DNA from: Hydrogenovibrio crunogenus
GTDB lineage: Bacteria > Pseudomonadota > Gammaproteobacteria > Thiomicrospirales > Thiomicrospiraceae
Reading direction: 5' to 3'
DNA: 64,000 nucleotides
NCBI RefSeq assembly: GCF_004786015.1
Contig: NZ_CP032096.1
Coordinates: forward strand, 1,860,001-1,924,000
The notes beneath the pieces were generated by a model. The model worked only from the letters and a program-made list of their open reading frames with translations, did no database searches and was not told where the DNA came from. Both the position numbers and the translations under genes were made by a program. Position 1 is the first letter of the stretch; the number at the start of each line of letters is the position of its first letter. Positions 1 through 64,000 of this stretch are shown here, one piece after another.

Positions 1-1766
1 TCCGCTTTCAAGGTCGATAACCGTTCTTGAATCAACGTTAAAATATCAGCTGCCTCGTCCCACGCCGACTGTTGCAAAGCCCAATGAGTATACACCGCAG
101 GTGAATCTTCTTCAGAAAATGCCACCGCAGGGGCGTAGCTTACCGCGCCTTGTTCAATCAAACTCTTTTTAGGAAACACCTTAGCAAAGGTTTGATTCAC
201 CCAGTCGACTACGCCTTTTGAAGAACGAAAGTTCACTTCCAGACTCAAAGGGGTTAAAGGCACGTCCCCCAACCGTCCTTTCCAAGCTTGCAAAAAGTTA
301 CCCACTTCCGCTTCCCGGAAACGGTAAATGGACTGCATCGGGTCGCCGACAATAAACAAACTGTGCGCATCGTCCAATGACCAACCCGCCACGATTTTTT
401 TCACTAAATCGTATTGCGCGACACTGGTGTCTTGAAATTCATCAATTAAGAGATGCTTTAAGGTGTAGTCCAACTGTTGGGCCAAATCAGTCGGTTCCAG
501 CTCATTCCCCAACGCTTGGGAAGCGGCTTGCGCGACCTCAATAAAATCGGTCTCGCCTTCTGTTTGAAAACACAGTTTCAAATGCGCAACGGTGCGGCGT
601 AACAGTTGAATCAAATGTCGAAGGTTTTGCCATTGCTCATCCGTGTAATGACCTTCCGGCAGTTGGCTTAATAACACCAGTGCTTCCGCATAGTGTCCTC
701 GGATATCCGCCACATTCAGTTCCGCCAATAACGCTAAAAAAGCGTCTTTTTGTTCTTTGTTTTCCCCTTTACCGGCTGGAAACCCTTTCTTGACCGTGAC
801 CGTTTTTAAAAATTTTCCTTGAGTCGAAAGAATCCAGTCCCCCAGCGTTTTCCAGGCCGCTAAACCGGATTCCTTCGTTAAAGGGTCATCCACCAACGGT
901 TTCAGTTGAGGCTGGTCATTTTGCATGGCAAATGCGGCAAATTCCGCTATCTGTTGCAACAAAGACATCACCGGATAAAGCGTGTCAATGGCTTGTGTTT
1001 TTTCCTGCGAGACCAACAAAGCCAAAGCCTTTTCCAACTCAGCGCGTTCTTGTGCCTCTGCATCCTGGCCATACGACAATAGCGCGCCCATCCATTGATC
1101 ACGTTTTTTCAGCATCGTCACCAATAGATTTTCGGCACTGCGATAATTACCATTGACCAATCGCAATAAACTGGCAGACGCTTCCGTCGTATCACCATCT
1201 TTTAACGCCAAACGCACCGCTTTCAGATACAAGGCGTCATTCATACTCGCGACTTGAGGCTGTGCACCTAAGCGCGACAGTAAAGGCATCTGCTGAACCA
1301 GATACCCATTCATGGAATCAATGGTTCGAATCCGTAACCGATTTGGGTTGTCCAATAATTGCCATTGACGTTGTTGGTTATTCTGTAAAGCGGCTTGCGC
1401 TAAGTGCCAGGTGTTTTGATCATAAATCGATGCGGATTCATCCAGCGTGGTCAACCCGAAGTGCAACGCTTCCAAAATACGTTCTCGCATTTCCGCCGCG
1501 GCTTTTTTGGTAAAGGTCATCGCCACCACTTGCTCCGGCGTTTCCACTTGAGACAATAACGCCAAAAAACGTTGCGTCAAAAGCGCGGTTTTACCCGACC
1601 CGGCCGGGGCTTGAACAATATAGGAATGTTCTGGATGAATCGCTTGAAAACGGGCTTTGCCATCCGGCAACGCCTCATCCAAAATCAAGTTTTTTAACGG
1701 GTTAATCGCTTCAATTTGAGAATACTTCACAGCATCAGGCGTTCCAAAATCCAAATTTAAATTCAT
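1..1766 (-). CDS. UvrD/AddA-like superfamily 1 DNA helicase, C-terminal part missing
   Basis: This gene runs off the left edge; about 588 N-terminal codons are visible with no in-frame stop. The start is an ATG at 1766 inside the ATGA overlap with the upstream nuclease gene. Helicase motifs appear in order: Walker A (APAGSGKTALL) near residue 50, motif Ia (AMTFTKKAAAEM), motif II (LIDEFQDTS) and motif III (VGDPMQSIYRFRE), then motif IV (NFRSS) towards the edge. These define a UvrD/RecB-type 3'-5' helicase that unwinds DNA with ATP. Translational coupling to a PD-(D/E)XK nuclease suggests a two-subunit helicase-nuclease for double-strand break repair, comparable in plan to AddAB. The pairing is known for proteobacteria; a role as an AddAB equivalent is inference. 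Confidence 0.9.
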   Translation of the reverse strand, partial: MNLNLDFGTPDAVKYSQIEAINPLKNLILDEALPDGKARFQAIHPEHSYIVQAPAGSGKTALLTQRFLALLSQVETPEQVVAMTFTKKAAAEMRERILEALHFGLTTLDESASIYDQNTWHLAQAALQNNQQRQWQLLDNPNRLRIRTIDSMNGYLVQQMPLLSRLGAQPQVASMNDALYLKAVRLALKDGDTTEASASLLRLVNGNYRSAENLLVTMLKKRDQWMGALLSYGQDAEAQERAELEKALALLVSQEKTQAIDTLYPVMSLLQQIAEFAAFAMQNDQPQLKPLVDDPLTKESGLAAWKTLGDWILSTQGKFLKTVTVKKGFPAGKGENKEQKDAFLALLAELNVADIRGHYAEALVLLSQLPEGHYTDEQWQNLRHLIQLLRRTVAHLKLCFQTEGETDFIEVAQAASQALGNELEPTDLAQQLDYTLKHLLIDEFQDTSVAQYDLVKKIVAGWSLDDAHSLFIVGDPMQSIYRFREAEVGNFLQAWKGRLGDVPLTPLSLEVNFRSSKGVVDWVNQTFAKVFPKKSLIEQGAVSYAPAVAFSEEDSPAVYTHWALQQSAWDEAADILTLIQERLSTLKA

Positions 1767-4531
1767 TCTACCGACTCCTCATCCGCCAAACCTTGCTCGC
1801 CCATCTGAGCCATCACTTCCGGTAATCGCAAGGCCAATAAACTGGCGGCATAATTTAAATCGGTTTCTTTTCGAAACGTCATTTCAGCCTGTCCCTGCTG
1901 AATCTGGGTAGCCAGTTCGGAAACCTCATCACGCAGCGCCTGCAAAAAATCCGACCAGCTCATTCCTTCAAAATCACCCCCTTCTTTCGCGGCCAGTTTG
2001 GCAAAGATCAGCTGCGAGCGGTCTTTTAACATTACGCCCTCATCCGAAATCAAGGTGTTGAATTTGACGCCATCATCACTGTGTAAAATGCCATAACCCA
2101 ATCCGGCGACCACGTCATGATACGCATGCAAATACACCGCGAGTTGTGGCGCTTCAATCGGTTCTTTTAATAAATCGCCCACGGAGGCTTTGCCTGTTTT
2201 GTAATCCAAAATCAATCGGCTTACTTCGCCGGTTTCTGCATCAAATACGTCATCCACACGGTCAATTTTAAGGTTGAACTCAATCCCTCCGATGGTGGGC
2301 GTATGATTCTCTTCAAAGGCCACTACTTTGAAACTAGGTCGGTCCTTTTCCAAGGCCAACCACTCTAAAATCAATTGATGAATACGATTCTGCTCCAACG
2401 ACAAATAATGCGCATCAAACTGATGACTCAAAGGCGCCATGGCCTCTTCCAACAACTGCAACACCAATTCACTGACCGCTTTCTCATCCATTTCCAGTAA
2501 ATTATGCTGTGTTTGCACTTGACGCCAGAAGGCCTCTAGAACAGCATGAACCAACGTCCCCAAGTGATTGGAACGCATGCCTTCTTCAACGTCTTCCAAT
2601 TGCTGGCGCGCCCCCAAACGATAATCCATAAACGCCATGAGTGGGCATTTGTTTTGTGCGGTCAAAATACCGGACCCGCCGGGCACTCGAGTGCCCAACG
2701 GCACTTCCGGCCCTTGATAGTCTGTCACCCATTCCAGAGGTTCCCCTTGTGCCCATAACTGAGTTGCCAGACTTTGATATGGCACAGGTTCATACATTTG
2801 AGCCGCTTTTAACTCAGCCAGCGTCAATAACGGACTCGGCAAGGCCACTCGATCGTCTAATTGCTGCGGGTAAGACCACACGATCTCAGGGCTTGATTTT
2901 GCCAACCGCAACGTGACCTGCCGGGCATAGTTTAGCTCTCGTAACGCATCCGATCGCGGTAAGCCGTATGTTCGTTGCAACGCCATCGGTAAAAAAGGGT
3001 TCGGGTTCGGCGGTCTGGGCCAGGCTTCATCGGTTAATCCCATGACCCAAAGCGCATCAAATGCCTGGCCACCTGCTTCTAACGTTCCCATGATTTGTAT
3101 CGGAACAAGGCCTTGCGTTTGCGGTTGATGCACGGTTTCATTGAGATACCGTTTGAGTAGCCCCAGCCAAACAGAAACAGGCTGCTTGGCTTGCGTCATA
3201 TTCAGCTGAGCAAAGGAAGCAAGGGCTTCTAGAAAGGTTTCTTTTTGCTGCATTTCAATGCTACTCAAAGCACGTTCTTTAGAAGACTCTGCCCATCTAA
3301 ATTCCTGCAATTTATTTTCGGCCTGGGTAATAAACTGTGACAAACTGAGTGACGTTGACCGTGGTGCTTGAGCGACCTTTTCCAGAGTCTGCATTAATGA
3401 CTTAGGTAATTGAATACGATCTTTTTCGGTTTCTTTCTGCTGAATGGCTTGCAATAAGTTCGGCCACTTGAAGCTGGCCCATTGCAATCTGCGACACCGC
3501 ACATCTGCTTTTTGGCGTTGTACAAGACGACCAAGTGTATAAGGTGACGTCAACCAACTGGACCAATCCGCATAGACCAGTGTTTTTTCCGGCATCATCG
3601 CAAAGGCCAATGTCTGTAATGCATTTTTGACAATCGGTGTCTGCGCCAACGGCGTGCCCAGCGAAATATTATATAGTGTGTGTCGTGCCGGCTTTAATGG
3701 CAGCGCCTGACCGAATTGCTGGTAAAGCACCTCATCCAACGCCCAACTCAGAGGCTGTTGAACCTCTGCCAGATTCGGCGCCACAACCGCAATGCGAATA
3801 GCATGCAAGGGTTTGGTTTCAGATTGCTGCTTCAGCTGCTCTGCACACCATAAAGCAATCTGCTGAATTTCATCTTGCGGGTTTAAGGCCGAATAACACC
3901 TTTGTTGCTTCGCCGTCGCTTGAGAATCATCATTCACTTGATAGACTTCAGAACCATGCGCTTCCACGATTTCGATCCACTGTTTCATGAAAGGTGACAA
4001 CTCATCAAATCCATGCAGTTGAAAGACTTCCGGCAGATGTCCAATGGTTTTTAAGTGCGCCAATTGTTGCTGCTGTTGTAATACCGCATCGGCCCACTGA
4101 TGCTTTTCTAACTCGGCCAAATAGGCCGTTTTCAAATCTAGAAACAGACGGACTTCTTCGGTGATAAAAGCATCGTCAAATGCTGGGGCAGGAAAATATT
4201 CGGCAAACAAACACCAGGCCTGATACAGCTGTTTTGCCGTTGCGGTTTGGTTCAGTAAGGCCAGTTCAGGTTGTTGCTGAAGCTTCTCATCCAACAACTG
4301 TTCCCAGACAAGCTGGGCTTCAAAAGCCGACAAGGTTTTATGCAGCAAGTGTTCAAGTGGTAAATCGCCACGTAATAAAGCGGCTTGCTGCCAATGCATC
4401 CACCACTGTGCCCAAGTCATCACTTCAGGCGTTTTAACAACCGTTTTTCCCTGCCATTGATCGGCCAATAACTGTTGTTTCAAAAAACGGGAAAGTCGAC
4501 TGTTAGCCGTGATGTGAACCACATTCTTCAT
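1763..4531 (-). CDS. Probable DNA repair nuclease with C-terminal PD-(D/E)XK domain (helicase partner)
   Basis: A 922-residue protein of the TIGR03623 type ('probable DNA repair protein'), which is normally encoded next to a UvrD-like helicase, as here. The C-terminal nuclease domain carries GTLVHAVLEAFW, then LILDYKTGKAS beginning near residue 773 (D776 and K778 are the likely catalytic Asp and Lys), then QLAVY near 796. This is the RecB/AddB-like nuclease signature. The N-terminal two thirds look like an inactive helicase-like scaffold: no Walker A was seen. It overlaps the helicase start by four bases, so the two are probably made in equal amounts. The family assignment is from recognition of sequence pattern, not a search. 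Confidence 0.85.
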   Translation of the reverse strand: MKNVVHITANSRLSRFLKQQLLADQWQGKTVVKTPEVMTWAQWWMHWQQAALLRGDLPLEHLLHKTLSAFEAQLVWEQLLDEKLQQQPELALLNQTATAKQLYQAWCLFAEYFPAPAFDDAFITEEVRLFLDLKTAYLAELEKHQWADAVLQQQQQLAHLKTIGHLPEVFQLHGFDELSPFMKQWIEIVEAHGSEVYQVNDDSQATAKQQRCYSALNPQDEIQQIALWCAEQLKQQSETKPLHAIRIAVVAPNLAEVQQPLSWALDEVLYQQFGQALPLKPARHTLYNISLGTPLAQTPIVKNALQTLAFAMMPEKTLVYADWSSWLTSPYTLGRLVQRQKADVRCRRLQWASFKWPNLLQAIQQKETEKDRIQLPKSLMQTLEKVAQAPRSTSLSLSQFITQAENKLQEFRWAESSKERALSSIEMQQKETFLEALASFAQLNMTQAKQPVSVWLGLLKRYLNETVHQPQTQGLVPIQIMGTLEAGGQAFDALWVMGLTDEAWPRPPNPNPFLPMALQRTYGLPRSDALRELNYARQVTLRLAKSSPEIVWSYPQQLDDRVALPSPLLTLAELKAAQMYEPVPYQSLATQLWAQGEPLEWVTDYQGPEVPLGTRVPGGSGILTAQNKCPLMAFMDYRLGARQQLEDVEEGMRSNHLGTLVHAVLEAFWRQVQTQHNLLEMDEKAVSELVLQLLEEAMAPLSHQFDAHYLSLEQNRIHQLILEWLALEKDRPSFKVVAFEENHTPTIGGIEFNLKIDRVDDVFDAETGEVSRLILDYKTGKASVGDLLKEPIEAPQLAVYLHAYHDVVAGLGYGILHSDDGVKFNTLISDEGVMLKDRSQLIFAKLAAKEGGDFEGMSWSDFLQALRDEVSELATQIQQGQAEMTFRKETDLNYAASLLALRLPEVMAQMGEQGLADEESVE
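4214..4223. repeat. CCAGGCCTGG-family repeat, one mismatch
   Basis: Reads CCAGGCCTGA on the plus strand, inside the nuclease gene; on the coding (minus) strand it gives Gln-Ala-Trp in LYQAWCLF. Confidence 0.5.
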
Positions 4532-4623
4532 ATAAGCAAAAACCTGAACTTTTAAAGCTTAAAAGCATACCAAAAAACGTAAAATTTATCTGGTTCTTAA
4601 CCGCTTTAACGTTGAAAAATTGT

Positions 4624-4633
4624 CCAGGACTGG
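4624..4633. repeat. CCAGGCCTGG-family repeat, one mismatch, intergenic
   Basis: Reads CCAGGACTGG, 30 bases beyond the chrA stop. The flanks (AAAAATTGT before, GCGTTTTT after) match those of the exact copies, so this looks like a decayed copy that may still act as a weak terminator for chrA. Confidence 0.5.
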
Positions 4634-4662
4634 GCGTTTTTAATGAGCCACTAACATCCCGA

Positions 4663-5841
4663 TCAAAGAAACTGAATCATTGCGAAAGTGGTCATCACAT
4701 TGACCAACATCAAACTCGGTACAGACCAATGAAACCGAAATAACAGCAGCACGTTCAGCAATAACATCACTCCGCTTTGCCAGTTAATGATGGCATGAGG
4801 CAAAATCATGTTCACAAAGGCAAACACTAAAAAGCCCACCACGCCTGCTTGAATGACAATCAAGCTTTTTTGCAGAGGCTTTGACTGCGTCACTTTTTCA
4901 TAGAAGGGCAAAACGCCAATTACCAGCAAAAAACCCGCGAGAAAAATACTGAAGGTAGCCAAAACAGCCCCCGGCACGCCGCCCAATAAAACGCCTAAAT
5001 AAGCGGCAAACGTAAATAAAGGGCCCGGTAATGCTTGTGCCAAGCCATACCCAACTAAAAAAGCCTCTTCCGAAATTTGCTGTGTCTGTACCCATTCCAA
5101 TTCTAATAAAGGCAACACCACATGTCCTCCGCCAAATACCATGGCCCCGGCACGGTAAAAGCCTTCTGTAATTTGCCATAAAATATGCGAAGAATATTGA
5201 CTGATGACGGGAATTATCACCAACAAAGCGACAGCGCTGCTGATTAAAAAAACGCCTTGCCAAACACTGGGCGTTCTTTGCTTAAAAGAAGAGACATCCG
5301 TATCACTTGAAACCGAAAAAAAAGGCCCTATTACGGCTAGCATTGTCAGCCACACGATCGGCGTCAAAACGGTTGGCACCAGAAACAAAGGCACAACACT
5401 TAAAAGCATCACGCCTTTAAGTATCCATGATTGGCAAAACGTCTGGCTCATTTTCCAGATAGCCTGCAATACGACAGCCGCGGCAACAATGATCAAGGCT
5501 TGTAATAGCATCCGCCAGCTATCATCCAGCACGACCCAGCCATAAGCCAACAAAACCATGATCATGGCTGAGGGTAAGGTAAAGCCCACAAAAGCCGCCA
5601 TTGCACCCACCCAACCGGCTTGTTGATAGCCGATTAAAAAGCCAAGCTGGGAGCTGGAAGGACCGGGCAAGAAATGACACAAAGCGACCCACCGTGCGAA
5701 CTGCGTCTCATCAAACCAGCACTGTCGCACCACAAAAGCCTCTCGAAAAAATCCAATGTGTGCAACAGGCCCACCAAAAGAGGTACATCCCAATTTTAAA
5801 AACTGAATAAAAACCGTCCAGGCCGAAACCGTCATTGTCAT
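4663..5841 (-). CDS. chrA: Chromate transporter, ChrA family
   Basis: A 392-residue inner-membrane protein with the two-fold CHR architecture typical of long-chain ChrA. The signature region follows the start closely: TSFGGPVAHIGFFREAF from about residue 20, then FLPGPSSSQLGFLIGY near residue 57. The second half repeats the pattern (FGGGHVVLPLLE and ALPGPLFTFAAYLG). The family exports chromate, with sulfate-like anions as possible substrates; some members serve other anions. It stands alone, about 120 bases past the MBL-fold gene and separated from it by a terminator. No ChrB regulator is visible. The substrate is not proved by sequence. Confidence 0.9.
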   Translation of the reverse strand: MTMTVSAWTVFIQFLKLGCTSFGGPVAHIGFFREAFVVRQCWFDETQFARWVALCHFLPGPSSSQLGFLIGYQQAGWVGAMAAFVGFTLPSAMIMVLLAYGWVVLDDSWRMLLQALIIVAAAVVLQAIWKMSQTFCQSWILKGVMLLSVVPLFLVPTVLTPIVWLTMLAVIGPFFSVSSDTDVSSFKQRTPSVWQGVFLISSAVALLVIIPVISQYSSHILWQITEGFYRAGAMVFGGGHVVLPLLELEWVQTQQISEEAFLVGYGLAQALPGPLFTFAAYLGVLLGGVPGAVLATFSIFLAGFLLVIGVLPFYEKVTQSKPLQKSLIVIQAGVVGFLVFAFVNMILPHAIINWQSGVMLLLNVLLLFRFHWSVPSLMLVNVMTTFAMIQFL

Positions 5842-5911
5842 AAACTCATATCAAAAAACTGAGTTTACCGCATCAAGTTGACAAAAAGATGTCAGGTTTA
5901 AATAAGGCATT

Positions 5912-5936
5912 AAAAAAGCCTCATTTAAGAGGCTTT
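5912..5936 (-). terminator. Factor-independent terminator of the MBL-fold gene operon
   Basis: Stem AAAGCCTC (5915-5922), six-base loop, and GAGGCTTT (5929-5936). On the minus strand the hairpin is followed by a run of T. It lies 22 bases past the stop of the MBL-fold gene. Confidence 0.8.
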
Positions 5937-5957
5937 AATGGATAAAAACACACTCTG

Positions 5958-7106
5958 TTATTCAAAGTTTTGCCCCAGATTCCCTCCGGTCATTTCACGG
6001 TAAATATGGCTAGCATTATTCTGATGGGTTTGTTCATACACCGACCGATGCTGATATTGAGATTGATCAATTGCTAAAGCGTCTTCTTCTGTGCCATCTT
6101 GATCAATAATTTTTTGCACCTCAGATTGCATGTACTTAAGATAGTCGTAAGTATCTCGTTTAATCGTATCCATATCAGTCGGTGCACCATGTCCTGGGAT
6201 GACAATAACATCGTTAGGAACCGATGCCATCATCCGTTCGAACGAGTCCACCCAATCTAACGTATTGGTATACGAAAACAGCGCCAGCATACGACTGTTA
6301 TAGGCTAAATCGCCCGTCAGTAATAATTTTCGTGACGGCACATACAACAAAGTTGAACCGGGCGTGTGCCCCGGACCGAAATTGAGAATTTCCACTGTTT
6401 CTCCGCCACCGACGTCTACAGTGATTTTATCGTCAAACGTTATGAATTGATCTGACACGTCGCGCGCGGTATGCGTTAAGACTTTGCCGACACGCGTCGC
6501 CCAGTGTGATTTAATGGCATCAAACCCTTGATGAAAGTCCTCATTGGCTCGCTGATGAGAATACAGGTTGTTAACACCGATATCGACCCAGTAACTGGCA
6601 CCCAGATAGGCATGACCCTGGCTGTTTTCAACCGCTACCCACTTGACTGGCTTGTGAGTGACTGTTCGAATCTGATGATGAAAAGAAGCCGCCACTGCAG
6701 GATTCGGTCCAGCGTTAAAGACGAACACGCCATCTTCAAACACCATAAAGGTCAAATTATTATTCAAACCATAATTGGAAGGATTGTGCCAAATCAAACT
6801 TCCGACCACTGTATAGACGTCATCCATCACTTTTTCGGGTTTCGGTAAAGGCAAAATGGGGCCGATATAACCGGCTTTTTGTTCTACTTTTGCCACTTCG
6901 TTCACGTAATTTTCATACACATTTTGTCCGATAGTGGTCGCCCCCACTTCTTTAGCATAAGCCGTAAACCCCATCAAATAAGGATCTGAATCTCCTGTCT
7001 GCTGTGATGCATAAATCATCGGCGATGCCGCTAAAATCAATGAAAAAACAATCAATGCTAAAAATATCAATCTCATTTGGGGTCTTTTACCTTCTAGTTC
7101 ATTCAT
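5958..7106 (-). CDS. Exported metallo-beta-lactamase-fold protein with degenerate metal motif
   Basis: A 382-residue protein with a hydrophobic N-terminal segment (about residues 11-32) ending in a plausible signal cleavage site (IYAS), so periplasmic or membrane-anchored. Parts of the MBL fold are clear: GPGHTPGSTLLY, LLLTGDLAYNS and VIPGHGAPTD give the later His, Asp and His ligands. The usual HxHxDH motif is replaced by NSQGHAYLGAS: the first His is Gln, and the Asp-His pair is Tyr-Leu. Full dinuclear zinc hydrolase chemistry is therefore doubtful. A good Shine-Dalgarno (AGGAG) lies eight bases before the start. It is the third gene of a TetR-headed operon, 11 bases after the small membrane protein gene. 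Substrate unknown. Confidence 0.8.
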   Translation of the reverse strand: MNELEGKRPQMRLIFLALIVFSLILAASPMIYASQQTGDSDPYLMGFTAYAKEVGATTIGQNVYENYVNEVAKVEQKAGYIGPILPLPKPEKVMDDVYTVVGSLIWHNPSNYGLNNNLTFMVFEDGVFVFNAGPNPAVAASFHHQIRTVTHKPVKWVAVENSQGHAYLGASYWVDIGVNNLYSHQRANEDFHQGFDAIKSHWATRVGKVLTHTARDVSDQFITFDDKITVDVGGGETVEILNFGPGHTPGSTLLYVPSRKLLLTGDLAYNSRMLALFSYTNTLDWVDSFERMMASVPNDVIVIPGHGAPTDMDTIKRDTYDYLKYMQSEVQKIIDQDGTEEDALAIDQSQYQHRSVYEQTHQNNASHIYREMTGGNLGQNFE

Positions 7107-7117
7107 TTTAATGACTC

Positions 7118-7522
7118 CTAATTTAATTTTTGTACACTGCCATCCACGGGCTTGGTGAAAAAAGTATCCATTAGCAATCCAATACTAAATTTTTGATGAT
7201 GATTCCACGGCATCAAAGACATAAATCGTGCTAAAAAACAGTAGTCAAACAATACCATCGCCGATGTGCCTAAAATAATCAGGTAATACAAAAAGAATAA
7301 CGGTGGATACAACGCCACAATCAATAAAGCCAAATAGGCTAAACGTACCTGAACAGGAAAGGCTGAAGCCGAAGGCGTTCGAGTATAAAAATGTATGACC
7401 TGAATAATATTAAAAGCAATCGCCGCTTCAATTCCATAAGGCATGCCAGCCACGCCGGCAATTAACAACACATCCGTAATAGCCCAATACCACCAAATTA
7501 AATCCATTTTTAAAACCATCAT
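7118..7522 (-). CDS. Small integral membrane protein of unknown function
   Basis: A 134-residue hydrophobic protein with about four membrane segments, roughly residues 7-25, 28-45, 60-78 and 80-98, and a polar C-terminus. I do not recognise the family. It starts after AAGGAG, at either of two adjacent ATG codons (7522 or 7519; the second has better spacing). It lies between the TetR regulator (11-base gap) and the MBL-fold protein (11-base gap), so the three are almost certainly one transcript. It may be a membrane partner of the exported MBL-fold protein; that is inference. Confidence 0.7.
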   Translation of the reverse strand: MMVLKMDLIWWYWAITDVLLIAGVAGMPYGIEAAIAFNIIQVIHFYTRTPSASAFPVQVRLAYLALLIVALYPPLFFLYYLIILGTSAMVLFDYCFLARFMSLMPWNHHQKFSIGLLMDTFFTKPVDGSVQKLN

Positions 7523-7533
7523 TGACTCCTTTG

Positions 7534-8127
7534 TCAGTCTGCTTTAATTGCGCGCCAAGCTGCGCGGGTGAGTTCATCTAAATGTTCGTTTAACGATTCT
7601 GGGGCTAAGCCATCCAAATGCAGTTGAATCAATCTCAGAATACTGCCGTACGCAATGGATGACGCCACCATTAAGTCCATCGCACGAATTTGACCCGACT
7701 GCTGCCCTTCCTCCAATACACCTCTTAACGTCATAAAAGGTTTGGAAGAACATAATGGTTGAATCGACGGCATAAACTCACGGTGCCGTGCATACAAAAT
7801 AAACTGCATCACATGAGGAAACTGTTCCGTCATCTCAAACAGCCATTTCGCTAAGTGATAGTATCGCTGCCAGCAATCAGAATACGTAGCCAATAAGGAC
7901 GCTTGGTCGGCTTCAATCTTCGCCAGCAACAAATCCATCAACGTCATCGCCAAATGCTCTTTATCTTTAAACGCATGATAAATGGATCCCGTACTCACCC
8001 CGGAGTGCGCCACCAAATCAGGAATCGATGTATTAAAGAACCCTTTTTCAACAAACAGTACCAACGCACTGTCTAAGATTCTTTTTTTCGATGCACTGAT
8101 ATCAGCTTCTTCAAAAAAATTGGCCAT
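7534..8127 (-). CDS. TetR/AcrR family transcriptional regulator
   Basis: A 197-residue repressor with the family's N-terminal helix-turn-helix (about residues 12-60): KKRILDSALVLFVEKGFF, then TSIPDLVAHSGVSTGSIYHAF. The C-terminal ligand-binding half is variable, as usual. GAGGAA lies a few bases before the ATG. It heads the operon with the membrane and MBL-fold genes. A pair of fused palindromes lies 22-51 bases upstream of the start, which strongly suggests autoregulation. The nearby RND pump is separated by a strong terminator and is upstream on the same strand, so control of the pump is possible but not shown. Confidence 0.92.
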   Translation of the reverse strand: MANFFEEADISASKKRILDSALVLFVEKGFFNTSIPDLVAHSGVSTGSIYHAFKDKEHLAMTLMDLLLAKIEADQASLLATYSDCWQRYYHLAKWLFEMTEQFPHVMQFILYARHREFMPSIQPLCSSKPFMTLRGVLEEGQQSGQIRAMDLMVASSIAYGSILRLIQLHLDGLAPESLNEHLDELTRAAWRAIKAD

Positions 8128-8148
8128 TTTTGTTCCTCAAACTTAATT

Positions 8149-8178
8149 TAGAATGATTATTCTAGAATATATATTCTA
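8149..8178. promoter_or_regulatory. Tandem TetR-type operator (two fused palindromes)
   Basis: Two perfect 16-base palindromes of the form TAGAAT-N4-ATTCTA occupy 8149-8164 and 8163-8178 and share a TA. The spacers are GATT and ATAT. Their size, symmetry and position just before a tetR start codon fit a double operator bound by two repressor dimers. The region is AT-rich and probably includes the promoter. Confidence 0.75.
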
Positions 8179-8241
8179 ATTCCAATCAAATATTTTAATG
8201 AGCTGAAGATTTCAACTCGTGATACCTATTTCAAGTCATAA

Positions 8242-8267
8242 AAAAACGCCCAGGCCTGGGCGTTTTT
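8242..8267. terminator. Loopless palindromic terminator after the RND pump
   Basis: A perfect 26-base palindrome: AAAAACGCCCAGG followed directly by its reverse complement, centred on CCAGGCCTGG (8250-8259). A and T runs on both sides allow it to end transcription on either strand. It lies eight bases past the RND permease stop and insulates the tetR promoter. Confidence 0.85.
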
Positions 8268-8274
8268 AAGGAGA

Positions 8275-11200
8275 TTAACCCGACTGATTGGACTGCGGAA
8301 TACGGAACCACAATGCATATAAAGCAGGCAGGAAAAGCAGCGTCAGCAAGGTACCGACTCCAATACCGCCAATCAACACATACGCTAAAGGCCCCCAAAA
8401 CGTATTCGTGGTGAGTGGAATAAAGGCCAAAATCGCGGCCAAAGCCGTTAATAAAACCGGTCTTGCGCGGCGTAGCGTCGCATCAATCAAAGCTTCTTTC
8501 GGTGCCATATTCTGCTTTTGGTTATCATTGATTTGCCCCACCAAAATCAGCGTATTTCGCATTAAAATACCCGCTAATCCGATCAACCCCAAGGTGGCGA
8601 CAAAACCAAACGGCTGTGAAAACAGCAACAATGCCGCCACGGCACCAATCAACCCCAACGGAGCGGTCACTAACACCATAAACGTCCCTAGAAAACTTTG
8701 CATATTCAACATGACCAAGGTCACCATCAATAACACCATAACGGGCATCAAAGTCTGAATAGAAGCTTGTGCCTTACCAGATTGCTCCACAGAGCCGCCG
8801 ATTTCTAATCGAACGCCATCCGGGAGTGACTCCCGCAAATTCGCCATATCTTTCCAAATCGCCATGGTGACATCAGGTGGTTGTGCGCCTTCCACTTCAG
8901 CATTGATATTAATATATGGCGTTCGATTACGACGTTTTAATACCGGATTGTTAAACACAACATTTAAGTCCGCCAATTGTTGCAACGGGACTTTGGAACC
9001 ATTCTGAGTTTCAATTGGCAAACTTTGTAGCTGTTTAAGCGCATCACCGGATGAGAATTGGGTAAAGCTAGTCAATAGGATACGTCGGGTATTTTCACGC
9101 AATTCCGCTTCCGTTTGTCCTCTTAAAGCCTGTTGCAATTGTTGCGACAGATTCAACGGTGTCACCCCTAATAAAGCCAGACGATCCAAATCATAAGACA
9201 ACTCGATATCAGGACTCTTTTCACCCCATTCCAAATGCGGATCATAAATATGTTCATTCTCAGTCATTTTTTGACGCACTTGCTCGCCGACGTCTCGCAA
9301 CACATTCAAGTCATCTCCCATCACACGAAAAGTGACAGGCCAAACCACTGGCGGTCCATAAAGTAAGGCATGCACCCGAACACGGGCCGCATCAAAATGA
9401 CCGGCTGCGATATAGTCTTGTAACCGCGCTTTTAGACGGTTCCTCGCTTCGGCATCGGAAGTAACAATAATCAGCTTCGCAAACGCGGGATTAGGCAGTT
9501 CTGGATTCAGCGCCAAGAAAAAACGAGGCGCTCCCTGCCCAATGTAACTGCTTAAGGTTTTGACCTCAGGTTGCTGACGTACATAATTTTCGATTTGATG
9601 AGACAAATCATCCGTGACTTGCTGACTGGACCCTTCTGGCAAATAAATATCTACCATCAATTCAGGTCGATCGGAACTTGGGAAAAACTGTTTTTCCACC
9701 AGCTTTGCCATACCGAACGTGGACACTAAAAAAATACCCAATGTCACGCCAACAACGGTTTTACGATAACGCACACAACGGTGCACCCAGGTCGATAAAA
9801 ATCGTGTTAACCGATTATCGGGCGCGCCACTGTCGTGCACGTTTTGCGTTTCAACATTCGGCAACAACTTAAAGCCCAAATAAGGTGTAAAAGTCACCGC
9901 CACCAACCAAGATAACAGCAAAGCGAACGCTAGGATCCAGAAAATATTACCGGCGTATTCTCCAACGTTGGAGGCGGCGAAACCAATCGGTACAAAGCCG
10001 ACCACTGTCACCAGCGTGCCGAATAACATAGGGGAAGCCGTCACCGTCCACGCATAAGCGGCTGCTTTAGTTCTTTCAAGCCCTTCTTCCATTTTCACCA
10101 GCATCATTTCAATGGCGATAATGGCATCATCTACCAGCAGGCCTAAAGCTAAAATCAACGCCCCCAGAGTAATCCGGTCCAGGTTTTTCCCCGTTATTTG
10201 CATTAAGAAAAAGGTCAAAGCCAGAGTGAGTGGAATCGCCAGAGCTACTACAATTCCAGCACGCCAACCCAATGCCAGAAAACTCACCGCAAGCACAACC
10301 AGCACCGCCATTAAAAACTTCAACTGAAAGGCATTCACTGCTAACGCAATAGCATCACCCTGATTGGTGACTTTTTCCAAAGTAACGCCTTTAGGCAAAT
10401 TCGGTTGCCAGTTTTGAGTAAAAGTCGACAAACGGTCTGACAAATCCAGACCGTTATGGCCTTTTTTCATCACGACCCCCAATAACAAAGCTTCTTGCCC
10501 CTGGTTTCGAATTTTAAAATGACTCGGTTTCTTAAATCCTCTTGAAACAGTGGCAAAATCTGACAAATGCATGACTTGCCCATTCACTGCAATCGGTACC
10601 TGGCGAATCTCTTCCAGCGAATCCCTCGCTGCGGTTTGGCGTAGATAAACCCGAGGCCCAATGGTTTCTACAAACCCAGAGGGGGCAATCGATTGATAAG
10701 CATTTAGATTTTGCAGAAGTTGCTGCTGCGTTACCCCCAATGCTTTCATTTTGGCTGCATTAAAAGTGATTTGAATCTGCTGCGTCTGCTCTCCCAGCAA
10801 ATTGACCTTTTGCACCCCGTTCACTCGCAACAGCGCATCCCGTGTTTTTTCCGCGGTCTGCAACCAATCTGCATAATTGAGGTCGCCCTGAGTTAACGAG
10901 TAAAGTGTAAAATAAACATCGGCGAAATCGTCATTCACAAAGGGCCCTTGCACTCCTTGAGGCAAAGCACCTTTCAAATCCAACATTCTCTTACGAACTT
11001 GATAAAACTGATCTTCAACAGCTTCGGGAGGCGTATATTCCTTAAAGGTCACCAGCATCGTCACTTCACCGGGGCGAGCAGTGGTTTCCACAAAATCGAA
11101 ATACTCCACTTGTTGTAGTTTTTTCTCAATAGGGTCGGCGACCTGATTTTGCATTTGCTCTGCCGTTGCACCCGGCCAATTGGCAGACACCACCATCACT

Positions 11201-11340
11201 TTAATAGTAAAGTTAGGGTCTTCGGCACGCCCCAAATTAATAAACGAAACTGTTCCCACCAGAATGGACAACAAAATAAAATACAAAGTAACCGCTTTAT
11301 GCTTAACCGCTAATTCCGAAAGGTTAAAACGCTGCATCAT
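8275..11340 (-). CDS. RND efflux pump permease (AcrB/HAE1-like)
   Basis: A 1021-residue inner-membrane proton-driven exporter, of normal length for the family. It has a first membrane segment near residues 17-37, a large periplasmic loop, and a second membrane block. The proton-relay pair appears near residue 400 in LGLLVDDAIIAIEMML. The second half repeats the topology (PLGLIGAVAALLLF, GLAGILMRNTLILVGQ). The start overlaps the stop of the adaptor gene by four bases, so the two are translationally coupled. No TolC-like outer-membrane gene is nearby, so a shared TolC elsewhere is likely. The substrate cannot be told from sequence; the variable porter loops set it. Confidence 0.92.
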   Translation of the reverse strand: MMQRFNLSELAVKHKAVTLYFILLSILVGTVSFINLGRAEDPNFTIKVMVVSANWPGATAEQMQNQVADPIEKKLQQVEYFDFVETTARPGEVTMLVTFKEYTPPEAVEDQFYQVRKRMLDLKGALPQGVQGPFVNDDFADVYFTLYSLTQGDLNYADWLQTAEKTRDALLRVNGVQKVNLLGEQTQQIQITFNAAKMKALGVTQQQLLQNLNAYQSIAPSGFVETIGPRVYLRQTAARDSLEEIRQVPIAVNGQVMHLSDFATVSRGFKKPSHFKIRNQGQEALLLGVVMKKGHNGLDLSDRLSTFTQNWQPNLPKGVTLEKVTNQGDAIALAVNAFQLKFLMAVLVVLAVSFLALGWRAGIVVALAIPLTLALTFFLMQITGKNLDRITLGALILALGLLVDDAIIAIEMMLVKMEEGLERTKAAAYAWTVTASPMLFGTLVTVVGFVPIGFAASNVGEYAGNIFWILAFALLLSWLVAVTFTPYLGFKLLPNVETQNVHDSGAPDNRLTRFLSTWVHRCVRYRKTVVGVTLGIFLVSTFGMAKLVEKQFFPSSDRPELMVDIYLPEGSSQQVTDDLSHQIENYVRQQPEVKTLSSYIGQGAPRFFLALNPELPNPAFAKLIIVTSDAEARNRLKARLQDYIAAGHFDAARVRVHALLYGPPVVWPVTFRVMGDDLNVLRDVGEQVRQKMTENEHIYDPHLEWGEKSPDIELSYDLDRLALLGVTPLNLSQQLQQALRGQTEAELRENTRRILLTSFTQFSSGDALKQLQSLPIETQNGSKVPLQQLADLNVVFNNPVLKRRNRTPYININAEVEGAQPPDVTMAIWKDMANLRESLPDGVRLEIGGSVEQSGKAQASIQTLMPVMVLLMVTLVMLNMQSFLGTFMVLVTAPLGLIGAVAALLLFSQPFGFVATLGLIGLAGILMRNTLILVGQINDNQKQNMAPKEALIDATLRRARPVLLTALAAILAFIPLTTNTFWGPLAYVLIGGIGVGTLLTLLFLPALYALWFRIPQSNQSG

Positions 11341-12374
11341 GGACGCACACTCACAGCTTGGCCTTCAACCAACGCATGAGTGCCTTGCTTGACTACTTGC
11401 GCCGGTTCTTCTAAATCCGCTTCGATAATAGCGAATTCATTCGTCATCTGTGTGACGGTGACCGGTTTAGCAGTGACATGTTGGTCTTCTATTAACCAAA
11501 CAAAACTGTGCTCTCCTTTATTGAACACGGCGGTAATCGGTAACTGTTGTTTGTGCTTAAATTCGGTTTGAAAATGAAGTTGTACCACACTCCCTAACGG
11601 CAGAGGTCGAGAACAAGTAAGCAATTGATAGCGTGCTTGATATTGCAGTCCGGAAGATGAGTTGAGGGGGCTTTTAGCACGCAATGTAACTTGACAGTGA
11701 CCTGGATGATCAACCCCGCTCAGCGAACCCGATTGAATGTCATTGGTGATTCGATTAGCGGGCAAAGACACTTCTGCTTCGGCCAGTTCACTCACGACTT
11801 GGAAAACAGGCTGTCCAGCGGGCACCATTTGCCCGACTTCCACAGAGACCTGACTGACCATACCGGTTACCGGTGATTTCAATACACTGTAATTTAATTG
11901 ATTTTGCGCTAATTTCAATGCCGCTTTGGCTGCAACCATCGACTGGCGACTTTCTGTTTCATAGGTTTCTGCACGCTGTAGTTGCTGTAAGCTAATCAAC
12001 TTATCTCGATAAAGTTTAGCAAGCCGTTGACTTTCTCGTGCGGCATTTTCCATATTCGATTGCGCTGAAGCCAGATTGGCTTTTGCCTGCTCTACCGACA
12101 GTTTTAAATCAGTCTGATCAAGTTTTGCTAATGCTTGACCTTTTTTAACAAACTGCCCTAATTCAACCGAACGCTGTTCCACTTGTCCAGCGACTCGAAA
12201 ACTCAACATAAACTGATAACGAGGCTGAAGGGTTCCGGTTAATTGCCAACTGTCCGGAGAGGGAGTTGTCACATGAACGGCTTCCACCCAACGAGACTCA
12301 GAGGAAACGTCACTCGCAAAAACGAAAGGCGTGTGACAGGCCAACAAAGAACAACATAACATTAAAAAGCGCAT
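11337..12374 (-). CDS. RND efflux periplasmic adaptor subunit (membrane fusion protein)
   Basis: A 345-residue adaptor that would bridge the RND permease to an outer-membrane channel. An N-terminal export signal (MRFLMLCCSLLACHTPFVFA) precedes SD; SLLAC could alternatively be a lipobox. The barrel-sandwich (lipoyl-like) halves are GTLQPRYQFMLSFRVAGQV-type sequence at about 45-75 and LKSPVTGMVSQVSVEVGQMV near 165-185. An alpha-helical hairpin rich in Gln and Ala lies between them (about 95-150). It is the first gene of the pump operon, and the next gene overlaps it by four bases. Confidence 0.92.
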   Translation of the reverse strand: MRFLMLCCSLLACHTPFVFASDVSSESRWVEAVHVTTPSPDSWQLTGTLQPRYQFMLSFRVAGQVEQRSVELGQFVKKGQALAKLDQTDLKLSVEQAKANLASAQSNMENAARESQRLAKLYRDKLISLQQLQRAETYETESRQSMVAAKAALKLAQNQLNYSVLKSPVTGMVSQVSVEVGQMVPAGQPVFQVVSELAEAEVSLPANRITNDIQSGSLSGVDHPGHCQVTLRAKSPLNSSSGLQYQARYQLLTCSRPLPLGSVVQLHFQTEFKHKQQLPITAVFNKGEHSFVWLIEDQHVTAKPVTVTQMTNEFAIIEADLEEPAQVVKQGTHALVEGQAVSVRP

Positions 12375-12557
12375 AAAGTCTCTTCTAGCATTTTATATAA
12401 GAAAATCATCATAAATGTTTAAACTCAAAAAGTCACCGTTTACGCAATTATTTCCATATTATGCAACTGGAAAAATGACAGCACAGGGAGAAATTCATCC
12501 GTTCATGAGATACAACAAACGTTTTGAATTCATCATAAAAGCGCTAAACTAAATGGC

Positions 12558-13637
12558 ATGGACCCTTTAAAAGACTTTTACAATGCTAAGCTCATTCAAG
12601 CGCTGGCAGAGACTATTTCGTTTTATGCGCCTAATTTTAACGGTAATGCATTTCAAAAAGCCGTTCTGAATAACGAATGGCAAACGCTTGAGCTAAAGCA
12701 ACGCATTCAAAAAATCAGCCTAACCCTGAAACACTTCCTGCCAAAAGATTTTGCTCAAGCGGCAAAAATACTGACACAAACGGCTCAACACTTTAAAGGG
12801 TTTGAATATATTTTCTTTCCGGATTATATCGAGCAGTTCGGGCAAGATCACTATGACATTTCCGCTCAGGCATTAGAAGCCATGACACCTTACTCTTCGG
12901 CTGAGTTTGCTGTGCGTCCATTGATTGAGCGTTATCCCCAAAAAATGATGGGGCAACTTTTAAAATGGACGCAGTCAGAAAATGAGCACGTCAGGCGTCT
13001 TGCCAGCGAAGGCTGTCGTCCGAGGCTTCCCTGGGCGAAAGCCTTAAAAATTTTTCAACAAGATCCTCACCCTATTTTGCCTATCTTGGAAGCTCTGAAA
13101 CAAGACGATAGCCGCTATGTACGTAAAAGCGTCGCGAATAATTTAAATGACATATCCAAGGACCACCCCGAGCTCATTTTAAAAACCGCACAAAATTGGT
13201 TTGGGCAACACCCTCATACCGATTGGATTTTAAAACACGGCTGTCGCACCCTACTGAAACAGGCGCATCCTGACCTCCTAGCTTTGTTTGGCTTTGCCAA
13301 GCCAAGTCATGTCGACCTTTCAATTTTTAACGTGCCCGCACAGGTCGAGATCGGTTCCAACTTAAAAATGATCATTGAATTACAAACGCAACAAGCAGAA
13401 CTGGGAAAGCTTCGAGTAGAAGTTTGTTTACATTACCGCCGTGCCAACGGCCAGCTCTCTCATAAACGTTTTAAAGTGATTGAAGGAAATTACAGAAAAG
13501 AAAAAAAGGTCGAAAAGCATCTATCTTTCCAACCCTTGTCCACGCGACGTTATTATCCCGGTGAACACGGGCTGACCCTCATTATCAATGGTCAACCGAT
13601 GGCTGAAAAGTCATTTGAACTGGTGGGGAAACCTTAA
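12558..13637 (+). CDS. alkC: AlkC-type DNA alkylation repair glycosylase
   Basis: A 359-residue protein built of HEAT-like helical repeats (about residues 95-240; motifs EFAVRPLIERYP, WTQSENEHVRRLASEG and DDSRYVRKSVANNLNDIS). A beta-rich C-terminal domain follows (about 255-359). HEAT-like repeats plus a C-terminal immunoglobulin-like domain is the AlkC-alpha arrangement. AlkC enzymes excise 3-methyladenine and 3-methylcytosine without flipping the base. The ATG at 12558 has no Shine-Dalgarno; a TAAACT hexamer lies eight bases before it, so the transcript may be nearly leaderless. The stop overlaps the convergent RDD gene by four bases. Confidence 0.85.
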   Translation: MDPLKDFYNAKLIQALAETISFYAPNFNGNAFQKAVLNNEWQTLELKQRIQKISLTLKHFLPKDFAQAAKILTQTAQHFKGFEYIFFPDYIEQFGQDHYDISAQALEAMTPYSSAEFAVRPLIERYPQKMMGQLLKWTQSENEHVRRLASEGCRPRLPWAKALKIFQQDPHPILPILEALKQDDSRYVRKSVANNLNDISKDHPELILKTAQNWFGQHPHTDWILKHGCRTLLKQAHPDLLALFGFAKPSHVDLSIFNVPAQVEIGSNLKMIIELQTQQAELGKLRVEVCLHYRRANGQLSHKRFKVIEGNYRKEKKVEKHLSFQPLSTRRYYPGEHGLTLIINGQPMAEKSFELVGKP

Positions 13638-14146
13638 GGCTTGTTGACCACCAACGTGCTGGCAATAAAATCGTGCAACCCTTGTTTACGTGCGGTGAAA
13701 GCAATCATGATAAACCCGATCAACAACAAAATGGCCGAAAGGTATTTTGAGAAAAATCGCACGGTCGCACGCACTAATGAAATGCGCTGATCCGCATAAT
13801 CGGTCACTTGAATACCCAACGCCATTTTCCCGAACGTCGCCTGCTTATTGGAGGACTCCATGAAAGCAAAATACCCCCAGCTGACCAAAATGGACACTAA
13901 ATCCATCACGTTCGCATTCTGGACCATTTCCCCTTCGGCATTAAAATCCACCACGCCAAACATCGCAAAAACAAACCCTAACAGCACCAAGACAAACGTC
14001 AATAAAAGAGCATCAATCAGGTAGGCAATGGCTCGTTTCCAAAAACCGGCATAAGGCGTGTCCGTGGCAACCTGTGTCACATCCGGTGAATTTTCAGATA
14101 CGTTCTCGACGATTACTTCTTCCGAAGCAGGTGTTTTATTGTCCAT
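13634..14146 (-). CDS. RDD family membrane protein
   Basis: A 170-residue protein with an acidic N-terminal tail (about 30 residues) and the RDD domain, starting at YAGFWKRAIAYLIDALLLT (Arg near 38, Asp near 45). Three membrane segments follow, with ATFGKMALGIQVTD in the conserved loop. The family is of uncertain transport function. The gene is convergent with alkC; the two stop codons share TTAA. It lies 23 bases after the metalloprotease gene and may be cotranscribed with it. Confidence 0.88.
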   Translation of the reverse strand: MDNKTPASEEVIVENVSENSPDVTQVATDTPYAGFWKRAIAYLIDALLLTFVLVLLGFVFAMFGVVDFNAEGEMVQNANVMDLVSILVSWGYFAFMESSNKQATFGKMALGIQVTDYADQRISLVRATVRFFSKYLSAILLLIGFIMIAFTARKQGLHDFIASTLVVNKP

Positions 14147-14169
14147 GTTTTCTCACTTAAGTCGTTTGA

Positions 14170-14889
14170 TTAAAAATGAATTAATGCCGTGCCATTTTCT
14201 TTTAGCCACAGCTTATGCGTTTCATAGTCCGGGCAATGTTCAGCCACCAGTTGCCAATATTGTGTGGAATGATTCGGATGAACCAAATGACACAACTCAT
14301 GCTGAATAACGTAATCAATCACATCCTTCGGAGCCATCGCCAAACGCCAATTAAATTGAATTCGACCGTCCGGATAACAGCTGCCCCAACGAGACTTATA
14401 ATTGCGTACGGTTATTTCGGTCGGTGAAACCGCAATTTGTTCAGCAAACAAGGGCACCTTTTCCATTAAATAACATTGCAGTTGCTGGGTTAAAAACTGT
14501 ATTATTTTTTTTCTGGCCGTGACCTCCGGCGCCTTTAAAGCACGAGCTGTTTGCATATAGGCCGTTAAACAAGAACCTTCCAGCATCACTTGAAGCGATT
14601 TAACCGGCGTTTTATGGTCTTCTTTATACAAGATCTTGTCACCAAACAACAATAACTCATGCCCAGACTTCAAAACCAGCTTTTTCGGCATTTCAGCCTG
14701 ATGTTTACGAATTTGATCCAGCAACCAGTCTTTTTCATTTGCGATTAAAGACTCAATCGTTAAATCGGAAAACTGCTTTGGAACCATTAAAGCAATGCGA
14801 TCGGGCTCAACCTTGAGTCCAATCGACCCTCGCCTTGAGGTTTTAACGACTTCAATTGTTTCGTTATCAAGTTGTAATACGTGCGCCAT
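14170..14889 (-). CDS. YgjP-like metal-dependent protease (DUF45)
   Basis: A 239-residue protein with the family core: NYKSRWGSCYPDGRIQFNWRL followed by VIQHELCHLVHPNHSTQYW. HELCH (about residues 197-201) is the HExxH zinc-binding motif, and a downstream His in HPNH is the probable third ligand. Family members are predicted cytoplasmic zinc peptidases related to wss1/SprT-like enzymes. The ATG at 14889 has no strong Shine-Dalgarno. It is first in a likely two-gene unit with the RDD protein. Confidence 0.88.
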   Translation of the reverse strand: MAHVLQLDNETIEVVKTSRRGSIGLKVEPDRIALMVPKQFSDLTIESLIANEKDWLLDQIRKHQAEMPKKLVLKSGHELLLFGDKILYKEDHKTPVKSLQVMLEGSCLTAYMQTARALKAPEVTARKKIIQFLTQQLQCYLMEKVPLFAEQIAVSPTEITVRNYKSRWGSCYPDGRIQFNWRLAMAPKDVIDYVIQHELCHLVHPNHSTQYWQLVAEHCPDYETHKLWLKENGTALIHF

Positions 14890-15253
14890 TTAACAAACCA
14901 TTCTGCTTAAGTTCTCAAGATTGTACTGTAAAAGACGCCGCATTTTCATTTCTTAACCACAATTTCCAAGTCACATATCCATCAACATCATTCAACGGCT
15001 GTTTGCTTGTGAACGATTTGCCTACAAAATTAGCAATGCTATCTATGGTATGTGCTTCTGCTGATTCATGGCAATTTAAATGCTGAATCAACCCATTTAA
15101 TTGTCACCTCAACACAGACAACCTTACTGAAAGGATGTGGACGAAAAAGCATGTAAAAGCGGAAGTTTTTTTGTTTATTAGCAGACAGGGCTTTCGTGTT
15201 TCATCGTTTTGTTAAAAACGCTATAATGATTGTTTTGAAATTGAACATATTCC
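14890..15253. other. Intergenic region between divergent genes
   Basis: This 364-base stretch separates the YgjP-like gene from the Bcr/CflA exporter. I find no convincing gene or RNA. The only readable signal is a consensus -10 box near its right end, listed separately. Confidence 0.6.
15222..15227 (+). promoter_or_regulatory. Candidate -10 box for the Bcr/CflA exporter gene
   Basis: TATAAT lies 26 bases before the ATG at 15254. The -35 region 17 bases upstream (TTTCAT) is weak. Confidence 0.45.
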
Positions 15254-16486
15254 ATGTCATCAGCCCCCAATTCTTCTTCGTTCGGCGCTTCGACTGCCAA
15301 CCTTTCGTCCATGTTTTTAATTATGGTCGTTGCCTTAATCGGCATGTTGGCGCCCTTTACCATCGACACTTATTTACCTTCTTTTCCAGCCATCGAGGCC
15401 GAGTTGTCGGCAAACCGGGATTTACTGTCGCAAACGCTGGCAATTTATTTAATCAGCTTTGCCATGGCAACCTTGGTCTGGGGGCCGATGGCTGACCGTT
15501 GGGGGCGCAAACCGATTATCCTCACCAGCTTAATCGGTTATTTAGCGGCATCTTTCCTCTGTGCACTGGCGCAAAATATCGAAACACTTTTGCTGGGGCG
15601 CGCCTTGCAGGGAACGCTTTTGGCGGGCAGCCTAGTGGCGAGCCGAGCCATGCTTCGCGACGTTTTTCAGGGTGATGAAGCCCAGAAAGCGATGGCATTG
15701 ATGATGATGCTGTTTACAATGGCACCTGCTCTGGCACCGATTATTGGCGGTTGGTTGGAAGTACATATGGGGTGGCGCTCGGTGTTTTATTTTTTGGCGA
15801 TTTACAGTGTGGTTATCATTATGCTGTTTTCCGTTCGCATAAAAGAATCACAATCTCCCGAGCATGTGCAATCGATTCACCCCGCGCGCATTCTCAAAGG
15901 ATACTGGCAGAGCCTAGTGCATCCTCAATTTTTACGGCTGGTGGCCGCGCAAGGGTTGATCATCGGTGGTTTTTTTGTGTATGTAGCCGGTGCTGCCAGT
16001 GTGATTTTCGATCATTTGAAACTGGGAGAACAGGATTTCTGGGTGCTGTTTGTTCCCGTGGTGTCGGGTGTGTTATTCGGTTCCATTCTCATTCACCGTA
16101 TAACACATCGCTTCAAAACCACCACACTGATTAATATCGCCTTCACGCTGGCGACTCTGGCCGTGGCGCTTAACCTTATCTTTGAAACTTTTTTACCGGT
16201 TCATGTCGGGCTGGTCATTTCCCCGCTGGTCCTCTATTCATTTGCATTTGCCATGGCGAACCCGGGACTCAGTCTGGTGGCTTTGGACTGTTTACCCAGT
16301 CAGCGCGGTTTGGCCAGTTCGGTACAAAGCCTTTTCCAAATGGGGATGGCCGGACTGGTCGCGGCGCTGGTCGTACCTTATGTGCACCATAGCTTACAAT
16401 GGATGGCGCTCTCGCAAGCAATTCTATTAACACTCGCATTGTTACTCTGGCTGGGCGTACGCCGTCAGGTTCATATCAAAACCTGA
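15254..16486 (+). CDS. Bcr/CflA family drug resistance MFS exporter
   Basis: A 410-residue major-facilitator transporter with twelve hydrophobic segments. The family signature is early: APFTIDTYLPSFPAIEAEL (about residues 34-52), then the loop 2-3 motif WGPMADRWGRKP and a drug-antiporter motif in GRALQGTLLAGSLVASRAMLRD. These fit the Bcr/CflA (DHA1) group of proton-coupled drug exporters. The gene stands alone, with its own promoter and no adjacent regulator. Bicyclomycin, sulfonamides or other compounds are possible substrates; sequence does not decide. Confidence 0.92.
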   Translation: MSSAPNSSSFGASTANLSSMFLIMVVALIGMLAPFTIDTYLPSFPAIEAELSANRDLLSQTLAIYLISFAMATLVWGPMADRWGRKPIILTSLIGYLAASFLCALAQNIETLLLGRALQGTLLAGSLVASRAMLRDVFQGDEAQKAMALMMMLFTMAPALAPIIGGWLEVHMGWRSVFYFLAIYSVVIIMLFSVRIKESQSPEHVQSIHPARILKGYWQSLVHPQFLRLVAAQGLIIGGFFVYVAGAASVIFDHLKLGEQDFWVLFVPVVSGVLFGSILIHRITHRFKTTTLINIAFTLATLAVALNLIFETFLPVHVGLVISPLVLYSFAFAMANPGLSLVALDCLPSQRGLASSVQSLFQMGMAGLVAALVVPYVHHSLQWMALSQAILLTLALLLWLGVRRQVHIKT

Positions 16487-16585
16487 GTGCTTGCTAAGCC
16501 GGCGTGCTTGTAAACGTTTTCACAAAACACCTTTTGCTGCCTGAATCACCCAATTTAACTGCTCGGAATCAGGTAAAATTCTCTT

Positions 16586-17506
16586 ATGACTACTACCTCG
16601 ACCACTGATCACAGCATTGACCGTGCCAAGCCATTTGAATGCCATTTTACCCTTGAACAGGCACAACCGCTACTAGACGCATTGCAATCACACTTGCCTG
16701 ACGGCTTTGGGTTTTCCAATCAGCAGTTGAAACGTTTTTGCCAGCAAGGGGCTGTTTGGGTTTCTGAACCGTTAAACCAACCCCAAATACGCTCTAAAAA
16801 AGCGCGTGTTCGCCGCGCAAAAAAACTGCTGAAAGAAGGCGCTGAAGTGTCTTTTTACTTCAATGAAGCCATCTTAAATGCCGAAATCCCACCTCCTGTT
16901 TTAATCAAAGATTGTCATGATTTTAGTGTTTGGTACAAACCGAAAGGTGTGTTGTCACAAGGATCAAAATGGGGCGACCATACGACCTTAAATCGCTGGA
17001 TTGAAACCCAATATCTCTTTAAAGAATCGCCTGAAAAGCGCCCTTGTTGGATCGTTCATCGATTAGATAAAGCGACGGACGGTTTGATGTTGATTGCCCA
17101 CAATAAAAAATCTGCTCAACGACTGGCACACCGATTTGAGACACGCCAAATAGGTAAAACCTACCAGGCCTGGGTGAAAGGGAAATTTGGCGAAACAGAG
17201 CATACTTATGACCAAGAAATCAATGGCAAACCGGCTTTAACTACAGCCCAACAACTTACTTACAACTCAGAGAACGACTGCAGCCTAGTACAAGTGAGCA
17301 TTGCCACGGGGCGGAAACATCAAATCAGAATCCACTTATCAGAAGCCGGCTTTCCAATTATAGGGGATCGATTGTATGGCGATGCGCAAGCAGCAGATCA
17401 GGACTTGCAACTGACCGCCGTCGAAATTACTTTTTTATCGCCACAAGGGAACATTGAACAACAATTCCAACTGCCAGAAAACATACGCCCCAATATATCG
17501 ATTTAG
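16586..17506 (+). CDS. RluA-family pseudouridine synthase
   Basis: A 306-residue enzyme that isomerises uridine to pseudouridine in rRNA or tRNA. The N-terminal part (about 35-95) is S4-like and basic (KKARVRRAKKLLKEG). The catalytic motif HRLDKATDGLML (Asp near residue 157) and the later TGRKHQIRIHLSEAGFPIIGDRLYG are those of the RluA family. Which RNA position is modified cannot be assigned. There is no Shine-Dalgarno before the ATG, and a TAAAAT hexamer ends six bases before it. It carries an exact CCAGGCCTGG in TYQAW. The stop overlaps a convergent small lipoprotein gene. Confidence 0.88.
   Translation: MTTTSTTDHSIDRAKPFECHFTLEQAQPLLDALQSHLPDGFGFSNQQLKRFCQQGAVWVSEPLNQPQIRSKKARVRRAKKLLKEGAEVSFYFNEAILNAEIPPPVLIKDCHDFSVWYKPKGVLSQGSKWGDHTTLNRWIETQYLFKESPEKRPCWIVHRLDKATDGLMLIAHNKKSAQRLAHRFETRQIGKTYQAWVKGKFGETEHTYDQEINGKPALTTAQQLTYNSENDCSLVQVSIATGRKHQIRIHLSEAGFPIIGDRLYGDAQAADQDLQLTAVEITFLSPQGNIEQQFQLPENIRPNISI
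17164..17173. repeat. CCAGGCCTGG repeat
   Basis: Exact copy in the pseudouridine synthase gene, read as Gln-Ala-Trp (TYQAWVKG). Confidence 0.8.
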
Positions 17507-17658
17507 TCGAGCTTTTCAGCTTCCCTGCTCAACTCCTGATGAGATTTCTCAGCAGCGTCCTTCTGATATTCTTTTTCATACGCTCTTTCTTCAGCTGAAC
17601 TGCATCCATAAACGCTTAAGAAGCTCAATAACAAAGCACTGATCCAAATTTGTTTCAC
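17503..17658 (-). CDS. Small predicted lipoprotein, 51 residues
   Basis: A GTG-initiated gene, easily missed. It starts MKQIWISALLLSFLSVYGC, a signal sequence ending in a lipobox (SVYGC, Cys19). The mature peptide of 33 residues is highly charged and helical (SSAEERAYEKEYQKDA, ending EAEKLD). AAGGT lies about eight bases before the GTG. The stop overlaps the stop of the pseudouridine synthase gene. Signal, lipobox, Shine-Dalgarno and charge pattern together make it a believable gene; function unknown. Confidence 0.7.
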   Translation of the reverse strand: MKQIWISALLLSFLSVYGCSSAEERAYEKEYQKDAAEKSHQELSREAEKLD

Positions 17659-17792
17659 TGTTGATACCTTTTTTAATTAAAAAACCACCTTTTGTTGGCA
17701 GATTCACAGTGTATCCTAGTTTTGATTGTTCTAGAATAGGGATTAGATTATTTCAACAGATTTGGCACGTAAAAAAGCTTAGAGGACAATTC

Positions 17793-19538
17793 ATGACACA
17801 CCCTGTTTCAGTTTCCCAAAACACTTTGGCCATTTCCGTATCGGGATCGGGTGGGACAGGTGCGGTCACAGTAGGGTTGATTTTACTTGAAGCTGTCGCA
17901 AAAGCCGGGTTTTATGGCGTAATGACTCGCTCTTTTGGTCCACAAATTCGTGGAGGTGAGTCAGCGGTGATGTTGAATCTATCCGACCAGCCCATTGAAA
18001 CTTTGGCAGAATTTTCTCATATTCACTTAGCGCTGGACTGGCTCAAGTTTGAACGGTTTGCCGATGAAATTCCGTTAACACAAGACAGCTTGGTGATTTA
18101 CGACAACAGCCGTGAGAAACCGCCAGGCCTGGTGGAATCATCCGGTGCGAAACTGATTGGACTCGCCTTACAAAATGCGGTTAAAACCATCCAAGGCAGC
18201 CGCATGAATATGTTTGCTTTGGGTGTATTAGCGCAGCAAATCGGGTTGGATTCCGCTTTCATAGAATCTGCTGTGAAAAAGACGCTGGGCAAAAAAGGCG
18301 ATGCGGTCATCACGCCCTCTTTAGAAGCCATTCAAGCAGGCAGACAACTCATTTCAAACAGCCATTTTAACGTGTTATCCCGCTGGCAATCTTCCAACAA
18401 AACGCGCTGGAATATCAGCGGGAATGAAGCCTGTGGCTTAGGTGCATTGCGTGGCGGGTTAAAGTTAGCGGCGGCTTACCCAATCACTCCGGCGACTGAC
18501 ATAGTGGAATATTTAGCCCCCCGTATCGAAAAACTGGGTGGCCGCGTCCTCATTGCCGAAGATGAATTGGCGGCCATGAACATGGTCATTGGGGGCTCTT
18601 TTGGCGGTTATCCAAGTATGACAGCGACTTCCGGTCCAGGGTTTTCGCTGATGACCGAAGCGATGGGGCTGGCCATCGCCAGTGAAACCCCTGCCCTAGT
18701 GGTGACGGTTATGCGCGGCGGCCCGTCCACAGGTATCCCAACCAAATCAGAGCAGACCGATTTAAACCAAGTACTTTATGGGTTTCACGGAGAAGCGCCC
18801 CACGTTGTCACCGCACCATTGAATGTACAGGAAATGGTGACTGTCTCACAATGGTCTCTAGGTCTGGCAGAAACATTACAAACGCTGGTTGTAGAAGTGT
18901 CTGACCAGCATTTAGGGCAATCTCGAGTCATTATCGACCCTGTGCCACCCGTCGATTTCAACTTGAACCGGTTGCACCCCCCCGCCACCCCATCCGATTA
19001 TCAACGTTACCAATTAACTCAAGATGCGATATCTCCTATGGCATGGTTGGGAACACCTGAAACCCAGTATACCGCGGACGGTTTAGAACACACTGAAACA
19101 GGCAAACCTTCCTCTGCAGCAAAAGACCATCAGCAGCAATTGACAAAGCGGTCACAAAAAATCACCCAATTCGACTATGGTGAACGCTGGGCAAAACGCA
19201 CTGAAAAAGAAGATGCCAATGAGATGGTGATTACATGGGGGTCGACTTATGAAGCCGTTCGCGTTGCCGTTGACGCCTTAAACAAACAAGGCGCACGCAT
19301 CAGCTTATTGGGATTACGCTTATTAATGCCTTTGCAGACTCAAAAGATTCAAGCGCTATGCAAAGACAAAACGGTCATCGTGATTGAACAAAATGCTTCA
19401 GGGCAACTCTTTCATTATTTACTCTCTGACAACGCCATCCCCAGAGCCAGTCAGAGCATTGCGGAAACCGGCCCGGTTTTATTCAAACCTTCAACGGTTC
19501 AGGCGGCTTTAACCCATTGCTTGGAGGCGATTAAATGA
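17793..19538 (+). CDS. korA: 2-oxoacid:acceptor oxidoreductase, fused gamma-alpha subunit (KorA-like)
   Basis: I choose the ATG at 17793, preceded by AGAGGA, giving 581 residues; the frame stays open further upstream but without a ribosome site. The N-terminal gamma domain (about 1-190) opens with ISVSGSGGTGAVTVG and contains TRSFGPQIRGGESAVML. The alpha domain (from about 200) has AAAYPITPATDIVEYLAP. With KorB this forms a thiamine-diphosphate and iron-sulfur enzyme that oxidatively decarboxylates a 2-oxoacid (2-oxoglutarate most likely) with ferredoxin-type acceptors, or runs in reverse. The gamma-alpha fusion is typical of Kor rather than multi-subunit Por. The start of korB overlaps the stop by four bases. 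Confidence 0.9.
   Translation: MTHPVSVSQNTLAISVSGSGGTGAVTVGLILLEAVAKAGFYGVMTRSFGPQIRGGESAVMLNLSDQPIETLAEFSHIHLALDWLKFERFADEIPLTQDSLVIYDNSREKPPGLVESSGAKLIGLALQNAVKTIQGSRMNMFALGVLAQQIGLDSAFIESAVKKTLGKKGDAVITPSLEAIQAGRQLISNSHFNVLSRWQSSNKTRWNISGNEACGLGALRGGLKLAAAYPITPATDIVEYLAPRIEKLGGRVLIAEDELAAMNMVIGGSFGGYPSMTATSGPGFSLMTEAMGLAIASETPALVVTVMRGGPSTGIPTKSEQTDLNQVLYGFHGEAPHVVTAPLNVQEMVTVSQWSLGLAETLQTLVVEVSDQHLGQSRVIIDPVPPVDFNLNRLHPPATPSDYQRYQLTQDAISPMAWLGTPETQYTADGLEHTETGKPSSAAKDHQQQLTKRSQKITQFDYGERWAKRTEKEDANEMVITWGSTYEAVRVAVDALNKQGARISLLGLRLLMPLQTQKIQALCKDKTVIVIEQNASGQLFHYLLSDNAIPRASQSIAETGPVLFKPSTVQAALTHCLEAIK
18123..18132. repeat. CCAGGCCTGG repeat
   Basis: Exact copy in korA, read in the other frame as Pro-Gly-Leu (PPGLVE). 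Confidence 0.8.
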
Positions 19539-20401
19539 CGCATTCTGCATCTGCCACGCTTGAAAAAATCGCGGTAAAAACCGTCAAACCCACCGAATAT
19601 TTATCGAACATCCATCCCGTTTGGTGCCCGGGATGCGGGCACTTCTTTATCTTGCGTGCCTTAACCAAAGCACTGGCTTGGCTGAAACTGCCAAAAGAAC
19701 AAATTGGCTTAGTCTCAGGCATCGGTTGTTCTTCCCGATTACCAGCTTATTTGAATGTCTATGGCTTTCACGGGGTACATGGTCGGGCTTTGGCCTTAGC
19801 CAGCGGCTTAAAGGCGAATCGACCCGACTTGACGGTTTTAGTTGCCGGTGGTGATGGAGACGGCTATTCGATTGGAGGAAACCACTTCATTCATGCTTGC
19901 CGCCGCAATATGGATATGACGTACATCGTGATGGACAATGAAGTGTATGGCATGACGAAAGGCCAACCCTCTCCAACAACGCCCTCCGAATGGCAAAGCA
20001 AACTGACCCCACAAGGAACCGGTGTTGCGAGATTCAACCCTTTGGGAATTGCACTGGCATCAGGTGCAAGCTTCATCGCCAGAGGCTTTTCTGGTGACCC
20101 CAACGGCCTCACTAAATTAATGACTGAAGCGATTCAACACAAAGGGTTTTCACTGATTGAAATTAAAAGCCCTTGCGTCACTTTTCGTCCGGAAGAGAAA
20201 GAGTGGCAGAAATCGATGCGCTCTTTAAATATTGCTCCCTCTTCCAACCCGGCTGAGGCGGCTAAAGCCATTTACAGCAGTGACGGTTTTGATACTGGCA
20301 TTTTTTATCAAGCCGACTTACCGGTTTATGAACCCACGCATACCCCTTGTAACAACCCTGAAGAAATCCTATCGGACATCGAGAAGGAGTTATGCATATG
20401 A
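19535..20401 (+). CDS. korB: 2-oxoacid:acceptor oxidoreductase beta subunit (KorB-like)
   Basis: A 288-residue subunit that binds thiamine diphosphate and the iron-sulfur cluster. WCPGCGHF near residue 30 supplies two Cys ligands. GIGCSSRLPAYLN follows, then the cofactor-binding stretch VAGGDGDGYSIGGNHFIHACRRN with MDNEVYGMTKGQPSPTTP. The order and spacing are those of 2-oxoglutarate or pyruvate oxidoreductase beta subunits. It is translated with korA (ATGA overlap) and with the next gene (second ATGA overlap). A role in an incomplete or reversible citric acid cycle is inference from the group's autotrophy. Confidence 0.92.
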   Translation: MTHSASATLEKIAVKTVKPTEYLSNIHPVWCPGCGHFFILRALTKALAWLKLPKEQIGLVSGIGCSSRLPAYLNVYGFHGVHGRALALASGLKANRPDLTVLVAGGDGDGYSIGGNHFIHACRRNMDMTYIVMDNEVYGMTKGQPSPTTPSEWQSKLTPQGTGVARFNPLGIALASGASFIARGFSGDPNGLTKLMTEAIQHKGFSLIEIKSPCVTFRPEEKEWQKSMRSLNIAPSSNPAEAAKAIYSSDGFDTGIFYQADLPVYEPTHTPCNNPEEILSDIEKELCI

Positions 20402-20937
20402 ATGCTATGAACAAAAGGACAGAAGCGCACCCTCATCTCAAAACAACCCATAAAAATGTCGCCTGGACACTGGCAGCCATCCATGAAATGCTTGAGGAAA
20501 GTATTTATCACTGTGAAACACTCTGCCACACCTTACAAGCCCACCATAATCTTAAGGCGGCCAAAGTATTTGAAGAACTCTGCCCACATATTGTCTCCGA
20601 ACAAACATTAATGCAAGACTTCTCAGCTGCAATTTCACTGCCTGAAATTCCACCCTGGGAGATTCCTTATCACGATTACATTCATCCAGTCAGCGCTTTA
20701 ACTCATGCTCATTATTTAATGAGTGAATCGGATGCCTGGAAATTAATGAGTGACATTGTCCAGGTACACAGTTGTTTTTATAGTTACTTGCTGGAGCAAA
20801 AACAACCTCCAGAAATAGAAACTCTCTTGAAACAACTGCGCCAACTGAATACAGAGTGTCAAAAAATTTGTCGGCAACATCAGGCAGCTCACGATGTTTT
20901 ACCTGCTGATTTAGACCCGCCTATTCCGCAAAGTTAG
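20398..20937 (+). CDS. Unknown helical His/Cys-rich protein coupled to korAB
   Basis: The ATG at 20398 is chosen because AAGGAG is eight bases before it; the ATG at 20392 is too close. This gives 179 residues, with an ATGA overlap to korB. The protein is predicted to be mostly helical, with His, Cys and Glu clusters (HEMLEESIYHCETLCHTL, then EELCPHIVSEQ). The pattern is reminiscent of ferritin-like or hemerythrin-like four-helix bundles, but I cannot align it with confidence. Tight coupling to korAB suggests an accessory, protective or electron-transfer role for the oxygen-sensitive oxidoreductase. Confidence 0.65.
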   Translation: MNAMNKRTEAHPHLKTTHKNVAWTLAAIHEMLEESIYHCETLCHTLQAHHNLKAAKVFEELCPHIVSEQTLMQDFSAAISLPEIPPWEIPYHDYIHPVSALTHAHYLMSESDAWKLMSDIVQVHSCFYSYLLEQKQPPEIETLLKQLRQLNTECQKICRQHQAAHDVLPADLDPPIPQS

Positions 20938-20949
20938 TCAAGGAAAGAA

Positions 20950-21348
20950 ATGCATAAAATAAACGCGTTTTTTAGCTGGTTCAATCAACCGCGTCAGCAA
21001 AACCAGGTTCTACTGATTAAAGGAAGTTATTATTATGATGCTGATCGTATTGATGCGGCAGGTCAATTCACCCTGAACATGCCGTTACAGCTTCACCTGG
21101 AACCAGACAATGAATACGATGCCAACGCCGTTCAAATTTGGGTTGCCGACAACTTGTTACAATCCCATTTACTGGGATATATTCCAAGATCTGACGCCAA
21201 ACGAGTGAACTGGCTTATTACCCATCATTGTTTAAGCGACTGTCGACTTGAAACCTGTTATCGCCAATACCAGCGCTTATATCTTTATATCAATATCACC
21301 ACGCATTTAACTTTCTGGCAAAGAATCCAGATAAGCTGGTTTGTTTAA
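20950..21348 (+). CDS. HIRAN domain protein
   Basis: A 132-residue protein. The HIRAN core is visible: QLHLEPDNEYDANAVQIWV (about 47-66), then LLGYIPRSDAKRVNWLI (about 76-93). HIRAN domains bind DNA ends or damaged DNA when fused to helicases; stand-alone bacterial forms are of unknown role. AAGGAAAG precedes the ATG, 12 bases after the previous stop, so it may be the last gene of the kor transcript. A C-terminal aromatic stretch is not part of the domain. Confidence 0.8.
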   Translation: MHKINAFFSWFNQPRQQNQVLLIKGSYYYDADRIDAAGQFTLNMPLQLHLEPDNEYDANAVQIWVADNLLQSHLLGYIPRSDAKRVNWLITHHCLSDCRLETCYRQYQRLYLYINITTHLTFWQRIQISWFV

Positions 21349-21417
21349 AGATTTTTTGAATTCCCTTGCCGCTTCTGCAAGAATAACCTTTCTCATTTTC
21401 CAAGAGCTATACGACTT

Positions 21418-22299
21418 ATGACCCCGCAAACCGACTTAGAACCCCTCGCGCAACAACTTGAACAATCCGACGACTATCAGGTATTACGCCGTTTCAAACC
21501 CCTCTCCGGTTACCGAACGCCTGCGGGTGAAACATTGCACAAAGTCTGTATTATTGATACGGAAACCACCGGCCTGGATACGCGCGTTTGTGAAATCATT
21601 GAGCTGGGGTATCAAATCGTTGAATTCGATTCGCAGGGCAATTTCTATCAAATTTTAAGCGCGAAAAACTTTTTAAATGAACCAGAAGGCGAGATTTCCG
21701 CTGAAGTGACTCAGGTGACGGGGTTAACATTGGACGATGTGAAAGGGCATCAAATCCCATGGGCGGAAGTCGAAGCGGATATGGCCGATGTACAACTCTG
21801 TGTCGCCCATAATGCGGCATTTGACCGCCCTGTCGTTGAACGTTACAGCGATTGTTTTATCGATAAAGTCTGGGGCTGTTCAGCGGTCCAAATCGATTGG
21901 TTCCATTTAGCAAAAGTCGGTTCGCGCAGTCAGGAGTTTTTGTGCTGGAAAGTCGGTCAGTTTTTTTATGGGGCTCACCGTGCATTAGATGATGTGCAAG
22001 CCTTAACCCATCTGCTGACCTTCCCGATTTCAGAAGCGGCATTACCCGCTTTTCATTTTTTACTCGCTTCCGTGCGTCAGCAAAAAGTGTTGATTAAAGC
22101 GACCGGTGCACCTTTTGATTTAAAAGATGAGTTAAAGCAACGCGGTTATCGTTGGCAACCAACAGAACGTGTCTGGCAAAAAGTCTTTGAAGCCAGTCAG
22201 CAGCAAGAAGAAATTGCTTGGCTGATTGAAAACAATACCCCTAACCCGGACATCATTAAACTCAAAGCCACCGATACCTTTTCCGTTAGAGCGCAATAA
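21418..22299 (+). CDS. DnaQ-like 3'-5' exonuclease (DEDDh)
   Basis: A 293-residue protein. The exonuclease motifs are complete: Exo I IIDTETTGLD (D47, E49), Exo II in VAHNAAFDRPVVERY, and Exo III GAHRALDDVQAL with the DEDDh His. It resembles the epsilon subunit of DNA polymerase III but has an extra C-terminal domain of about 90 residues (LIKATGAPFDLKDELKQRGYRW). That domain is known from stand-alone exonucleases rather than the replicative DnaQ. It probably degrades single-stranded or recessed DNA or RNA ends. Confidence 0.88.
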   Translation: MTPQTDLEPLAQQLEQSDDYQVLRRFKPLSGYRTPAGETLHKVCIIDTETTGLDTRVCEIIELGYQIVEFDSQGNFYQILSAKNFLNEPEGEISAEVTQVTGLTLDDVKGHQIPWAEVEADMADVQLCVAHNAAFDRPVVERYSDCFIDKVWGCSAVQIDWFHLAKVGSRSQEFLCWKVGQFFYGAHRALDDVQALTHLLTFPISEAALPAFHFLLASVRQQKVLIKATGAPFDLKDELKQRGYRWQPTERVWQKVFEASQQQEEIAWLIENNTPNPDIIKLKATDTFSVRAQ

Positions 22300-22314
22300 A
22301 CAACGCAAAAATTA

Positions 22315-22324
22315 CCAGGTCTGG
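22315..22324. repeat. CCAGGCCTGG-family repeat, one mismatch, intergenic
   Basis: Reads CCAGGTCTGG, 16 bases past the exonuclease stop, with CAAAAATTA to the left and CAGTTTT to the right. It may be a decayed terminator copy. Confidence 0.45.
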
Positions 22325-22429
22325 CAGTTTTACTGGTAAAGTTGATTAATCGCTTACAGTGGCATAAAGTAATACGGTACAAGTAATAATATAACTGGTT
22401 TCTATTTGCCCTGTCTTTTGGAGATGAAT

Positions 22430-22882
22430 ATGCATCACTATCAAACGGTTTTAGTTGCGGTCGATTTTTCCCAACACAGTGAAAAAGCCATTGCCCGTGC
22501 CAAACAGCTGGCAGCCATGTATGAAGCTGAACTCCAATTATTACATGTCATTGAAGAGCCCATGTACCCGATTTATGATGATATCAGCTTAAGCGCGACC
22601 CCCAATGCCTGGTTTCCAGATATGTTGGAAAACCTTCAAAAGGCAGCTACCGAAAAGCTGACGCATTTAGCCGAAACAAACCAAATTCCGGCAACGTCTT
22701 GCCATACTTTAACCGGTTTTCCTAAAACACAAATTGTTGACTATGCCAACCAGATACAAGCGGATTTGATTGTCATGGGACGGCACGGCATGTCTTTTTT
22801 TGACAAGTTGATCGGTTCCACCACCGACAGTGTTCTACATCAAGCACAGTGCGACGTGATGGCAGTCACTCTCGACTCTTAA
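22430..22882 (+). CDS. Universal stress protein, UspA family
   Basis: The start chosen is the ATG at 22430, six bases after GGAG, giving 150 residues (MHHYQTVLVAVDFS). The fold's start motif is clear. The C-terminal ATP-binding motif reads GRHGMSFFDKLIGSTTDSVL, with eight rather than the usual nine residues in the middle gap. Such proteins bind ATP and are induced in stress or growth arrest. It is a single-gene unit, convergent with ggt, whose stop is only five bases away. Confidence 0.9.
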   Translation: MHHYQTVLVAVDFSQHSEKAIARAKQLAAMYEAELQLLHVIEEPMYPIYDDISLSATPNAWFPDMLENLQKAATEKLTHLAETNQIPATSCHTLTGFPKTQIVDYANQIQADLIVMGRHGMSFFDKLIGSTTDSVLHQAQCDVMAVTLDS

Positions 22883-22886
22883 ACTT

Positions 22887-24617
22887 TTATGGCTTAACGG
22901 GGAACACCTTCGAAACGCCTCGTCCTCTAACATCGGAAGCGGCTTGTAATTGTCCATGCCGGCGCACAATCAGTTGCACATCGCCCAAGTAATTATTACG
23001 CTTTAACTGATACCCCATTAATCGCAACGCTTGCTTGGTTTCCGTACTCAACTCAGGGTGATACATAATCACATCTTTCGGCAACAGTTGATGATGGACA
23101 CGCGGGGCATCAACCGCCATTTGTGGAGAGAGATTGCGGTCAATCACATTGACGATCGTTTGGAAAACCGACGTGATGATCGAAGACCCGCCTGGCGTTC
23201 CCACCACCATTTCGACAGCGCCGTTTTTGACTAAAATCGTCGGCGACATGGAAGACAACATACGTTTTTCCGGCGCAATTTCATTCGCTTTCCCCCCCAC
23301 AACACCAAACACATTGGCAACGCCTGGCTTGGTACTGAAATCATCCATTTCATCATTCATTAAAAACCCGGCTTTCGAAACCACCACCCCACTCCCGAAT
23401 GGCATATTCAAAGTATAGGTATTGGAAACCGCATTGCCTTGAGCATCCACCACTGAAAAATGCGTCGTATCAGTCGACTCCGCTAAACCAGGTTTAATCG
23501 TTTGAGTTTCTGATATTTCATCCATCAATACATCCGCTGCTCTCTTTCTTAGATAGGCATCCGAAATCAGTTTTTTTGTTGGCACCTTAATAAAATCCGG
23601 ATCACCTAGGTATTGAGCTCGATCAGCATAGACCCGTTTTGACAACTCGGCATAAAAATGTGCGCGAGTCGCCTGCGGTGGAATCCCCGCTTTGTCCATC
23701 GACAACAATGCATCTTGATACTGGTTTTCCAATATGGCTTTCATTTTCAACAATTGAACAATCGCCACCCCACCTGAGCTTGGCGGCGGTGCAGAAATGA
23801 CTTGATGCCCTTTCCAATCGGCTTCTACAGGTTGACGCCACTTGACGTCATAATGCGCCAAATCGTCCATGGTAATTAACCCATCCTGCGACTGCATTTC
23901 TTTAACAATCAATTGAGCCGTTTGTCCAAAATAAAAATCATAAGGCCCTGTTTGCGCAATACGCTTCAAGGTGTTTGCCAAATCCGGTTGTTTAAATAAC
24001 AACCCTGTCTTCAACTCACCGAAATAACGCTTAAAATTCAAAGGTACCCTTGATTTATTGGCGATCCATTTCTGATACCAATCTGCTACCTCTTCTAAAG
24101 ATTTCGGTACCACAAACCCTTTTTCGGCCAAAACAATGGCAGGGTGAACCAACGATGCCCATGGCAGTTTTCCAAACCGCTGATGCGCCACCCACAATCC
24201 CATGACCGTTCCAGGCACACCTGAAGCCTGATAACCGACCAAAGATTTATAGGGAATGACTGCTTTTTTAGCATTGAGATACATATCTCGAAATGCGGCT
24301 TTGGGCGCTTTTTCACGATAATCCAGAAAGTAAGCTTGCTTTTGTGATGACGTAGCGGCATTCGTATAAAGTGTCATAAACCCACCACCACCGAGGTTGC
24401 CGGCTTCAGGATACGTGACCGCTAGCACAAAAGCAGCCGCGACCGATGCATCCACCGCATTCCCGCCGGATAATAAAATTTTACGCGCGACCTCGGCACT
24501 GTAAGAGTCCGGCATGGCAACAGCCGCTTGGGGCGTTAAACTTAACTGGGCGGCAAAAGAAGAAGGTATAGAGAAAAAAGAAACCCATAACGCAAGGCAA
24601 TAAAAGGATGTTCGCAT
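22887..24617 (-). CDS. ggt: Gamma-glutamyltransferase (glutathione hydrolase)
   Basis: A 576-residue periplasmic enzyme made as a proenzyme. The N-terminal signal peptide runs to about FAAQ (residue 23). The autoprocessing and catalytic threonine is in DTTHFSVVDAQGNAVSNTY near residue 383, dividing large and small subunits. GNLGGGGFMTLY and PGGSSIITSVFQ are family signatures. It hydrolyses glutathione or transfers its gamma-glutamyl group, feeding Cys recycling. It is a single gene with its promoter in the 150-base gap that also holds the ppiC terminator. Confidence 0.93.
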   Translation of the reverse strand: MRTSFYCLALWVSFFSIPSSFAAQLSLTPQAAVAMPDSYSAEVARKILLSGGNAVDASVAAAFVLAVTYPEAGNLGGGGFMTLYTNAATSSQKQAYFLDYREKAPKAAFRDMYLNAKKAVIPYKSLVGYQASGVPGTVMGLWVAHQRFGKLPWASLVHPAIVLAEKGFVVPKSLEEVADWYQKWIANKSRVPLNFKRYFGELKTGLLFKQPDLANTLKRIAQTGPYDFYFGQTAQLIVKEMQSQDGLITMDDLAHYDVKWRQPVEADWKGHQVISAPPPSSGGVAIVQLLKMKAILENQYQDALLSMDKAGIPPQATRAHFYAELSKRVYADRAQYLGDPDFIKVPTKKLISDAYLRKRAADVLMDEISETQTIKPGLAESTDTTHFSVVDAQGNAVSNTYTLNMPFGSGVVVSKAGFLMNDEMDDFSTKPGVANVFGVVGGKANEIAPEKRMLSSMSPTILVKNGAVEMVVGTPGGSSIITSVFQTIVNVIDRNLSPQMAVDAPRVHHQLLPKDVIMYHPELSTETKQALRLMGYQLKRNNYLGDVQLIVRRHGQLQAASDVRGRGVSKVFPVKP

Positions 24618-24762
24618 AAGCTTTCCTGTGGCTGTTCAATCCAATCAAATATCTAAGTAATGATACCCATTATATAGAGAATGATTCCAGAGTAAAAAAT
24701 CATTCCCTTTAAAACTTTGCAGCCAGTTGCAGATAGTTAGAGAAAACGCCGATTTCTAAAAC

Positions 24763-24810
24763 AAAAAAGCCCGTAAAATCAGCCAGGCCTGGTCAATTTT
24801 ACGAGCTTTT
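24763..24810 (-). terminator. Terminator of ppiC built on CCAGGCCTGG
   Basis: Stem CGTAAAAT (24772-24779) pairs with ATTTTACG (24796-24803), extended by AAAAGC/GCTTTT, with CCAGGCCTGG (24783-24792) at the tip. The T run is on the minus strand, fitting the end of ppiC. Confidence 0.8.
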
Positions 24811-24833
24811 AACAGGATGATAGAAAATCGAAA

Positions 24834-25115
24834 TTATTCGGTTCTATCAGTCACTTCAACCAAGTGATAACCGAATTGTGTTTTGATTGGTCCTTCTAAC
24901 GATCCAACGTCGGCTGAAAAGCAAACTTTATCAAATTCCGGCACCATCATACCTGGGCCAAACTGACCTAAGTCTCCTCCAGTTCTGCTTGACGGGCAAG
25001 CTGAGTTTGCTTTTGCGACATCGGCAAAATCCGCGCCCTCTTCAATCTGTTTTTTCAGGTCTAATGCTTTTTCTTCTGTCTCTACTAAAATATGTCTTGC
25101 GGTCGCTAACGCCAT
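24834..25115 (-). CDS. ppiC: Parvulin-type peptidyl-prolyl cis-trans isomerase
   Basis: A 93-residue, single-domain cytoplasmic parvulin. It starts ATARHILVETEEKA, then FADVAKANSACPSSRTGGDLGQFGPGMMVPEFD and FGYHLVEVTDR. These are the conserved parvulin strands and active-site residues. No signal peptide is present, so it is PpiC-like rather than SurA/PpiD. AAGGA precedes the ATG. It is divergent from the HMG-CoA reductase gene; a terminator with the CCAGGCCTGG repeat follows. Confidence 0.93.
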   Translation of the reverse strand: MALATARHILVETEEKALDLKKQIEEGADFADVAKANSACPSSRTGGDLGQFGPGMMVPEFDKVCFSADVGSLEGPIKTQFGYHLVEVTDRTE

Positions 25116-25186
25116 TTCTTTTCCTTGTAACTTTTCTTATGGCTTCTTCGCCATAACTTTTCAATCAATCGAACACTAAGTTGTCA

Positions 25187-25192
25187 TATAAT
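25187..25192 (+). promoter_or_regulatory. Candidate -10 box for the mevalonate gene cluster
   Basis: TATAAT ends eight bases before the reductase ATG, with no Shine-Dalgarno between. If used, transcription would begin at or just before the start codon. No good -35 hexamer is visible at 17 bases. Confidence 0.4.
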
Positions 25193-25200
25193 ACCTGAAT

Positions 25201-26259
25201 ATGAAAAACGAATCACTTAGAAACTTTGCGCATATCCCTATGCAGTCTGTCGGCCCTTTCAAACTGATTGGGGAAGTCGAAACAGATGACTTGATGGTTC
25301 CAATGGCGACCTATGAAACGCCTCTTTGGCCTTCCGTAGCGCGTGGCGCCCGTGTCACGCATCATGCAGGCGGTATTCGAGTCACTGTGATTGATGAACG
25401 TATGACGCGCTCGGTCTTGTTAGAAGCCCCGAATGCGAGTGTTGCTTTGCAACGCTTTCAAGCATTAAAAGCCGATCAAGCAGCGCTTCAAGCAGTGGTT
25501 TCTGAAACAAGTCAATATGCCAAACTGTTAGATTTAAATGTTCAAATTGTCGGTAATTTAATTTACCTGAGATTGGAATTCAGCACCGGTGATGCCTCAG
25601 GTCACAACATGGTGACCAATGCAGCCGATAAACTAATCCCTTGGATTTTGGAAACCTACCCAGATTTAAATTATGTCTCCATTTCTGGAAACTACTGTAC
25701 TGATAAAAAAGTCTCTGCTGTAAACGGCATTTTAGGCCGAGGAAAAAATGTGGTCTGCGAAACCACGATTCCGCGGAAACTGTGTCAGCGTTTTTTAAAA
25801 ACCACGCCGGAAGCCATTGTCGATTTACACATCAAAAAAGATTTAATCGGCAGTATCGTATCCGGTGGCCTTAGAACCGCAAACGCCCATGTTGCCAATA
25901 TGTTGCTGGGATTTTATTTGGCCACAGGGCAAGATGCCGCCAATATCGTTGAAGGCTCTCAATCCATCAACCATGTTGAAGTCAATGCAAACGGCGACTT
26001 GTACTTCTCGACGACTTTGCCTAATTTGATTGTCGGCACCGTCGGCAATGGAAAAGGACTCGATTTTGTTCTCGACAATTTAGAACAGTTGGGCTGTGCC
26101 GACCAAACAGCCAAACCGGGCCAAAATTCCCGCAGACTCGCCTGCATTGCCGGAGCCACAGCGTTATGTGGGGAATTGTCTCTGCTGGCGGCACAAACCA
26201 ATCCGGGAGAATTGATGTCCGCCCATCTGAAACTTGAACGCCAGAACGCTTCTTCTTAA
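25201..26259 (+). CDS. mvaA: Hydroxymethylglutaryl-CoA reductase
   Basis: A 352-residue soluble enzyme that reduces HMG-CoA to mevalonate, the committed step of the pathway. Catalytic residues are recognisable: Glu in TYETPLWPSVARG (about 38), Lys in CTDKKVSAVNG (about 167), Asp in GQDAANIVEGSQ (about 244) and His in SAHLKLERQ near the C-terminus (about 341). TGDASGHNMVTNAAD and GTVGNGKGL are cofactor and substrate segments. The class (NADPH or NADH) is not certain, though the pattern leans to class I. It heads the first mevalonate gene group; the isomerase gene starts six bases after the stop. Confidence 0.92.
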   Translation: MKNESLRNFAHIPMQSVGPFKLIGEVETDDLMVPMATYETPLWPSVARGARVTHHAGGIRVTVIDERMTRSVLLEAPNASVALQRFQALKADQAALQAVVSETSQYAKLLDLNVQIVGNLIYLRLEFSTGDASGHNMVTNAADKLIPWILETYPDLNYVSISGNYCTDKKVSAVNGILGRGKNVVCETTIPRKLCQRFLKTTPEAIVDLHIKKDLIGSIVSGGLRTANAHVANMLLGFYLATGQDAANIVEGSQSINHVEVNANGDLYFSTTLPNLIVGTVGNGKGLDFVLDNLEQLGCADQTAKPGQNSRRLACIAGATALCGELSLLAAQTNPGELMSAHLKLERQNASS

Positions 26260-26265
26260 GCTTGT

Positions 26266-27297
26266 ATGTCTGATTCACCGATTACACAACGCAAACAAGA
26301 TCATATCGATTGGTTATTGCAAGACGAAAAAATAGAGCGTCGCCAGTCGGGTTTCGATCAAATTCAATTGACGCATCGCGGGTTGCCAGAGTGCGACTAT
26401 GCGCAGGTCGACTCCGGCATCACTTTCTTACAGCATTCGTTAAGCTTCCCGTTATTGATTTCATCCATGACCGGTGGTGCCTCCAACACGTTAAACACCA
26501 TCAATGAGAACCTGGCCAGAGCAGCAGAACACTGTCAAGTGGCGATGGCAGTCGGTTCGCAAAGAACTATGATTCTCGATCGCAAAGCAGAAAAAAGCTT
26601 CCAGCTGAGACAGTTTGCACCCACCGTTCCTCTCATTGCAAACATGGGCGCGATTCAATTGAACTATGGGTTTGGGTTTGATGAAGCGCAACGAATGGTG
26701 GACGTATTAGAAGCCGATGCGCTCTATTTACATCTCAATCCATTACAGGAAGTGATTCAGCCGGAAGGTGACACCAACTTTGCCAAACTGGCCAAAAAAA
26801 TTGCGCACTTGAAAAGCCGTCTTTCCGTCCCCATTATCTTAAAAGAAGTCGGCTGTGGTCTCTCTGAAAAAGACATTCAGCTAGGACTGGAGGCAGGCAT
26901 TAAATGGTTTGATCTCGCTGGCAGAGGGGGCACATCATGGAGCCGTATCGAAGCACACCGCACTGACAATAATCAACAGGCAGAACTGGGTAAAATGTTC
27001 CAAGATTGGGGGCTGACAACGCCCCAAGCTTTGAAGCAAGCACGCCCTTTTCAATCTCAGGCACAATTTATTGCCAGCGGGGGGATTCGCAATGGCATCG
27101 ACATGGTTAAATCGGTTATAATGGGCGCCCAAATTTGTGGTGTCGCTGCGCCGTTGTTAAAACCCGCCATGGCCTCAACAAATGCGACGATTGAAACCAT
27201 CGAACAATTACAACAAGAATTTCGTACAGCGCAATTCTTGTTGGGAATGCCAAAAATGGCAGATTTATTTTTAAACGATTCACTTTTAGTGCCGTAA
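26266..27297 (+). CDS. fni: Type 2 isopentenyl-diphosphate delta-isomerase (FMN)
   Basis: A 343-residue TIM-barrel flavoprotein that interconverts IPP and DMAPP. Family marks are RKQDHIDWLL at the N-terminus, PLLISSMTGGASNTLNTINENLA (about 65-88), AMAVGSQRTM, NMGAIQLNYG, and the flavin-phosphate region ASGGIRNGIDMVKSVIMGA. The gene lies between the reductase and synthase genes, so the context agrees. It needs FMN and Mg and reduced nicotinamide for activity in the family. Confidence 0.94.
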   Translation: MSDSPITQRKQDHIDWLLQDEKIERRQSGFDQIQLTHRGLPECDYAQVDSGITFLQHSLSFPLLISSMTGGASNTLNTINENLARAAEHCQVAMAVGSQRTMILDRKAEKSFQLRQFAPTVPLIANMGAIQLNYGFGFDEAQRMVDVLEADALYLHLNPLQEVIQPEGDTNFAKLAKKIAHLKSRLSVPIILKEVGCGLSEKDIQLGLEAGIKWFDLAGRGGTSWSRIEAHRTDNNQQAELGKMFQDWGLTTPQALKQARPFQSQAQFIASGGIRNGIDMVKSVIMGAQICGVAAPLLKPAMASTNATIETIEQLQQEFRTAQFLLGMPKMADLFLNDSLLVP

Positions 27298-27317
27298 CGG
27301 AAGACCCTATTTAACTC

Positions 27318-28487
27318 ATGAAAGTTGGTATTGACTTAATTCACTTTGCAACCTCAGATTATTTTTTGGGGCTGGATACCTTTGCCAAGGAAAAAGGAAC
27401 GGATGTAAATAAATATCTCATCGGTATCGGGCAGGAACAAATGTCAATCGCCCCGCCAGATGAAGATATCGTAACCCTTTCTGCAAAAGCGGCGGCACCG
27501 ATTTTAGAGCAAATTGATAAACAAAAAATCACAGCGGTCTTATTCGCCACCGAATCGGGCGTGGATCAATCAAAATCAGCGGGTGCTTTTTTACATGGAT
27601 TACTTGGCCTTCCAAAACGCTGTCGCGTCGTTGAATTCAAACATGCCTGCTATGCTGGAACAGCCGCACTACAAATGGCCAATACCATGGTCAAAGCCAA
27701 TCCTAAAGAAAAAATCCTGGTGATTGCTGCAGATATTGCCAAATACGACGTGGATTCATCGGGAGAAGCAACGCAAGGCTGCGGCGCGGTCGCCATGCTG
27801 GTGAAAGAAAACCCTCGCATTTTAACGATTGAACCCGGTTCTGGCTATTACACGGATGATGTCATGGATTTTTGGCGTCCTAACTATCGCACGACAGCTT
27901 TAGTCGATGGTAAATACTCCACCAAAGTGTATTTAAATAGCCTCAAGCAGGCCTGGGAACATTTTGTTGAAGAAACAGATCGTCACTTCGACGAGATTGA
28001 TGCCTTCTGTTATCACATTCCATTTTCTCGCATGACGGAAAAGGCACATAAAACCCTAATTAAAAAAGTTAAGGCGGACGTTTCAAATGAAAAATTTAAA
28101 GAACAGACCTTAGCCGGACAAACGTATAATCGAGTGGTAGGGAACAGTTACAGTGCGTCGCTGTTTATTGGGTTCTGTTCATTTTTAGATAATGCAGCGC
28201 AGGATTTGGGCAATAAACGTTTTGGATTCTTCAGCTATGGCTCAGGTTGTGTCGCTGAGTTTTTCAGTGGCATTATTCAACCTGGTTATCAACAGCACTT
28301 AATGACCGCTAGCCACCAAACACAAATTCAAAGCCGTCAAGCATTGAGTTATAAAGAATACCTGAACTTTTATCATCAAGCGGATACGGATGCCGACAAC
28401 ATCACCTTCCCTCGCTACAACAAAGGCCTCTTCCGGTTAGAAGCCATTCGAGATCATATTCGAATTTACGAAAAGCAGGCTCTCTAG
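27318..28487 (+). CDS. mvaS: Hydroxymethylglutaryl-CoA synthase
   Basis: A 389-residue thiolase-fold enzyme that condenses acetyl-CoA with acetoacetyl-CoA. The catalytic Cys is in EFKHACYAGTAAL (about residue 111), Glu in FATESGVDQSKSAG (about 79) and His in CYHIPFSRM (about 232). This is the bacterial MvaS form. It is the third gene of the first mevalonate group, 20 bases after the isomerase. A one-mismatch copy of the window's repeat lies in LKQAWEHF. Confidence 0.94.
   Translation: MKVGIDLIHFATSDYFLGLDTFAKEKGTDVNKYLIGIGQEQMSIAPPDEDIVTLSAKAAAPILEQIDKQKITAVLFATESGVDQSKSAGAFLHGLLGLPKRCRVVEFKHACYAGTAALQMANTMVKANPKEKILVIAADIAKYDVDSSGEATQGCGAVAMLVKENPRILTIEPGSGYYTDDVMDFWRPNYRTTALVDGKYSTKVYLNSLKQAWEHFVEETDRHFDEIDAFCYHIPFSRMTEKAHKTLIKKVKADVSNEKFKEQTLAGQTYNRVVGNSYSASLFIGFCSFLDNAAQDLGNKRFGFFSYGSGCVAEFFSGIIQPGYQQHLMTASHQTQIQSRQALSYKEYLNFYHQADTDADNITFPRYNKGLFRLEAIRDHIRIYEKQAL
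27947..27956. repeat. CCAGGCCTGG-family repeat, one mismatch
   Basis: Reads GCAGGCCTGG in mvaS and gives Gln-Ala-Trp (LKQAWEHF). Confidence 0.5.
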
Positions 28488-28686
28488 TCGATTCACCTGT
28501 AAACTGGCTTGCTTGCCGGTAAGCCACAGTTTCTGACACACCATTCGCCTCTCGCCATTATCCTTCTTTAATGTATGTCATTTATAATCATCGTTCAGAT
28601 TGCACATATTTCTTTGATTACGCTCGTTCGCAAAATAAAGACGTTTTAGAGGGGTATATGATTTGGAGTGCAAAAGAATAAAGAAA

Positions 28687-28777
28687 TGGCGGATAGCGAG
28701 GGATTCGAACCCTCGATAGGCTATTAACCTATACACGCTTTCCAGGCGTGCTCCTTCAACCGCTCAGACAGCTATCC
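28687..28777 (-). tRNA. tRNA-Ser, anticodon GGA
   Basis: On the minus strand the acceptor stem GGATAGC pairs with GCTATCC, followed by discriminator G and encoded CCA. The anticodon arm is CACGC-CTGGAAA-GCGTG, giving GGA. The long variable arm (TATAGGTTAATAGCCTA) is typical of serine tRNAs, and the T arm carries GGTTCGAATCC. It reads UCC and UCU codons. It lies between mvaS and the Tad locus, with its 5' end towards the Tad genes. Confidence 0.97.
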
Positions 28778-28842
28778 GAAAGAAGTCAGGATTATACCGA
28801 CTTTTGCCGAGAGATTAAAGAAAAACTGCTTCCATTCTCTTT

Positions 28843-29421
28843 TTAATAGTGATACTGCATTGAAAGCGTACCACTTTGCCATGTTTGACTTGAATCATTC
28901 ATACCTTTATCTCGTTGATAGCTCAAATAATCCAGGTTAATCGAATAATGTTTAGAGAAATTGACTCCAACGCCGCCACCAAATACTAAGCCGCCTTCAT
29001 AATCACGCTTTTCAGCAGCTGAGGATGACAAGCGATAGTCCATATAGCTATAGCCCGTAGAGAGATTCAGATCTAAAGACTTAACTGGGGACCATTTAAA
29101 CTTAAGCAACCCGGTTATACGATAATCATAGGAAACCTTTGTATCTGCTGTCGCCGCATTATCTGTTTTGAATTTCGGGGTATCCAATGCGGTTGAAAGT
29201 CTCATCTCTATATCTAACCATTGGCGATAATGATTTCCCGCAATCACCGTCAGTCCTGGAATGACATCCGATTTTAGGCCTGGTATCGACACATCATTGT
29301 GCTCATACCCAAGACCGTAATAGCCGTGAAAGTCATGCCCTTCGGAATCTGAAACCAAGCCAGCCGCCAGACTATTTCCAGACACGACCATAAACAAAAT
29401 ACTCAACCATCCTTTATTCAT
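28843..29421 (-). CDS. OmpA/porin-like outer-membrane beta-barrel protein
   Basis: About 192 residues. The ATG at 29421 is preferred because AAGGA is well spaced from it; the ATG at 29427 is too close. The signal peptide is about residues 1-20 (cleavage near SLAAG). The rest alternates polar and hydrophobic residues in strands (GYYGLGYEHND, YRITGLLKFKW, LNLSTGYSYMDYRL, YSINLDYLSYQRD) and ends in the aromatic LSMQYHY, an outer-membrane barrel end. An eight-stranded barrel is likely. It is last in the Tad gene order and may be an outer-membrane component in place of RcpB or an OmpA-like anchor; this is inference. Confidence 0.75.
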   Translation of the reverse strand: MNKGWLSILFMVVSGNSLAAGLVSDSEGHDFHGYYGLGYEHNDVSIPGLKSDVIPGLTVIAGNHYRQWLDIEMRLSTALDTPKFKTDNAATADTKVSYDYRITGLLKFKWSPVKSLDLNLSTGYSYMDYRLSSSAAEKRDYEGGLVFGGGVGVNFSKHYSINLDYLSYQRDKGMNDSSQTWQSGTLSMQYHY

Positions 29422-29480
29422 TTGCATTATTCCTTTTTCATTTCATATCGTCAGCGAACTCTAGAGTCTGCTGAATCACG

Positions 29481-30806
29481 TTAATTGCCAAAGCTCTCCG
29501 GACCAAACCAACGCATCTTACGAGAAACACAGCCTGTTTCACCATAAGACTGAGTCCAATCAACAAACGGGCTGGTCCATAGACGGGTAAACCATTGAAT
29601 AAAACCACCACGCGCTTCTCTGATGCCAACAAAATCACGACAACTATACAGATACTCATTGCTACCGGTAGAAGAAGCGACCATGTCTAAAAATGCTTTC
29701 ATAACCGTCGGATAATCACGTTTATAATTTAAGTCTCCTGTATAAACCAGACAGTCATCCGTTCCTCCACCAGAAAACCAGTCCATCATGCTGGAAAACA
29801 TATTGAAAAAGAACCACCCTCCGCTTGGATGGGCACAAGTTGCGGAACGCCCGATATAAAATGAACCATTTACTGAACTACTACTAAAAGAACTTGTTTT
29901 TCCTATTAAAGTTTCAGCTGGAGTCGTCCAGCGAGTGGTTGCGGCATTCCAGCTAGCTAAAGGAAAGACATTTACTCCATTACTGATTTCAACTGGTTTG
30001 CTGGCTTGTACTCTCTGCCAAGCAGTTGTAGTCTCATCCGTTGCAGTACCAGTTTCTTGATTTTTATAAGCCTTTCCAACCCACTGTGGTGATAAGTTCA
30101 CACTACTGTATTTGGCAGACTCAACAATAAAAGGGGGAAACATAGTGAACTTCTTTTTAACCGGTGCATACCCTGTTTCACAGTAGGATTTGCGTTGGTC
30201 GGATCCAATATTGCCCATAGCACCTGAATCTGTGCCTGGTTCTTGTAATAGACATGCTTCGTAACGCACATCACAATAGCAAGATGCCACATTTCCACTG
30301 TCTCGAGAATCTGAGCTCAGCCCGTATACAGCGATTCCTTTAGGGTGAAAATCTAAAAGGCCACCCTTATTTTCCAGCACCACTTTAATGGCACTGAATA
30401 CAGGGGGATCTTCACCCGTTGCCGTTGACATTTTAGGTCTCTCGGCATTCTGCGGAAGCGCATTAAAAACATCTTGTTCTCCATTACCTGAGGGTTCCAT
30501 ATTCCCAAACGTTAATTTAAAACTAAAGCTACTGCCTGCTTTTAAGCCGAGCTGAGAAAGGTACTCACTAACCACATCCTGCGATGTTTTGGCCGTTCCC
30601 TCTTTGACCATCTCACGCGTGATAGCCAATTCTGTTCGCAGCGCAATGGGGGCAAGTGACTTGGCATAATTCGTGAAGTTTCGATCTTCAATCATCTTGT
30701 TACCCATTTCCATCACCAAATAAAAGGCACTGAAACTGGCCACCATCGCCATCACGCCCATTAATGAAATGGACCCTTTTTGCTTTTCACGAACACTCAG
30801 TGACAT
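29481..30806 (-). CDS. tadG: TadG-like Flp pilus assembly protein
   Basis: The start is the ATG at 30806, six bases after AAGGAG; an upstream start at 30848 would overlap tadD and lacks this site. It gives 441 residues. A short basic leader ending KQKG precedes a membrane segment (about 12-33), as in the TadG N-terminal domain. The large C-terminal region is periplasmic and rich in Cys and Ser (CYCDVRYEACLLQEPG and others), so disulfides are likely. Ten bases separate it from tadD. The role in the pilus is minor-pilin-like or anchoring in the family. Confidence 0.82.
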   Translation of the reverse strand: MSLSVREKQKGSISLMGVMAMVASFSAFYLVMEMGNKMIEDRNFTNYAKSLAPIALRTELAITREMVKEGTAKTSQDVVSEYLSQLGLKAGSSFSFKLTFGNMEPSGNGEQDVFNALPQNAERPKMSTATGEDPPVFSAIKVVLENKGGLLDFHPKGIAVYGLSSDSRDSGNVASCYCDVRYEACLLQEPGTDSGAMGNIGSDQRKSYCETGYAPVKKKFTMFPPFIVESAKYSSVNLSPQWVGKAYKNQETGTATDETTTAWQRVQASKPVEISNGVNVFPLASWNAATTRWTTPAETLIGKTSSFSSSSVNGSFYIGRSATCAHPSGGWFFFNMFSSMMDWFSGGGTDDCLVYTGDLNYKRDYPTVMKAFLDMVASSTGSNEYLYSCRDFVGIREARGGFIQWFTRLWTSPFVDWTQSYGETGCVSRKMRWFGPESFGN

Positions 30807-30816
30807 ACCTGACTCC

Positions 30817-31443
30817 TTAGTTTGTCTGTTCTGTTTGAATAGATTCAATCAATTTAAGATTGTTACGCGCTTTTTCATTTAAGGGGTCCAACTTAAGCGC
30901 CTTTAAAAAGTAAGTTTGCGCTCTCTCAAAATCCTTTTGGAGTAACGCACTGAATCCTAAGTTATTCAAGGCAATCACTGTGACGGCCTGTGACTTCGTC
31001 CGGTCCAGCCAGGCCTGGTAAATTTTATCGGCTTCTGCATAATTTTCATTTAATAACGCATATCGAGCATACACCTGTTCATCCTGTATGGTTTTGGCTG
31101 GATTTTTAAGGGTTTGCTGACTTGAAATAAACGCCATTTTCAAATCATTCTGTTTCTCATAGTAAGTGCTCAACAGTCGATAGATTCGAATATCATCTGG
31201 CTTAAACTGTTTCAGTTTTTTAAGTAAAGAGTAAGCTTTTTCATAATGTTCCTGCTCAACATTTAACCGAGCCAAATCTAGCGCAAACTCATACTCATCG
31301 TCTTCTGTTAAATCTTTTGCTAATGGTTTAACTTCTTCCATCGGCACTGACGATTTCGTTTTTCCTGAGAGTTTTTTCGGTTCTGAAGAGCACCCGCTCA
31401 ATAAAATCAAAAAGACTGACACAAATATAAGGTGTTTTTTCAT
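30817..31443 (-). CDS. tadD: TadD-like TPR lipoprotein
   Basis: A 208-residue lipoprotein: signal LIFVSVFLILLSGC with lipobox LSGC (Cys18). Tetratricopeptide repeats follow at about 50-200 (LARLNVEQEHYEKAYSLLKKL, TVIALNNLGFSALLQKDFERAQTYFLKALKLDP). TadD is thought to help assemble the outer-membrane secretin. It overlaps tadC by one base. An exact CCAGGCCTGG is read here as Gln-Ala-Trp (YQAWLD). Confidence 0.88.
   Translation of the reverse strand: MKKHLIFVSVFLILLSGCSSEPKKLSGKTKSSVPMEEVKPLAKDLTEDDEYEFALDLARLNVEQEHYEKAYSLLKKLKQFKPDDIRIYRLLSTYYEKQNDLKMAFISSQQTLKNPAKTIQDEQVYARYALLNENYAEADKIYQAWLDRTKSQAVTVIALNNLGFSALLQKDFERAQTYFLKALKLDPLNEKARNNLKLIESIQTEQTN
31009..31018. repeat. CCAGGCCTGG repeat
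   Basis: Exact copy in tadD, read on the minus strand as Gln-Ala-Trp (YQAWLDRT). Confidence 0.8.
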
Positions 31444-32333
31444 TAAAAATTTCTTCCTAACATCACTATTTTCTCTCCCAGCATCAACATGAAATACGGC
31501 AGCATTAAAAAAGGTAAAATCACGATTGCCATTTTAGCGGAGGTTTTCGCGGCTTTTTCTTCCATGGCACTTTCACGTTTTTGATACATACGACGTGAAA
31601 ATTCATTAAGTGCTGTTGAAATAGGGCTACCCAACTTTTCATTTTGAATTAGCATTTGCACCAAGTCTTGAATGTCCTTGGAAGGATTGCGTTGCGCAAA
31701 TTGTTTTAACGCTTCCTGTCTTGGCACACCGATTTTAATTTGCTCTATCAAAAAATTAAATTCATAACAAATTTCCGGAAACGTGCTTTCTAGTTCCTTT
31801 GAAACACGTTTTATGGCCTCTAAGTAGCTGAGTCCAGCACTCATGCAAATATTTGCCATATCTAGAAAATCCGGCAGTGCAATATTCACTTTATTCAACC
31901 GAGTGTTTCCCCAAAAAATCAAAACTCGTTCGGGCAACAATAAAAAAGCAAGTGGCACTAAAATCGCAACAACTGGACTGACTTGAAACCAACTCCACAA
32001 CATTAGCATCACCACTAGAGAACTCAGTACCAGAGCATATTTAATAAAAAAGTAGGCCCCCAGATGATGATCTTCTCGAAAACCGGCATTCATCAAAAAT
32101 TGTCGGTTTGCATTAATTTCTTTTTCATTTTTAGGCCCTATAAAAGCACCCAAGGCGCACCAGTGGCAGGTTTTATGACGCTTCACATTAGCCTGATATT
32201 GGTTGACCAGCCCAACCCGTGACTTAAGGTATTCTATATCCTCTTGGGCTTGTTGATTTTTTTTGAACGTTTTAACAATCAATAAAGTTGATGTGAAAAA
32301 TAAAATCGCAACTGCCAATAAAATCCATACCAT
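31443..32333 (-). CDS. tadC: TadC, type II secretion F-domain inner-membrane protein
   Basis: A 296-residue inner-membrane platform protein. Membrane segments are near residues 2-20, 90-110, 115-140 and the C-terminus. The GspF-like cytoplasmic domain is recognisable in LPDFLDMANICMSAGLSYLEAIKRVSKEL and the following helical stretch. It pairs with TadB to form the platform that the TadA ATPase drives. The gene overlaps tadB by one base. Confidence 0.9.
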   Translation of the reverse strand: MVWILLAVAILFFTSTLLIVKTFKKNQQAQEDIEYLKSRVGLVNQYQANVKRHKTCHWCALGAFIGPKNEKEINANRQFLMNAGFREDHHLGAYFFIKYALVLSSLVVMLMLWSWFQVSPVVAILVPLAFLLLPERVLIFWGNTRLNKVNIALPDFLDMANICMSAGLSYLEAIKRVSKELESTFPEICYEFNFLIEQIKIGVPRQEALKQFAQRNPSKDIQDLVQMLIQNEKLGSPISTALNEFSRRMYQKRESAMEEKAAKTSAKMAIVILPFLMLPYFMLMLGEKIVMLGRNF

Positions 32334-33280
32334 CAGAATTTCATCCTTAACATCGATTTCAAAATAATCGCACCGAAAATCATTAGAACCAAGGAAGCAA
32401 TCAAAATATTCTGTCCCGTAGAGTCATTTAAGAAAAAGGCCATCGAAACGGGATCAAAAAAATACTTGTACCCTAAATACCCTAGCGGAGCCAAACCTAA
32501 AAAAATCGCTGTAAACCTTGATTCTGCTGTTAGTGTCTTTAACTTTGCTTGAAACATTTCACGCCGACGCATCAAGCGAGAAAGTTCTTCCAAAATAGGG
32601 GCCAGTTGTCCGCCCGTTTCACGCTGAATAATCAAAGTGACCACAAAAAACTGAGCTTCTGGAATTTCAATTCGGGTTTGAAAATCACGCAAAATCTCTC
32701 GCATACTAATGCCTAACGTTAACTGTCGGTTGACCTCTTTCACCTCTTTGCCTAAAGGCGCTCTAAACTCTTCAGCAATCATGCTCAAAGCGCCATCAAT
32801 TCCATACCCAGACTGTAAAGCACGCACAATCGCATCTAACATTTCAGGAAATTGCTGACGCAATTGGTTTTGTCGCTGTTTCTTTTTAAACCAAATAAAA
32901 AGTGATGGGAGAAATGGGAGAAAGGTGGCAATTATAATTGTTTGACCATTTAGGTGGTTGAATCGCGTCGACAACAGATAAGCACTGAAAAAAAATAACA
33001 GTGACTGCACTACTAAAAGGCGAATCACTATTTTGGAATCTTGTAGTCCAGCTTTTTTCAGTACCGATGACCCCCAGCGGAGTATAGACTCTTTTTGCTG
33101 AATTGGACGATATGCCGCCCGATAGTTTTGTTTTTGACTTGCTTCAATACCAACACGCTGCATGAGAGTGTCTAAAACTTCTTTTTTCTGTCGATTGGAT
33201 TTAAGGTAAAAACCTGTCATTAATACCAAAAACGGCATCAAAATCGCCAGAACGACAATCAAAAACCCTAAATCAAGCAC
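32333..33280 (-). CDS. tadB: TadB, type II secretion F-domain inner-membrane protein
   Basis: A 315-residue protein with a GTG start directly after the tadA stop. The F-domain is clear: QFPEMLDAIVRALQSGYGIDGALSMIAEEF, then TRIEIPEAQFFVVTLIIQRETGGQLAPILEELSRLMR. Membrane segments lie at the N-terminus, near 85-125 and at the C-terminus. It acts with TadC as the pilus assembly platform. Confidence 0.9.
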   Translation of the reverse strand: MLDLGFLIVVLAILMPFLVLMTGFYLKSNRQKKEVLDTLMQRVGIEASQKQNYRAAYRPIQQKESILRWGSSVLKKAGLQDSKIVIRLLVVQSLLFFFSAYLLSTRFNHLNGQTIIIATFLPFLPSLFIWFKKKQRQNQLRQQFPEMLDAIVRALQSGYGIDGALSMIAEEFRAPLGKEVKEVNRQLTLGISMREILRDFQTRIEIPEAQFFVVTLIIQRETGGQLAPILEELSRLMRRREMFQAKLKTLTAESRFTAIFLGLAPLGYLGYKYFFDPVSMAFFLNDSTGQNILIASLVLMIFGAIILKSMLRMKF

Positions 33281-34678
33281 CTAAGAAACCTCTTTTTCAA
33301 AGTTAAACAGGTCTTCTGGCAAGACCATACCAGCGGACTCACATTTTTTGCCGCAACTCGGTCTTAATCCTGATGACTTGAAAACACCATATTGACGCCC
33401 TGTGGCCACATCTACCTTGTTATCAAATCGATAAATTTCCTGCAACACCACATTTTCTTCTTCAATACCGACCACTTCGGTAATAGACTCAACGCGCCTT
33501 TTCCCTTCACGCCCACGATTGACATAAATAATGATGTCAATCGCACTGGCAATTTGTTTACGGATTGATGCGGCCGGAATATCCACACCGGATAAATTAA
33601 TCATTAACTCTAAACGGGAAATACAATCTCTCGGACTGTTCGCATGCAGCGTCGCTAAAGAACCATCATGCCCCGTATTCATTGCCTGAAGCATGTCCAA
33701 GACTTCACCACCACGAACTTCCCCTAAAATAATTCTGTCGGGACGCATTCTGAGCGCATTTTTTAATAACTCACGCTGCGTCAGTTCACCTTGTCCTTCC
33801 GCATTGGCGGGTCTGGTTTCCAAACGAACCACATGAGATTGTTGCATTCTCAGCTCAGCACTGTCTTCAATCGTAACCACACGCTCATCTTCGGGGATCA
33901 ATCCCGAGAGCATATTCAAGGTGGTGGTTTTACCAGACCCTGTCCCGCCACATACCAAAATATTCAATCCCGACTTAACGCCATAATTCAAAAACTCATA
34001 CATTTGCTCGGTCATCGAACCATAAGCAATCATATCTTTCGGGCGCAAATGCTGCTCAGGAAAACGTCGAATGGAGACACTGATGCCATCCACGGCTAAA
34101 GGGGGAATAATAATGTTGATTCGTGACCCATCAGGCAAACGCGCATCTACCAATGGCGACGATTCATCAACGCGACGCCCAGTGCTGTATAGCATTCGAT
34201 CCACTTTATTACGTAAATGCTCTTCACTGATAAAAGAAACATCGGTCAACTCAAGCTTACCCCGACGTTCAACATAGATCTGCTGATGACCATTAATCAG
34301 AATATCGGAAACACTGGGGTCGGCCATCAATGGTTCTATCGGTCCGAGCCCATAAATCTCATCCAATAATTCCAAACTGAGCTGTCGGACTTCAATATCC
34401 GTTAAAGGATACCCAATATCCCCGGCAACCTCACGCACCAACTCCTCAAGTCTGGGTCGTAATTCCTTACGCGTTTCCTGACTGTCGGCTTCATAAAAGG
34501 CATCGTCTTCAGCGGCTTTTTTCTGACAACGGTTCTTAATCTCTAAAAAAGAGGTGTTTTGGGCAGGATTGGCCTCGACTTCTGCAACTGTTTTTTCAGA
34601 AGACTGTTGTTTTTTCTCAATCTTTTCAGCAACATGCCTCTGCTGTTCAACCTTTCTAAGTCTTTCTCGAATTCCCAT
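33281..34678 (-). CDS. tadA: TadA/CpaF pilus assembly ATPase
   Basis: A 465-residue hexameric secretion ATPase that powers Flp pilus extension. After a helical, charged N-terminus (about 1-60) comes VSDILINGHQQIYVERRGKLE, then Walker A NILVCGGTGSGKTTTLN near residue 248, the Asp box VVTIEDSAEL, Walker B DRIILGEVRGGE and the His box LATLHANSPRD. All catalytic parts are intact. The C-terminal tail carries a CGKKC pair, which is uncommon. It is 16 bases after tadZ. Confidence 0.94.
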   Translation of the reverse strand: MGIRERLRKVEQQRHVAEKIEKKQQSSEKTVAEVEANPAQNTSFLEIKNRCQKKAAEDDAFYEADSQETRKELRPRLEELVREVAGDIGYPLTDIEVRQLSLELLDEIYGLGPIEPLMADPSVSDILINGHQQIYVERRGKLELTDVSFISEEHLRNKVDRMLYSTGRRVDESSPLVDARLPDGSRINIIIPPLAVDGISVSIRRFPEQHLRPKDMIAYGSMTEQMYEFLNYGVKSGLNILVCGGTGSGKTTTLNMLSGLIPEDERVVTIEDSAELRMQQSHVVRLETRPANAEGQGELTQRELLKNALRMRPDRIILGEVRGGEVLDMLQAMNTGHDGSLATLHANSPRDCISRLELMINLSGVDIPAASIRKQIASAIDIIIYVNRGREGKRRVESITEVVGIEEENVVLQEIYRFDNKVDVATGRQYGVFKSSGLRPSCGKKCESAGMVLPEDLFNFEKEVS

Positions 34679-34694
34679 TACTTATCTGCCTTAT

Positions 34695-35939
34695 TTAAGC
34701 GGTTTTAGCCTCTTCAGGCTTCACTTTTTTGAGTAACTTAGTCAAGACTCTTTGACACTCGTGTAGAAACTGAAAGGCCGGTTTTTGAGGTTGCGTTGAA
34801 ACGGATTCCATTTGAAAGCTGCCGTTGTGAAGCATGTTGGCAATCGCATGAAGTTGTTGATTCACTTTGGCGTCCTGCGAAAAAGCTTTCAACAACTGAC
34901 CTTCTTTTAAGGAACCATTAAAACTTTGATAATCGTTATAGACACGAACGGTTCGATCGACATCCATCACACCAATGATTTCCTCCATCATTTCATCTTG
35001 GTTGGAGTGATCCCGGTTAATAATCAATTTTAAAGATTCTTTTAAATACCCCAGTCGTTGAGTGAGTTTGATCACCGTGTTAACAGCTCTTAAGGACGAC
35101 AAAGAAGGTTCTGCCACCAAGACAATATTATCCGATTCATCTAAACAACTTAATGTCACATCCGATAAGTCTGATGAACAATCAATCACGACATGATCAA
35201 AATACTTTCTCAGCGACTGGATAATGGTTTTGATTAGATCGGCATTTAGGTTGTCCAGCTCCCCCATTTCGGACGGTAGCGACAGTAAATACAATCCCGA
35301 TTGATGCTGTGATAACGATTTATAAATCAAGTTCTCGTCAAAACGGTTCAAGTTATACACAAAATCCGTCAAGGTATATAAACGCTCCCCTTCCATGTTC
35401 AAGTACAACGAAGTATCGCCTAACGGCATGTTCAAATCGACCAGCACGGTTCTGTTTTCTGTCATTTCTGAAAGCTCAGAAGCAATATTAGTGGCCAGAG
35501 CAGTACAGCCAACGCCGCCTTTTAAACTGAAAAAGGAAGAAACATTACCGTTTTTTCCTTTTCGACGACGGTCTTGCATGTGCAGAATAGAGAGGATATG
35601 AAACACTTCATTCGGGCATTCAATAAACCCTTGAACGCCTTGATGGTTCGCTTCGATAATAAAATCTGCATCTTTATTTTTAAGCAAAACATACAGATTC
35701 ACACCTTTAGACAAGGTTAAAATCTGGTTGATTCGTTCCAATGTCTGATTAACTTCGCCGTCAAATTCCATTAAAACCAAATCAATATCATCCGGCCAAA
35801 TATGAGGAATGTCTTTCATTTCTTCCAGCTCATATTTTGATACTATCGAAACTCTGACAGCTTCCAGCAAATCGTCGTCCTGACCAATGTAAACGGCTTG
35901 CTTTAACGCGATTGAGGTTGAGTTAATCTGCTGACTCAT
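34695..35939 (-). CDS. tadZ: TadZ/CpaE, atypical ParA-like pilus localisation protein
   Basis: A 414-residue protein with an N-terminal receiver-like domain (about 10-125) and a MinD/ParA-type domain. The deviant Walker A reads SLKGGVGCTALATNIA: the second conserved Lys is Cys, so ATP hydrolysis may be weak or absent, as known for TadZ proteins. VVIDCSSDLSDVTLS is the Walker B region. TadZ localises the Tad machine to a cell pole in studied bacteria. The start overlaps the secretin stop (ATGA). Confidence 0.88.
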   Translation of the reverse strand: MSQQINSTSIALKQAVYIGQDDDLLEAVRVSIVSKYELEEMKDIPHIWPDDIDLVLMEFDGEVNQTLERINQILTLSKGVNLYVLLKNKDADFIIEANHQGVQGFIECPNEVFHILSILHMQDRRRKGKNGNVSSFFSLKGGVGCTALATNIASELSEMTENRTVLVDLNMPLGDTSLYLNMEGERLYTLTDFVYNLNRFDENLIYKSLSQHQSGLYLLSLPSEMGELDNLNADLIKTIIQSLRKYFDHVVIDCSSDLSDVTLSCLDESDNIVLVAEPSLSSLRAVNTVIKLTQRLGYLKESLKLIINRDHSNQDEMMEEIIGVMDVDRTVRVYNDYQSFNGSLKEGQLLKAFSQDAKVNQQLHAIANMLHNGSFQMESVSTQPQKPAFQFLHECQRVLTKLLKKVKPEEAKTA

Positions 35940-37498
35940 TCAATTGTCTCCAAACCAATTTTAACATCCGATTCTGGTAACGCATTTTGACCTTCCGGAA
36001 GTACTTCCGCTACTTTACCTAAGAAAAACGCATCCATATTACTGGGTCTTTTTAGATTTTCGCCTGGCAAGCTCACCTTCTTACCAACATCAACAGGGGA
36101 CACAAAAGTAGGTGTGACCATAATGGCCAATTCCGATTTATCATGCACATACGAATTGGAACGGAATAACGCTCCCAGAATTGGGATATCACCTAACACG
36201 GGGACCTTGCTGATTTGTGAACGAATATTGTCTTGCAATAGGCCTCCGATAATAAAACTTTGCCCAGGCGCCAAAGTAACGGTCGTGGACGTTTTACGAG
36301 AACGGAAACTTGGAATAATAATGGTACCGTTTTGCGTCCCATTCGCAGTATCAATATCGCTTACTTCTGGCTCCACCGTCATCTGGATATCACCCGATTC
36401 GGTCACAATCGGACTGAAACGTAATCGAACACCATACTCTTTATAAGATACGGTAATAGTGTTTTGATTTTGAGACACAGGAATGGCAATTTCACCTCCG
36501 ACTAGGAAGGTAGCTGTTTCACCTGACTGCACAATCAGTTCCGGTTTGGCCAAAACTCGCGCGAGGTTATGGCCTTCCAATAGTGACAACACCCCAAAAA
36601 TACTGCCGTTTTCAGGATTAAACCCGATTTGAAAAGCATCCGGATGGGGAAAGCTGATTCCTGCTTGATTACCTGGGTTATTATTTAAGCTGAATAATGC
36701 TTGCGTGCCTAAATTGCCTGGAGGAAAAATTCCAAAACGATCTTTTTTATCTCGAATGGCTACCCCGCTTTTGAAAGGATTGCCTTTTACGACTTCTGCC
36801 ACTCTGACCGACAATTTAATCTGGCTTTTCCCGGTGACATCAATCATGTTAACGACACTTAAACCTAACGCCGAAATAACAGACTGGATACGCTTTTTAC
36901 GTGCTTTGTTCGGAACCTCACCAGTGAGTAACACCATATAATTACCCGCGACCGGTTTAATATTCAAACTGCCCGCCTTTTGGGTTTCTTGCTGAATATC
37001 CTGATTTCCATTACCTTTTGCCTTGATGGTAGAATCATTGTCAATTTGATTCCCTACATTATCTAGCTCTCGTCGTACAGAAGAACCGGATTCAATCCAA
37101 ATATTCTTTAACACAAAGTTAACTTTCTTATCAGGATCCAATTGGCGAATGAGCGTGGCAACCGTTTGCTCAATTTCTTCACGGCGTGATGCATCTGGGG
37201 CAACTTTTAAAACAATATGACGACCCACCTGATTTGGCGCTCTTTTATACCAAATAATGAGTTCGGTTTTACCTGCTTGCTTCCCGCTCACTAATAGCTC
37301 TTTACTGTTTAACACTTTTAGGTTGGCTAAGTCCGGGTTAGCGACCAATGCTCTTTTAATGGGATAATCAAATTTCACAATTTGGCTTTCTGTCGCCATT
37401 AGATGGTAAACCGGCAAGGGCGCAGCTTTTAAAAGCCCAGGAAATACCACCACACTGATGATAATGAACCTAGTAAAAATTTTATGAGAAAGATTCAT
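35936..37498 (-). CDS. rcpA: RcpA/CpaC outer-membrane secretin
   Basis: A 520-residue protein. It has a signal peptide (cleavage near LKAAP, about 25), an N-terminal pilus-formation domain (VKFDYPIKRALVANPDLANLKVLN), a BON-like segment, and the C-terminal secretin core with VPVLGDIPILGALFRSNSYVHDKSELAIMVTP. It forms the outer-membrane pore through which the pilus leaves. It lies between rcpC and tadZ with four-base overlaps on both sides, so the three are translationally coupled. Confidence 0.93.
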   Translation of the reverse strand: MNLSHKIFTRFIIISVVVFPGLLKAAPLPVYHLMATESQIVKFDYPIKRALVANPDLANLKVLNSKELLVSGKQAGKTELIIWYKRAPNQVGRHIVLKVAPDASRREEIEQTVATLIRQLDPDKKVNFVLKNIWIESGSSVRRELDNVGNQIDNDSTIKAKGNGNQDIQQETQKAGSLNIKPVAGNYMVLLTGEVPNKARKKRIQSVISALGLSVVNMIDVTGKSQIKLSVRVAEVVKGNPFKSGVAIRDKKDRFGIFPPGNLGTQALFSLNNNPGNQAGISFPHPDAFQIGFNPENGSIFGVLSLLEGHNLARVLAKPELIVQSGETATFLVGGEIAIPVSQNQNTITVSYKEYGVRLRFSPIVTESGDIQMTVEPEVSDIDTANGTQNGTIIIPSFRSRKTSTTVTLAPGQSFIIGGLLQDNIRSQISKVPVLGDIPILGALFRSNSYVHDKSELAIMVTPTFVSPVDVGKKVSLPGENLKRPSNMDAFFLGKVAEVLPEGQNALPESDVKIGLETIE

Positions 37499-38382
37499 CG
37501 TGTAATTACCTCTTGTACATTGCCACCTTGCATAAGCTCAATGACTTCACGCTTTTTCTTAGGTTTATATTTTGGCGGTCTTCGTTGTCCTTTTTCCATG
37601 ACTTTTAAGTTCACCCCTTTGGTATTAACCAATTCGGTATCCGCCGAGTTTCTTAACAATAAATGAATCGCACCGACATTCATCGCCAAAGCCAATTTTT
37701 CGGCCTGAGTGGTATCCACATCTAACGCCACCATAGATTTCTTATTCGAAGCTTGTTTTACAAATGGCGTATTTGTCTCTTCTTCAGACTCCACAGAACG
37801 CGATCGCATTTGATTTTCTATCCCAATCGAAAGCACGGTAATATTCTGTAAAATGGTACGGCTCACCATACGTTTACTGTCTGCACTTTCAAACACACTA
37901 ATCACATCAACATGATCTCCTGGCGTTAAAATGCCCAGCAATCCAGTTGCCGGATCAATTGGCAGCCGAATAGCACGTCGTTTCTTTTCCAGTAAGGCTT
38001 CCACACTTTGAGAGCGACTCTGAGATTCTGATTTCAACTTTTTAGCTAAAATCCATTCGCCTGCATAAATTTTTTGATGCGCAACATGACCCACTGCATT
38101 TTGCGGATTAATGATCACCCCCTTTACAACCAACCCTTCCATTGGCACATTCAGGACTTTCACATCATCAGCGTCTATTTTCTCGCCCCGATAGATATCT
38201 CGACTGGCGACCACAATAGAACGCAATTCAGGCTTTTCGACAACCGTAATGGTTTTCATGCCGGCATTGGCTTCTGCTTCCGCGACTCGATTTTGTACAT
38301 AACCGTACACAAGTACAATGGCCAGAATTGCTGAAAGCGCAGCAATACCGTAAACCACCCAATCGCTGGTTTTAAGTTTCAT
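37495..38382 (-). CDS. rcpC: RcpC/CpaB pilus assembly protein
   Basis: The ATG at 38382 follows GAGGA at good spacing; a TTG four codons upstream would put the start on the ribosome site. It gives 295 residues. An N-terminal membrane anchor (about 8-26) precedes an SAF/RcpC domain (VVASRDIYRGEKIDADDVKVLN, then LPIDPATGLLGILTPGDHVDVI). Such proteins are periplasmic and work with the RcpA secretin. The C-terminus is basic (RRPPKYKPKKKREV). Confidence 0.9.
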   Translation of the reverse strand: MKLKTSDWVVYGIAALSAILAIVLVYGYVQNRVAEAEANAGMKTITVVEKPELRSIVVASRDIYRGEKIDADDVKVLNVPMEGLVVKGVIINPQNAVGHVAHQKIYAGEWILAKKLKSESQSRSQSVEALLEKKRRAIRLPIDPATGLLGILTPGDHVDVISVFESADSKRMVSRTILQNITVLSIGIENQMRSRSVESEEETNTPFVKQASNKKSMVALDVDTTQAEKLALAMNVGAIHLLLRNSADTELVNTKGVNLKVMEKGQRRPPKYKPKKKREVIELMQGGNVQEVITR

Positions 38383-38415
38383 ATTTTTCCTCAAAGAAAA
38401 AGAGAGTTGAGTGTC

Positions 38416-38886
38416 TTAACAACTAAACCCAAGTGTGACAATCGTATTGGACTTCACTGGAAAGGATTGTGCCATTGCCTCAGGCAATACCAAGGTTTTA
38501 GAGGGAAACGAAATATTCACCACATAGACCAATAGACCAGAGACTGTTTGCTGTGTCCAATCCAGCTGAAATCCATCGGGCATATTCCCTGCACCGCCAA
38601 CCTGGCTGCTTTGTATATTCGTATTCAGTAGAGTTTGTACAGCTGCTTCATTTGGAACCACCTGATTGTTCTGGCAGGTCACCAAGGGCGAATTACTTGT
38701 CACACCCGAAGAAACCGCACTGGCTTCAAGCAAAATCGATTCATTGACGTTTGCCAACACATTATTGGCTGAATATCGATCCGAAGCATAATTGACCGCC
38801 TCAACCGACAATAACGCCACAATCAATACTAAAGGCAGCACATAAGCTGCCTCTAGCATCACTGCGCCTTTTTGCTTTTCAATCAT
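38416..38886 (-). CDS. TadE-like minor pilin
   Basis: A 156-residue pseudopilin. The leader is only seven residues (MIEKQKG), followed by AVMLEAAYVLPL: Glu at +5 of the mature form is the prepilin hallmark. The C-terminal domain has a few Cys residues (a Cys is the last residue). TadE-like proteins are cleaved by the Tad prepilin peptidase. It lies nine bases after flp. Confidence 0.8.
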   Translation of the reverse strand: MIEKQKGAVMLEAAYVLPLVLIVALLSVEAVNYASDRYSANNVLANVNESILLEASAVSSGVTSNSPLVTCQNNQVVPNEAAVQTLLNTNIQSSQVGGAGNMPDGFQLDWTQQTVSGLLVYVVNISFPSKTLVLPEAMAQSFPVKSNTIVTLGFSC

Positions 38887-38895
38887 GTGAAGTCA

Positions 38896-39141
38896 CTAGC
38901 CTCCGCTAGTTGTTCCTGAACCTGCTGTACTTGACCCGCCAATTTCAGTCGAAATACTATCGACTTTATTGCTTACGGCTTGGGATATCTTGCCATCCGT
39001 GCCAAAAAATGTCGCACCCAAAGCAACTACCCCGGCGATTACAAGGGCATATTCAATCATGCTTGCGCCTTTTTGCTTTTTAAGACCTTGTTCCGTTTTT
39101 TGCATTTCAATCATTTGATGTAATTTTTTTTCATTTAACAT
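38896..39141 (-). CDS. flp: Flp major pilin
   Basis: An 81-residue prepilin. A 25-residue basic leader ends KKQKG; the mature protein starts ASMIEYALVIAGVVALGA with Glu at +5 and Tyr at +6, exactly the Flp motif. The mature form is about 56 residues, with a short Gly/Ser/Thr-rich tail. The leader is on the long side for the family. GGAG precedes the ATG. It is the first gene of the Tad locus, preceded by a long AT-rich leader region. Confidence 0.95.
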   Translation of the reverse strand: MLNEKKLHQMIEMQKTEQGLKKQKGASMIEYALVIAGVVALGATFFGTDGKISQAVSNKVDSISTEIGGSSTAGSGTTSGG

Positions 39142-39167
39142 TTTGATTCTCCAATGTTATTTAACAG

Positions 39168-39182
39168 AGTTGCCGTGCAACT
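39168..39182. promoter_or_regulatory. Inverted repeat in the flp mRNA leader
   Basis: AGTTGC-CGT-GCAACT is a perfect six-base-pair hairpin 27 bases before the flp start. It would be near the 5' end of the transcript if the promoter listed next is used. It could stabilise the mRNA or bind a regulator. Confidence 0.45.
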
Positions 39183-39192
39183 GACAGGCGCT

Positions 39193-39221
39193 ATTAAAAC
39201 GTTAAAGAAAACAACAATCAA
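39193..39221 (-). promoter_or_regulatory. Candidate sigma-70 type promoter of the Tad locus
   Basis: On the minus strand, TTGATT (39216-39221) and TTTAAT (39193-39198) are separated by 17 bases. The region upstream to 39415 is very AT-rich and holds no gene. Confidence 0.45.
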
Positions 39222-39415
39222 TTTATTTAATACGTTTTTATAAGTAAATCTTTTAATGTTTCGATAAATAATTTTACTTAGCTTTAATAAAACACAAAAT
39301 CATACCCTAACTGATTGTTTTTAAAATAAATAGTTAGATTTATTACGCAATAAACAGTAATAATATTAGAAAATAATAATAAAATTATTTACTTATTTAA
39401 TTAGCATTTAGACAT
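39222..39415. other. AT-rich intergenic region upstream of flp
   Basis: About 190 bases, mostly A and T with few GC pairs, between the flp promoter and the terminator of the HbpS-like gene. It may hold activator sites or bent DNA; I see no coding sequence. Confidence 0.5.
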
Positions 39416-39417
39416 AA

Positions 39418-39443
39418 AAAAACCGACTGAAAAGTCGGTTTTT
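39418..39443 (-). terminator. Terminator of the HbpS-like gene
   Basis: Stem AAAAACCGACT (39418-39428), loop GAAA, and AGTCGGTTTTT (39433-39443). It can act on both strands; on the minus strand it follows the HbpS-like gene. Confidence 0.8.
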
Positions 39444-39449
39444 AATCAA

Positions 39450-39473
39450 AAAATAACCAGGCCTGGTTATTTT
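39450..39473. terminator. Loopless palindrome on CCAGGCCTGG, next to a conventional terminator
   Basis: A perfect 24-base palindrome: AAAATAACCAGG and its reverse complement, with the exact repeat at 39457-39466. It sits between the HbpS-like stop and the ordinary hairpin, so two hairpins lie in tandem. Confidence 0.6.
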
Positions 39474-39496
39474 GGCCTGATATTTGATTTATAAGA

Positions 39497-39994
39497 TCAC
39501 ATCATTTCCAGATCCATTTTCACTTCATCCAAACCAGCAGCAGCACATTTCTCATCCACCATTCCATCTGGTGCACCACTGACCCCAATGGCACCATAAA
39601 GTTTACCACCGGCTTGAATCGGAACCGATCCCGCCATAAATGCAAGCCCTTCTCCCATTGTCTGCAAAGGACTATTTGCACGACCTTCCAGTTGCGATCC
39701 TTTCACGTTAAACATCACAGCCGTATAGGCTTTCTTTTGACTGATGCCCCAAGACACAGGTGGCGCCATCGTGTCTCGTAACTGCGCTTGAGGAATACCA
39801 TTACGATCAACCACCGTCACACTGATTGGAATCCCTTCCTTGCGACAAGCTTCAATCGACGCTACAGCGATTCGGTTAGCCACATCCATGGTAATACGAC
39901 TGACATTCACAGCCATATCGTCTTCTGCTTGTACTGGAGCCATTGCAGTCAATCCGATTAAAGAGGCTAAGACCATTGATTTCATTTTGCTCAT
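39497..39994 (-). CDS. HbpS/GlcG-like exported heme-binding protein
   Basis: The ATG at 39994 is five bases after GGAAGG; a GTG two codons upstream is less well placed. It gives 165 residues. The signal peptide ends near PVQAED (about 24). The domain motifs are ANRIAVASIEACRKEG, PISVTVVDRNG, the helix SQKKAYTAVMF and AGSVPIQAGGKLYGAIGVSGA, typical of the HbpS/GlcG (DUF336) fold. Members bind heme or act in sensing; some are cofactor-linked. It is a single gene with its own terminator. Confidence 0.85.
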   Translation of the reverse strand: MSKMKSMVLASLIGLTAMAPVQAEDDMAVNVSRITMDVANRIAVASIEACRKEGIPISVTVVDRNGIPQAQLRDTMAPPVSWGISQKKAYTAVMFNVKGSQLEGRANSPLQTMGEGLAFMAGSVPIQAGGKLYGAIGVSGAPDGMVDEKCAAAGLDEVKMDLEMM

Positions 39995-40355
39995 ATTCAC
40001 CTTCCTTTTACATAACTTAATTTACGGGCAATCTGTTTTCTACCCATCTGACTTCAATCCTAATGTTTGATTAAAATCATCTATTTATGCTGATTATTAT
40101 ATGATTCAAGTTTATTAAACTTTAAATTCAGTGAGGAATCAATCTCTAAAAAATCGTTAAAAAATAAAGATCAAATTCAACACAAAACAGCCTTTAATGA
40201 CCTTATCAAGGGTAAAACCTTTTCGATTTTTAATTGTGAAAAGAATATGAAAACAGCGACTCTCTTTTATCGTTATCAACTTTTTAAAACAAAATGGGAT
40301 GCGGTTTTACGTTCATTCAACGGATTCGGTATAATCACGCAAACAGATTAAAGAA
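39995..40355. other. Intergenic region between divergent genes
   Basis: This 361-base AT-rich stretch separates the HbpS-like gene from the second mevalonate group. It must hold promoters for both. A likely promoter for the kinase gene is listed; I see no gene or RNA in the rest. Confidence 0.5.
40306..40335 (+). promoter_or_regulatory. Candidate promoter of the second mevalonate gene group
   Basis: TTTACG (40306-40311) and TATAAT (40330-40335) are 18 bases apart. The predicted start of transcription is 12-15 bases before the ATG at 40356. Confidence 0.5.
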
Positions 40356-41405
40356 ATGTCTATGAAAACGCTTTGTCAAACGCCTGCAAAATTAATTCTG
40401 ACCGGAGAGCATGCCGTATTATTTGGTGCGCCGGCATTGAGCATGGCGATTGACTTACCAACCCGCTGTTATATGGATTTTTCCCCCTATACCAGCTCAC
40501 TAGAATCCTCTTGCTTGGAAATTGAGTTAAGCGATTTCAATGAAAAACAAAGCTATCCACTTTCGGTCTGGCAACAGAGAGTGATTGAAATTGAAACGCG
40601 GTTTGCCCTCTATGAAAAACAGTCCTTATCCATTCAATCGGTTTTACAGCAACCCGTTGATTTAATCTTATTAACCTTCCAGCAATTTCATAATGCCTAC
40701 CGTTTAAATCCAGGACATTGGACAGTAAAAATTCAATCCCATCAATTGACCGAAAAAGGGTTAGGCAGTTCCGCGTCAGTCATTATCAGCTTACTGCAAA
40801 GCTTATATTCACATCATGAGCTGAACTATTCGGATATAGAGCTACTCAGCATGGCTCAGAGAGTTGAGTCACACCAACATGGTTCTTCCAGTGGGCTAGA
40901 TCCTACCACGGTACTCAAAGGTGGTTTATTGCGTTATCAACAAGGTAGCCCGCTCCAAAAATTAACGTCTCACCCTTTTCATGGCTGGATTATTGATACA
41001 GGCTCGCCAGAAAGTACAACCGGCCAAGCAGTGAACCAGGTTCATCGTGACTTCAACCATCAGCACCCTATCTGGACAGAGTTCAAAAATGTGGCGCAGT
41101 TAATTGAACAGGCCTGGCAAGACTCCAATGCCACTGAGTTAAAAGAAGCCATCAAACAGAATCAGCAACTTTTGGAAAGAATCGGCGTGGTGCCGCCAAC
41201 CGTACAACGATTCATTCATACCTTGAATCAGTCTTCGGAAAGTGCGGCTAAAATCTGTGGCGCAGGCAGCGTCACAGGAGAAAAAGCAGGCATTGTGTTG
41301 TGCATTTCACAACACGCCCCCGAGGCCCTTTGCCAAGAATATGGATATGATTATTACCCTCTCAAATTCAGCGAAAAAGGAAGTCGATGTGAAATGGTCC
41401 TCTAG
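40356..41405 (+). CDS. GHMP kinase, mevalonate or phosphomevalonate kinase
   Basis: A 349-residue kinase of the mevalonate group. CQTPAKLILTGEHAVLFGAPALSMAIDL is the GHMP N-terminal motif, KGLGSSASVIISLLQSL (about 134-150) the phosphate-binding loop, and AAKICGAGSVTGEKAGIV the C-terminal motif. The pathway needs a mevalonate kinase and a phosphomevalonate kinase; this gene and the next must be these two, but sequence alone does not tell me which is which. A one-mismatch repeat copy gives IEQAWQDS. The ATG at 40356 or 40362 may be used. Confidence 0.85.
   Translation: MSMKTLCQTPAKLILTGEHAVLFGAPALSMAIDLPTRCYMDFSPYTSSLESSCLEIELSDFNEKQSYPLSVWQQRVIEIETRFALYEKQSLSIQSVLQQPVDLILLTFQQFHNAYRLNPGHWTVKIQSHQLTEKGLGSSASVIISLLQSLYSHHELNYSDIELLSMAQRVESHQHGSSSGLDPTTVLKGGLLRYQQGSPLQKLTSHPFHGWIIDTGSPESTTGQAVNQVHRDFNHQHPIWTEFKNVAQLIEQAWQDSNATELKEAIKQNQQLLERIGVVPPTVQRFIHTLNQSSESAAKICGAGSVTGEKAGIVLCISQHAPEALCQEYGYDYYPLKFSEKGSRCEMVL
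41108..41117. repeat. CCAGGCCTGG-family repeat, one mismatch
   Basis: Reads ACAGGCCTGG in the first GHMP kinase gene, coding for Gln-Ala-Trp (IEQAWQDS). Confidence 0.5.
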
Positions 41406-42315
41406 TGCCCCTGCAAACCTGATGTTGATGGGCGAGCACAGCGTTGTCTATGGGCACAAAGCCATAGCGTGCTCACTCAATCATCGCCTTTCCATTCATT
41501 GGACAACGCGCGATGATAATGGAATCCATATTGTTTCAAACTTAGGAGACCATATCACCGACACTCAAACACTGGCTGAACACCCTAGTTTAAAGTGGGT
41601 TATGGCTTGTTTGCGGCATTACCAAGCTAAATTGAATTCCGGCCTAAACATTGAAATAGAAAGTGACTTTAGCTCGACCGTTGGGTTGGGCAGCTCGGCT
41701 GCCGTTTTGGCGGCCATGCTTGGCGGGCTTGATTACCTCACGCAAGAAAAAGCATCACTAGAAAGCTTATTTGACACCGGGCTCCATATTATTCAACACA
41801 TCCAAGGGCGCGGGTCTGGAACAGATTTGGCGGCCAGCTTGCACGGTGGCATTATTTTGTTTGACCCTCAAAACCAAACCGTTCAAAAGCTTGCCTGTGA
41901 TTTTCCAATTTCATTAGTATATTGTGGCTATAAAACGCCAACGGCAAAAGTATTGGAAAAGGTCGCTACAGATTGGCAAGATCAGCCAGCATTATTGAAC
42001 CACTTATATCAAATAATGGGGCAAACTACCGAAGCGGCCTACCAAAGCTTAGCCAACAATTACATTGAGTCTTTTTATAAGCTGGTCAACACTTACCAAG
42101 GTCTGATGGATGCTTTGGGCGTCAATGACGCAACCCTGTCTCATCTAGTGTATCAACTTCGCCAAGACTGTGAAATACAGGCCAGCAAAATCTCAGGATC
42201 AGGCTTGGGAGACTGTGTCATCGGTTTTGGTATTATGCAGCCTGAAACTTTAGCAAATTACGAAAGTATTTTAACGCACTTATCAACGGAAGGATTAAGC
42301 ATCACACCTCACTGA
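41389..42315 (+). CDS. Second GHMP kinase of the mevalonate pathway
   Basis: I place the start at GTG 41389, five bases after AAGGAAG; upstream in-frame ATGs exist but would put more than 15 extra residues before the kinase fold. It gives 308 residues and overlaps the previous gene by 17 bases. Motifs are SSAPANLMLMGEHSVVYGHKAIACSL, the loop TVGLGSSAAVLAAMLGGL near residue 97, GSGTDLAASLHGGIILF, and SKISGSGLGDCVIGF. The N-terminal motif resembles mevalonate kinase closely. Together with the preceding kinase it accounts for the two phosphorylation steps. Confidence 0.85.
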   Translation: MKWSSSAPANLMLMGEHSVVYGHKAIACSLNHRLSIHWTTRDDNGIHIVSNLGDHITDTQTLAEHPSLKWVMACLRHYQAKLNSGLNIEIESDFSSTVGLGSSAAVLAAMLGGLDYLTQEKASLESLFDTGLHIIQHIQGRGSGTDLAASLHGGIILFDPQNQTVQKLACDFPISLVYCGYKTPTAKVLEKVATDWQDQPALLNHLYQIMGQTTEAAYQSLANNYIESFYKLVNTYQGLMDALGVNDATLSHLVYQLRQDCEIQASKISGSGLGDCVIGFGIMQPETLANYESILTHLSTEGLSITPH

Positions 42316-42334
42316 TGCTCCAAAAGTCTCATTT

Positions 42335-43330
42335 ATGAAAAACACACAGCGTAATTTTGTCGATCACATCATCCCCCACCGGATACCCAAGCAAAAGGGA
42401 GTTGGAAAAGCGCCGGTTAATATTGCACTCAGTAAATACTGGGGCAAACGTAATGTGGATTTGAATTTACCCACCAACAGCAGTTTATCTATCAGTCTGC
42501 CGGGGTTAGGAACTGAAACGCAGATAGAATGGATTGAAAACCAGTCCGACCAAATCTATTTAAATGAAACAAAAATGGCCTTTGATAGCTCCTTTGCGCA
42601 AAGAATCCGTATTTTTTTAGACTTATTTCGGCCCAGTCCAAAAGGAGGGTTCATTGTAAACACTGTCAACAGTGTTCCAACCGCAGCAGGGCTGGCGTCT
42701 TCTGCGTCAGGCTATGCCGCGTTAGTATTGGCTCTAAACGATTGCTTCCAGTGGGGTTTGCCTTTAAAACGCCTTTCTTTACTGGCTCGACTTGGCAGTG
42801 GCAGTGCCAGCCGGTCTTTATATGAGGGGTTCGCATTATGGCACAAAGGACAACTCGATAACGGCATGGACAGCTATGCTGAAAAAATTGACCAGGCCTG
42901 GCCGGAATTATGTATTGGATTACTAGAGATTGATATCTCCACCAAACCGATTAGTTCCACTAAAGGCATGCAAAATACAGTCAATCATTGCGAACTGTAT
43001 CAGGCCTGGCCCGATAAAGCGGAAGCAGATTTACAAAAGATTCACCGCGCGATTCAAGACAAAAATTTTCAACAACTCGGGCAAACCGCAGAAAACAACG
43101 CATTGGCGATGCATGCCACGATGATTGCAACTTGGCCGCCAATTCTCTACTGGCAACCGGAATCGGTCGCTGCCATGCATAAAATTTGGCAACTGCGTAA
43201 TGATGGATGTAATGTATATTTCACGATGGACGCAGGGCCGAATTTAAAGCTGCTGTTTTTAAAACAGGATGCCACTGTGATTCAAACCCACTTTCCTTCG
43301 ATTAAAATCATTCAACCTTTTCCCCAATAG
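42335..43330 (+). CDS. mvaD: Diphosphomevalonate decarboxylase
   Basis: A 331-residue GHMP-fold enzyme that makes IPP from mevalonate diphosphate with ATP. The family start is clear: APVNIALSKYWGKRNVDLNLPTNSSLSISL. Then come PTAAGLASSASGYAALVLAL and GSGSASRSLYEGFALWHKG, and the C-terminal YFTMDAGPNLKLLF. It ends the second mevalonate gene group, 19 bases after the second kinase. It contains one exact and one near copy of the repeat, both read Gln-Ala-Trp. Confidence 0.95.
   Translation: MKNTQRNFVDHIIPHRIPKQKGVGKAPVNIALSKYWGKRNVDLNLPTNSSLSISLPGLGTETQIEWIENQSDQIYLNETKMAFDSSFAQRIRIFLDLFRPSPKGGFIVNTVNSVPTAAGLASSASGYAALVLALNDCFQWGLPLKRLSLLARLGSGSASRSLYEGFALWHKGQLDNGMDSYAEKIDQAWPELCIGLLEIDISTKPISSTKGMQNTVNHCELYQAWPDKAEADLQKIHRAIQDKNFQQLGQTAENNALAMHATMIATWPPILYWQPESVAAMHKIWQLRNDGCNVYFTMDAGPNLKLLFLKQDATVIQTHFPSIKIIQPFPQ
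42892..42901. repeat. CCAGGCCTGG repeat
   Basis: Exact copy in mvaD, read Gln-Ala-Trp (KIDQAWPEL). Confidence 0.8.
43010..43019. repeat. CCAGGCCTGG-family repeat, one mismatch
   Basis: Reads TCAGGCCTGG in mvaD, also Gln-Ala-Trp (LYQAWPDK), about 118 bases after the exact copy. Confidence 0.55.
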
Positions 43331-43405
43331 GCTGACGGCTAAGTTAAACTGAATAGTTAACGAAGAAAATCAAAGAAAACTGATAGAGAGATAAAGGCTT
43401 ATCGG

Positions 43406-43867
43406 TTATTTAACGACCGACAAATGAGATCGCTTTTTAGCCTTATCCGTTTTAGAGCGTTCAGAATTGGTTTTAGAAGATGAGGGTTCATCTGTATCGG
43501 TTGAATCCACCGCTGACAAAGATGGTCTCTCAGTCGTTGACTCCATTTCTTCCGGGTAAGGTTCAGGAGGGAACGGCATTCCCTGGCCGTTTTCACGAGC
43601 GAAAATCGCCAAAACAGCTTCCGGAGGAAAACCGATTTCTCTTTCAACCCCTTGAAAGCGCGCTTTAAAGAAGAACCAATCATTTGCAAATTGTAACTCT
43701 CTGACAGCATCAGGGTGCACATTCAAGACAATCACACCGTCTTGAGCAAATTCCATTGGCACTTGGATGCCAGGATAATTCGCATCCACTTGTAAATGCG
43801 GTGTCCATTCATTATCCACAATCCAGTCAAATAACGCTCTAATCATATAAGGGCGATTCGAAATCAT
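43406..43867 (-). CDS. sspB: SspB, ClpXP adaptor (stringent starvation protein B)
   Basis: A 153-residue adaptor that brings ssrA-tagged and other substrates to ClpXP. The folded domain begins NRPYMIRALFDWIVDNEWTPHLQVD, with NDWFFFKARFQGVEREIGFPPEAVLAIFARENGQGM. An acidic, flexible linker follows, then the basic tail RSHLSVVK, which matches the ClpX-binding end of SspB. It lies 51 bases after sspA, the usual order. No Shine-Dalgarno stands at normal distance; GGAG is 13 bases before the ATG. Confidence 0.94.
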   Translation of the reverse strand: MISNRPYMIRALFDWIVDNEWTPHLQVDANYPGIQVPMEFAQDGVIVLNVHPDAVRELQFANDWFFFKARFQGVEREIGFPPEAVLAIFARENGQGMPFPPEPYPEEMESTTERPSLSAVDSTDTDEPSSSKTNSERSKTDKAKKRSHLSVVK

Positions 43868-43918
43868 AGTTTTTTCATTACTCCGGTGTCATCTGTTGTA
43901 TTCAAAAACAATTGAAAA

Positions 43919-44560
43919 TTAAATCACTTCTCGCATATCTAATTCATCATCAGACAAACTGTCTGCAAAAACTGCGCGTGCCAGCACTTTATCCGAATAG
44001 TCTTTAACTGCTTTAGCTGATTTAGGGAGTTCAATCCCTAAATAAGGCAAACGCCACATCAACACCGCTAAACTTACATCCACCAATGAGTATTCTTCAT
44101 TCATAAAGTAAGGCTGGTGCTCAAAAACGGGAATCATCTGGATTAACCGCTCTTGTAGATCACGGCGAGCTGTCTTGATTGCTTTTTCATCATCACTCTG
44201 GGTAATAATATCGACCAATGCGTACCACTCTTGTTCAATTTGGCGAAGCATCTGACGTGAACGCGCTTTGGAGATAGGGTCTACCGATAGCAGTGGCGGA
44301 TGCGGGAAACGCTCATCTAAATACTCAACAATAACCTGCGGGTCATACAGTACCAAATCACGGTCGACTAACGTTGGCAGGGTTCCGTATGGATTCAATT
44401 CCAGTAAATCTTCCGGCATGCCTTCCGAGGTATCGACTTCGATAATTTCCAGAGGAATATCTTTTTCTTGTGCCATCAATCTAACTCGATGAGAGCTGGG
44501 GCTTTTTGAATCTGAAAATAAAGTCATTACGGATCTTTGCGTAATAGGCAAATCTGACAT
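43919..44560 (-). CDS. sspA: SspA, stringent starvation protein A (GST fold)
   Basis: A 213-residue RNA-polymerase-associated protein with a glutathione-transferase fold. The N-terminal thioredoxin-like part has VMTLFSDSKSPSSHRVRLMAQE, NPYGTLPTLVDRDLVLYDPQVIVEYLDERFPHPPL; the C-terminal helical part includes VDVSLAVLMWRLPYLG. In SspA proteins the GST catalytic residue is lost, and they act with RNA polymerase on stress and virulence genes. AGGAG precedes the ATG. It is followed by sspB. Confidence 0.94.
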   Translation of the reverse strand: MSDLPITQRSVMTLFSDSKSPSSHRVRLMAQEKDIPLEIIEVDTSEGMPEDLLELNPYGTLPTLVDRDLVLYDPQVIVEYLDERFPHPPLLSVDPISKARSRQMLRQIEQEWYALVDIITQSDDEKAIKTARRDLQERLIQMIPVFEHQPYFMNEEYSLVDVSLAVLMWRLPYLGIELPKSAKAVKDYSDKVLARAVFADSLSDDELDMREVI

Positions 44561-44711
44561 GGAGTTCTCCTGGAAGTCGTTAAGTCATCAAAACGGTTGT
44601 TTTTGTTAGTCAAGTCTGACGATAATCATGGCGCATAAAAACTTGACAGCAAACAATCCAGCAAAGTTTTTTCACACCACCCTCTTCATAAAAATCAAGG
44701 GCTACTAAATT

Positions 44712-44717
44712 ATTATA
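44712..44717 (-). promoter_or_regulatory. Candidate -10 box upstream of sspA
   Basis: On the minus strand TATAAT lies about 150 bases before the sspA ATG. The nearby TTGACA is only seven bases away and cannot be its -35; TATTGA at 17 bases is a possible partner. Confidence 0.35.
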
Positions 44718-44749
44718 CATGCCATGTCAAGCCCTCAATAAAAGCCCAA

Positions 44750-45724
44750 CTAAGCATTGTTCAAACCAAAAGGAATGACCGACTCAATGTTGTCGCATGC
44801 TAAAGCCAATGCAAACAACCGGTCAACACCCAGTGCAACGCCTGAACACTCAGGCAACCCCGATGCTTGTAAGGCTTCTAATAAATTGACATCCAAAGGC
44901 ACGGTTTCGACTCCCCGTTCTATTCGCTCGGAAAGACTGGCTTCAAACCTTGAGCGATACAGTTCCGACGCTTGCAGTTCCTGGTAACCATTTGCCAGTT
45001 CCATCCCTTCTACAAAAACTTCAAAACGTAATGCCACCTGTGGGTTTTCAGATGAAATTTGTGCTAATGCCGCTTCTCTGGCAGGGTAATGAAACATACA
45101 CGTGATGACATTGCGTCCTAATTGAAGCTCAATGACTTCGGTCAAAACCAACTGTTCCCAAAGGGGTTTATCATCAGCATCGACCCCTACAATTTCTGGA
45201 ATTTGATGACGAGCGAGGCATTGTTGGCAGTCTCCCGCTGTTGCATCGTGAATATTCTGTATGCCGGCATACTGTCGAAAGGCTTGTTCATAACTCAACA
45301 TCTCGATGGGTCTTGGACCGATAATGAGTTGAATGACTGCGGCCGTTTCCGTCATTATCTCTTTTAAATCAAACCCCAGACGATACCATTCCAACAAGGT
45401 AAACTCGATTTGATGTCGAGGACTTAAATCGCCATCTCGAAACACCTTACCTAAATAGAAAATATCGCCGCTACCTGCGCACAACAACCGTTTCATGGGA
45501 TATTCAGGGGAGGTGTGTAAAAAGAAAGGTTGTTTTTCTTTGATGCCCGGCACTTGCACCCAAGTTTTTAGCGAATGCAAATGAAGATCCGGGGTTGCTG
45601 CATTCGAAAGCATCGGTGTATCCACTTCCATCACCGAGCGAGCATAAAAAAACGCCCGCAGGTCTTTTAACCACTGCGAGCGTTTTTTAAGCTGTGTTAT
45701 TGAAGCTGTTGGCTGCCAAGTCAT
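44750..45724 (-). CDS. epmA: EpmA, elongation factor P beta-lysine ligase
   Basis: A 324-residue paralogue of the lysyl-tRNA synthetase catalytic core, without the anticodon domain. Motif 2 is YPMKRLLCAGSGDIFYLGKVFRDGDLSPRHQIEFTLLEWY; motif 3 is GVALGVDRLFALAL. It activates (R)-beta-lysine with ATP and attaches it to Lys34 of EF-P. It starts 18 bases after the efp stop, and with epmB divergent across the gap the whole modification module lies in 2.7 kb. Confidence 0.95.
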   Translation of the reverse strand: MTWQPTASITQLKKRSQWLKDLRAFFYARSVMEVDTPMLSNAATPDLHLHSLKTWVQVPGIKEKQPFFLHTSPEYPMKRLLCAGSGDIFYLGKVFRDGDLSPRHQIEFTLLEWYRLGFDLKEIMTETAAVIQLIIGPRPIEMLSYEQAFRQYAGIQNIHDATAGDCQQCLARHQIPEIVGVDADDKPLWEQLVLTEVIELQLGRNVITCMFHYPAREAALAQISSENPQVALRFEVFVEGMELANGYQELQASELYRSRFEASLSERIERGVETVPLDVNLLEALQASGLPECSGVALGVDRLFALALACDNIESVIPFGLNNA

Positions 45725-45742
45725 ATTTAGTGGAAAGCCGAC

Positions 45743-46309
45743 TTACTTAGCACGTGAGATGTATTCACCTGTCTGGGTATTACAAATCACCTTCTCACCA
45801 ATTTGAATAAACAAAGGCACTTGAACCACAGCACCCGTCGATAACGTTGCAGGTTTGCCACCTGTTCCTGCCGTATCCCCCTTCAAACCAGGATCGGTTT
45901 CAGTGACCTCTAACACCACTTGTTTAGGCGGCAATACAGAAATTGGGTCACCATTCCAAAGCGTGACGGTACACATGTCTTGCTCAATCAGCCATTTTTG
46001 CACATCGGCAACAGCTGCCTCTCCTGCTTGATATTGTTCAAATGTGTTTGGATCCATAAAATGCCAGAATTCACCATCATTGTACAAATACTGTAAATCG
46101 GTATCTATGACATCAGCGGCTTCTACCTTCTCACCTGATTTGAATGTATTTTCCAAAACCCGTCCAGTCACCAAGTTACGAAATTTAACTCGGTTAAACG
46201 CCTGACCTTTCCCCGGTTGTACGATTTGATTATCAACAATGGTGCAGGGTTGGCCATCCATTAAAAATTTCAAACCGTTTTTAAATTCACTTGTACTGAC
46301 TGTTGCCAT
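45743..46309 (-). CDS. efp: Elongation factor P
   Basis: A 188-residue translation factor that relieves ribosome stalling at polyproline stretches. The modified loop reads [10 protein letters not shown], with Lys34 as the site for beta-lysylation. The C-terminal OB fold includes [32 protein letters not shown], the EF-P signature. It is cotranscribed with epmA and divergent from epmB. The Lys34 loop fits the EpmA type rather than the Arg-rhamnose type. Confidence 0.97.
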
Positions 46310-46485
46310 AAAATTCTACCCTTACGATTCTCGCTTAACAATAAAGCGACTCACTTTTTAAAATTCTTTTCAAATGTCTTTCATGTAAAATAAGCCGCAT
46401 ATTTTAACGCAACTCGACCGCCTAAGGTAGTTTCTTGTTAAACAAAACAAAACGCCAGTCCAAATACCAGATGAAGTGAGGCCAA

Positions 46486-47457
46486 ATGATTCAATCGATA
46501 GAACAACTGTGTGACTTTGTTGACCTATCTCCTGATGACTTAGCGATCGATTTTGACAGTATTTTTCCTTTTAAAGTGCCTAAACACTTTGCGGAACAAA
46601 TAGAAAAAGGCAACCCAAACGACCCTCTATTAAAACAAATTCTACCAGGCCTGGCGGAACGGGACGTTTACCCGGGCTTTTCTCCAGACCCGGTTGGGGA
46701 TCTAGCCGCCAACCCTCAACCCAGCTTAATACATAAATATCACGGACGTGCATTGCTGATTGCCAGCCCGCGATGCGACATTCATTGCCGTTATTGCTTT
46801 CGTCGACACTTCCCTTATGAGCAGGCTAAAAAACAACATTGGCAAGCGGCACTGGAAAACATTGCTCAAGACCATTCGATTAGCGAAGTCATCTTAAGTG
46901 GTGGCGACCCGATGACGCTGTCTGAAAACAGCTTGGTCGAATTAATAGATGGCATTGAAGCTATCCCGCACGTCAGCACATTGAGAATTCATAGCCGAAC
47001 CCCGATTGTGGCCCCACACAAAGCACACCGCCCAACGCTTTTAAAAACACTGTCAAAATCGCGTTTACAAACCGTACTGGTAGTTCATTGCAACCACGCC
47101 AACGAACTCACGCCTGAATCGGCCGAGCTGATGCAGCAATTTCGCCAATCTAATGTCTTTTTATTAAACCAGACTGTGCTCCTCAAAGACATTAATGATT
47201 CAGCGAATACATTAAGTGCTTTGAGCAAAAAATTATTCTCTCAAGGGATTTTGCCTTATTATTGTCACTTATTAGATAAGGTTTCCGGTTCCGGTCATTT
47301 TGACATCCAAAAACACCAGGCCTGGGCAATATTTGAACAATTGCGCCAGACGCTGCCCGGATATCTTGTGCCGCGTTTTGTGGAAGAAATCGCAGGCGAA
47401 CCTTATAAAACGTTATTAATAGACCCAAATTCTCAGGACATAAAGCCAACGGCATGA
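46486..47457 (+). CDS. epmB: EpmB, EF-P lysine 2,3-aminomutase
   Basis: A 323-residue radical SAM and PLP enzyme that converts L-lysine to (R)-beta-lysine for EF-P. The iron-sulfur motif is SPRCDIHCRYCFRRHFPY (Cys near 97, 101 and 104). SEVILSGGDPMTLSEN follows, and the C-terminal PLP region contains YYCHLLDKVSGSGHFDI. GTGAGG precedes the ATG. The glycosyltransferase gene begins within its stop (ATGA). Two exact repeat copies lie within it. Confidence 0.95.
   Translation: MIQSIEQLCDFVDLSPDDLAIDFDSIFPFKVPKHFAEQIEKGNPNDPLLKQILPGLAERDVYPGFSPDPVGDLAANPQPSLIHKYHGRALLIASPRCDIHCRYCFRRHFPYEQAKKQHWQAALENIAQDHSISEVILSGGDPMTLSENSLVELIDGIEAIPHVSTLRIHSRTPIVAPHKAHRPTLLKTLSKSRLQTVLVVHCNHANELTPESAELMQQFRQSNVFLLNQTVLLKDINDSANTLSALSKKLFSQGILPYYCHLLDKVSGSGHFDIQKHQAWAIFEQLRQTLPGYLVPRFVEEIAGEPYKTLLIDPNSQDIKPTA
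46645..46654. repeat. CCAGGCCTGG repeat
   Basis: Exact copy in epmB, read Pro-Gly-Leu (LPGLAERD). Confidence 0.8.
47316..47325. repeat. CCAGGCCTGG repeat
   Basis: Exact copy in epmB, read Gln-Ala-Trp (KHQAWAIF). Confidence 0.8.
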
Positions 47458-48989
47458 TAAGACAACCTGTTCTCATCCAATCACAACCCAAACCCTATCG
47501 TTACAGTGTGATTTTAATTGTCACGCTGGCACTGTGGCACTTAATTTTAGCCGGTCAGGTTAACTTGAGTGTGGATGAAGCCCATTATGCGCTCTATGGT
47601 TTGAAGCTCGATTGGAGTTATTTTGACCACCCGCCCATGGTCGGCTGGCTTAATGCGTTAATTGTTCCCTTATCTCATTCCGATATGGCTTTACGCGTGA
47701 TTCCTGCTTTATTTTTCGCCGCATCAAACTTGTTGTTATACCGTATTTCGGTACGGCTTTACCCTAGTTTTCATTGGATAGGTTTCTGGACCCTCGCGCT
47801 GATTAACAGTGCGTTTATGTTTCAATTGCTCAGCATTTCCATGCTGCCGGACACGCCTTTAATCTTCGCCAGCTTAATGGTTTTTTGGGTACTGCTCAAT
47901 TTACGTGAATCGCCTTGTGACTCAAAACAGGCTTTCAAAAACTGGCTCTGGCTTGGTTTTTGGTTAGGCGTTGCAGGCTTATCAAAATACACCGCCATTA
48001 CCTTAGTTTTATCACTCCTAATTGTGATGATTATCGAAAAACGATTTTATTGGTTAAAAACCAAAGGTTTGTGGCTGGCTGTATTCATTGCTGCAATCAT
48101 GATTTCACCAGTACTGTATTGGAACAGTACTCACGACTGGATTTCTATTCTATATCAGCTTAAACACGGCACGCACAATGAACTTTGGGATTGGAACCGC
48201 GTTTTGAATACGCAACTGGCGCAAGCCGGAGTCTATTCTTTACTGCTATTCGGTGTCGGCTGGTGGTTAATGCTCTCTGCCTGGTTCCAAAAACAGACTG
48301 AAGTGACTCAACTATTAGCCGCTTTCACCTTGCCAATCGTACTGCTTTTTGCCATGAATTCAGGTTACGAAATGAGTTTACCGCACTGGACACAACTTGC
48401 TTGGTTATTGATTAGTCCTGCTGTTGTTTACTGGTGCTGGAGACACTGGCAACACAAAGGTGTGAGGGTCTATGTTTATATCAGCAGTCTTATCACTCTT
48501 TCCGCTTCTTTGGTATTAAATAGCCAGTTGGCTACGCCTTGGCTACCTTTGCCTGACAACAAAAACATCGTCCGAGACCTCCACGGCTGGCCTGAAGCTA
48601 TTCAACAAGCGAAAAAGCTGCAAACTCAATATGATAGCGTTCCACTGTTTGCCTCAAACTGGACACAAGCCAGTCGTATTGGTTGGTATGCATACCCTCA
48701 GCCTATTTATGTGACGGATAATCGTTTTGACCAGTTTGACCTATGGTTCGGCAACCCTCCAACTGGAACAAACGGTTTAATGATTGTGCCATCCTATGAA
48801 GACATTCCACCTCAAACCAACTCATCAGGGCACTTTCAAAAATGTAGCGCGCTCAAAAAGTTACCCATTATCAAACACGGAGTCACGATTGTGACCTATC
48901 ATTTTTATTTTTGTGAAAACTTTCAAGCCGTCTCTTATCAAGGCTGGGTTAAAGACCTTAACATTGCACAAAAAATGATGACGCAATAA
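47454..48989 (+). CDS. GT39-like (ArnT/PMT superfamily) membrane glycosyltransferase
   Basis: A 511-residue integral membrane glycosyltransferase of the GT-C fold, with about ten membrane segments. The catalytic first loop is LSVDEAHYALYGLKLDWSYFDHPPMVGW (Asp-Glu near 42). It transfers a sugar from a polyprenyl-phosphate donor to a lipid, lipid A or protein in the periplasm; the acceptor cannot be assigned. It overlaps epmB by four bases and is followed by a flippase-like and a GT9 gene on the same strand, suggesting a cell-envelope glycan role. Confidence 0.85.
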   Translation: MIRQPVLIQSQPKPYRYSVILIVTLALWHLILAGQVNLSVDEAHYALYGLKLDWSYFDHPPMVGWLNALIVPLSHSDMALRVIPALFFAASNLLLYRISVRLYPSFHWIGFWTLALINSAFMFQLLSISMLPDTPLIFASLMVFWVLLNLRESPCDSKQAFKNWLWLGFWLGVAGLSKYTAITLVLSLLIVMIIEKRFYWLKTKGLWLAVFIAAIMISPVLYWNSTHDWISILYQLKHGTHNELWDWNRVLNTQLAQAGVYSLLLFGVGWWLMLSAWFQKQTEVTQLLAAFTLPIVLLFAMNSGYEMSLPHWTQLAWLLISPAVVYWCWRHWQHKGVRVYVYISSLITLSASLVLNSQLATPWLPLPDNKNIVRDLHGWPEAIQQAKKLQTQYDSVPLFASNWTQASRIGWYAYPQPIYVTDNRFDQFDLWFGNPPTGTNGLMIVPSYEDIPPQTNSSGHFQKCSALKKLPIIKHGVTIVTYHFYFCENFQAVSYQGWVKDLNIAQKMMTQ

Positions 48990-49072
48990 ACAAACTTAAC
49001 TTAGCTCGCAGTTTGTCGCCAGTTTTGCGATAATAGCCCCAATTTTTTTGACCAACCTTTAAAGGATTTCGT

Positions 49073-49981
49073 TTGGGCAATCTTCTTAAACTCGGATTAT
49101 CCGTTTTTATTATCGGGTTCATTTTATATAAATTTGATATTACCGCTGTCTGGGATACCATGTTAGATGCCAGCCTAGGACTTCTAGTTGCAGCACTGCT
49201 TGTTCAAATGCTTAGTCAAACCATTGCCGCATATCGCTGGTCTTTGATTATGGAAGCACTCAAGTTCAAACATCCCTTCTCTTTTTATTTCCGCAGTTAT
49301 TTTAAAGGCAGTTTATTCAATCAGGTTCTTCCGACCAGTATAGGTGGGGATGCTTATCGTATTGCTGAAGTCTCGGCTCATGGAGGGTTGATTAAAGAAG
49401 CCTTTTACGGTGTTTTCATTGATCGAATCGTCGGGTTGGTTGGGTTATTGTTATTAAATCTATTTGCCAATTCGTTTGAATTCAGCCTTATGCCCTATGA
49501 GGTCTTTATGGCAATCAACCTTATTTTAATCGCTGCGCTGTTCGGGTTATTTGTACTCATGGCTATCCACAAATTCCCAATCTTTAAGCGTTACAAAATT
49601 ACCCGACTTTTTTATGAACTTTCTGAACGTTTCCGCTTCATTTACAAAACACCTAAACGTATCAGTCAACAACTCGGCTTATCCATCTTGATTCATTTAT
49701 TATCAATGGTCGCCATTTTCGGCATTGGACACAGCGTGGGCATTAATGAGCCCTTGATTACGTATTTAGTTATTGTTCCGCCTGCGATACTTTTAACAAT
49801 CTTACCCATTTCTTTTGCTGGTTGGGGAGTGCGTGAAGGTGCTTTGATTGCACTCTTTATGATGATTGGTATTGATGAGAAGTTAGTCTTGGCGATGTCT
49901 TTATTATATGGCATTATTTTAATTCTCAGTGCTTTGCCGGGGCTATTGTTTTATCTCACCAGCCAACATAAATACCTATAA
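49073..49981 (+). CDS. Flippase-like membrane protein (YbhN/LPG synthase TM family)
   Basis: A 302-residue protein with a TTG start, supported by AAAGGA at good spacing. It has about eight membrane segments. The family motif FKGSLFNQVLPTSIGGDAYRI (about 79-99) and the late ISFAGWGVREGALIALF are clear. Members are predicted lipid flippases or lysyl-phosphatidylglycerol-synthase-type membrane domains; this one lacks any soluble synthase domain. Context of two glycosyltransferases suggests a lipid-linked sugar substrate. Confidence 0.85.
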   Translation: MGNLLKLGLSVFIIGFILYKFDITAVWDTMLDASLGLLVAALLVQMLSQTIAAYRWSLIMEALKFKHPFSFYFRSYFKGSLFNQVLPTSIGGDAYRIAEVSAHGGLIKEAFYGVFIDRIVGLVGLLLLNLFANSFEFSLMPYEVFMAINLILIAALFGLFVLMAIHKFPIFKRYKITRLFYELSERFRFIYKTPKRISQQLGLSILIHLLSMVAIFGIGHSVGINEPLITYLVIVPPAILLTILPISFAGWGVREGALIALFMMIGIDEKLVLAMSLLYGIILILSALPGLLFYLTSQHKYL

Positions 49982-50012
49982 TAACTAACCAACACTCTTT
50001 TAGGACAGATTC

Positions 50013-51233
50013 ATGAACGTTGATTTAATGCGAAAAATTGATCACCACTTAGGCATCCCATTGACCTTTGTGAGCACTTATTTATTAAAAGTGGCTCATT
50101 GGATCACTCGTAAAAAAGCAACGACACCTAAAAACATTTTATTTGTCGAGCTGTCTGAAATGGGAAGCACCATCATTGCAGACCCAGCCATGAAACGAGC
50201 CCAAAAACGATTCAACGCCAATTTGTTCTTTGTCATTTTCAGCAAAAACAAACCCAGTCTCGACCTATTGAATACCATTCCCCAGGAAAACATTTTCACG
50301 CTGTGCGAAGACAATCTATTTACCTTAATGCGTGATGCCGTTCGCTATTTATTCTGGTGTCGCAGAAACAAAATCGACACCGCAATTGATTTGGAATTAT
50401 TTTCGCGCGTTTCAGCTCTTTTGACCGGGTTCAGTGGCGCCAACAATCGCGTTGGCTACCATAACTTTCATGGTGAAGGTCTTTATCGTGGGGAAATGCT
50501 GACCCATAAAGTCACCTACAACCCGCACATCCATATTGCTAAAAACTTTATCGCATTAATTCACGCCTTAGAGGCAAAAACTGAAGAGGTGCCTTATTCA
50601 AAAGTCCTGATTACCGATCACGACATTCAACTGGATCAAGTAAGTTTTAATCAGGAAGAAAAAGTATTTGTTTACGATAAAATCCAAGCATGCTTTCCTG
50701 CATTTAACAAAGAGCAACATCAACTGATTTTAATGAACCCGAATGCAAGCGACTTATTACCGCAACGCCGCTGGCCTAAGGAAAACTTTATTGCGTTGAT
50801 GCAAGCTGTATTGGCACGTTATGAAAATGCGATTATCTTAATCACAGGTGCGCCAAACGAGCAGGAAGAAGCCGAAGCACTTCGGCTTCAGGTTGGTCAT
50901 GAACGCTGCGTGAACTTTGCAGGACAATTGAAGTTATTAGAAATGCCTATTTTATATACAGTCTCTCGTCTAATGGTCACGAATGACTCTGGGCCAGGAC
51001 ATTTTTCATCCATCACCCCATTAAAGACCTTTGTTTTATTTGGCCCGGAAACACCGAAATTATATGGTTCTTTAGGCAATAGCACACCTCTTTTTGCAGG
51101 GTTAGCTTGTTCACCTTGTGTCAGTGCGGCAAACCATCGAAAAACACCGTGTACGGAACCGGTTTGTATGGATGCGATCACAGTCGATCAAGTCATAAAA
51201 CAAATCGAAATCGAGCTCAAAGACCCGACATAA
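50013..51233 (+). CDS. Glycosyltransferase family 9 (heptosyltransferase-like)
   Basis: A 406-residue protein. The GT9 pattern is NKIDTAIDLELFSRVSALLTGFSGANNRVGY in the first half and LMNPNASDLLPQRRWPKENFIALM in the second, followed by LMVTNDSGPGHFSSITPLKTFVLFGPETP, the nucleotide-sugar-binding region. It resembles ADP-heptose:LPS heptosyltransferases but is longer and has an N-terminal hydrophobic stretch. Several Cys near the C-terminus (CSPC, CTEPVC) are unusual and could bind metal. Convergent with lptG. Confidence 0.85.
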   Translation: MNVDLMRKIDHHLGIPLTFVSTYLLKVAHWITRKKATTPKNILFVELSEMGSTIIADPAMKRAQKRFNANLFFVIFSKNKPSLDLLNTIPQENIFTLCEDNLFTLMRDAVRYLFWCRRNKIDTAIDLELFSRVSALLTGFSGANNRVGYHNFHGEGLYRGEMLTHKVTYNPHIHIAKNFIALIHALEAKTEEVPYSKVLITDHDIQLDQVSFNQEEKVFVYDKIQACFPAFNKEQHQLILMNPNASDLLPQRRWPKENFIALMQAVLARYENAIILITGAPNEQEEAEALRLQVGHERCVNFAGQLKLLEMPILYTVSRLMVTNDSGPGHFSSITPLKTFVLFGPETPKLYGSLGNSTPLFAGLACSPCVSAANHRKTPCTEPVCMDAITVDQVIKQIEIELKDPT

Positions 51234-51251
51234 AGACGTGAGCCCAAGTCG

Positions 51252-52364
51252 CTAACGCAGTCGTCGCATTAACAAAAAGGCGGCTGATACCAAAACGATT
51301 GAAGGCAGAAAAGCGCCCATAATCGCGGGTAATTGGTAGACGACACTTAAATTCCCGAAGATTTGATTGAGTAGATGAAAACTCATACCAATCATAATCC
51401 CTACGAAAACTCTCTGACCAATGCTGACCTGTCGCTGCGAACCGAAAATTAAAGGAAACACCAGCGCAATCATTCCCAGAATGACAAATGGCATCGCTAA
51501 CTTTCGCCAAAAAGCCAGCTTATAGGCTTCAGCATCCAGTCCATTTTCTTCTAAAAATGCAATATAACTATAGAGATCGGTGATTCCCATATAACGCGTT
51601 TCAACATGTAACGTTTGCAACAATGTCGGTGAAACGGGCAAATCGACAGCACCTTCAACTTCACCATATTGCCTAAATTGTAACTTTTTCCATGCTTTCC
51701 TATCGGGCGATAAAGCTGGCATTTGCTGCCAGTCAAGCACTTTCCGATTCAAGCTATACAAAACCCATTGTCCATCTTTTGTTGAATAGCGTGCTGTTTT
51801 AGCGTGAATCTGTTCTGATAATTGCCCATTAACCAATGCATAAATCGTTACATCATAAAACTGAGTATCGGAAATGACACGACCGACATGAATATAACGT
51901 TCACCATCTCGCATCCAAAAATCATCGGTTGACCCAATTGAAAAACTCTTATGCAATGCTTCGCCGCGCATTTTTTTAGCATAACTTTCACTAGCAGGGG
52001 CGACCCATTCTCCGATGACCGCTGCACACACCCACAAGATGAAAGCGGACTTCATAACTGCAAAAAAAATACGCCTGATGGACCAGCCTGTCACGCGTAA
52101 AATAGTGAGTTCTGCATGGTTTGCTAAGCCTCCCAGCCCAATCAAGGTTCCAATCAACAATGCGACTGGAAAAATCTCATACCCATAAACTGGAAGCTTC
52201 AATACGGTATACATCGCCCCTTTGGCAATCGTATAGTCGTTAGAGACCTTACCAATTTGTATCATGAACTCAGAAAATCCGAGAATAATCAACAATACCA
52301 TCAGCACCAACAAGGTATGACTGACTAAAACACGGCCCAAATATCGTTCAATTAAATTCATCAT
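51252..52364 (-). CDS. lptG: LptG, LPS export ABC permease
   Basis: A 370-residue permease with three membrane segments at each end and a large periplasmic domain. It starts NLIERYLGRVLVSHTLLVLMVL, with GGLANHAELTILRVTGWSIRRI as the coupling-helix region. With LptF and the LptB ATPase it extracts LPS from the inner membrane. It overlaps lptF by four bases, as usual. Confidence 0.95.
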   Translation of the reverse strand: MMNLIERYLGRVLVSHTLLVLMVLLIILGFSEFMIQIGKVSNDYTIAKGAMYTVLKLPVYGYEIFPVALLIGTLIGLGGLANHAELTILRVTGWSIRRIFFAVMKSAFILWVCAAVIGEWVAPASESYAKKMRGEALHKSFSIGSTDDFWMRDGERYIHVGRVISDTQFYDVTIYALVNGQLSEQIHAKTARYSTKDGQWVLYSLNRKVLDWQQMPALSPDRKAWKKLQFRQYGEVEGAVDLPVSPTLLQTLHVETRYMGITDLYSYIAFLEENGLDAEAYKLAFWRKLAMPFVILGMIALVFPLIFGSQRQVSIGQRVFVGIMIGMSFHLLNQIFGNLSVVYQLPAIMGAFLPSIVLVSAAFLLMRRLR

Positions 52365-53470
52365 TTTCGTTGTATCGTTTTTTTAAAGGGAAGCGAAAGA
52401 GACATGTGAGGTAATTGAAACCAAGCCGGTCTAAGCGAGCCTTGATACAAAGCATACATCAAGAACACAACAGGAACAGGCCACAAACCTATCCAAGGTG
52501 ACAAAGCTTCATTACTGATAGATTCTCGAAAAGTCACCAACAACTGGTTATAAATAACATAAAGAACCAATGCAAAAAAGACTTTTGCAAACCGGCCTTC
52601 TCGCGGGCCAGACTTACTCATTTTCAATCCCAGCAGCCCTAAAACCAGAATGCTAAAAGGCGTCACAATTCGCCATTGAAGCAACGCTTGATGCGCAGGC
52701 TTATCTGATTGCCATAAAGTTGACGTAGGTATTTCAAAAATTTTTTGTGCCGTAGAAGTCGATTGAATTTCCGGTAAAAAACCTTCGAAACGGTCAAATT
52801 CCCTGACCGTGAAGTCGTCGCCTTTTTTCAGGCCTTCATAACTTTGGCCATTGAGTAACACCAAAGCCAGCTTGTCATCAATCCACTCAAATTTGCCTTT
52901 CGGTGCAATTAAAAGAATGTCTCTCTCATCGGTATTCAACTGCACCCAAACGGATTCAAGATCTCCTTTATTATCAATGGAGCGCGTGTAAAAGATGCCT
53001 TCACCATTCGGCAGAGGATTAAATTTACCAGGAACCAATGCCGCCAGAGGTGACGTTGTTTGAGCTTCCATAATCAGTTTTCGCTCTTGCTCATAGCTCC
53101 ACGGTGTAACCACTAACGTAATCCAAGCGGTTAAAAATGCCAACGGGACTAAAAACCAGAACACCCGCTTCTGAAAAAAACCTGTCGCAATACCACAACT
53201 TTGTAGCACCACCATTTCTTGGTCTTGATAAAGACGACCAACGGCCAACATCACACTCAATAATGCAACCAAAGGCAAAATAACTTCCAATGCCGGCGGG
53301 ATTTTATGCAATAACACTTGCATAATGACGGTTGAAGGAATCGTTCCCTCTACCGCCACGGCAAGCAACTTGGTAGCTTCCGTCCCAAACGTTATCAACA
53401 GTAATACTGACAACACCGCAAAAAAAGTCGCAAAAAGCTCTTTGTATAGATATTTATCAAGAATTCGCAA
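52361..53470 (-). CDS. lptF: LptF, LPS export ABC permease
   Basis: A 369-residue permease, partner of LptG. It starts RILDKYLYKELFATFFAVLSVLLLI, and YQDQEMVVLQSCGIATGFFQ is the coupling-helix region. The beta-jellyroll periplasmic domain is in the middle (about 125-270), and the last three membrane segments follow (ILVLGLLGLKMSKSGPREGRFAK). It is divergent from pepA, the order seen in many gammaproteobacteria. Confidence 0.95.
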   Translation of the reverse strand: MRILDKYLYKELFATFFAVLSVLLLITFGTEATKLLAVAVEGTIPSTVIMQVLLHKIPPALEVILPLVALLSVMLAVGRLYQDQEMVVLQSCGIATGFFQKRVFWFLVPLAFLTAWITLVVTPWSYEQERKLIMEAQTTSPLAALVPGKFNPLPNGEGIFYTRSIDNKGDLESVWVQLNTDERDILLIAPKGKFEWIDDKLALVLLNGQSYEGLKKGDDFTVREFDRFEGFLPEIQSTSTAQKIFEIPTSTLWQSDKPAHQALLQWRIVTPFSILVLGLLGLKMSKSGPREGRFAKVFFALVLYVIYNQLLVTFRESISNEALSPWIGLWPVPVVFLMYALYQGSLRPAWFQLPHMSLSLPFKKTIQRK

Positions 53471-53617
53471 AAAAAGGCCACCAAAACGTTAAAATAAGAT
53501 TCAAATGAATAAACACCAGCGATGCCATCTTTAATATGACATCAGCGAGCGGTAAACTTCTAATTCATATGAGTTTGCCAACTGTTTCCAAGATTATACA
53601 AGAAGGGATTCAACGAG

Positions 53618-55099
53618 ATGAAACAAATCCAGTTCAAGCTGAATGCAACCACCGATTTAAAGTCTTTCGACACACTTATTTTACCGGTATTTGACCAAGG
53701 CCAAAGCACGCAATTAGCGAAAGAAACTCATCTCCTAGAATTAACTCAGGCTTTGTTCAATCAAGGTGACTTCTTAGCAAAACCAGGCCAGACTCAAATG
53801 ATTTTCCAACCTGCAAACATTGATTGCGCACGTTTGTTATTGGTGGGCATGGGAAACGCTGAAACATTAACGGTTAAAAATTATCTTGATAGCTTGAATG
53901 CTGCAGCTAAAGCACTGGACAATTCAGGTGCGGTTAATGTACTTAACACGTTAATTGAATGTATTCCTGCTAAAAACGACCAGGCCTGGGCAATTTACCA
54001 AAACACCTTGGCATTCCAGCGCAGCATTTATGATTATGAACATGAAAGCCGCAACAAAAAAACTCCCAAAGATCCAAAACTTAACAGCATGACTTATGCA
54101 GCTGAGACAACAGTGGAGAATGAAAAAGCCGTAACTCAGGCACAAGCTTCAGCATTGGGTATGGCATTGACTCAAGATTTGGCCAACATGCCAAGTAACT
54201 ATTGCACCCCGACGTACCTTGCAGAAACAGCAGAAAAGATGGCACAAACCTACGGTTTTGACGTCAATATTCTGGAACAAGATGAAATGATTCAGATGGG
54301 AATGGGGTCTTTTATGGCGGTCGCACAAGGCGCTCACACGCCTCCTAAGATGATCTGTCTTTCTTATCAAGGCTCGGATGCTTCAGAAGCACCGATTGCC
54401 CTAGTGGGTAAAGGGGTGACATTTGACACTGGAGGTATTTCACTCAAACCTGGCGAAGCTATGGATGAAATGAAATATGACATGGGTGGCGCGGCGACAG
54501 TGCTAGGTGTCTTTGAAGCACTAGGACGTTTAAAACCAAAACTCAATGTCGTTGCGGTCATTCCGTCTACGGAAAACATGCCTGCAGGCAACGCCATCAA
54601 GCCGGGAGATGTCGTTAAATCCCTATCTGGCCAAACCATTGAAATACTCAATACCGATGCAGAAGGCCGTTTGATTTTATGTGATGCATTAACTTATGCG
54701 CAACAAACCTATAAACCAAGTAAGATTATTGATATGGCAACCTTGACAGGGGCTTGCATTATTGCACTGGGTCATCAAATGTCAGCCGTATTAGGGAATG
54801 ATCAAACCTTGGTGGATGCACTTGTCGCTTCCGGCCAGAAGACTTATGATCGTTTTTGGCAAATGCCGTTAAGCGAAGAGTACGATGAACAGCTTAAATC
54901 AAACTTTGCAGACATGGCAAACATTGGCGGCCGTGCTGCCGGCACCATCACAGCGGCTCAATTTCTAGCTCGATTCACAAAAGAAGTAGATTGGGCACAT
55001 TTGGATATTGCTGGCACCGCCTGGATCAGCGGAAAAGATAAAGGGGCAACTGGGCGCCCAGTGCCTGCATTGGTTGATTTCTTACTTGAGCAAATTTGA
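53618..55099 (+). CDS. pepA: Leucyl aminopeptidase
   Basis: A 493-residue cytoplasmic aminopeptidase, M17 family. The metal and catalytic region is VGKGVTFDTGGISLKPGEAMDEMKYDMGGAA and the invariant NTDAEGRLILCDAL. It is a hexameric di-zinc enzyme; in some bacteria PepA also binds DNA in recombination and regulation. It carries an exact repeat copy (NDQAWAIY). The holC start overlaps its stop by one base (TGATG). Confidence 0.96.
   Translation: MKQIQFKLNATTDLKSFDTLILPVFDQGQSTQLAKETHLLELTQALFNQGDFLAKPGQTQMIFQPANIDCARLLLVGMGNAETLTVKNYLDSLNAAAKALDNSGAVNVLNTLIECIPAKNDQAWAIYQNTLAFQRSIYDYEHESRNKKTPKDPKLNSMTYAAETTVENEKAVTQAQASALGMALTQDLANMPSNYCTPTYLAETAEKMAQTYGFDVNILEQDEMIQMGMGSFMAVAQGAHTPPKMICLSYQGSDASEAPIALVGKGVTFDTGGISLKPGEAMDEMKYDMGGAATVLGVFEALGRLKPKLNVVAVIPSTENMPAGNAIKPGDVVKSLSGQTIEILNTDAEGRLILCDALTYAQQTYKPSKIIDMATLTGACIIALGHQMSAVLGNDQTLVDALVASGQKTYDRFWQMPLSEEYDEQLKSNFADMANIGGRAAGTITAAQFLARFTKEVDWAHLDIAGTAWISGKDKGATGRPVPALVDFLLEQI
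53980..53989. repeat. CCAGGCCTGG repeat
   Basis: Exact copy in pepA, read Gln-Ala-Trp (NDQAWAIYQ). The flanks AAAAACGA and GCAATTT follow the extended pattern. Confidence 0.8.
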
Positions 55100-55539
55100 T
55101 GACCGCAACCCCTCCTCTTGAAAAGGATGTCATTTTTTACGTATTGGGAACGAATACAGCCCAACAGCGAGAAGCCTTTATTGCCAAGCTGGTCAACAAG
55201 ATACATCGTGAAAAACGCCTGTGTGATATTCGGTTTGCCAGCGAGGAGGAAATGACACGCTTCGACTTATCCTTATGGCAATACCACCCCGAAGCGTTCA
55301 TTCCCCACAGCGTGCAACAGACTGTTCAAGCGCCTATTCAACTGTGGATGGGTCAGGTAGCGAGCCCATGCCAAGACGTTCTATTAAATGTTCATCCTGA
55401 TTTTCCACAAAACTTTCAGCTTTATAACCGTACAATTGAAGTGTTAGATCAAACAGAACATTTAATTCAAATGGGGCGTGAGCGCTGGAAAGCTTATAAA
55501 AAAGAAGGATTAGAGCCGACCGTTCACAAAATAAAATAA
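55099..55539 (+). CDS. holC: DNA polymerase III chi subunit
   Basis: A 146-residue protein with an ATG at 55099. Motifs of chi: DVIFYVLGTNTAQQREAFIAKLVNKI, then LWQYHPEAFIPHSVQQ, and VLLNVHPDFPQNFQLYNRTIEVLDQ. Chi links the clamp loader to single-strand binding protein. It follows pepA as in most relatives; valS, which usually comes next, is absent here and pilT follows instead. A weak hairpin (55543-55562) lies in the gap after it. Confidence 0.93.
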   Translation: MTATPPLEKDVIFYVLGTNTAQQREAFIAKLVNKIHREKRLCDIRFASEEEMTRFDLSLWQYHPEAFIPHSVQQTVQAPIQLWMGQVASPCQDVLLNVHPDFPQNFQLYNRTIEVLDQTEHLIQMGRERWKAYKKEGLEPTVHKIK

Positions 55540-55597
55540 ACTGAAACCTAGAAGAGTTTCAGATTTGCTCGATTCATGAGGCGATTGAAGGAAGCTT

Positions 55598-56635
55598 ATG
55601 GATATTACACAGTTATTAGAGTTCAGTGTGCAACAAAAGGCATCGGACTTACACCTTTCTGCCGGAACGGCTCCTATGCTTCGTTCTGACGGCGATATGC
55701 GTCGTATAGATTTGCCTGAACTCGATGCTAAGACCCTTCAAAACATGCTCTATCAGATCATGTCCAAACCGCAACAAGAACAGTTTGAAACGGCGTTTGA
55801 AATTGATTTTTCTTATGAATTGCCCAATATTGCCCGATTTCGGGTCAACATTTTTCAACAAAACCGAGGCATGAGTGCTGTATTTCGGACGATTCCGAAC
55901 AAGGTCATGACATTTGAAGAACTCAATGCTCCGGAAATATTGAAGGAAATCGCCCAAACCCCACGTGGCATTGTCTTGGTGACCGGACCGACTGGCTCGG
56001 GTAAATCAACCACTCTTGCAGCTATGATTGATTTTATTAACGAAACCCAGCAAGCGCATATTCTCACCATTGAAGACCCAATTGAATTTATACATCAACC
56101 TAAAAATGCTCTCATCAACCAACGAGAAGTCCATCGAGACACGCACCACTTCAGCAATGCATTACGATCAGCCTTACGTGAGGATCCCGATGTCATTTTG
56201 GTCGGTGAAATGCGAGACCTGGAAACCATCAGCTTGGCATTAACCGCTGCTGAAACCGGCCATTTAGTACTCGCGACACTTCATACCAGCTCGGCAGCAA
56301 AATCCATTGACCGAATCATCGATGCCTTTCCAGCAGGTGAAAAAAACATGGTTCGCTCAATGCTTTCAGAATCTTTAAAAGCGGTGATTTCTCAAACCCT
56401 ATTGAAAAAACAAAACGGTGGGCGAGTGGCTGCACATGAAATTTTATTGGGCTCTCCTGCCATCCGAAACCTTATTCGGGAAGATAAAGTCCCTCAAATG
56501 TATTCCGTTATTCAAACCTCAAATAAACTTGGTATGCAGACGTTGGATCAGGATTTGCAACGTCTGGTCAAAAATGGAATCGTGAATAAAGAAATTGCTC
56601 GCAGTAAGGCAGTGAACAAAACCGATTTCTTATGA
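55598..56635 (+). CDS. pilT: PilT, type IV pilus retraction ATPase
   Basis: A 345-residue hexameric ATPase. It starts MDITQLLEFSVQQKASDLHLSAG, then Walker A VLVTGPTGSGKSTTLAAM near residue 130, LTIEDPIEFIH, Walker B DVILVGEMRDLET and the His box LVLATLHTSSAAKSIDR. AIRNLIREDKVPQMYSVIQT near the C-terminus is the PilT retraction motif and separates it from PilU and PilB. It powers pilus retraction, twitching and, in many species, DNA uptake. This implies a classical type IV pilus as well as the Tad pilus. Confidence 0.96.
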   Translation: MDITQLLEFSVQQKASDLHLSAGTAPMLRSDGDMRRIDLPELDAKTLQNMLYQIMSKPQQEQFETAFEIDFSYELPNIARFRVNIFQQNRGMSAVFRTIPNKVMTFEELNAPEILKEIAQTPRGIVLVTGPTGSGKSTTLAAMIDFINETQQAHILTIEDPIEFIHQPKNALINQREVHRDTHHFSNALRSALREDPDVILVGEMRDLETISLALTAAETGHLVLATLHTSSAAKSIDRIIDAFPAGEKNMVRSMLSESLKAVISQTLLKKQNGGRVAAHEILLGSPAIRNLIREDKVPQMYSVIQTSNKLGMQTLDQDLQRLVKNGIVNKEIARSKAVNKTDFL

Positions 56636-56750
56636 TTTTTTTGTTTTGATAAAAATAAATAGACGTAATAAAAAAATTTGAACACGTAAGTTGTTCTAAG
56701 CTTTAAAATAGACCAACTCAAAACAAAAGAATTTAAGAACCCATTCAATC

Positions 56751-57665
56751 ATGAATATTAGCCTGCAAACCGTGTACAGTGTGTCAATTAAGCCTTTTAT
56801 CTTCAGTTTTATTGGATTGCTGTTAACGACACCGCATGCGTTTGCATCCATTCCTGCCATGCCATCAGGAGATAAGAAAGTCATTCAAGACTTTTGTAAA
56901 GACCTGTCTAAAAAGCTCCGCACAGTCAAGTATCAAAAATGTTTAGAATTAGGTTTAAACGAAAGTCACCTCTACCAGAGTACCGAAAAACGCCCTTTAA
57001 CCTATAGAGAAGTACTCCCTTCTTCTTCCATGCCCCCTAAAGGCCGCATTTTATTTATCGGCGGTATCCACGGTGATGAATACGCCGCCATCAGTTTAAC
57101 TTATCTTTGGCTACAAACCTTACTAAAACAAGGAACAGAGACAGGCTATCACTGGTTGTTTTTACCTTTAGCCAATCCGGATGGTTTATTTAAAAACCCT
57201 GCAACCCGTCCCAATGCTAACTCAGTTGACCTGAACCGTAATTTCCCCTCGCCTGACTGGGATGAGCTGGCTTTACGTACCTGGAAGAATCACTATCATA
57301 GAAATAAACGTCGTTACCCAGGTCCTTTTGCTAATAGTGAACCGGAAACACAATGGTTGGTTGAATTGATTGAACGTTTCCAGCCGAACGCGATTATTTC
57401 TATCCACGCGCCCTATGGTTTGCTCGATTATGATGGACCCGAACACGCACAGCCAAATAAAATCGGCCACTTGAAGCATCGCGCTTTAGGAACTTACCCC
57501 GGTTCTTTAGGGCGTTATGCTGGTGAACATCTAAACATCCCCGTATTAACATTGGAATTGAAATCGGCTGGCAGAATGCCTAAAGACTCCGAGATTCAAC
57601 ATATGCTACAAGACTTGGAAAATTGGGTCGCAGAAAAGATTAAACAAAATGACTGGGATTTATAA
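56751..57665 (+). CDS. M14-family murein peptide amidase-like carboxypeptidase
   Basis: A 304-residue exported zinc peptidase. An N-terminal signal (about 14-33, ending HAFASI) precedes the domain. The zinc site is in IGGIHGDEYAAISLTYL (His near 107, Glu near 110) with a later His in ISIHAPYGLLDYDG, the substrate Arg is in DLNRNFPSPDW, and the general-base Glu is in LTLELKSAG. It resembles MpaA, which trims murein tripeptides, but with a signal peptide. Next to an L,D-transpeptidase, a peptidoglycan role is probable. Confidence 0.85.
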   Translation: MNISLQTVYSVSIKPFIFSFIGLLLTTPHAFASIPAMPSGDKKVIQDFCKDLSKKLRTVKYQKCLELGLNESHLYQSTEKRPLTYREVLPSSSMPPKGRILFIGGIHGDEYAAISLTYLWLQTLLKQGTETGYHWLFLPLANPDGLFKNPATRPNANSVDLNRNFPSPDWDELALRTWKNHYHRNKRRYPGPFANSEPETQWLVELIERFQPNAIISIHAPYGLLDYDGPEHAQPNKIGHLKHRALGTYPGSLGRYAGEHLNIPVLTLELKSAGRMPKDSEIQHMLQDLENWVAEKIKQNDWDL

Positions 57666-57741
57666 TAACGTGAAGCGCGACTCCAAAAACGTTCTCACAT
57701 CATCAAACCTTTTTTGAAGCACAGACACTAAAAGATATGGG

Positions 57742-58869
57742 TTAAGAAACCTGCGGACCCACTTTTGATTTTTGAAAAGTCTCGTAGACCATTTGCCAAC
57801 TTCCGCTAACCCCTTGTCTTTGCCAGTATTGCTCAACCAGTTTGCCACCTTTAACAGGGAAACTGACATAATAAACCCCCTGCTCTCCAGGATAGGCAAA
57901 CACGCTTACACGAGACCAATCGACTTGATAATTCTGCTGTGAACGCAACCATTGATTGATTTGGGACAACACTTGCTGCTTATCTTCATAATTACGATCA
58001 ATCAAACTACGCTGTGCACTTTGAGCAATAATAACAGGTGTAGCAGGTGCCAAACGATATTGGTAAATCAAAGTTTGCATGGCAGGGTTATTCAATACCA
58101 CACATCCTCGGCTCGCTAGAGGAGGACGGCTATACGTGCTTCGAGGTGTGCCGTGTAACCAGATTCCTGAACCGGTTCGACCTTTTTGCTTGTCCCAACT
58201 ATTCGGGTAATTTAAGGTTAAGGCCGCAACGCCGTACAACTCAGGTAACTTTGAATCGGATAATTCTTTTTCAACTTTGTAAATGCCAATGGGCGTCTTC
58301 AGGTCGCCACGGACCTGTTTACCCACGCCTTTTTGCCCAATTGACACATAATAGTTCGCCACTTCTTCATAGCCGTTTTCATTTTTTTGATACAAGTACA
58401 GTCGGTGTGCGGCAGAATCGACAATCACTAAATAAGGCTCATGACTAGTTTTCAAAACATACTGAGCCAATAAAGCATCCCAATCTCCTCGGGAACGTTC
58501 AAGATCGGCTTTTCGTTGCCAGCGTACTTTTGCTTCCGATAACAAGGCATTGGATTTGCGAGCATGCGCGGTTCTTTTTTGAGTCACCCATTCGGATTTC
58601 CCAGCTTTAATCGCATATAAATCGGCTTTCATCAACTGAGCCAGCTGGTACTTCGGCATATTTTTAGCCAAATCCTGCATGTCGTAAAAAGCTTCATTAA
58701 ATGATAAATTCTTAATCGCGTTCAGACCGGTAATCAATTTTTTTTCGGGCAACGACACAAAATCTTCCGCCATACTGGCAGACCAAGGTAAGCAACAGAA
58801 AAACACCACTAAAAATGACCAGGCCTGGCAACTTTTACTTTCTCTGACTTTCTGCAAAAACCTATTCAT
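57742..58869 (-). CDS. L,D-transpeptidase (YkuD domain)
   Basis: A 375-residue exported protein, signal about residues 17-34 (ending SASMAED). The YkuD domain is central (about 130-275): LVIVDSAAHRLYLYQKN, KTPIGIYKVEKEL, GIWLHGTP and SRGCVVLNN with the catalytic Cys near 255. A C-terminal domain of about 90 residues follows. The enzyme cross-links peptidoglycan or attaches proteins to it. It overlaps the preceding TPR gene by eight bases, so they are a unit. Confidence 0.9.
   Translation of the reverse strand: MNRFLQKVRESKSCQAWSFLVVFFCCLPWSASMAEDFVSLPEKKLITGLNAIKNLSFNEAFYDMQDLAKNMPKYQLAQLMKADLYAIKAGKSEWVTQKRTAHARKSNALLSEAKVRWQRKADLERSRGDWDALLAQYVLKTSHEPYLVIVDSAAHRLYLYQKNENGYEEVANYYVSIGQKGVGKQVRGDLKTPIGIYKVEKELSDSKLPELYGVAALTLNYPNSWDKQKGRTGSGIWLHGTPRSTYSRPPLASRGCVVLNNPAMQTLIYQYRLAPATPVIIAQSAQRSLIDRNYEDKQQVLSQINQWLRSQQNYQVDWSRVSVFAYPGEQGVYYVSFPVKGGKLVEQYWQRQGVSGSWQMVYETFQKSKVGPQVS
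58819..58828. repeat. CCAGGCCTGG repeat
   Basis: Exact copy near the 5' end of the L,D-transpeptidase gene, read on the minus strand as Gln-Ala-Trp (SCQAWSFL) within the signal peptide region. Confidence 0.8.
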
Positions 58870-59677
58870 ATATCACATCTTCCTGCACAATTTTCCAGGT
58901 TTGATCTTGTTTTTGCCAAACCAGTTTTTTGCGAACTTTATCTTTAAAGGTATTGGATTCATAAGCCTGCCAAAAAGTCACTTGAATGGTATTTGGCGTT
59001 AAAGGCACAACCTGCACTTTATCTAATTGTATTTTAATATAACTAGGACGTTTTAGACTGCCTTTCCGACTGTTTGCCCAAGCTTGATGTGTCTTATAGC
59101 CTTCAGGTGCATAAGTCGAAACATAAAACCCTAAATAAGCTGATATATTTTGACTGGCCCATGCTGCACGCCAGCGTTCAACCAAATCCGCCACTGTTTG
59201 CATATGACGCTCAACTTGCTTTAACTGGGATTTTTCAGGTGTTTTCAAGTCACTGCTGGCACTTAATATCCACCGTCCTTTTGGCAATGTAATCTCTGTC
59301 TTATCAAACACCGTTTGGTAAGCCAGTTGTGCCTGGTAAGCATAAATTTGATTTAAATTCTCACGTAAGGAAGCAATTCTCGGGTCGCCATCCAGTGCTG
59401 ACTCTAACACTTGTTGTGCTTTTTTATACTGCTGCTTTTTAATATATGCGACTGCAAGATTATTACTAACAGCTAAATCTTGCGGATAGGTTTTTAACAT
59501 CGACGTTAATATTGAAATGGTTTTTTCCATATTACCGGCTTGAGAAGCTTTGGCGGCTTGTTCAAATTGCGCTTGATAGGTATCACCCTCTGCAGCCCAA
59601 ACATTTATACTCGCTGTAAACGATAGTAGTAGTGTCGTTGCCAATACGATCAAATTCGATGTTTTTTGCACGCTCAT
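58862..59677 (-). CDS. Exported TPR protein with Cds6-like C-terminal domain
   Basis: A 271-residue protein. The signal ends near NVWAAE (about 29). TPR repeats at about 30-115 (LTSMLKTYPQDLAVSNNLAVAYIKKQQYKKAQQVLESAL) are followed by an NTF2/SnoaL-like domain (about 160-271: VERWRAAWASQNISAYLGFYV, then KKLVWQKQDQTWKIVQE). This is the Cds6-type domain often linked to L,D-transpeptidases. It probably assists the transpeptidase encoded next. Confidence 0.82.
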   Translation of the reverse strand: MSVQKTSNLIVLATTLLLSFTASINVWAAEGDTYQAQFEQAAKASQAGNMEKTISILTSMLKTYPQDLAVSNNLAVAYIKKQQYKKAQQVLESALDGDPRIASLRENLNQIYAYQAQLAYQTVFDKTEITLPKGRWILSASSDLKTPEKSQLKQVERHMQTVADLVERWRAAWASQNISAYLGFYVSTYAPEGYKTHQAWANSRKGSLKRPSYIKIQLDKVQVVPLTPNTIQVTFWQAYESNTFKDKVRKKLVWQKQDQTWKIVQEDVIYE

Positions 59678-59826
59678 TTAATTCTTTTTAATCCTGTTTC
59701 TTCGTTTACCCGCTTCTGACGAGTGTGTTTGAACTGATTCGGTTCATTTTTTCATAAACTCACCTTTCGAATCAATCACTTATTTTAAGGGATTTCATGT
59801 GTAATTTATTCAAAAAACAATCTATT

Positions 59827-61863
59827 TTAACGTAAATCCCCTACCCCAACCATAGAACTTTTTAAACGTTTTAGATCGTCACGCAATTTTGCGGCCAACT
59901 CAAAATCCAAATCTTTGGCGGCTTGGTACATTTGTTTTTCCATACGTTTGATTTCAGACGCCAATTGCGCGGGGGTCATACGTTGCATTTCCTGTGACGA
60001 ATACTCCCCATCCGCCTCGGCTGATTTGAGTTTTGCAGCGGATGCACCCGGCTTAGGCGCATAAGGCGAATCTTCCAAAATATCGGTTATTTTTTTGTTC
60101 AGTTTCTGCGGTGTAATACCCTGTTCCGTATTATGCTGAATCTGTTTGGCACGACGTCTTTCCGTTTCCTCGATCGCTTTCTGCATCGATTGGGTGATTT
60201 TGTCGGCATACAAGATGGCTTTTCCGTCCACGTTTCTAGCGGCACGCCCAATCGTCTGAATCAAGGAGCGATCAGAACGCAAGAAACCTTCTTTATCGGC
60301 ATCTAAAATCGCAACCAAAGACACTTCGGGGATATCCAAGCCTTCTCTGAGCAAGTTAATCCCTACCAACACATCGAACTCTCCCAAGCGCAAATCACGA
60401 ATGATTTCAATACGCTCAACCGTATCAATATCCGAGTGTAAATAACGAACCCGAACATTATGCTCTTCAAGGTACTCGGTCAAGTTTTCAGCCATTCGCT
60501 TGGTCAGCGTAGTCACCAAAACACGCTCTTCTTTCTCAACGCGTAAACGAATTTCCCCTAACAAATCGTCCACTTGGGTCAATGCTGGGCGCACTTCCAA
60601 AACAGGATCCAATAAACCGGTCGGACGAACCACCTGTTCTACAATTTTGGACTCATGCTCCGCTTCATATTTGCCCGGCGTAGCAGACACAAAAATCGTC
60701 TGCGGCATAATTTTTTCAAACTCATCAAACCGCATTGGACGGTTATCCATCGCAGAAGGTAAGCGAAAACCAAAAGTGACCAAATTTTCTTTTCGAGAAC
60801 GATCCCCTTTGTACATCCCACCGATTTGAGGAATGGTCACGTGGCTTTCATCAATAAACATCAAAGCATTTTTAGGCAAGTAATCCAACAACGTTGGTGG
60901 CGGCTCACCAGAAGCTCTTCCGGAAAGATAACGGGAGTAATTTTCAATCCCTGAACAATAGCCTAATTCTGACATCATTTCTATGTCCAACCGTGTCCGT
61001 TCTTCTAAGCGTTGCGCTTCCACCAGTTTATTCAGGCTGCGCAGCTCTTCCAAACGACTGACCAACTCCACTTTGACTTGCTCAATGGTTTGTAACACAC
61101 GTTCTTTCGGGGTGACATAGTGCGACTTAGGGTAGACTGTCACCCGGGTTGGACGCGTTAACACCTCGCCTGTCAAAGGGTCAAACCAAGCCAGTGAATC
61201 GACCTCATCATCGAAAAGTTCAATACGAATGGCATATTCTTCAGCTTCTGCAGGAAAAACATCAATCACATCCCCGCGAACCCTAAAGCAACCTCGCCAA
61301 AGCTCTACATCGTTGCGGGTATATTGCATTGTGGTTAGTTGTTGCAAAATATCACGTTGAGAAACCGCATCGCCCAATCGCAATTGTAAAATCATTTTTA
61401 AATACTGATCCGGATCCCCTAACCCGTAGATGGCAGAGACCGTCGCAATCAAAACCACATCTTTCCGTTCCATCAACGCCTTGGTAGCAGACAATCGTAA
61501 TTGTTCAATCTGTTCATTGACGGAGGAATCTTTAGCAATATAGGTGTCAGAGGCTGGCACATAGGCTTCCGGCTGATAATAGTCATAATAAGAAACAAAG
61601 TATTCCACCGCATTGTACGGGAAAAAGCTTTTCATCTCACCATAGAGTTGCGCCGCCAGCGTTTTATTATGCGCCAGAATAATAGTGGGTCTTTGTACCT
61701 TGGCAATCACGTTCGCCATGGTAAACGTTTTACCGGATCCAGTTACCCCGAGTAAGGTTTGGAAAGCTTCACCGTCTTCCAACCCTTCCACCAGTTGTGC
61801 AATGGCGACCGGTTGATCCCCGGCGGGCTCATACTGAGAGACAATTTCAAATTTTTTTGCCAT
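59827..61863 (-). CDS. uvrB: UvrB, excinuclease ABC subunit B
   Basis: A 678-residue nucleotide excision repair helicase. Walker A is [18 protein letters not shown] (about 37-54), the beta-hairpin region [19 protein letters not shown], motif VSATPGKYE, motif [21 protein letters not shown] and motif [10 protein letters not shown]. The C-terminal UVR domain that binds UvrC is [30 protein letters not shown]. All parts are intact and length is normal. It stands alone, without lexA or uvrA nearby. Confidence 0.97.
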
Positions 61864-62122
61864 AGTAACGTATTTCTAACTCTTATCGATGCTGCTGAAA
61901 ACAAGTGTTTGTCATTAAAAATCAAGACTTGCGACCATTATGCTTACTTATTTAACGTTTTGCGCCAAGGTGACCGAATTTTCTCTTAAAAAAAAGCCCG
62001 TTTGGTTGTAAAATAACTGAAACATTTTACCTGAGAGCTGAACAGAACAAAACCGTGTATTTCGTGAAGCAATAACTCAATCTCACCAAAACACAGGATG
62101 AAACTGTACAGCAATCGCAAAC

Positions 62123-63328
62123 ATGAATGAGACCTTAAACATTATGTCCAGATTGTCTAATCGCGTTAATCGAGTCAAACCCTCTCTGACTTTAGTGATT
62201 TCTGCCAAAGCGGCAGAGCTGAAAAGAGCCGGAAAAGATATTATCAGCTTAGGTGCCGGGGAACCTGATTTCGATACCCCAGATCACATCAAATCGGCTG
62301 GTATCAGCGCAATTCAAAATGGACAGACTCGTTATACTGCCGTCGATGGCACACCGGAATTAAAAGGTGCCATTATTGAAAAATTCAAACGCGACAATAA
62401 CCTGACGTATGAAATGGATCAAATCCTGGTGTCCTCCGGTGGAAAACAAAGTTTTTATAACTTATGCCAGGGCTTGCTGAATGATGGCGATGAAGTTGTC
62501 ATTCCTGCACCTTACTGGGTGTCCTATCCTGACATGGCGCTTCTAGCAGGCGGTGAGCCAATCATTATCGAAGCTGATATAGAGCAAGGCTTTAAAATCA
62601 CTCCCGAACAATTAAAAGCGGCCATCACCCCTAAAACCAAAATGGTTGTGATTAACAGTCCGTCTAACCCGACTGGTGCTGTTTACACGGCAAGTGAATT
62701 GAAAGCACTGGGCGAAGTGTTACAACAATACCCGGACATTGTCATTGCCTCGGACGATATGTATGAACATATCCTACTCAATGACACCCCGTTTACAAAT
62801 ATTCTAGAAGTCTGCCCAGAGCTAACCGATAGAACCGTGGTTATGAATGGGGTTTCTAAAGCTTACTCAATGACCGGCTGGCGTATTGGATACGCCGGCG
62901 GTCCGAAAGACTTGATCGCAGCGATGCGAAAAGTTCAATCTCAAAGCACCTCAAACCCTTGCTCGATTTCACAGGCGGCTTCAACAGAAGCCCTGAATGG
63001 CCCACAGGATTGTATTGAAACCATGCTGACAGAGTTTAAAAAGCGCCATGAGTTTGTTGTGGAGCGCATCAACGAAATCCCAGGGTTTAAATGCATTCCG
63101 GCTGCAGGCGCTTTTTATGCCTTTATGGATGTGAAAGAGGCAATGAAACAAAAAGGGTATGAAACCGATGCCGATTTTGCGACCGCCATCCTAGAAGAAG
63201 TGGAAGTAGCTGCTGTTCCCGGTTCTGGATTTGGTGCTGAAGGTCATTTAAGGATTTCTTTCGCAACCAGCATGGTCAATTTGATTAATGCTTTGGATCG
63301 CATTGACAGCTTTATGAAAGACGCTTAA
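62123..63328 (+). CDS. Pyridoxal-phosphate aspartate aminotransferase, class I
   Basis: A 401-residue transaminase of fold type I. SRLSNRVNRVKPSLTLVISAKAAELKRAGKDIISLGAGEPDFDTP at the N-terminus, INSPSNPTGAVY, and the PLP lysine in GVSKAYSMTGWRIGYAGG (about residue 246) are typical of the AspC/AatA type of subgroup I-gamma. Aspartate and 2-oxoglutarate are the likely substrates; alanine or prephenate use cannot be ruled out. The ATG at 62144 is the family's normal start and may be used instead of 62123. A strong terminator follows. Confidence 0.9.
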   Translation: MNETLNIMSRLSNRVNRVKPSLTLVISAKAAELKRAGKDIISLGAGEPDFDTPDHIKSAGISAIQNGQTRYTAVDGTPELKGAIIEKFKRDNNLTYEMDQILVSSGGKQSFYNLCQGLLNDGDEVVIPAPYWVSYPDMALLAGGEPIIIEADIEQGFKITPEQLKAAITPKTKMVVINSPSNPTGAVYTASELKALGEVLQQYPDIVIASDDMYEHILLNDTPFTNILEVCPELTDRTVVMNGVSKAYSMTGWRIGYAGGPKDLIAAMRKVQSQSTSNPCSISQAASTEALNGPQDCIETMLTEFKKRHEFVVERINEIPGFKCIPAAGAFYAFMDVKEAMKQKGYETDADFATAILEEVEVAAVPGSGFGAEGHLRISFATSMVNLINALDRIDSFMKDA

Positions 63329-63347
63329 TCGTTTCATTGATAACAAT

Positions 63348-63375
63348 AAAAAACCGCCAGGCCTGGCGGTTTTTT
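63348..63375. terminator. Loopless palindromic terminator on CCAGGCCTGG
   Basis: A perfect 28-base palindrome: AAAAAACCGCCAGG and its reverse complement, with the repeat at 63357-63366. It lies 19 bases past the aminotransferase stop, with nudE convergent, so it can serve both strands. Confidence 0.88.
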
Positions 63376-63403
63376 TATGTCGTCTGAAAAAGTCTACGGC
63401 GAT

Positions 63404-63955
63404 TTATCCAATGTGCTTTAAATGCTGCAATGTCAACATTAAAGCGGCATAAGCCCGACCTTCTGAAAACTCAGGATGAGCCAACAACGCCGGCCAATCT
63501 TTAATTGGCCAGTGTACCACTTCCAACGGCTCGGGCTCATCTCCTTCGGCATTACTGGGAGACAGTCCCGTTGCTAAGACTAAGTGCGTTTGGTGTGACA
63601 TATACCCCGCCGCCAACGTCACCGAATCCATCAAGGCAATATCAGCCGGCAAAAATCCAATTTCTTCCTGACTTTCTCGAAGTACCGCTTCTTCCCAGGT
63701 TTCTCCCGGATCAATTTTTCCTTTTGGAAATCCCAGTTCATAGCGTTCAACACCGGCGGCATATTCCCGAATCAGCACCAGACAGTCATCCATAATCGGT
63801 ACAATTAAAACGGCACCATGGACGGAACTTACTAACCGTTCAAATTGAACTTGAGTGTCATTTCCATAAACAATGTCCAAGCCTTCCACGGTAAAAATAC
63901 GCGTGTTAGCCAGTTCTTTTTTCGTTAGAATAACGGGCGTTTTTTTCTTTTTCAT
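63404..63955 (-). CDS. nudE: NudE, ADP compounds hydrolase (Nudix)
   Basis: I choose the ATG at 63955, giving 183 residues (MKKKKTPVILTKKELA). The frame is open to the window edge with a GTG at 64000, but that extension has no ribosome site. The Nudix box is GKIDPGETWEEAVLRESQEE followed by IGF, complete with its catalytic Glu residues. NudE hydrolyses ADP-ribose, Ap3A and NADH. LVSSVHGAVLIVPIMDDCLVLIREYAAGVERYELGFPKG fits the subfamily. It is convergent with the aminotransferase and divergent from a gene that starts at the right edge. Confidence 0.92.
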   Translation of the reverse strand: MKKKKTPVILTKKELANTRIFTVEGLDIVYGNDTQVQFERLVSSVHGAVLIVPIMDDCLVLIREYAAGVERYELGFPKGKIDPGETWEEAVLRESQEEIGFLPADIALMDSVTLAAGYMSHQTHLVLATGLSPSNAEGDEPEPLEVVHWPIKDWPALLAHPEFSEGRAYAALMLTLQHLKHIG

Positions 63956-63985
63956 AAAAAGAATAATACGAAAATAGGAGTCAAA

Positions 63986-64000
63986 ATGCGAATTAAACAC
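63986..64000 (+). CDS. Start of an unidentified plus-strand gene, cut by the window edge
   Basis: AGGAG is followed seven bases later by an ATG at 63986; five codons (MRIKH) remain. It is divergent from nudE. In many gammaproteobacteria the gene divergent from nudE is cysQ; too little is visible to say more. Confidence 0.35.

Follow-up and report, generated by a model that had tools for sequence, protein, structure and literature searches.

A SoxH-like metallo-beta-lactamase-fold gene with a conserved motif exchange in a probable TetR operon of Hydrogenovibrio crunogenus

Gene layout of the locus

We analysed a stretch of 64,000 nucleotides (the window) from Hydrogenovibrio crunogenus, whose genome is a single contig of 2,453,259 bases. 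A TetR-type regulator, a small membrane protein and a metallo-beta-lactamase (MBL)-fold protein are encoded on one strand of the window, in this order and with gaps of 11 bases. The genes and the features that surround them are the following:

5912 to 5936, minus strand: hairpin and T run after the MBL gene (AAAGCCTC-ttaaat-GAGGCTTT), likely terminator, recognized by eye
5958 to 7106, minus strand: MBL gene, SoxH-like, 382 amino acids; ENSQGHAYLG motif (residues 160-169); H165, D266 and H306 (and H247) as putative ligands
7118 to 7522, minus strand: membrane protein gene, 134 amino acids, helical; below the cut-offs of all Pfam and NCBIfam families; optional partner
7534 to 8127, minus strand: tetR; PF00440 at 3.5e-13 and 49.6 bits against a cut-off of 24; conserved C126 (PxCSSxPF)
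8150 to 8177, no strand assigned: tandem operator-like inverted repeats (8150-8163 and 8164-8177), AGAATNNNNATTCT, just upstream of tetR
8240 to 8266, minus strand: hairpin around CGCCCAGGCCTGGGCG with a T run, in the gap that separates tetR from the RND-type gene; likely to terminate the upstream unit; its inverted repeat was found by scan

The reading frames of the MBL and the membrane protein are intact and lie where the initial annotation had placed them. Two genes on the same strand flank the putative operon: an RND-type gene upstream (8275-11340), recognized by eye, and downstream a ChrA-type transporter gene that matches PF02417 at 2e-65. A scan with a terminator consensus pattern listed neither of the two hairpins (5912 to 5936 and 8240 to 8266).

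Fold and metal motif of the MBL protein

The MBL protein matches PF00753 (Lactamase_B) at 3.8e-07, over the cut-off, and this match spans residues 190-306 only. Its AF2 model (pLDDT 85.5 overall, and 88-99 in blocks of ten over residues 91-380) and the structural matches of this model, which include chlorothalonil dehalogenase 6uxu (Z 31.9, rmsd 2.3, 279 aligned), 8d2z (Z 31.4) and CphA (Z 26.0), assign it to the MBL fold. Moreover, hydropathy alone reveals an N-terminal hydrophobic segment (residues 13-31, Kyte-Doolittle maximum 2.68), and the protein is probably exported. The curated cut-offs for B1 and B2 beta-lactamases are not reached (45.4 of 200 and 41.3 of 240 bits, respectively).

The HxHxDH motif of dinuclear MBL hydrolases is absent from the protein and is replaced by ENSQGHAYLG, as had been noticed before. 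The register of the motif was set by gapless alignment to HxHxDH-containing relatives, as in the pairing of the window-type NTHTHLDHALGN with the canonical NENGQGHAMLGN, and to CphA-type enzymes, whose N-Y-H-T-D-R aligns to N-x-Q-G-H-A in the same register. In standard MBL residue numbering, all four motif positions are exchanged: H116 to N161, H118 to Q163, D120 to H165 and H121 to A166. The initial annotation, which had counted the first His, the Asp and the following His as lost, came close to this result; however, none of the four positions is preserved, and the single surviving motif His (H165) occupies the position of Asp120. It had rightly recognized that the other three ligands are retained: H247, D266 and H306 correspond to positions 196, 221 and 263. 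In an alignment of 42 rows E160, N161, Q163, H165, H247, D266 and H306 are all invariant. The same 42 rows invariably have Asn131 in place of the Asp that ends the canonical second strand (VVVIDA). Since H165 takes the place of Asp120 and H247, D266 and H306 are kept, a rewired, mononuclear metal site appears likely.

The same exchanges could have a different meaning, namely that the protein is conserved but non-catalytic and uses its modified site to bind or sense a ligand or a metal without turnover. Throughout the clade, the Asp that activates water and the two histidines of the Zn1 motif have been lost, QGHA does not occur in any of the PDB alignments printed over the motif region (those of 8d2z and four B2-type lactamases), and the parts of the literature examined contain no assay of a QGHA member. 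Against this stands the invariance of H165, H247, D266 and H306. We consider such a binding-only protein the likeliest alternative, albeit an improbable one.

Conservation of the motif and family tree

A search with the whole MBL protein found a match in 44 of 55 genomes. Our motif alignment consists of 70 hits, that is all 52 hits below E 1e-70 and a fetched subset of 18 weaker ones. All of the 52 come from the bacterial family to which the window belongs, Thiomicrospiraceae, and they were sorted into the groups A (n=13, the orthologues of the window gene), A' (n=6), B (n=18), C (n=11) and D (n=4). Asn, Gln, His and Ala occupy the four motif positions in each of these 52 close relatives. The Gly between Gln and His is replaced by Ser in the four group D rows, and the motif overall reads N-x-Q-[G/S]-H-A. 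One contig scan was seeded in part by the motif, so that its hits cannot count as independent evidence that the motif is conserved; neither the whole-protein search nor the profile search was motif-seeded.

The genome of the window keeps three paralogues that bear the motif. Moreover, the MBL gene is under purifying selection: dN/dS between two orthologues (L079 and L080) is 0.034. This pair was used for all such figures, because dS against the window sequence is saturated. That the gene is a paralogue of an ordinary metallo-beta-lactamase-type hydrolase in the course of decay, which might have been suspected from a Pfam match restricted to residues 190-306, has next to no probability in view of the motif in 52/52 relatives, the low dN/dS and the retained paralogues. 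Thus, the suppositions that the gene is maintained intact and that the motif is a subfamily trait are borne out, and its opposite, a single-strain decay among homologues with a normal motif, is rejected.

We then inferred a tree from the profile hits at E 1e-25 or better, from which rows with fewer than 200 aligned residues and identical rows were dropped. It comprises 124 domains, of which 91 have the signature NQHA, three NQHS and one NDHA. With midpoint rooting the ten HxHxDH sequences did not form one group, and the tree was then rooted by hand on L248. Rooted in this way, the 95 signature domains form one clade (FastTree support 0.968) and 18 GQHR proteins form another (support 0.983). 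The 52 tips of the types found in the family of the window (12 A, 6 A', 17 B, 11 C and 6 D) are a clade within the 95 with a support of 1.0; A and A' are joined with a support of just 0.621. Two variants may be mentioned. L065:4227-5228 has Asp for Gln at position 118 (ENGDLHATTGN) and is the sole such row among the 95, and in a SoxH-related protein of L073 (G052) the residues at positions 120 and 121 are Ala and Arg, respectively (NTNSQAARHMGN).

Matches to the window MBL were also found in 74 plasmid records, and the near relatives among them include the second MBL of sox clusters. The Paracoccus ferrooxidans cluster has the order soxYZABC-cytochrome-cytochrome-flavoprotein-MBL-MBL, followed by a sulfurtransferase and a YeeE gene, and the second MBL has the same position in the sox clusters of Ruegeria and Paracoccus sp. 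SMMA_5_TC. Because it follows the first MBL gene, we name it SoxH from its position; a passage of PMC11034169 lists soxE, F, G and H for such clusters. The genes at the SoxH position carry ENGQGHAMLG or ENGQGHSMLG and match the family profile at E 2e-113 to 2e-123; one from Paracoccus, with ENGQGHAMLG, does so at 1.7e-115 and is 33.7% identical to the window MBL. The first MBL of the sox clusters (HGHPDH or HAHPDH) stayed above E 1e-3 with this profile in three out of three cases. Outside sox clusters, the plasmid relatives L254, L255 and L257 are of the GGQDHR type, and that of Limimaricola (L252) is of the QGHA type.

The window MBL has HxHxDH replaced by N-x-Q-[GS]-H-[AS] and groups with sox-cluster SoxH, apart from both the HxHxDH and the GQHR proteins. 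It belongs almost certainly to the SoxH-like family, the QGHA clade. Its gene does not lie after soxF and soxG in a sox cluster, as that of SoxH proper does. Judged by these alignments, the apparently broken motif is a signature conserved among the SoxH-like proteins of sulfur oxidisers and is the same as in sox-cluster SoxH, a point that goes beyond the initial annotation. What we describe is a new paralogous branch, with its regulatory setting, of a known family. The label 'MBL fold metallo-hydrolase', combined with a seemingly broken motif, hides this conserved family, and a likely misreading is hereby corrected.

The TetR partner and its upstream repeat

The product of tetR is a TetR family member by its PF00440 match, and its C-terminal domain matches TetR_C_10 and, under the cut-off, the HI_0893 type. 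A TetR homologue is encoded within 2.5 kb and on the same strand in 19/19 A and A' loci, but in none of the 33 B, C and D loci; for L017, L025, L027, L030, L032 and L033 this count is based on flanks of 1.5 kb only, and L034 is cut. Fifteen of the 19 neighbours are strong matches (E below 1e-50). The remaining four (L017, L085, L086 and L089) are weak, at about 1e-6, and are found without the strict repeat. TetR is thus the steady partner of the A and A' SoxH-like genes. Its dN/dS between L079 and L080 is 0.035.

All 22 aligned strong TetR rows, which represent 21 genes because the window TetR is included twice (once as a fragment), have a conserved cysteine in a PxC[SA]xxxF-type context. A profile search recovered TetR orthologues at E 1e-40 or better in 36/369 gammaproteobacterial genomes, and loci from 22 of these 36 were inspected. 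The cysteine motif is present in 21 of these 22 further loci, and in 12 a secreted DsrE-type gene is close by on the same strand; one of the 12, L208, is counted by construction, being among the three sequences in the DsrE model. The membrane protein is encoded in two of the 22 (L207 and L208), and a SoxH-profile hit on the opposite strand occurs in two (L306 and L320).

The DsrE assignment was confirmed by Pfam for L208, L129 and L133, and seven aligned DsrE proteins have one Cys in common. Three out of seven loci titled Thioalkalivibrio (L129, L132 and L133) encode the same TetR, a SoxH-like protein and two secreted DsrE proteins, all on one strand; the other four (L127, L135, L142 and L174), some of them with short flanks, show no DsrE of the TetR-linked type. 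This type was detected in 4/128 sources scanned, the three loci just named and L052. In L052, a same-genus genome, about 2.5 kb separate the gene (8613-9137) from a SoxH-like gene of group C. The genome of the window contains two weak matches to this DsrE type, far from the operon.

In group A the repeat upstream of tetR has the form AGAAT-N4-ATTCT, and in the six A' loci it is AGAATGAA-N2-TTCATTCT. The general pattern, AGAAY-N4/N8-RTTCT, has an exact match upstream of tetR in 25/40 loci and a match with at most one mismatch in 31/40, where random 200-mers drawn from these loci lead one to expect 0.36 and 1.26, respectively; nine loci are without it, and the four weak TetRs are excluded from the 40. 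Many of the loci, close relatives among them, had been viewed before the pattern was framed; although the excess is genuine, its magnitude should therefore not be read as a probability. The strict AGAAT form has four exact sites in the 2.45-Mb genome, two of them at tetR, and a reversed control pattern has one. Of the other two sites, one falls within an ORF, and the other overlaps the end of an ORF that looks Crp/Fnr-like by eye. The exact repeat sites give no sign of a wider regulon in this genome. With one mismatch the repeat is not enriched in the window (six occurrences compared to 3.36 in shuffles, 10/100 of which reach six), where only the exact tandem pair stands out.

We conclude that the SoxH-like gene very probably has a dedicated TetR operon. 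A TetR at the head of the gene row had been recognized from the outset, and a conserved upstream repeat can now be added. The surroundings might instead speak for efflux or metal resistance, with the TetR controlling the RND-type pump upstream or the chromate transporter downstream, and the MBL detoxifying a xenobiotic. The same-strand neighbours, the TetR_C_10 and HI_0893-type matches and the presence of chlorothalonil dehalogenase among the best structural neighbours would fit this idea. However, hairpins, in part identified by eye, separate the operon from both neighbours; among the 12 group A loci compared for gene order, a ChrA-type neighbour occurs in three and an RND-sized gene in one; and while the tetR pair makes up half of the four exact genome sites, the other two are not at RND or chrA genes. 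We therefore regard efflux or metal resistance as very unlikely, and joint regulation with the RND or ChrA gene is not supported by any of these three lines of evidence.

The membrane protein is an optional partner

The membrane protein gene had been proposed to form a small conserved system with the MBL gene. This part of the initial annotation is not supported: the gene is present in 7/13 group A loci and in none of the 39 other paralogue loci, and the protein family is scattered over 23/369 gammaproteobacterial genomes. It is ruled out as an obligatory partner. The combinations vary, since L208 encodes TetR, the membrane protein and DsrE, with no SoxH in the stretch scanned, and L089 has the order SoxH-membrane protein-DUF4395. 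Seven aligned rows share a C-terminal TFFSKPVxGSVQ, and dN/dS between L079 and L080 is 0.064. The structural model, built from a two-row input, is poor (pLDDT 56.3) and shows helices at residues 8-24, 30-48, 54-70, 73-103 and 114-122.

Sulfur context of the SoxH-like family

Whereas the SoxH-like proteins of the window's family are unfused, three out of three scanned members of 439-499 amino acids, all distant relatives (L097, L133 and L177), have an N-terminal rhodanese domain according to Pfam. Further rhodanese fusions were named by eye, and those that were read have a CxxxxRS-type loop. Unlike these, L145:4026-5846 encodes a SoxH-like domain fused to a dienelactone-hydrolase domain (Pfam); by length alone, L140, L144, L156, L157, L159, L162 and L166 possibly encode the same type of fusion.

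A SoxB-cluster neighbour was found within the fetched flanks of 5/58 distant loci (L121-L178), namely L148, L160 and L176, which are from Marinobacter, and L158 and L177. The SoxB model confirmed it for L177 only, with 449 of 550 bits for a sequence cut at the contig end. L168, L170 and L171 share a flavoprotein, which in L168 matches the sulfide quinone reductase model at 1e-22, under the cut-off. Two further arrangements were observed. In L169 an ordinary HYHADH MBL (1-726) immediately precedes a longer SoxH-like gene, an arrangement reminiscent of the MBL pair in Paracoccus sox clusters. Five of the six group B loci compared for gene order (L039, L041, L043, L047 and L090) have, about 1.1-1.3 kb upstream and on the same strand, a gene recognized by eye as an AI-2E-type membrane transporter.

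None of the neighbours of the window operon is a known sulfur gene. On the contig, soxB (at 1710558) and soxY (at 685176) are single genes, 0.15 Mb and 1.2 Mb, respectively, from the MBL gene (at 1865961). Since SoxB is present in this genome, SoxH would not be needed to replace it; this, the lack of sulfur genes next to the operon, the distance from soxB and soxY, the weak and remote DsrE matches and the absence of a fusion count against a role in sulfur metabolism. A passage in the literature cites a 2020 study for SoxH as a substitute of SoxB in Sulfurimonas CVO, and questions this role in the presence of soxB. In Sulfurovum, soxH1 and soxH2 are expressed with sox genes, and SoxH is suggested to free sulfate from SoxY (passages of PMC10045233); sulfate release from SoxY by SoxH is reported as a citation (a passage of PMC11237559); and the ped cluster is listed with a rhodanese, a carrier resembling SoxYZ and a SoxH-like protein (a passage of PMC12997753). 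The sulfur link, which had been one of several initial suggestions, is well supported by the kinship with SoxH, the rhodanese fusions and the soxB and DsrE neighbours of relatives, and sulfur chemistry is a reasonably probable role of the window MBL. The fusions and the soxB neighbourhoods also point to a catalytic step, without proving one, and in this respect speak against a protein that only binds or senses.

Proposed function of the operon

A periplasmic SoxH-like hydrolase in a sulfur-responsive operon is, as a whole, the explanation that we favour, if with measured confidence. The MBL gene would encode a periplasmic SoxH-like protein, in whose clade HxHxDH is exchanged for N-x-Q-G-H-A, and the alignment suggests a mononuclear metal site of His165, Asp266 and His306, together with His247. 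This site may hydrolyse or transfer a sulfonate or sulfane-sulfur group on a carrier cysteine of the SoxY, rhodanese or DsrE type, a reaction that would be comparable to the sulfate-releasing role given or proposed for SoxH in passages of two papers (PMC10045233 and PMC11237559). This exact reaction is a tentative proposal. The TetR would repress its own operon, consisting of tetR, the optional membrane gene and the soxH-like gene, by binding to the AGAAY-N4/N8-RTTCT repeats upstream of tetR, and might be released once its conserved cysteine has reacted with a sulfur species. The membrane protein would be an accessory.

It is conceivable, though doubtful, that gammaproteobacterial sulfur oxidisers have a new regulon, in which a one-cysteine TetR acts as a sulfane-sulfur sensor on AGAAY-N4/N8-RTTCT and induces a SoxH-like MBL, a secreted DsrE, a rhodanese-SoxH and a small membrane protein, and that the SoxH clade is a group of mononuclear His-Asp-His metalloenzymes distinct from dinuclear MBLs. 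If true, the latter would give SoxH a testable mechanism. Among the matches listed, no paper describes a TetR-SoxH or TetR-DsrE operon in its title or at the start of its abstract. The consistent rewiring of the motif and the self-contained unit found in some sulfur oxidisers, with a candidate operator and a conserved regulator cysteine, allow direct tests of SoxH function and of its signal.

Comparison with known systems

The best NCBIfam matches of the window MBL are the SoxH-related quinoprotein relay zinc metallohydrolases TIGR04558 and TIGR04559 (88.1 and 86.1 bits). Membership is rejected, as these scores are far below the cut-offs of 300 and 280 bits. The sister clade of 18 proteins (NTGGQDHRWLGN) leans to TIGR04558, and its tested member, L066, is also below the cut-off with 126.6 bits. 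This clade has Gly116, Gln118, His120 and Arg121, and an Asp where the QGHA clade has Asn131. The subclass B2 lactamase CphA (1x8i and 3f9o) has the fold and an Asn at position 116 in common with the window MBL but, unlike it, has His118, Asp120 and Arg121.

The rhodanese-SoxH fusions have the same motif and belong to the same clade as the window MBL, which lacks the N-terminal rhodanese. In one such fusion locus, L133, the same TetR and a near-consensus repeat adjoin, and the DsrE neighbours found there are absent at the window. Finally, SoxH of the sox clusters of Paracoccus and Ruegeria shares the MBL family, the ENGQGH[AS]MLG motif and the tree clade with the window MBL. The two are about 34% identical, and the window protein has a longer N-terminal region. 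Whereas sox-cluster SoxH is the second of two MBL genes in its cluster, the window gene is part of a TetR operon, away from the sox genes.
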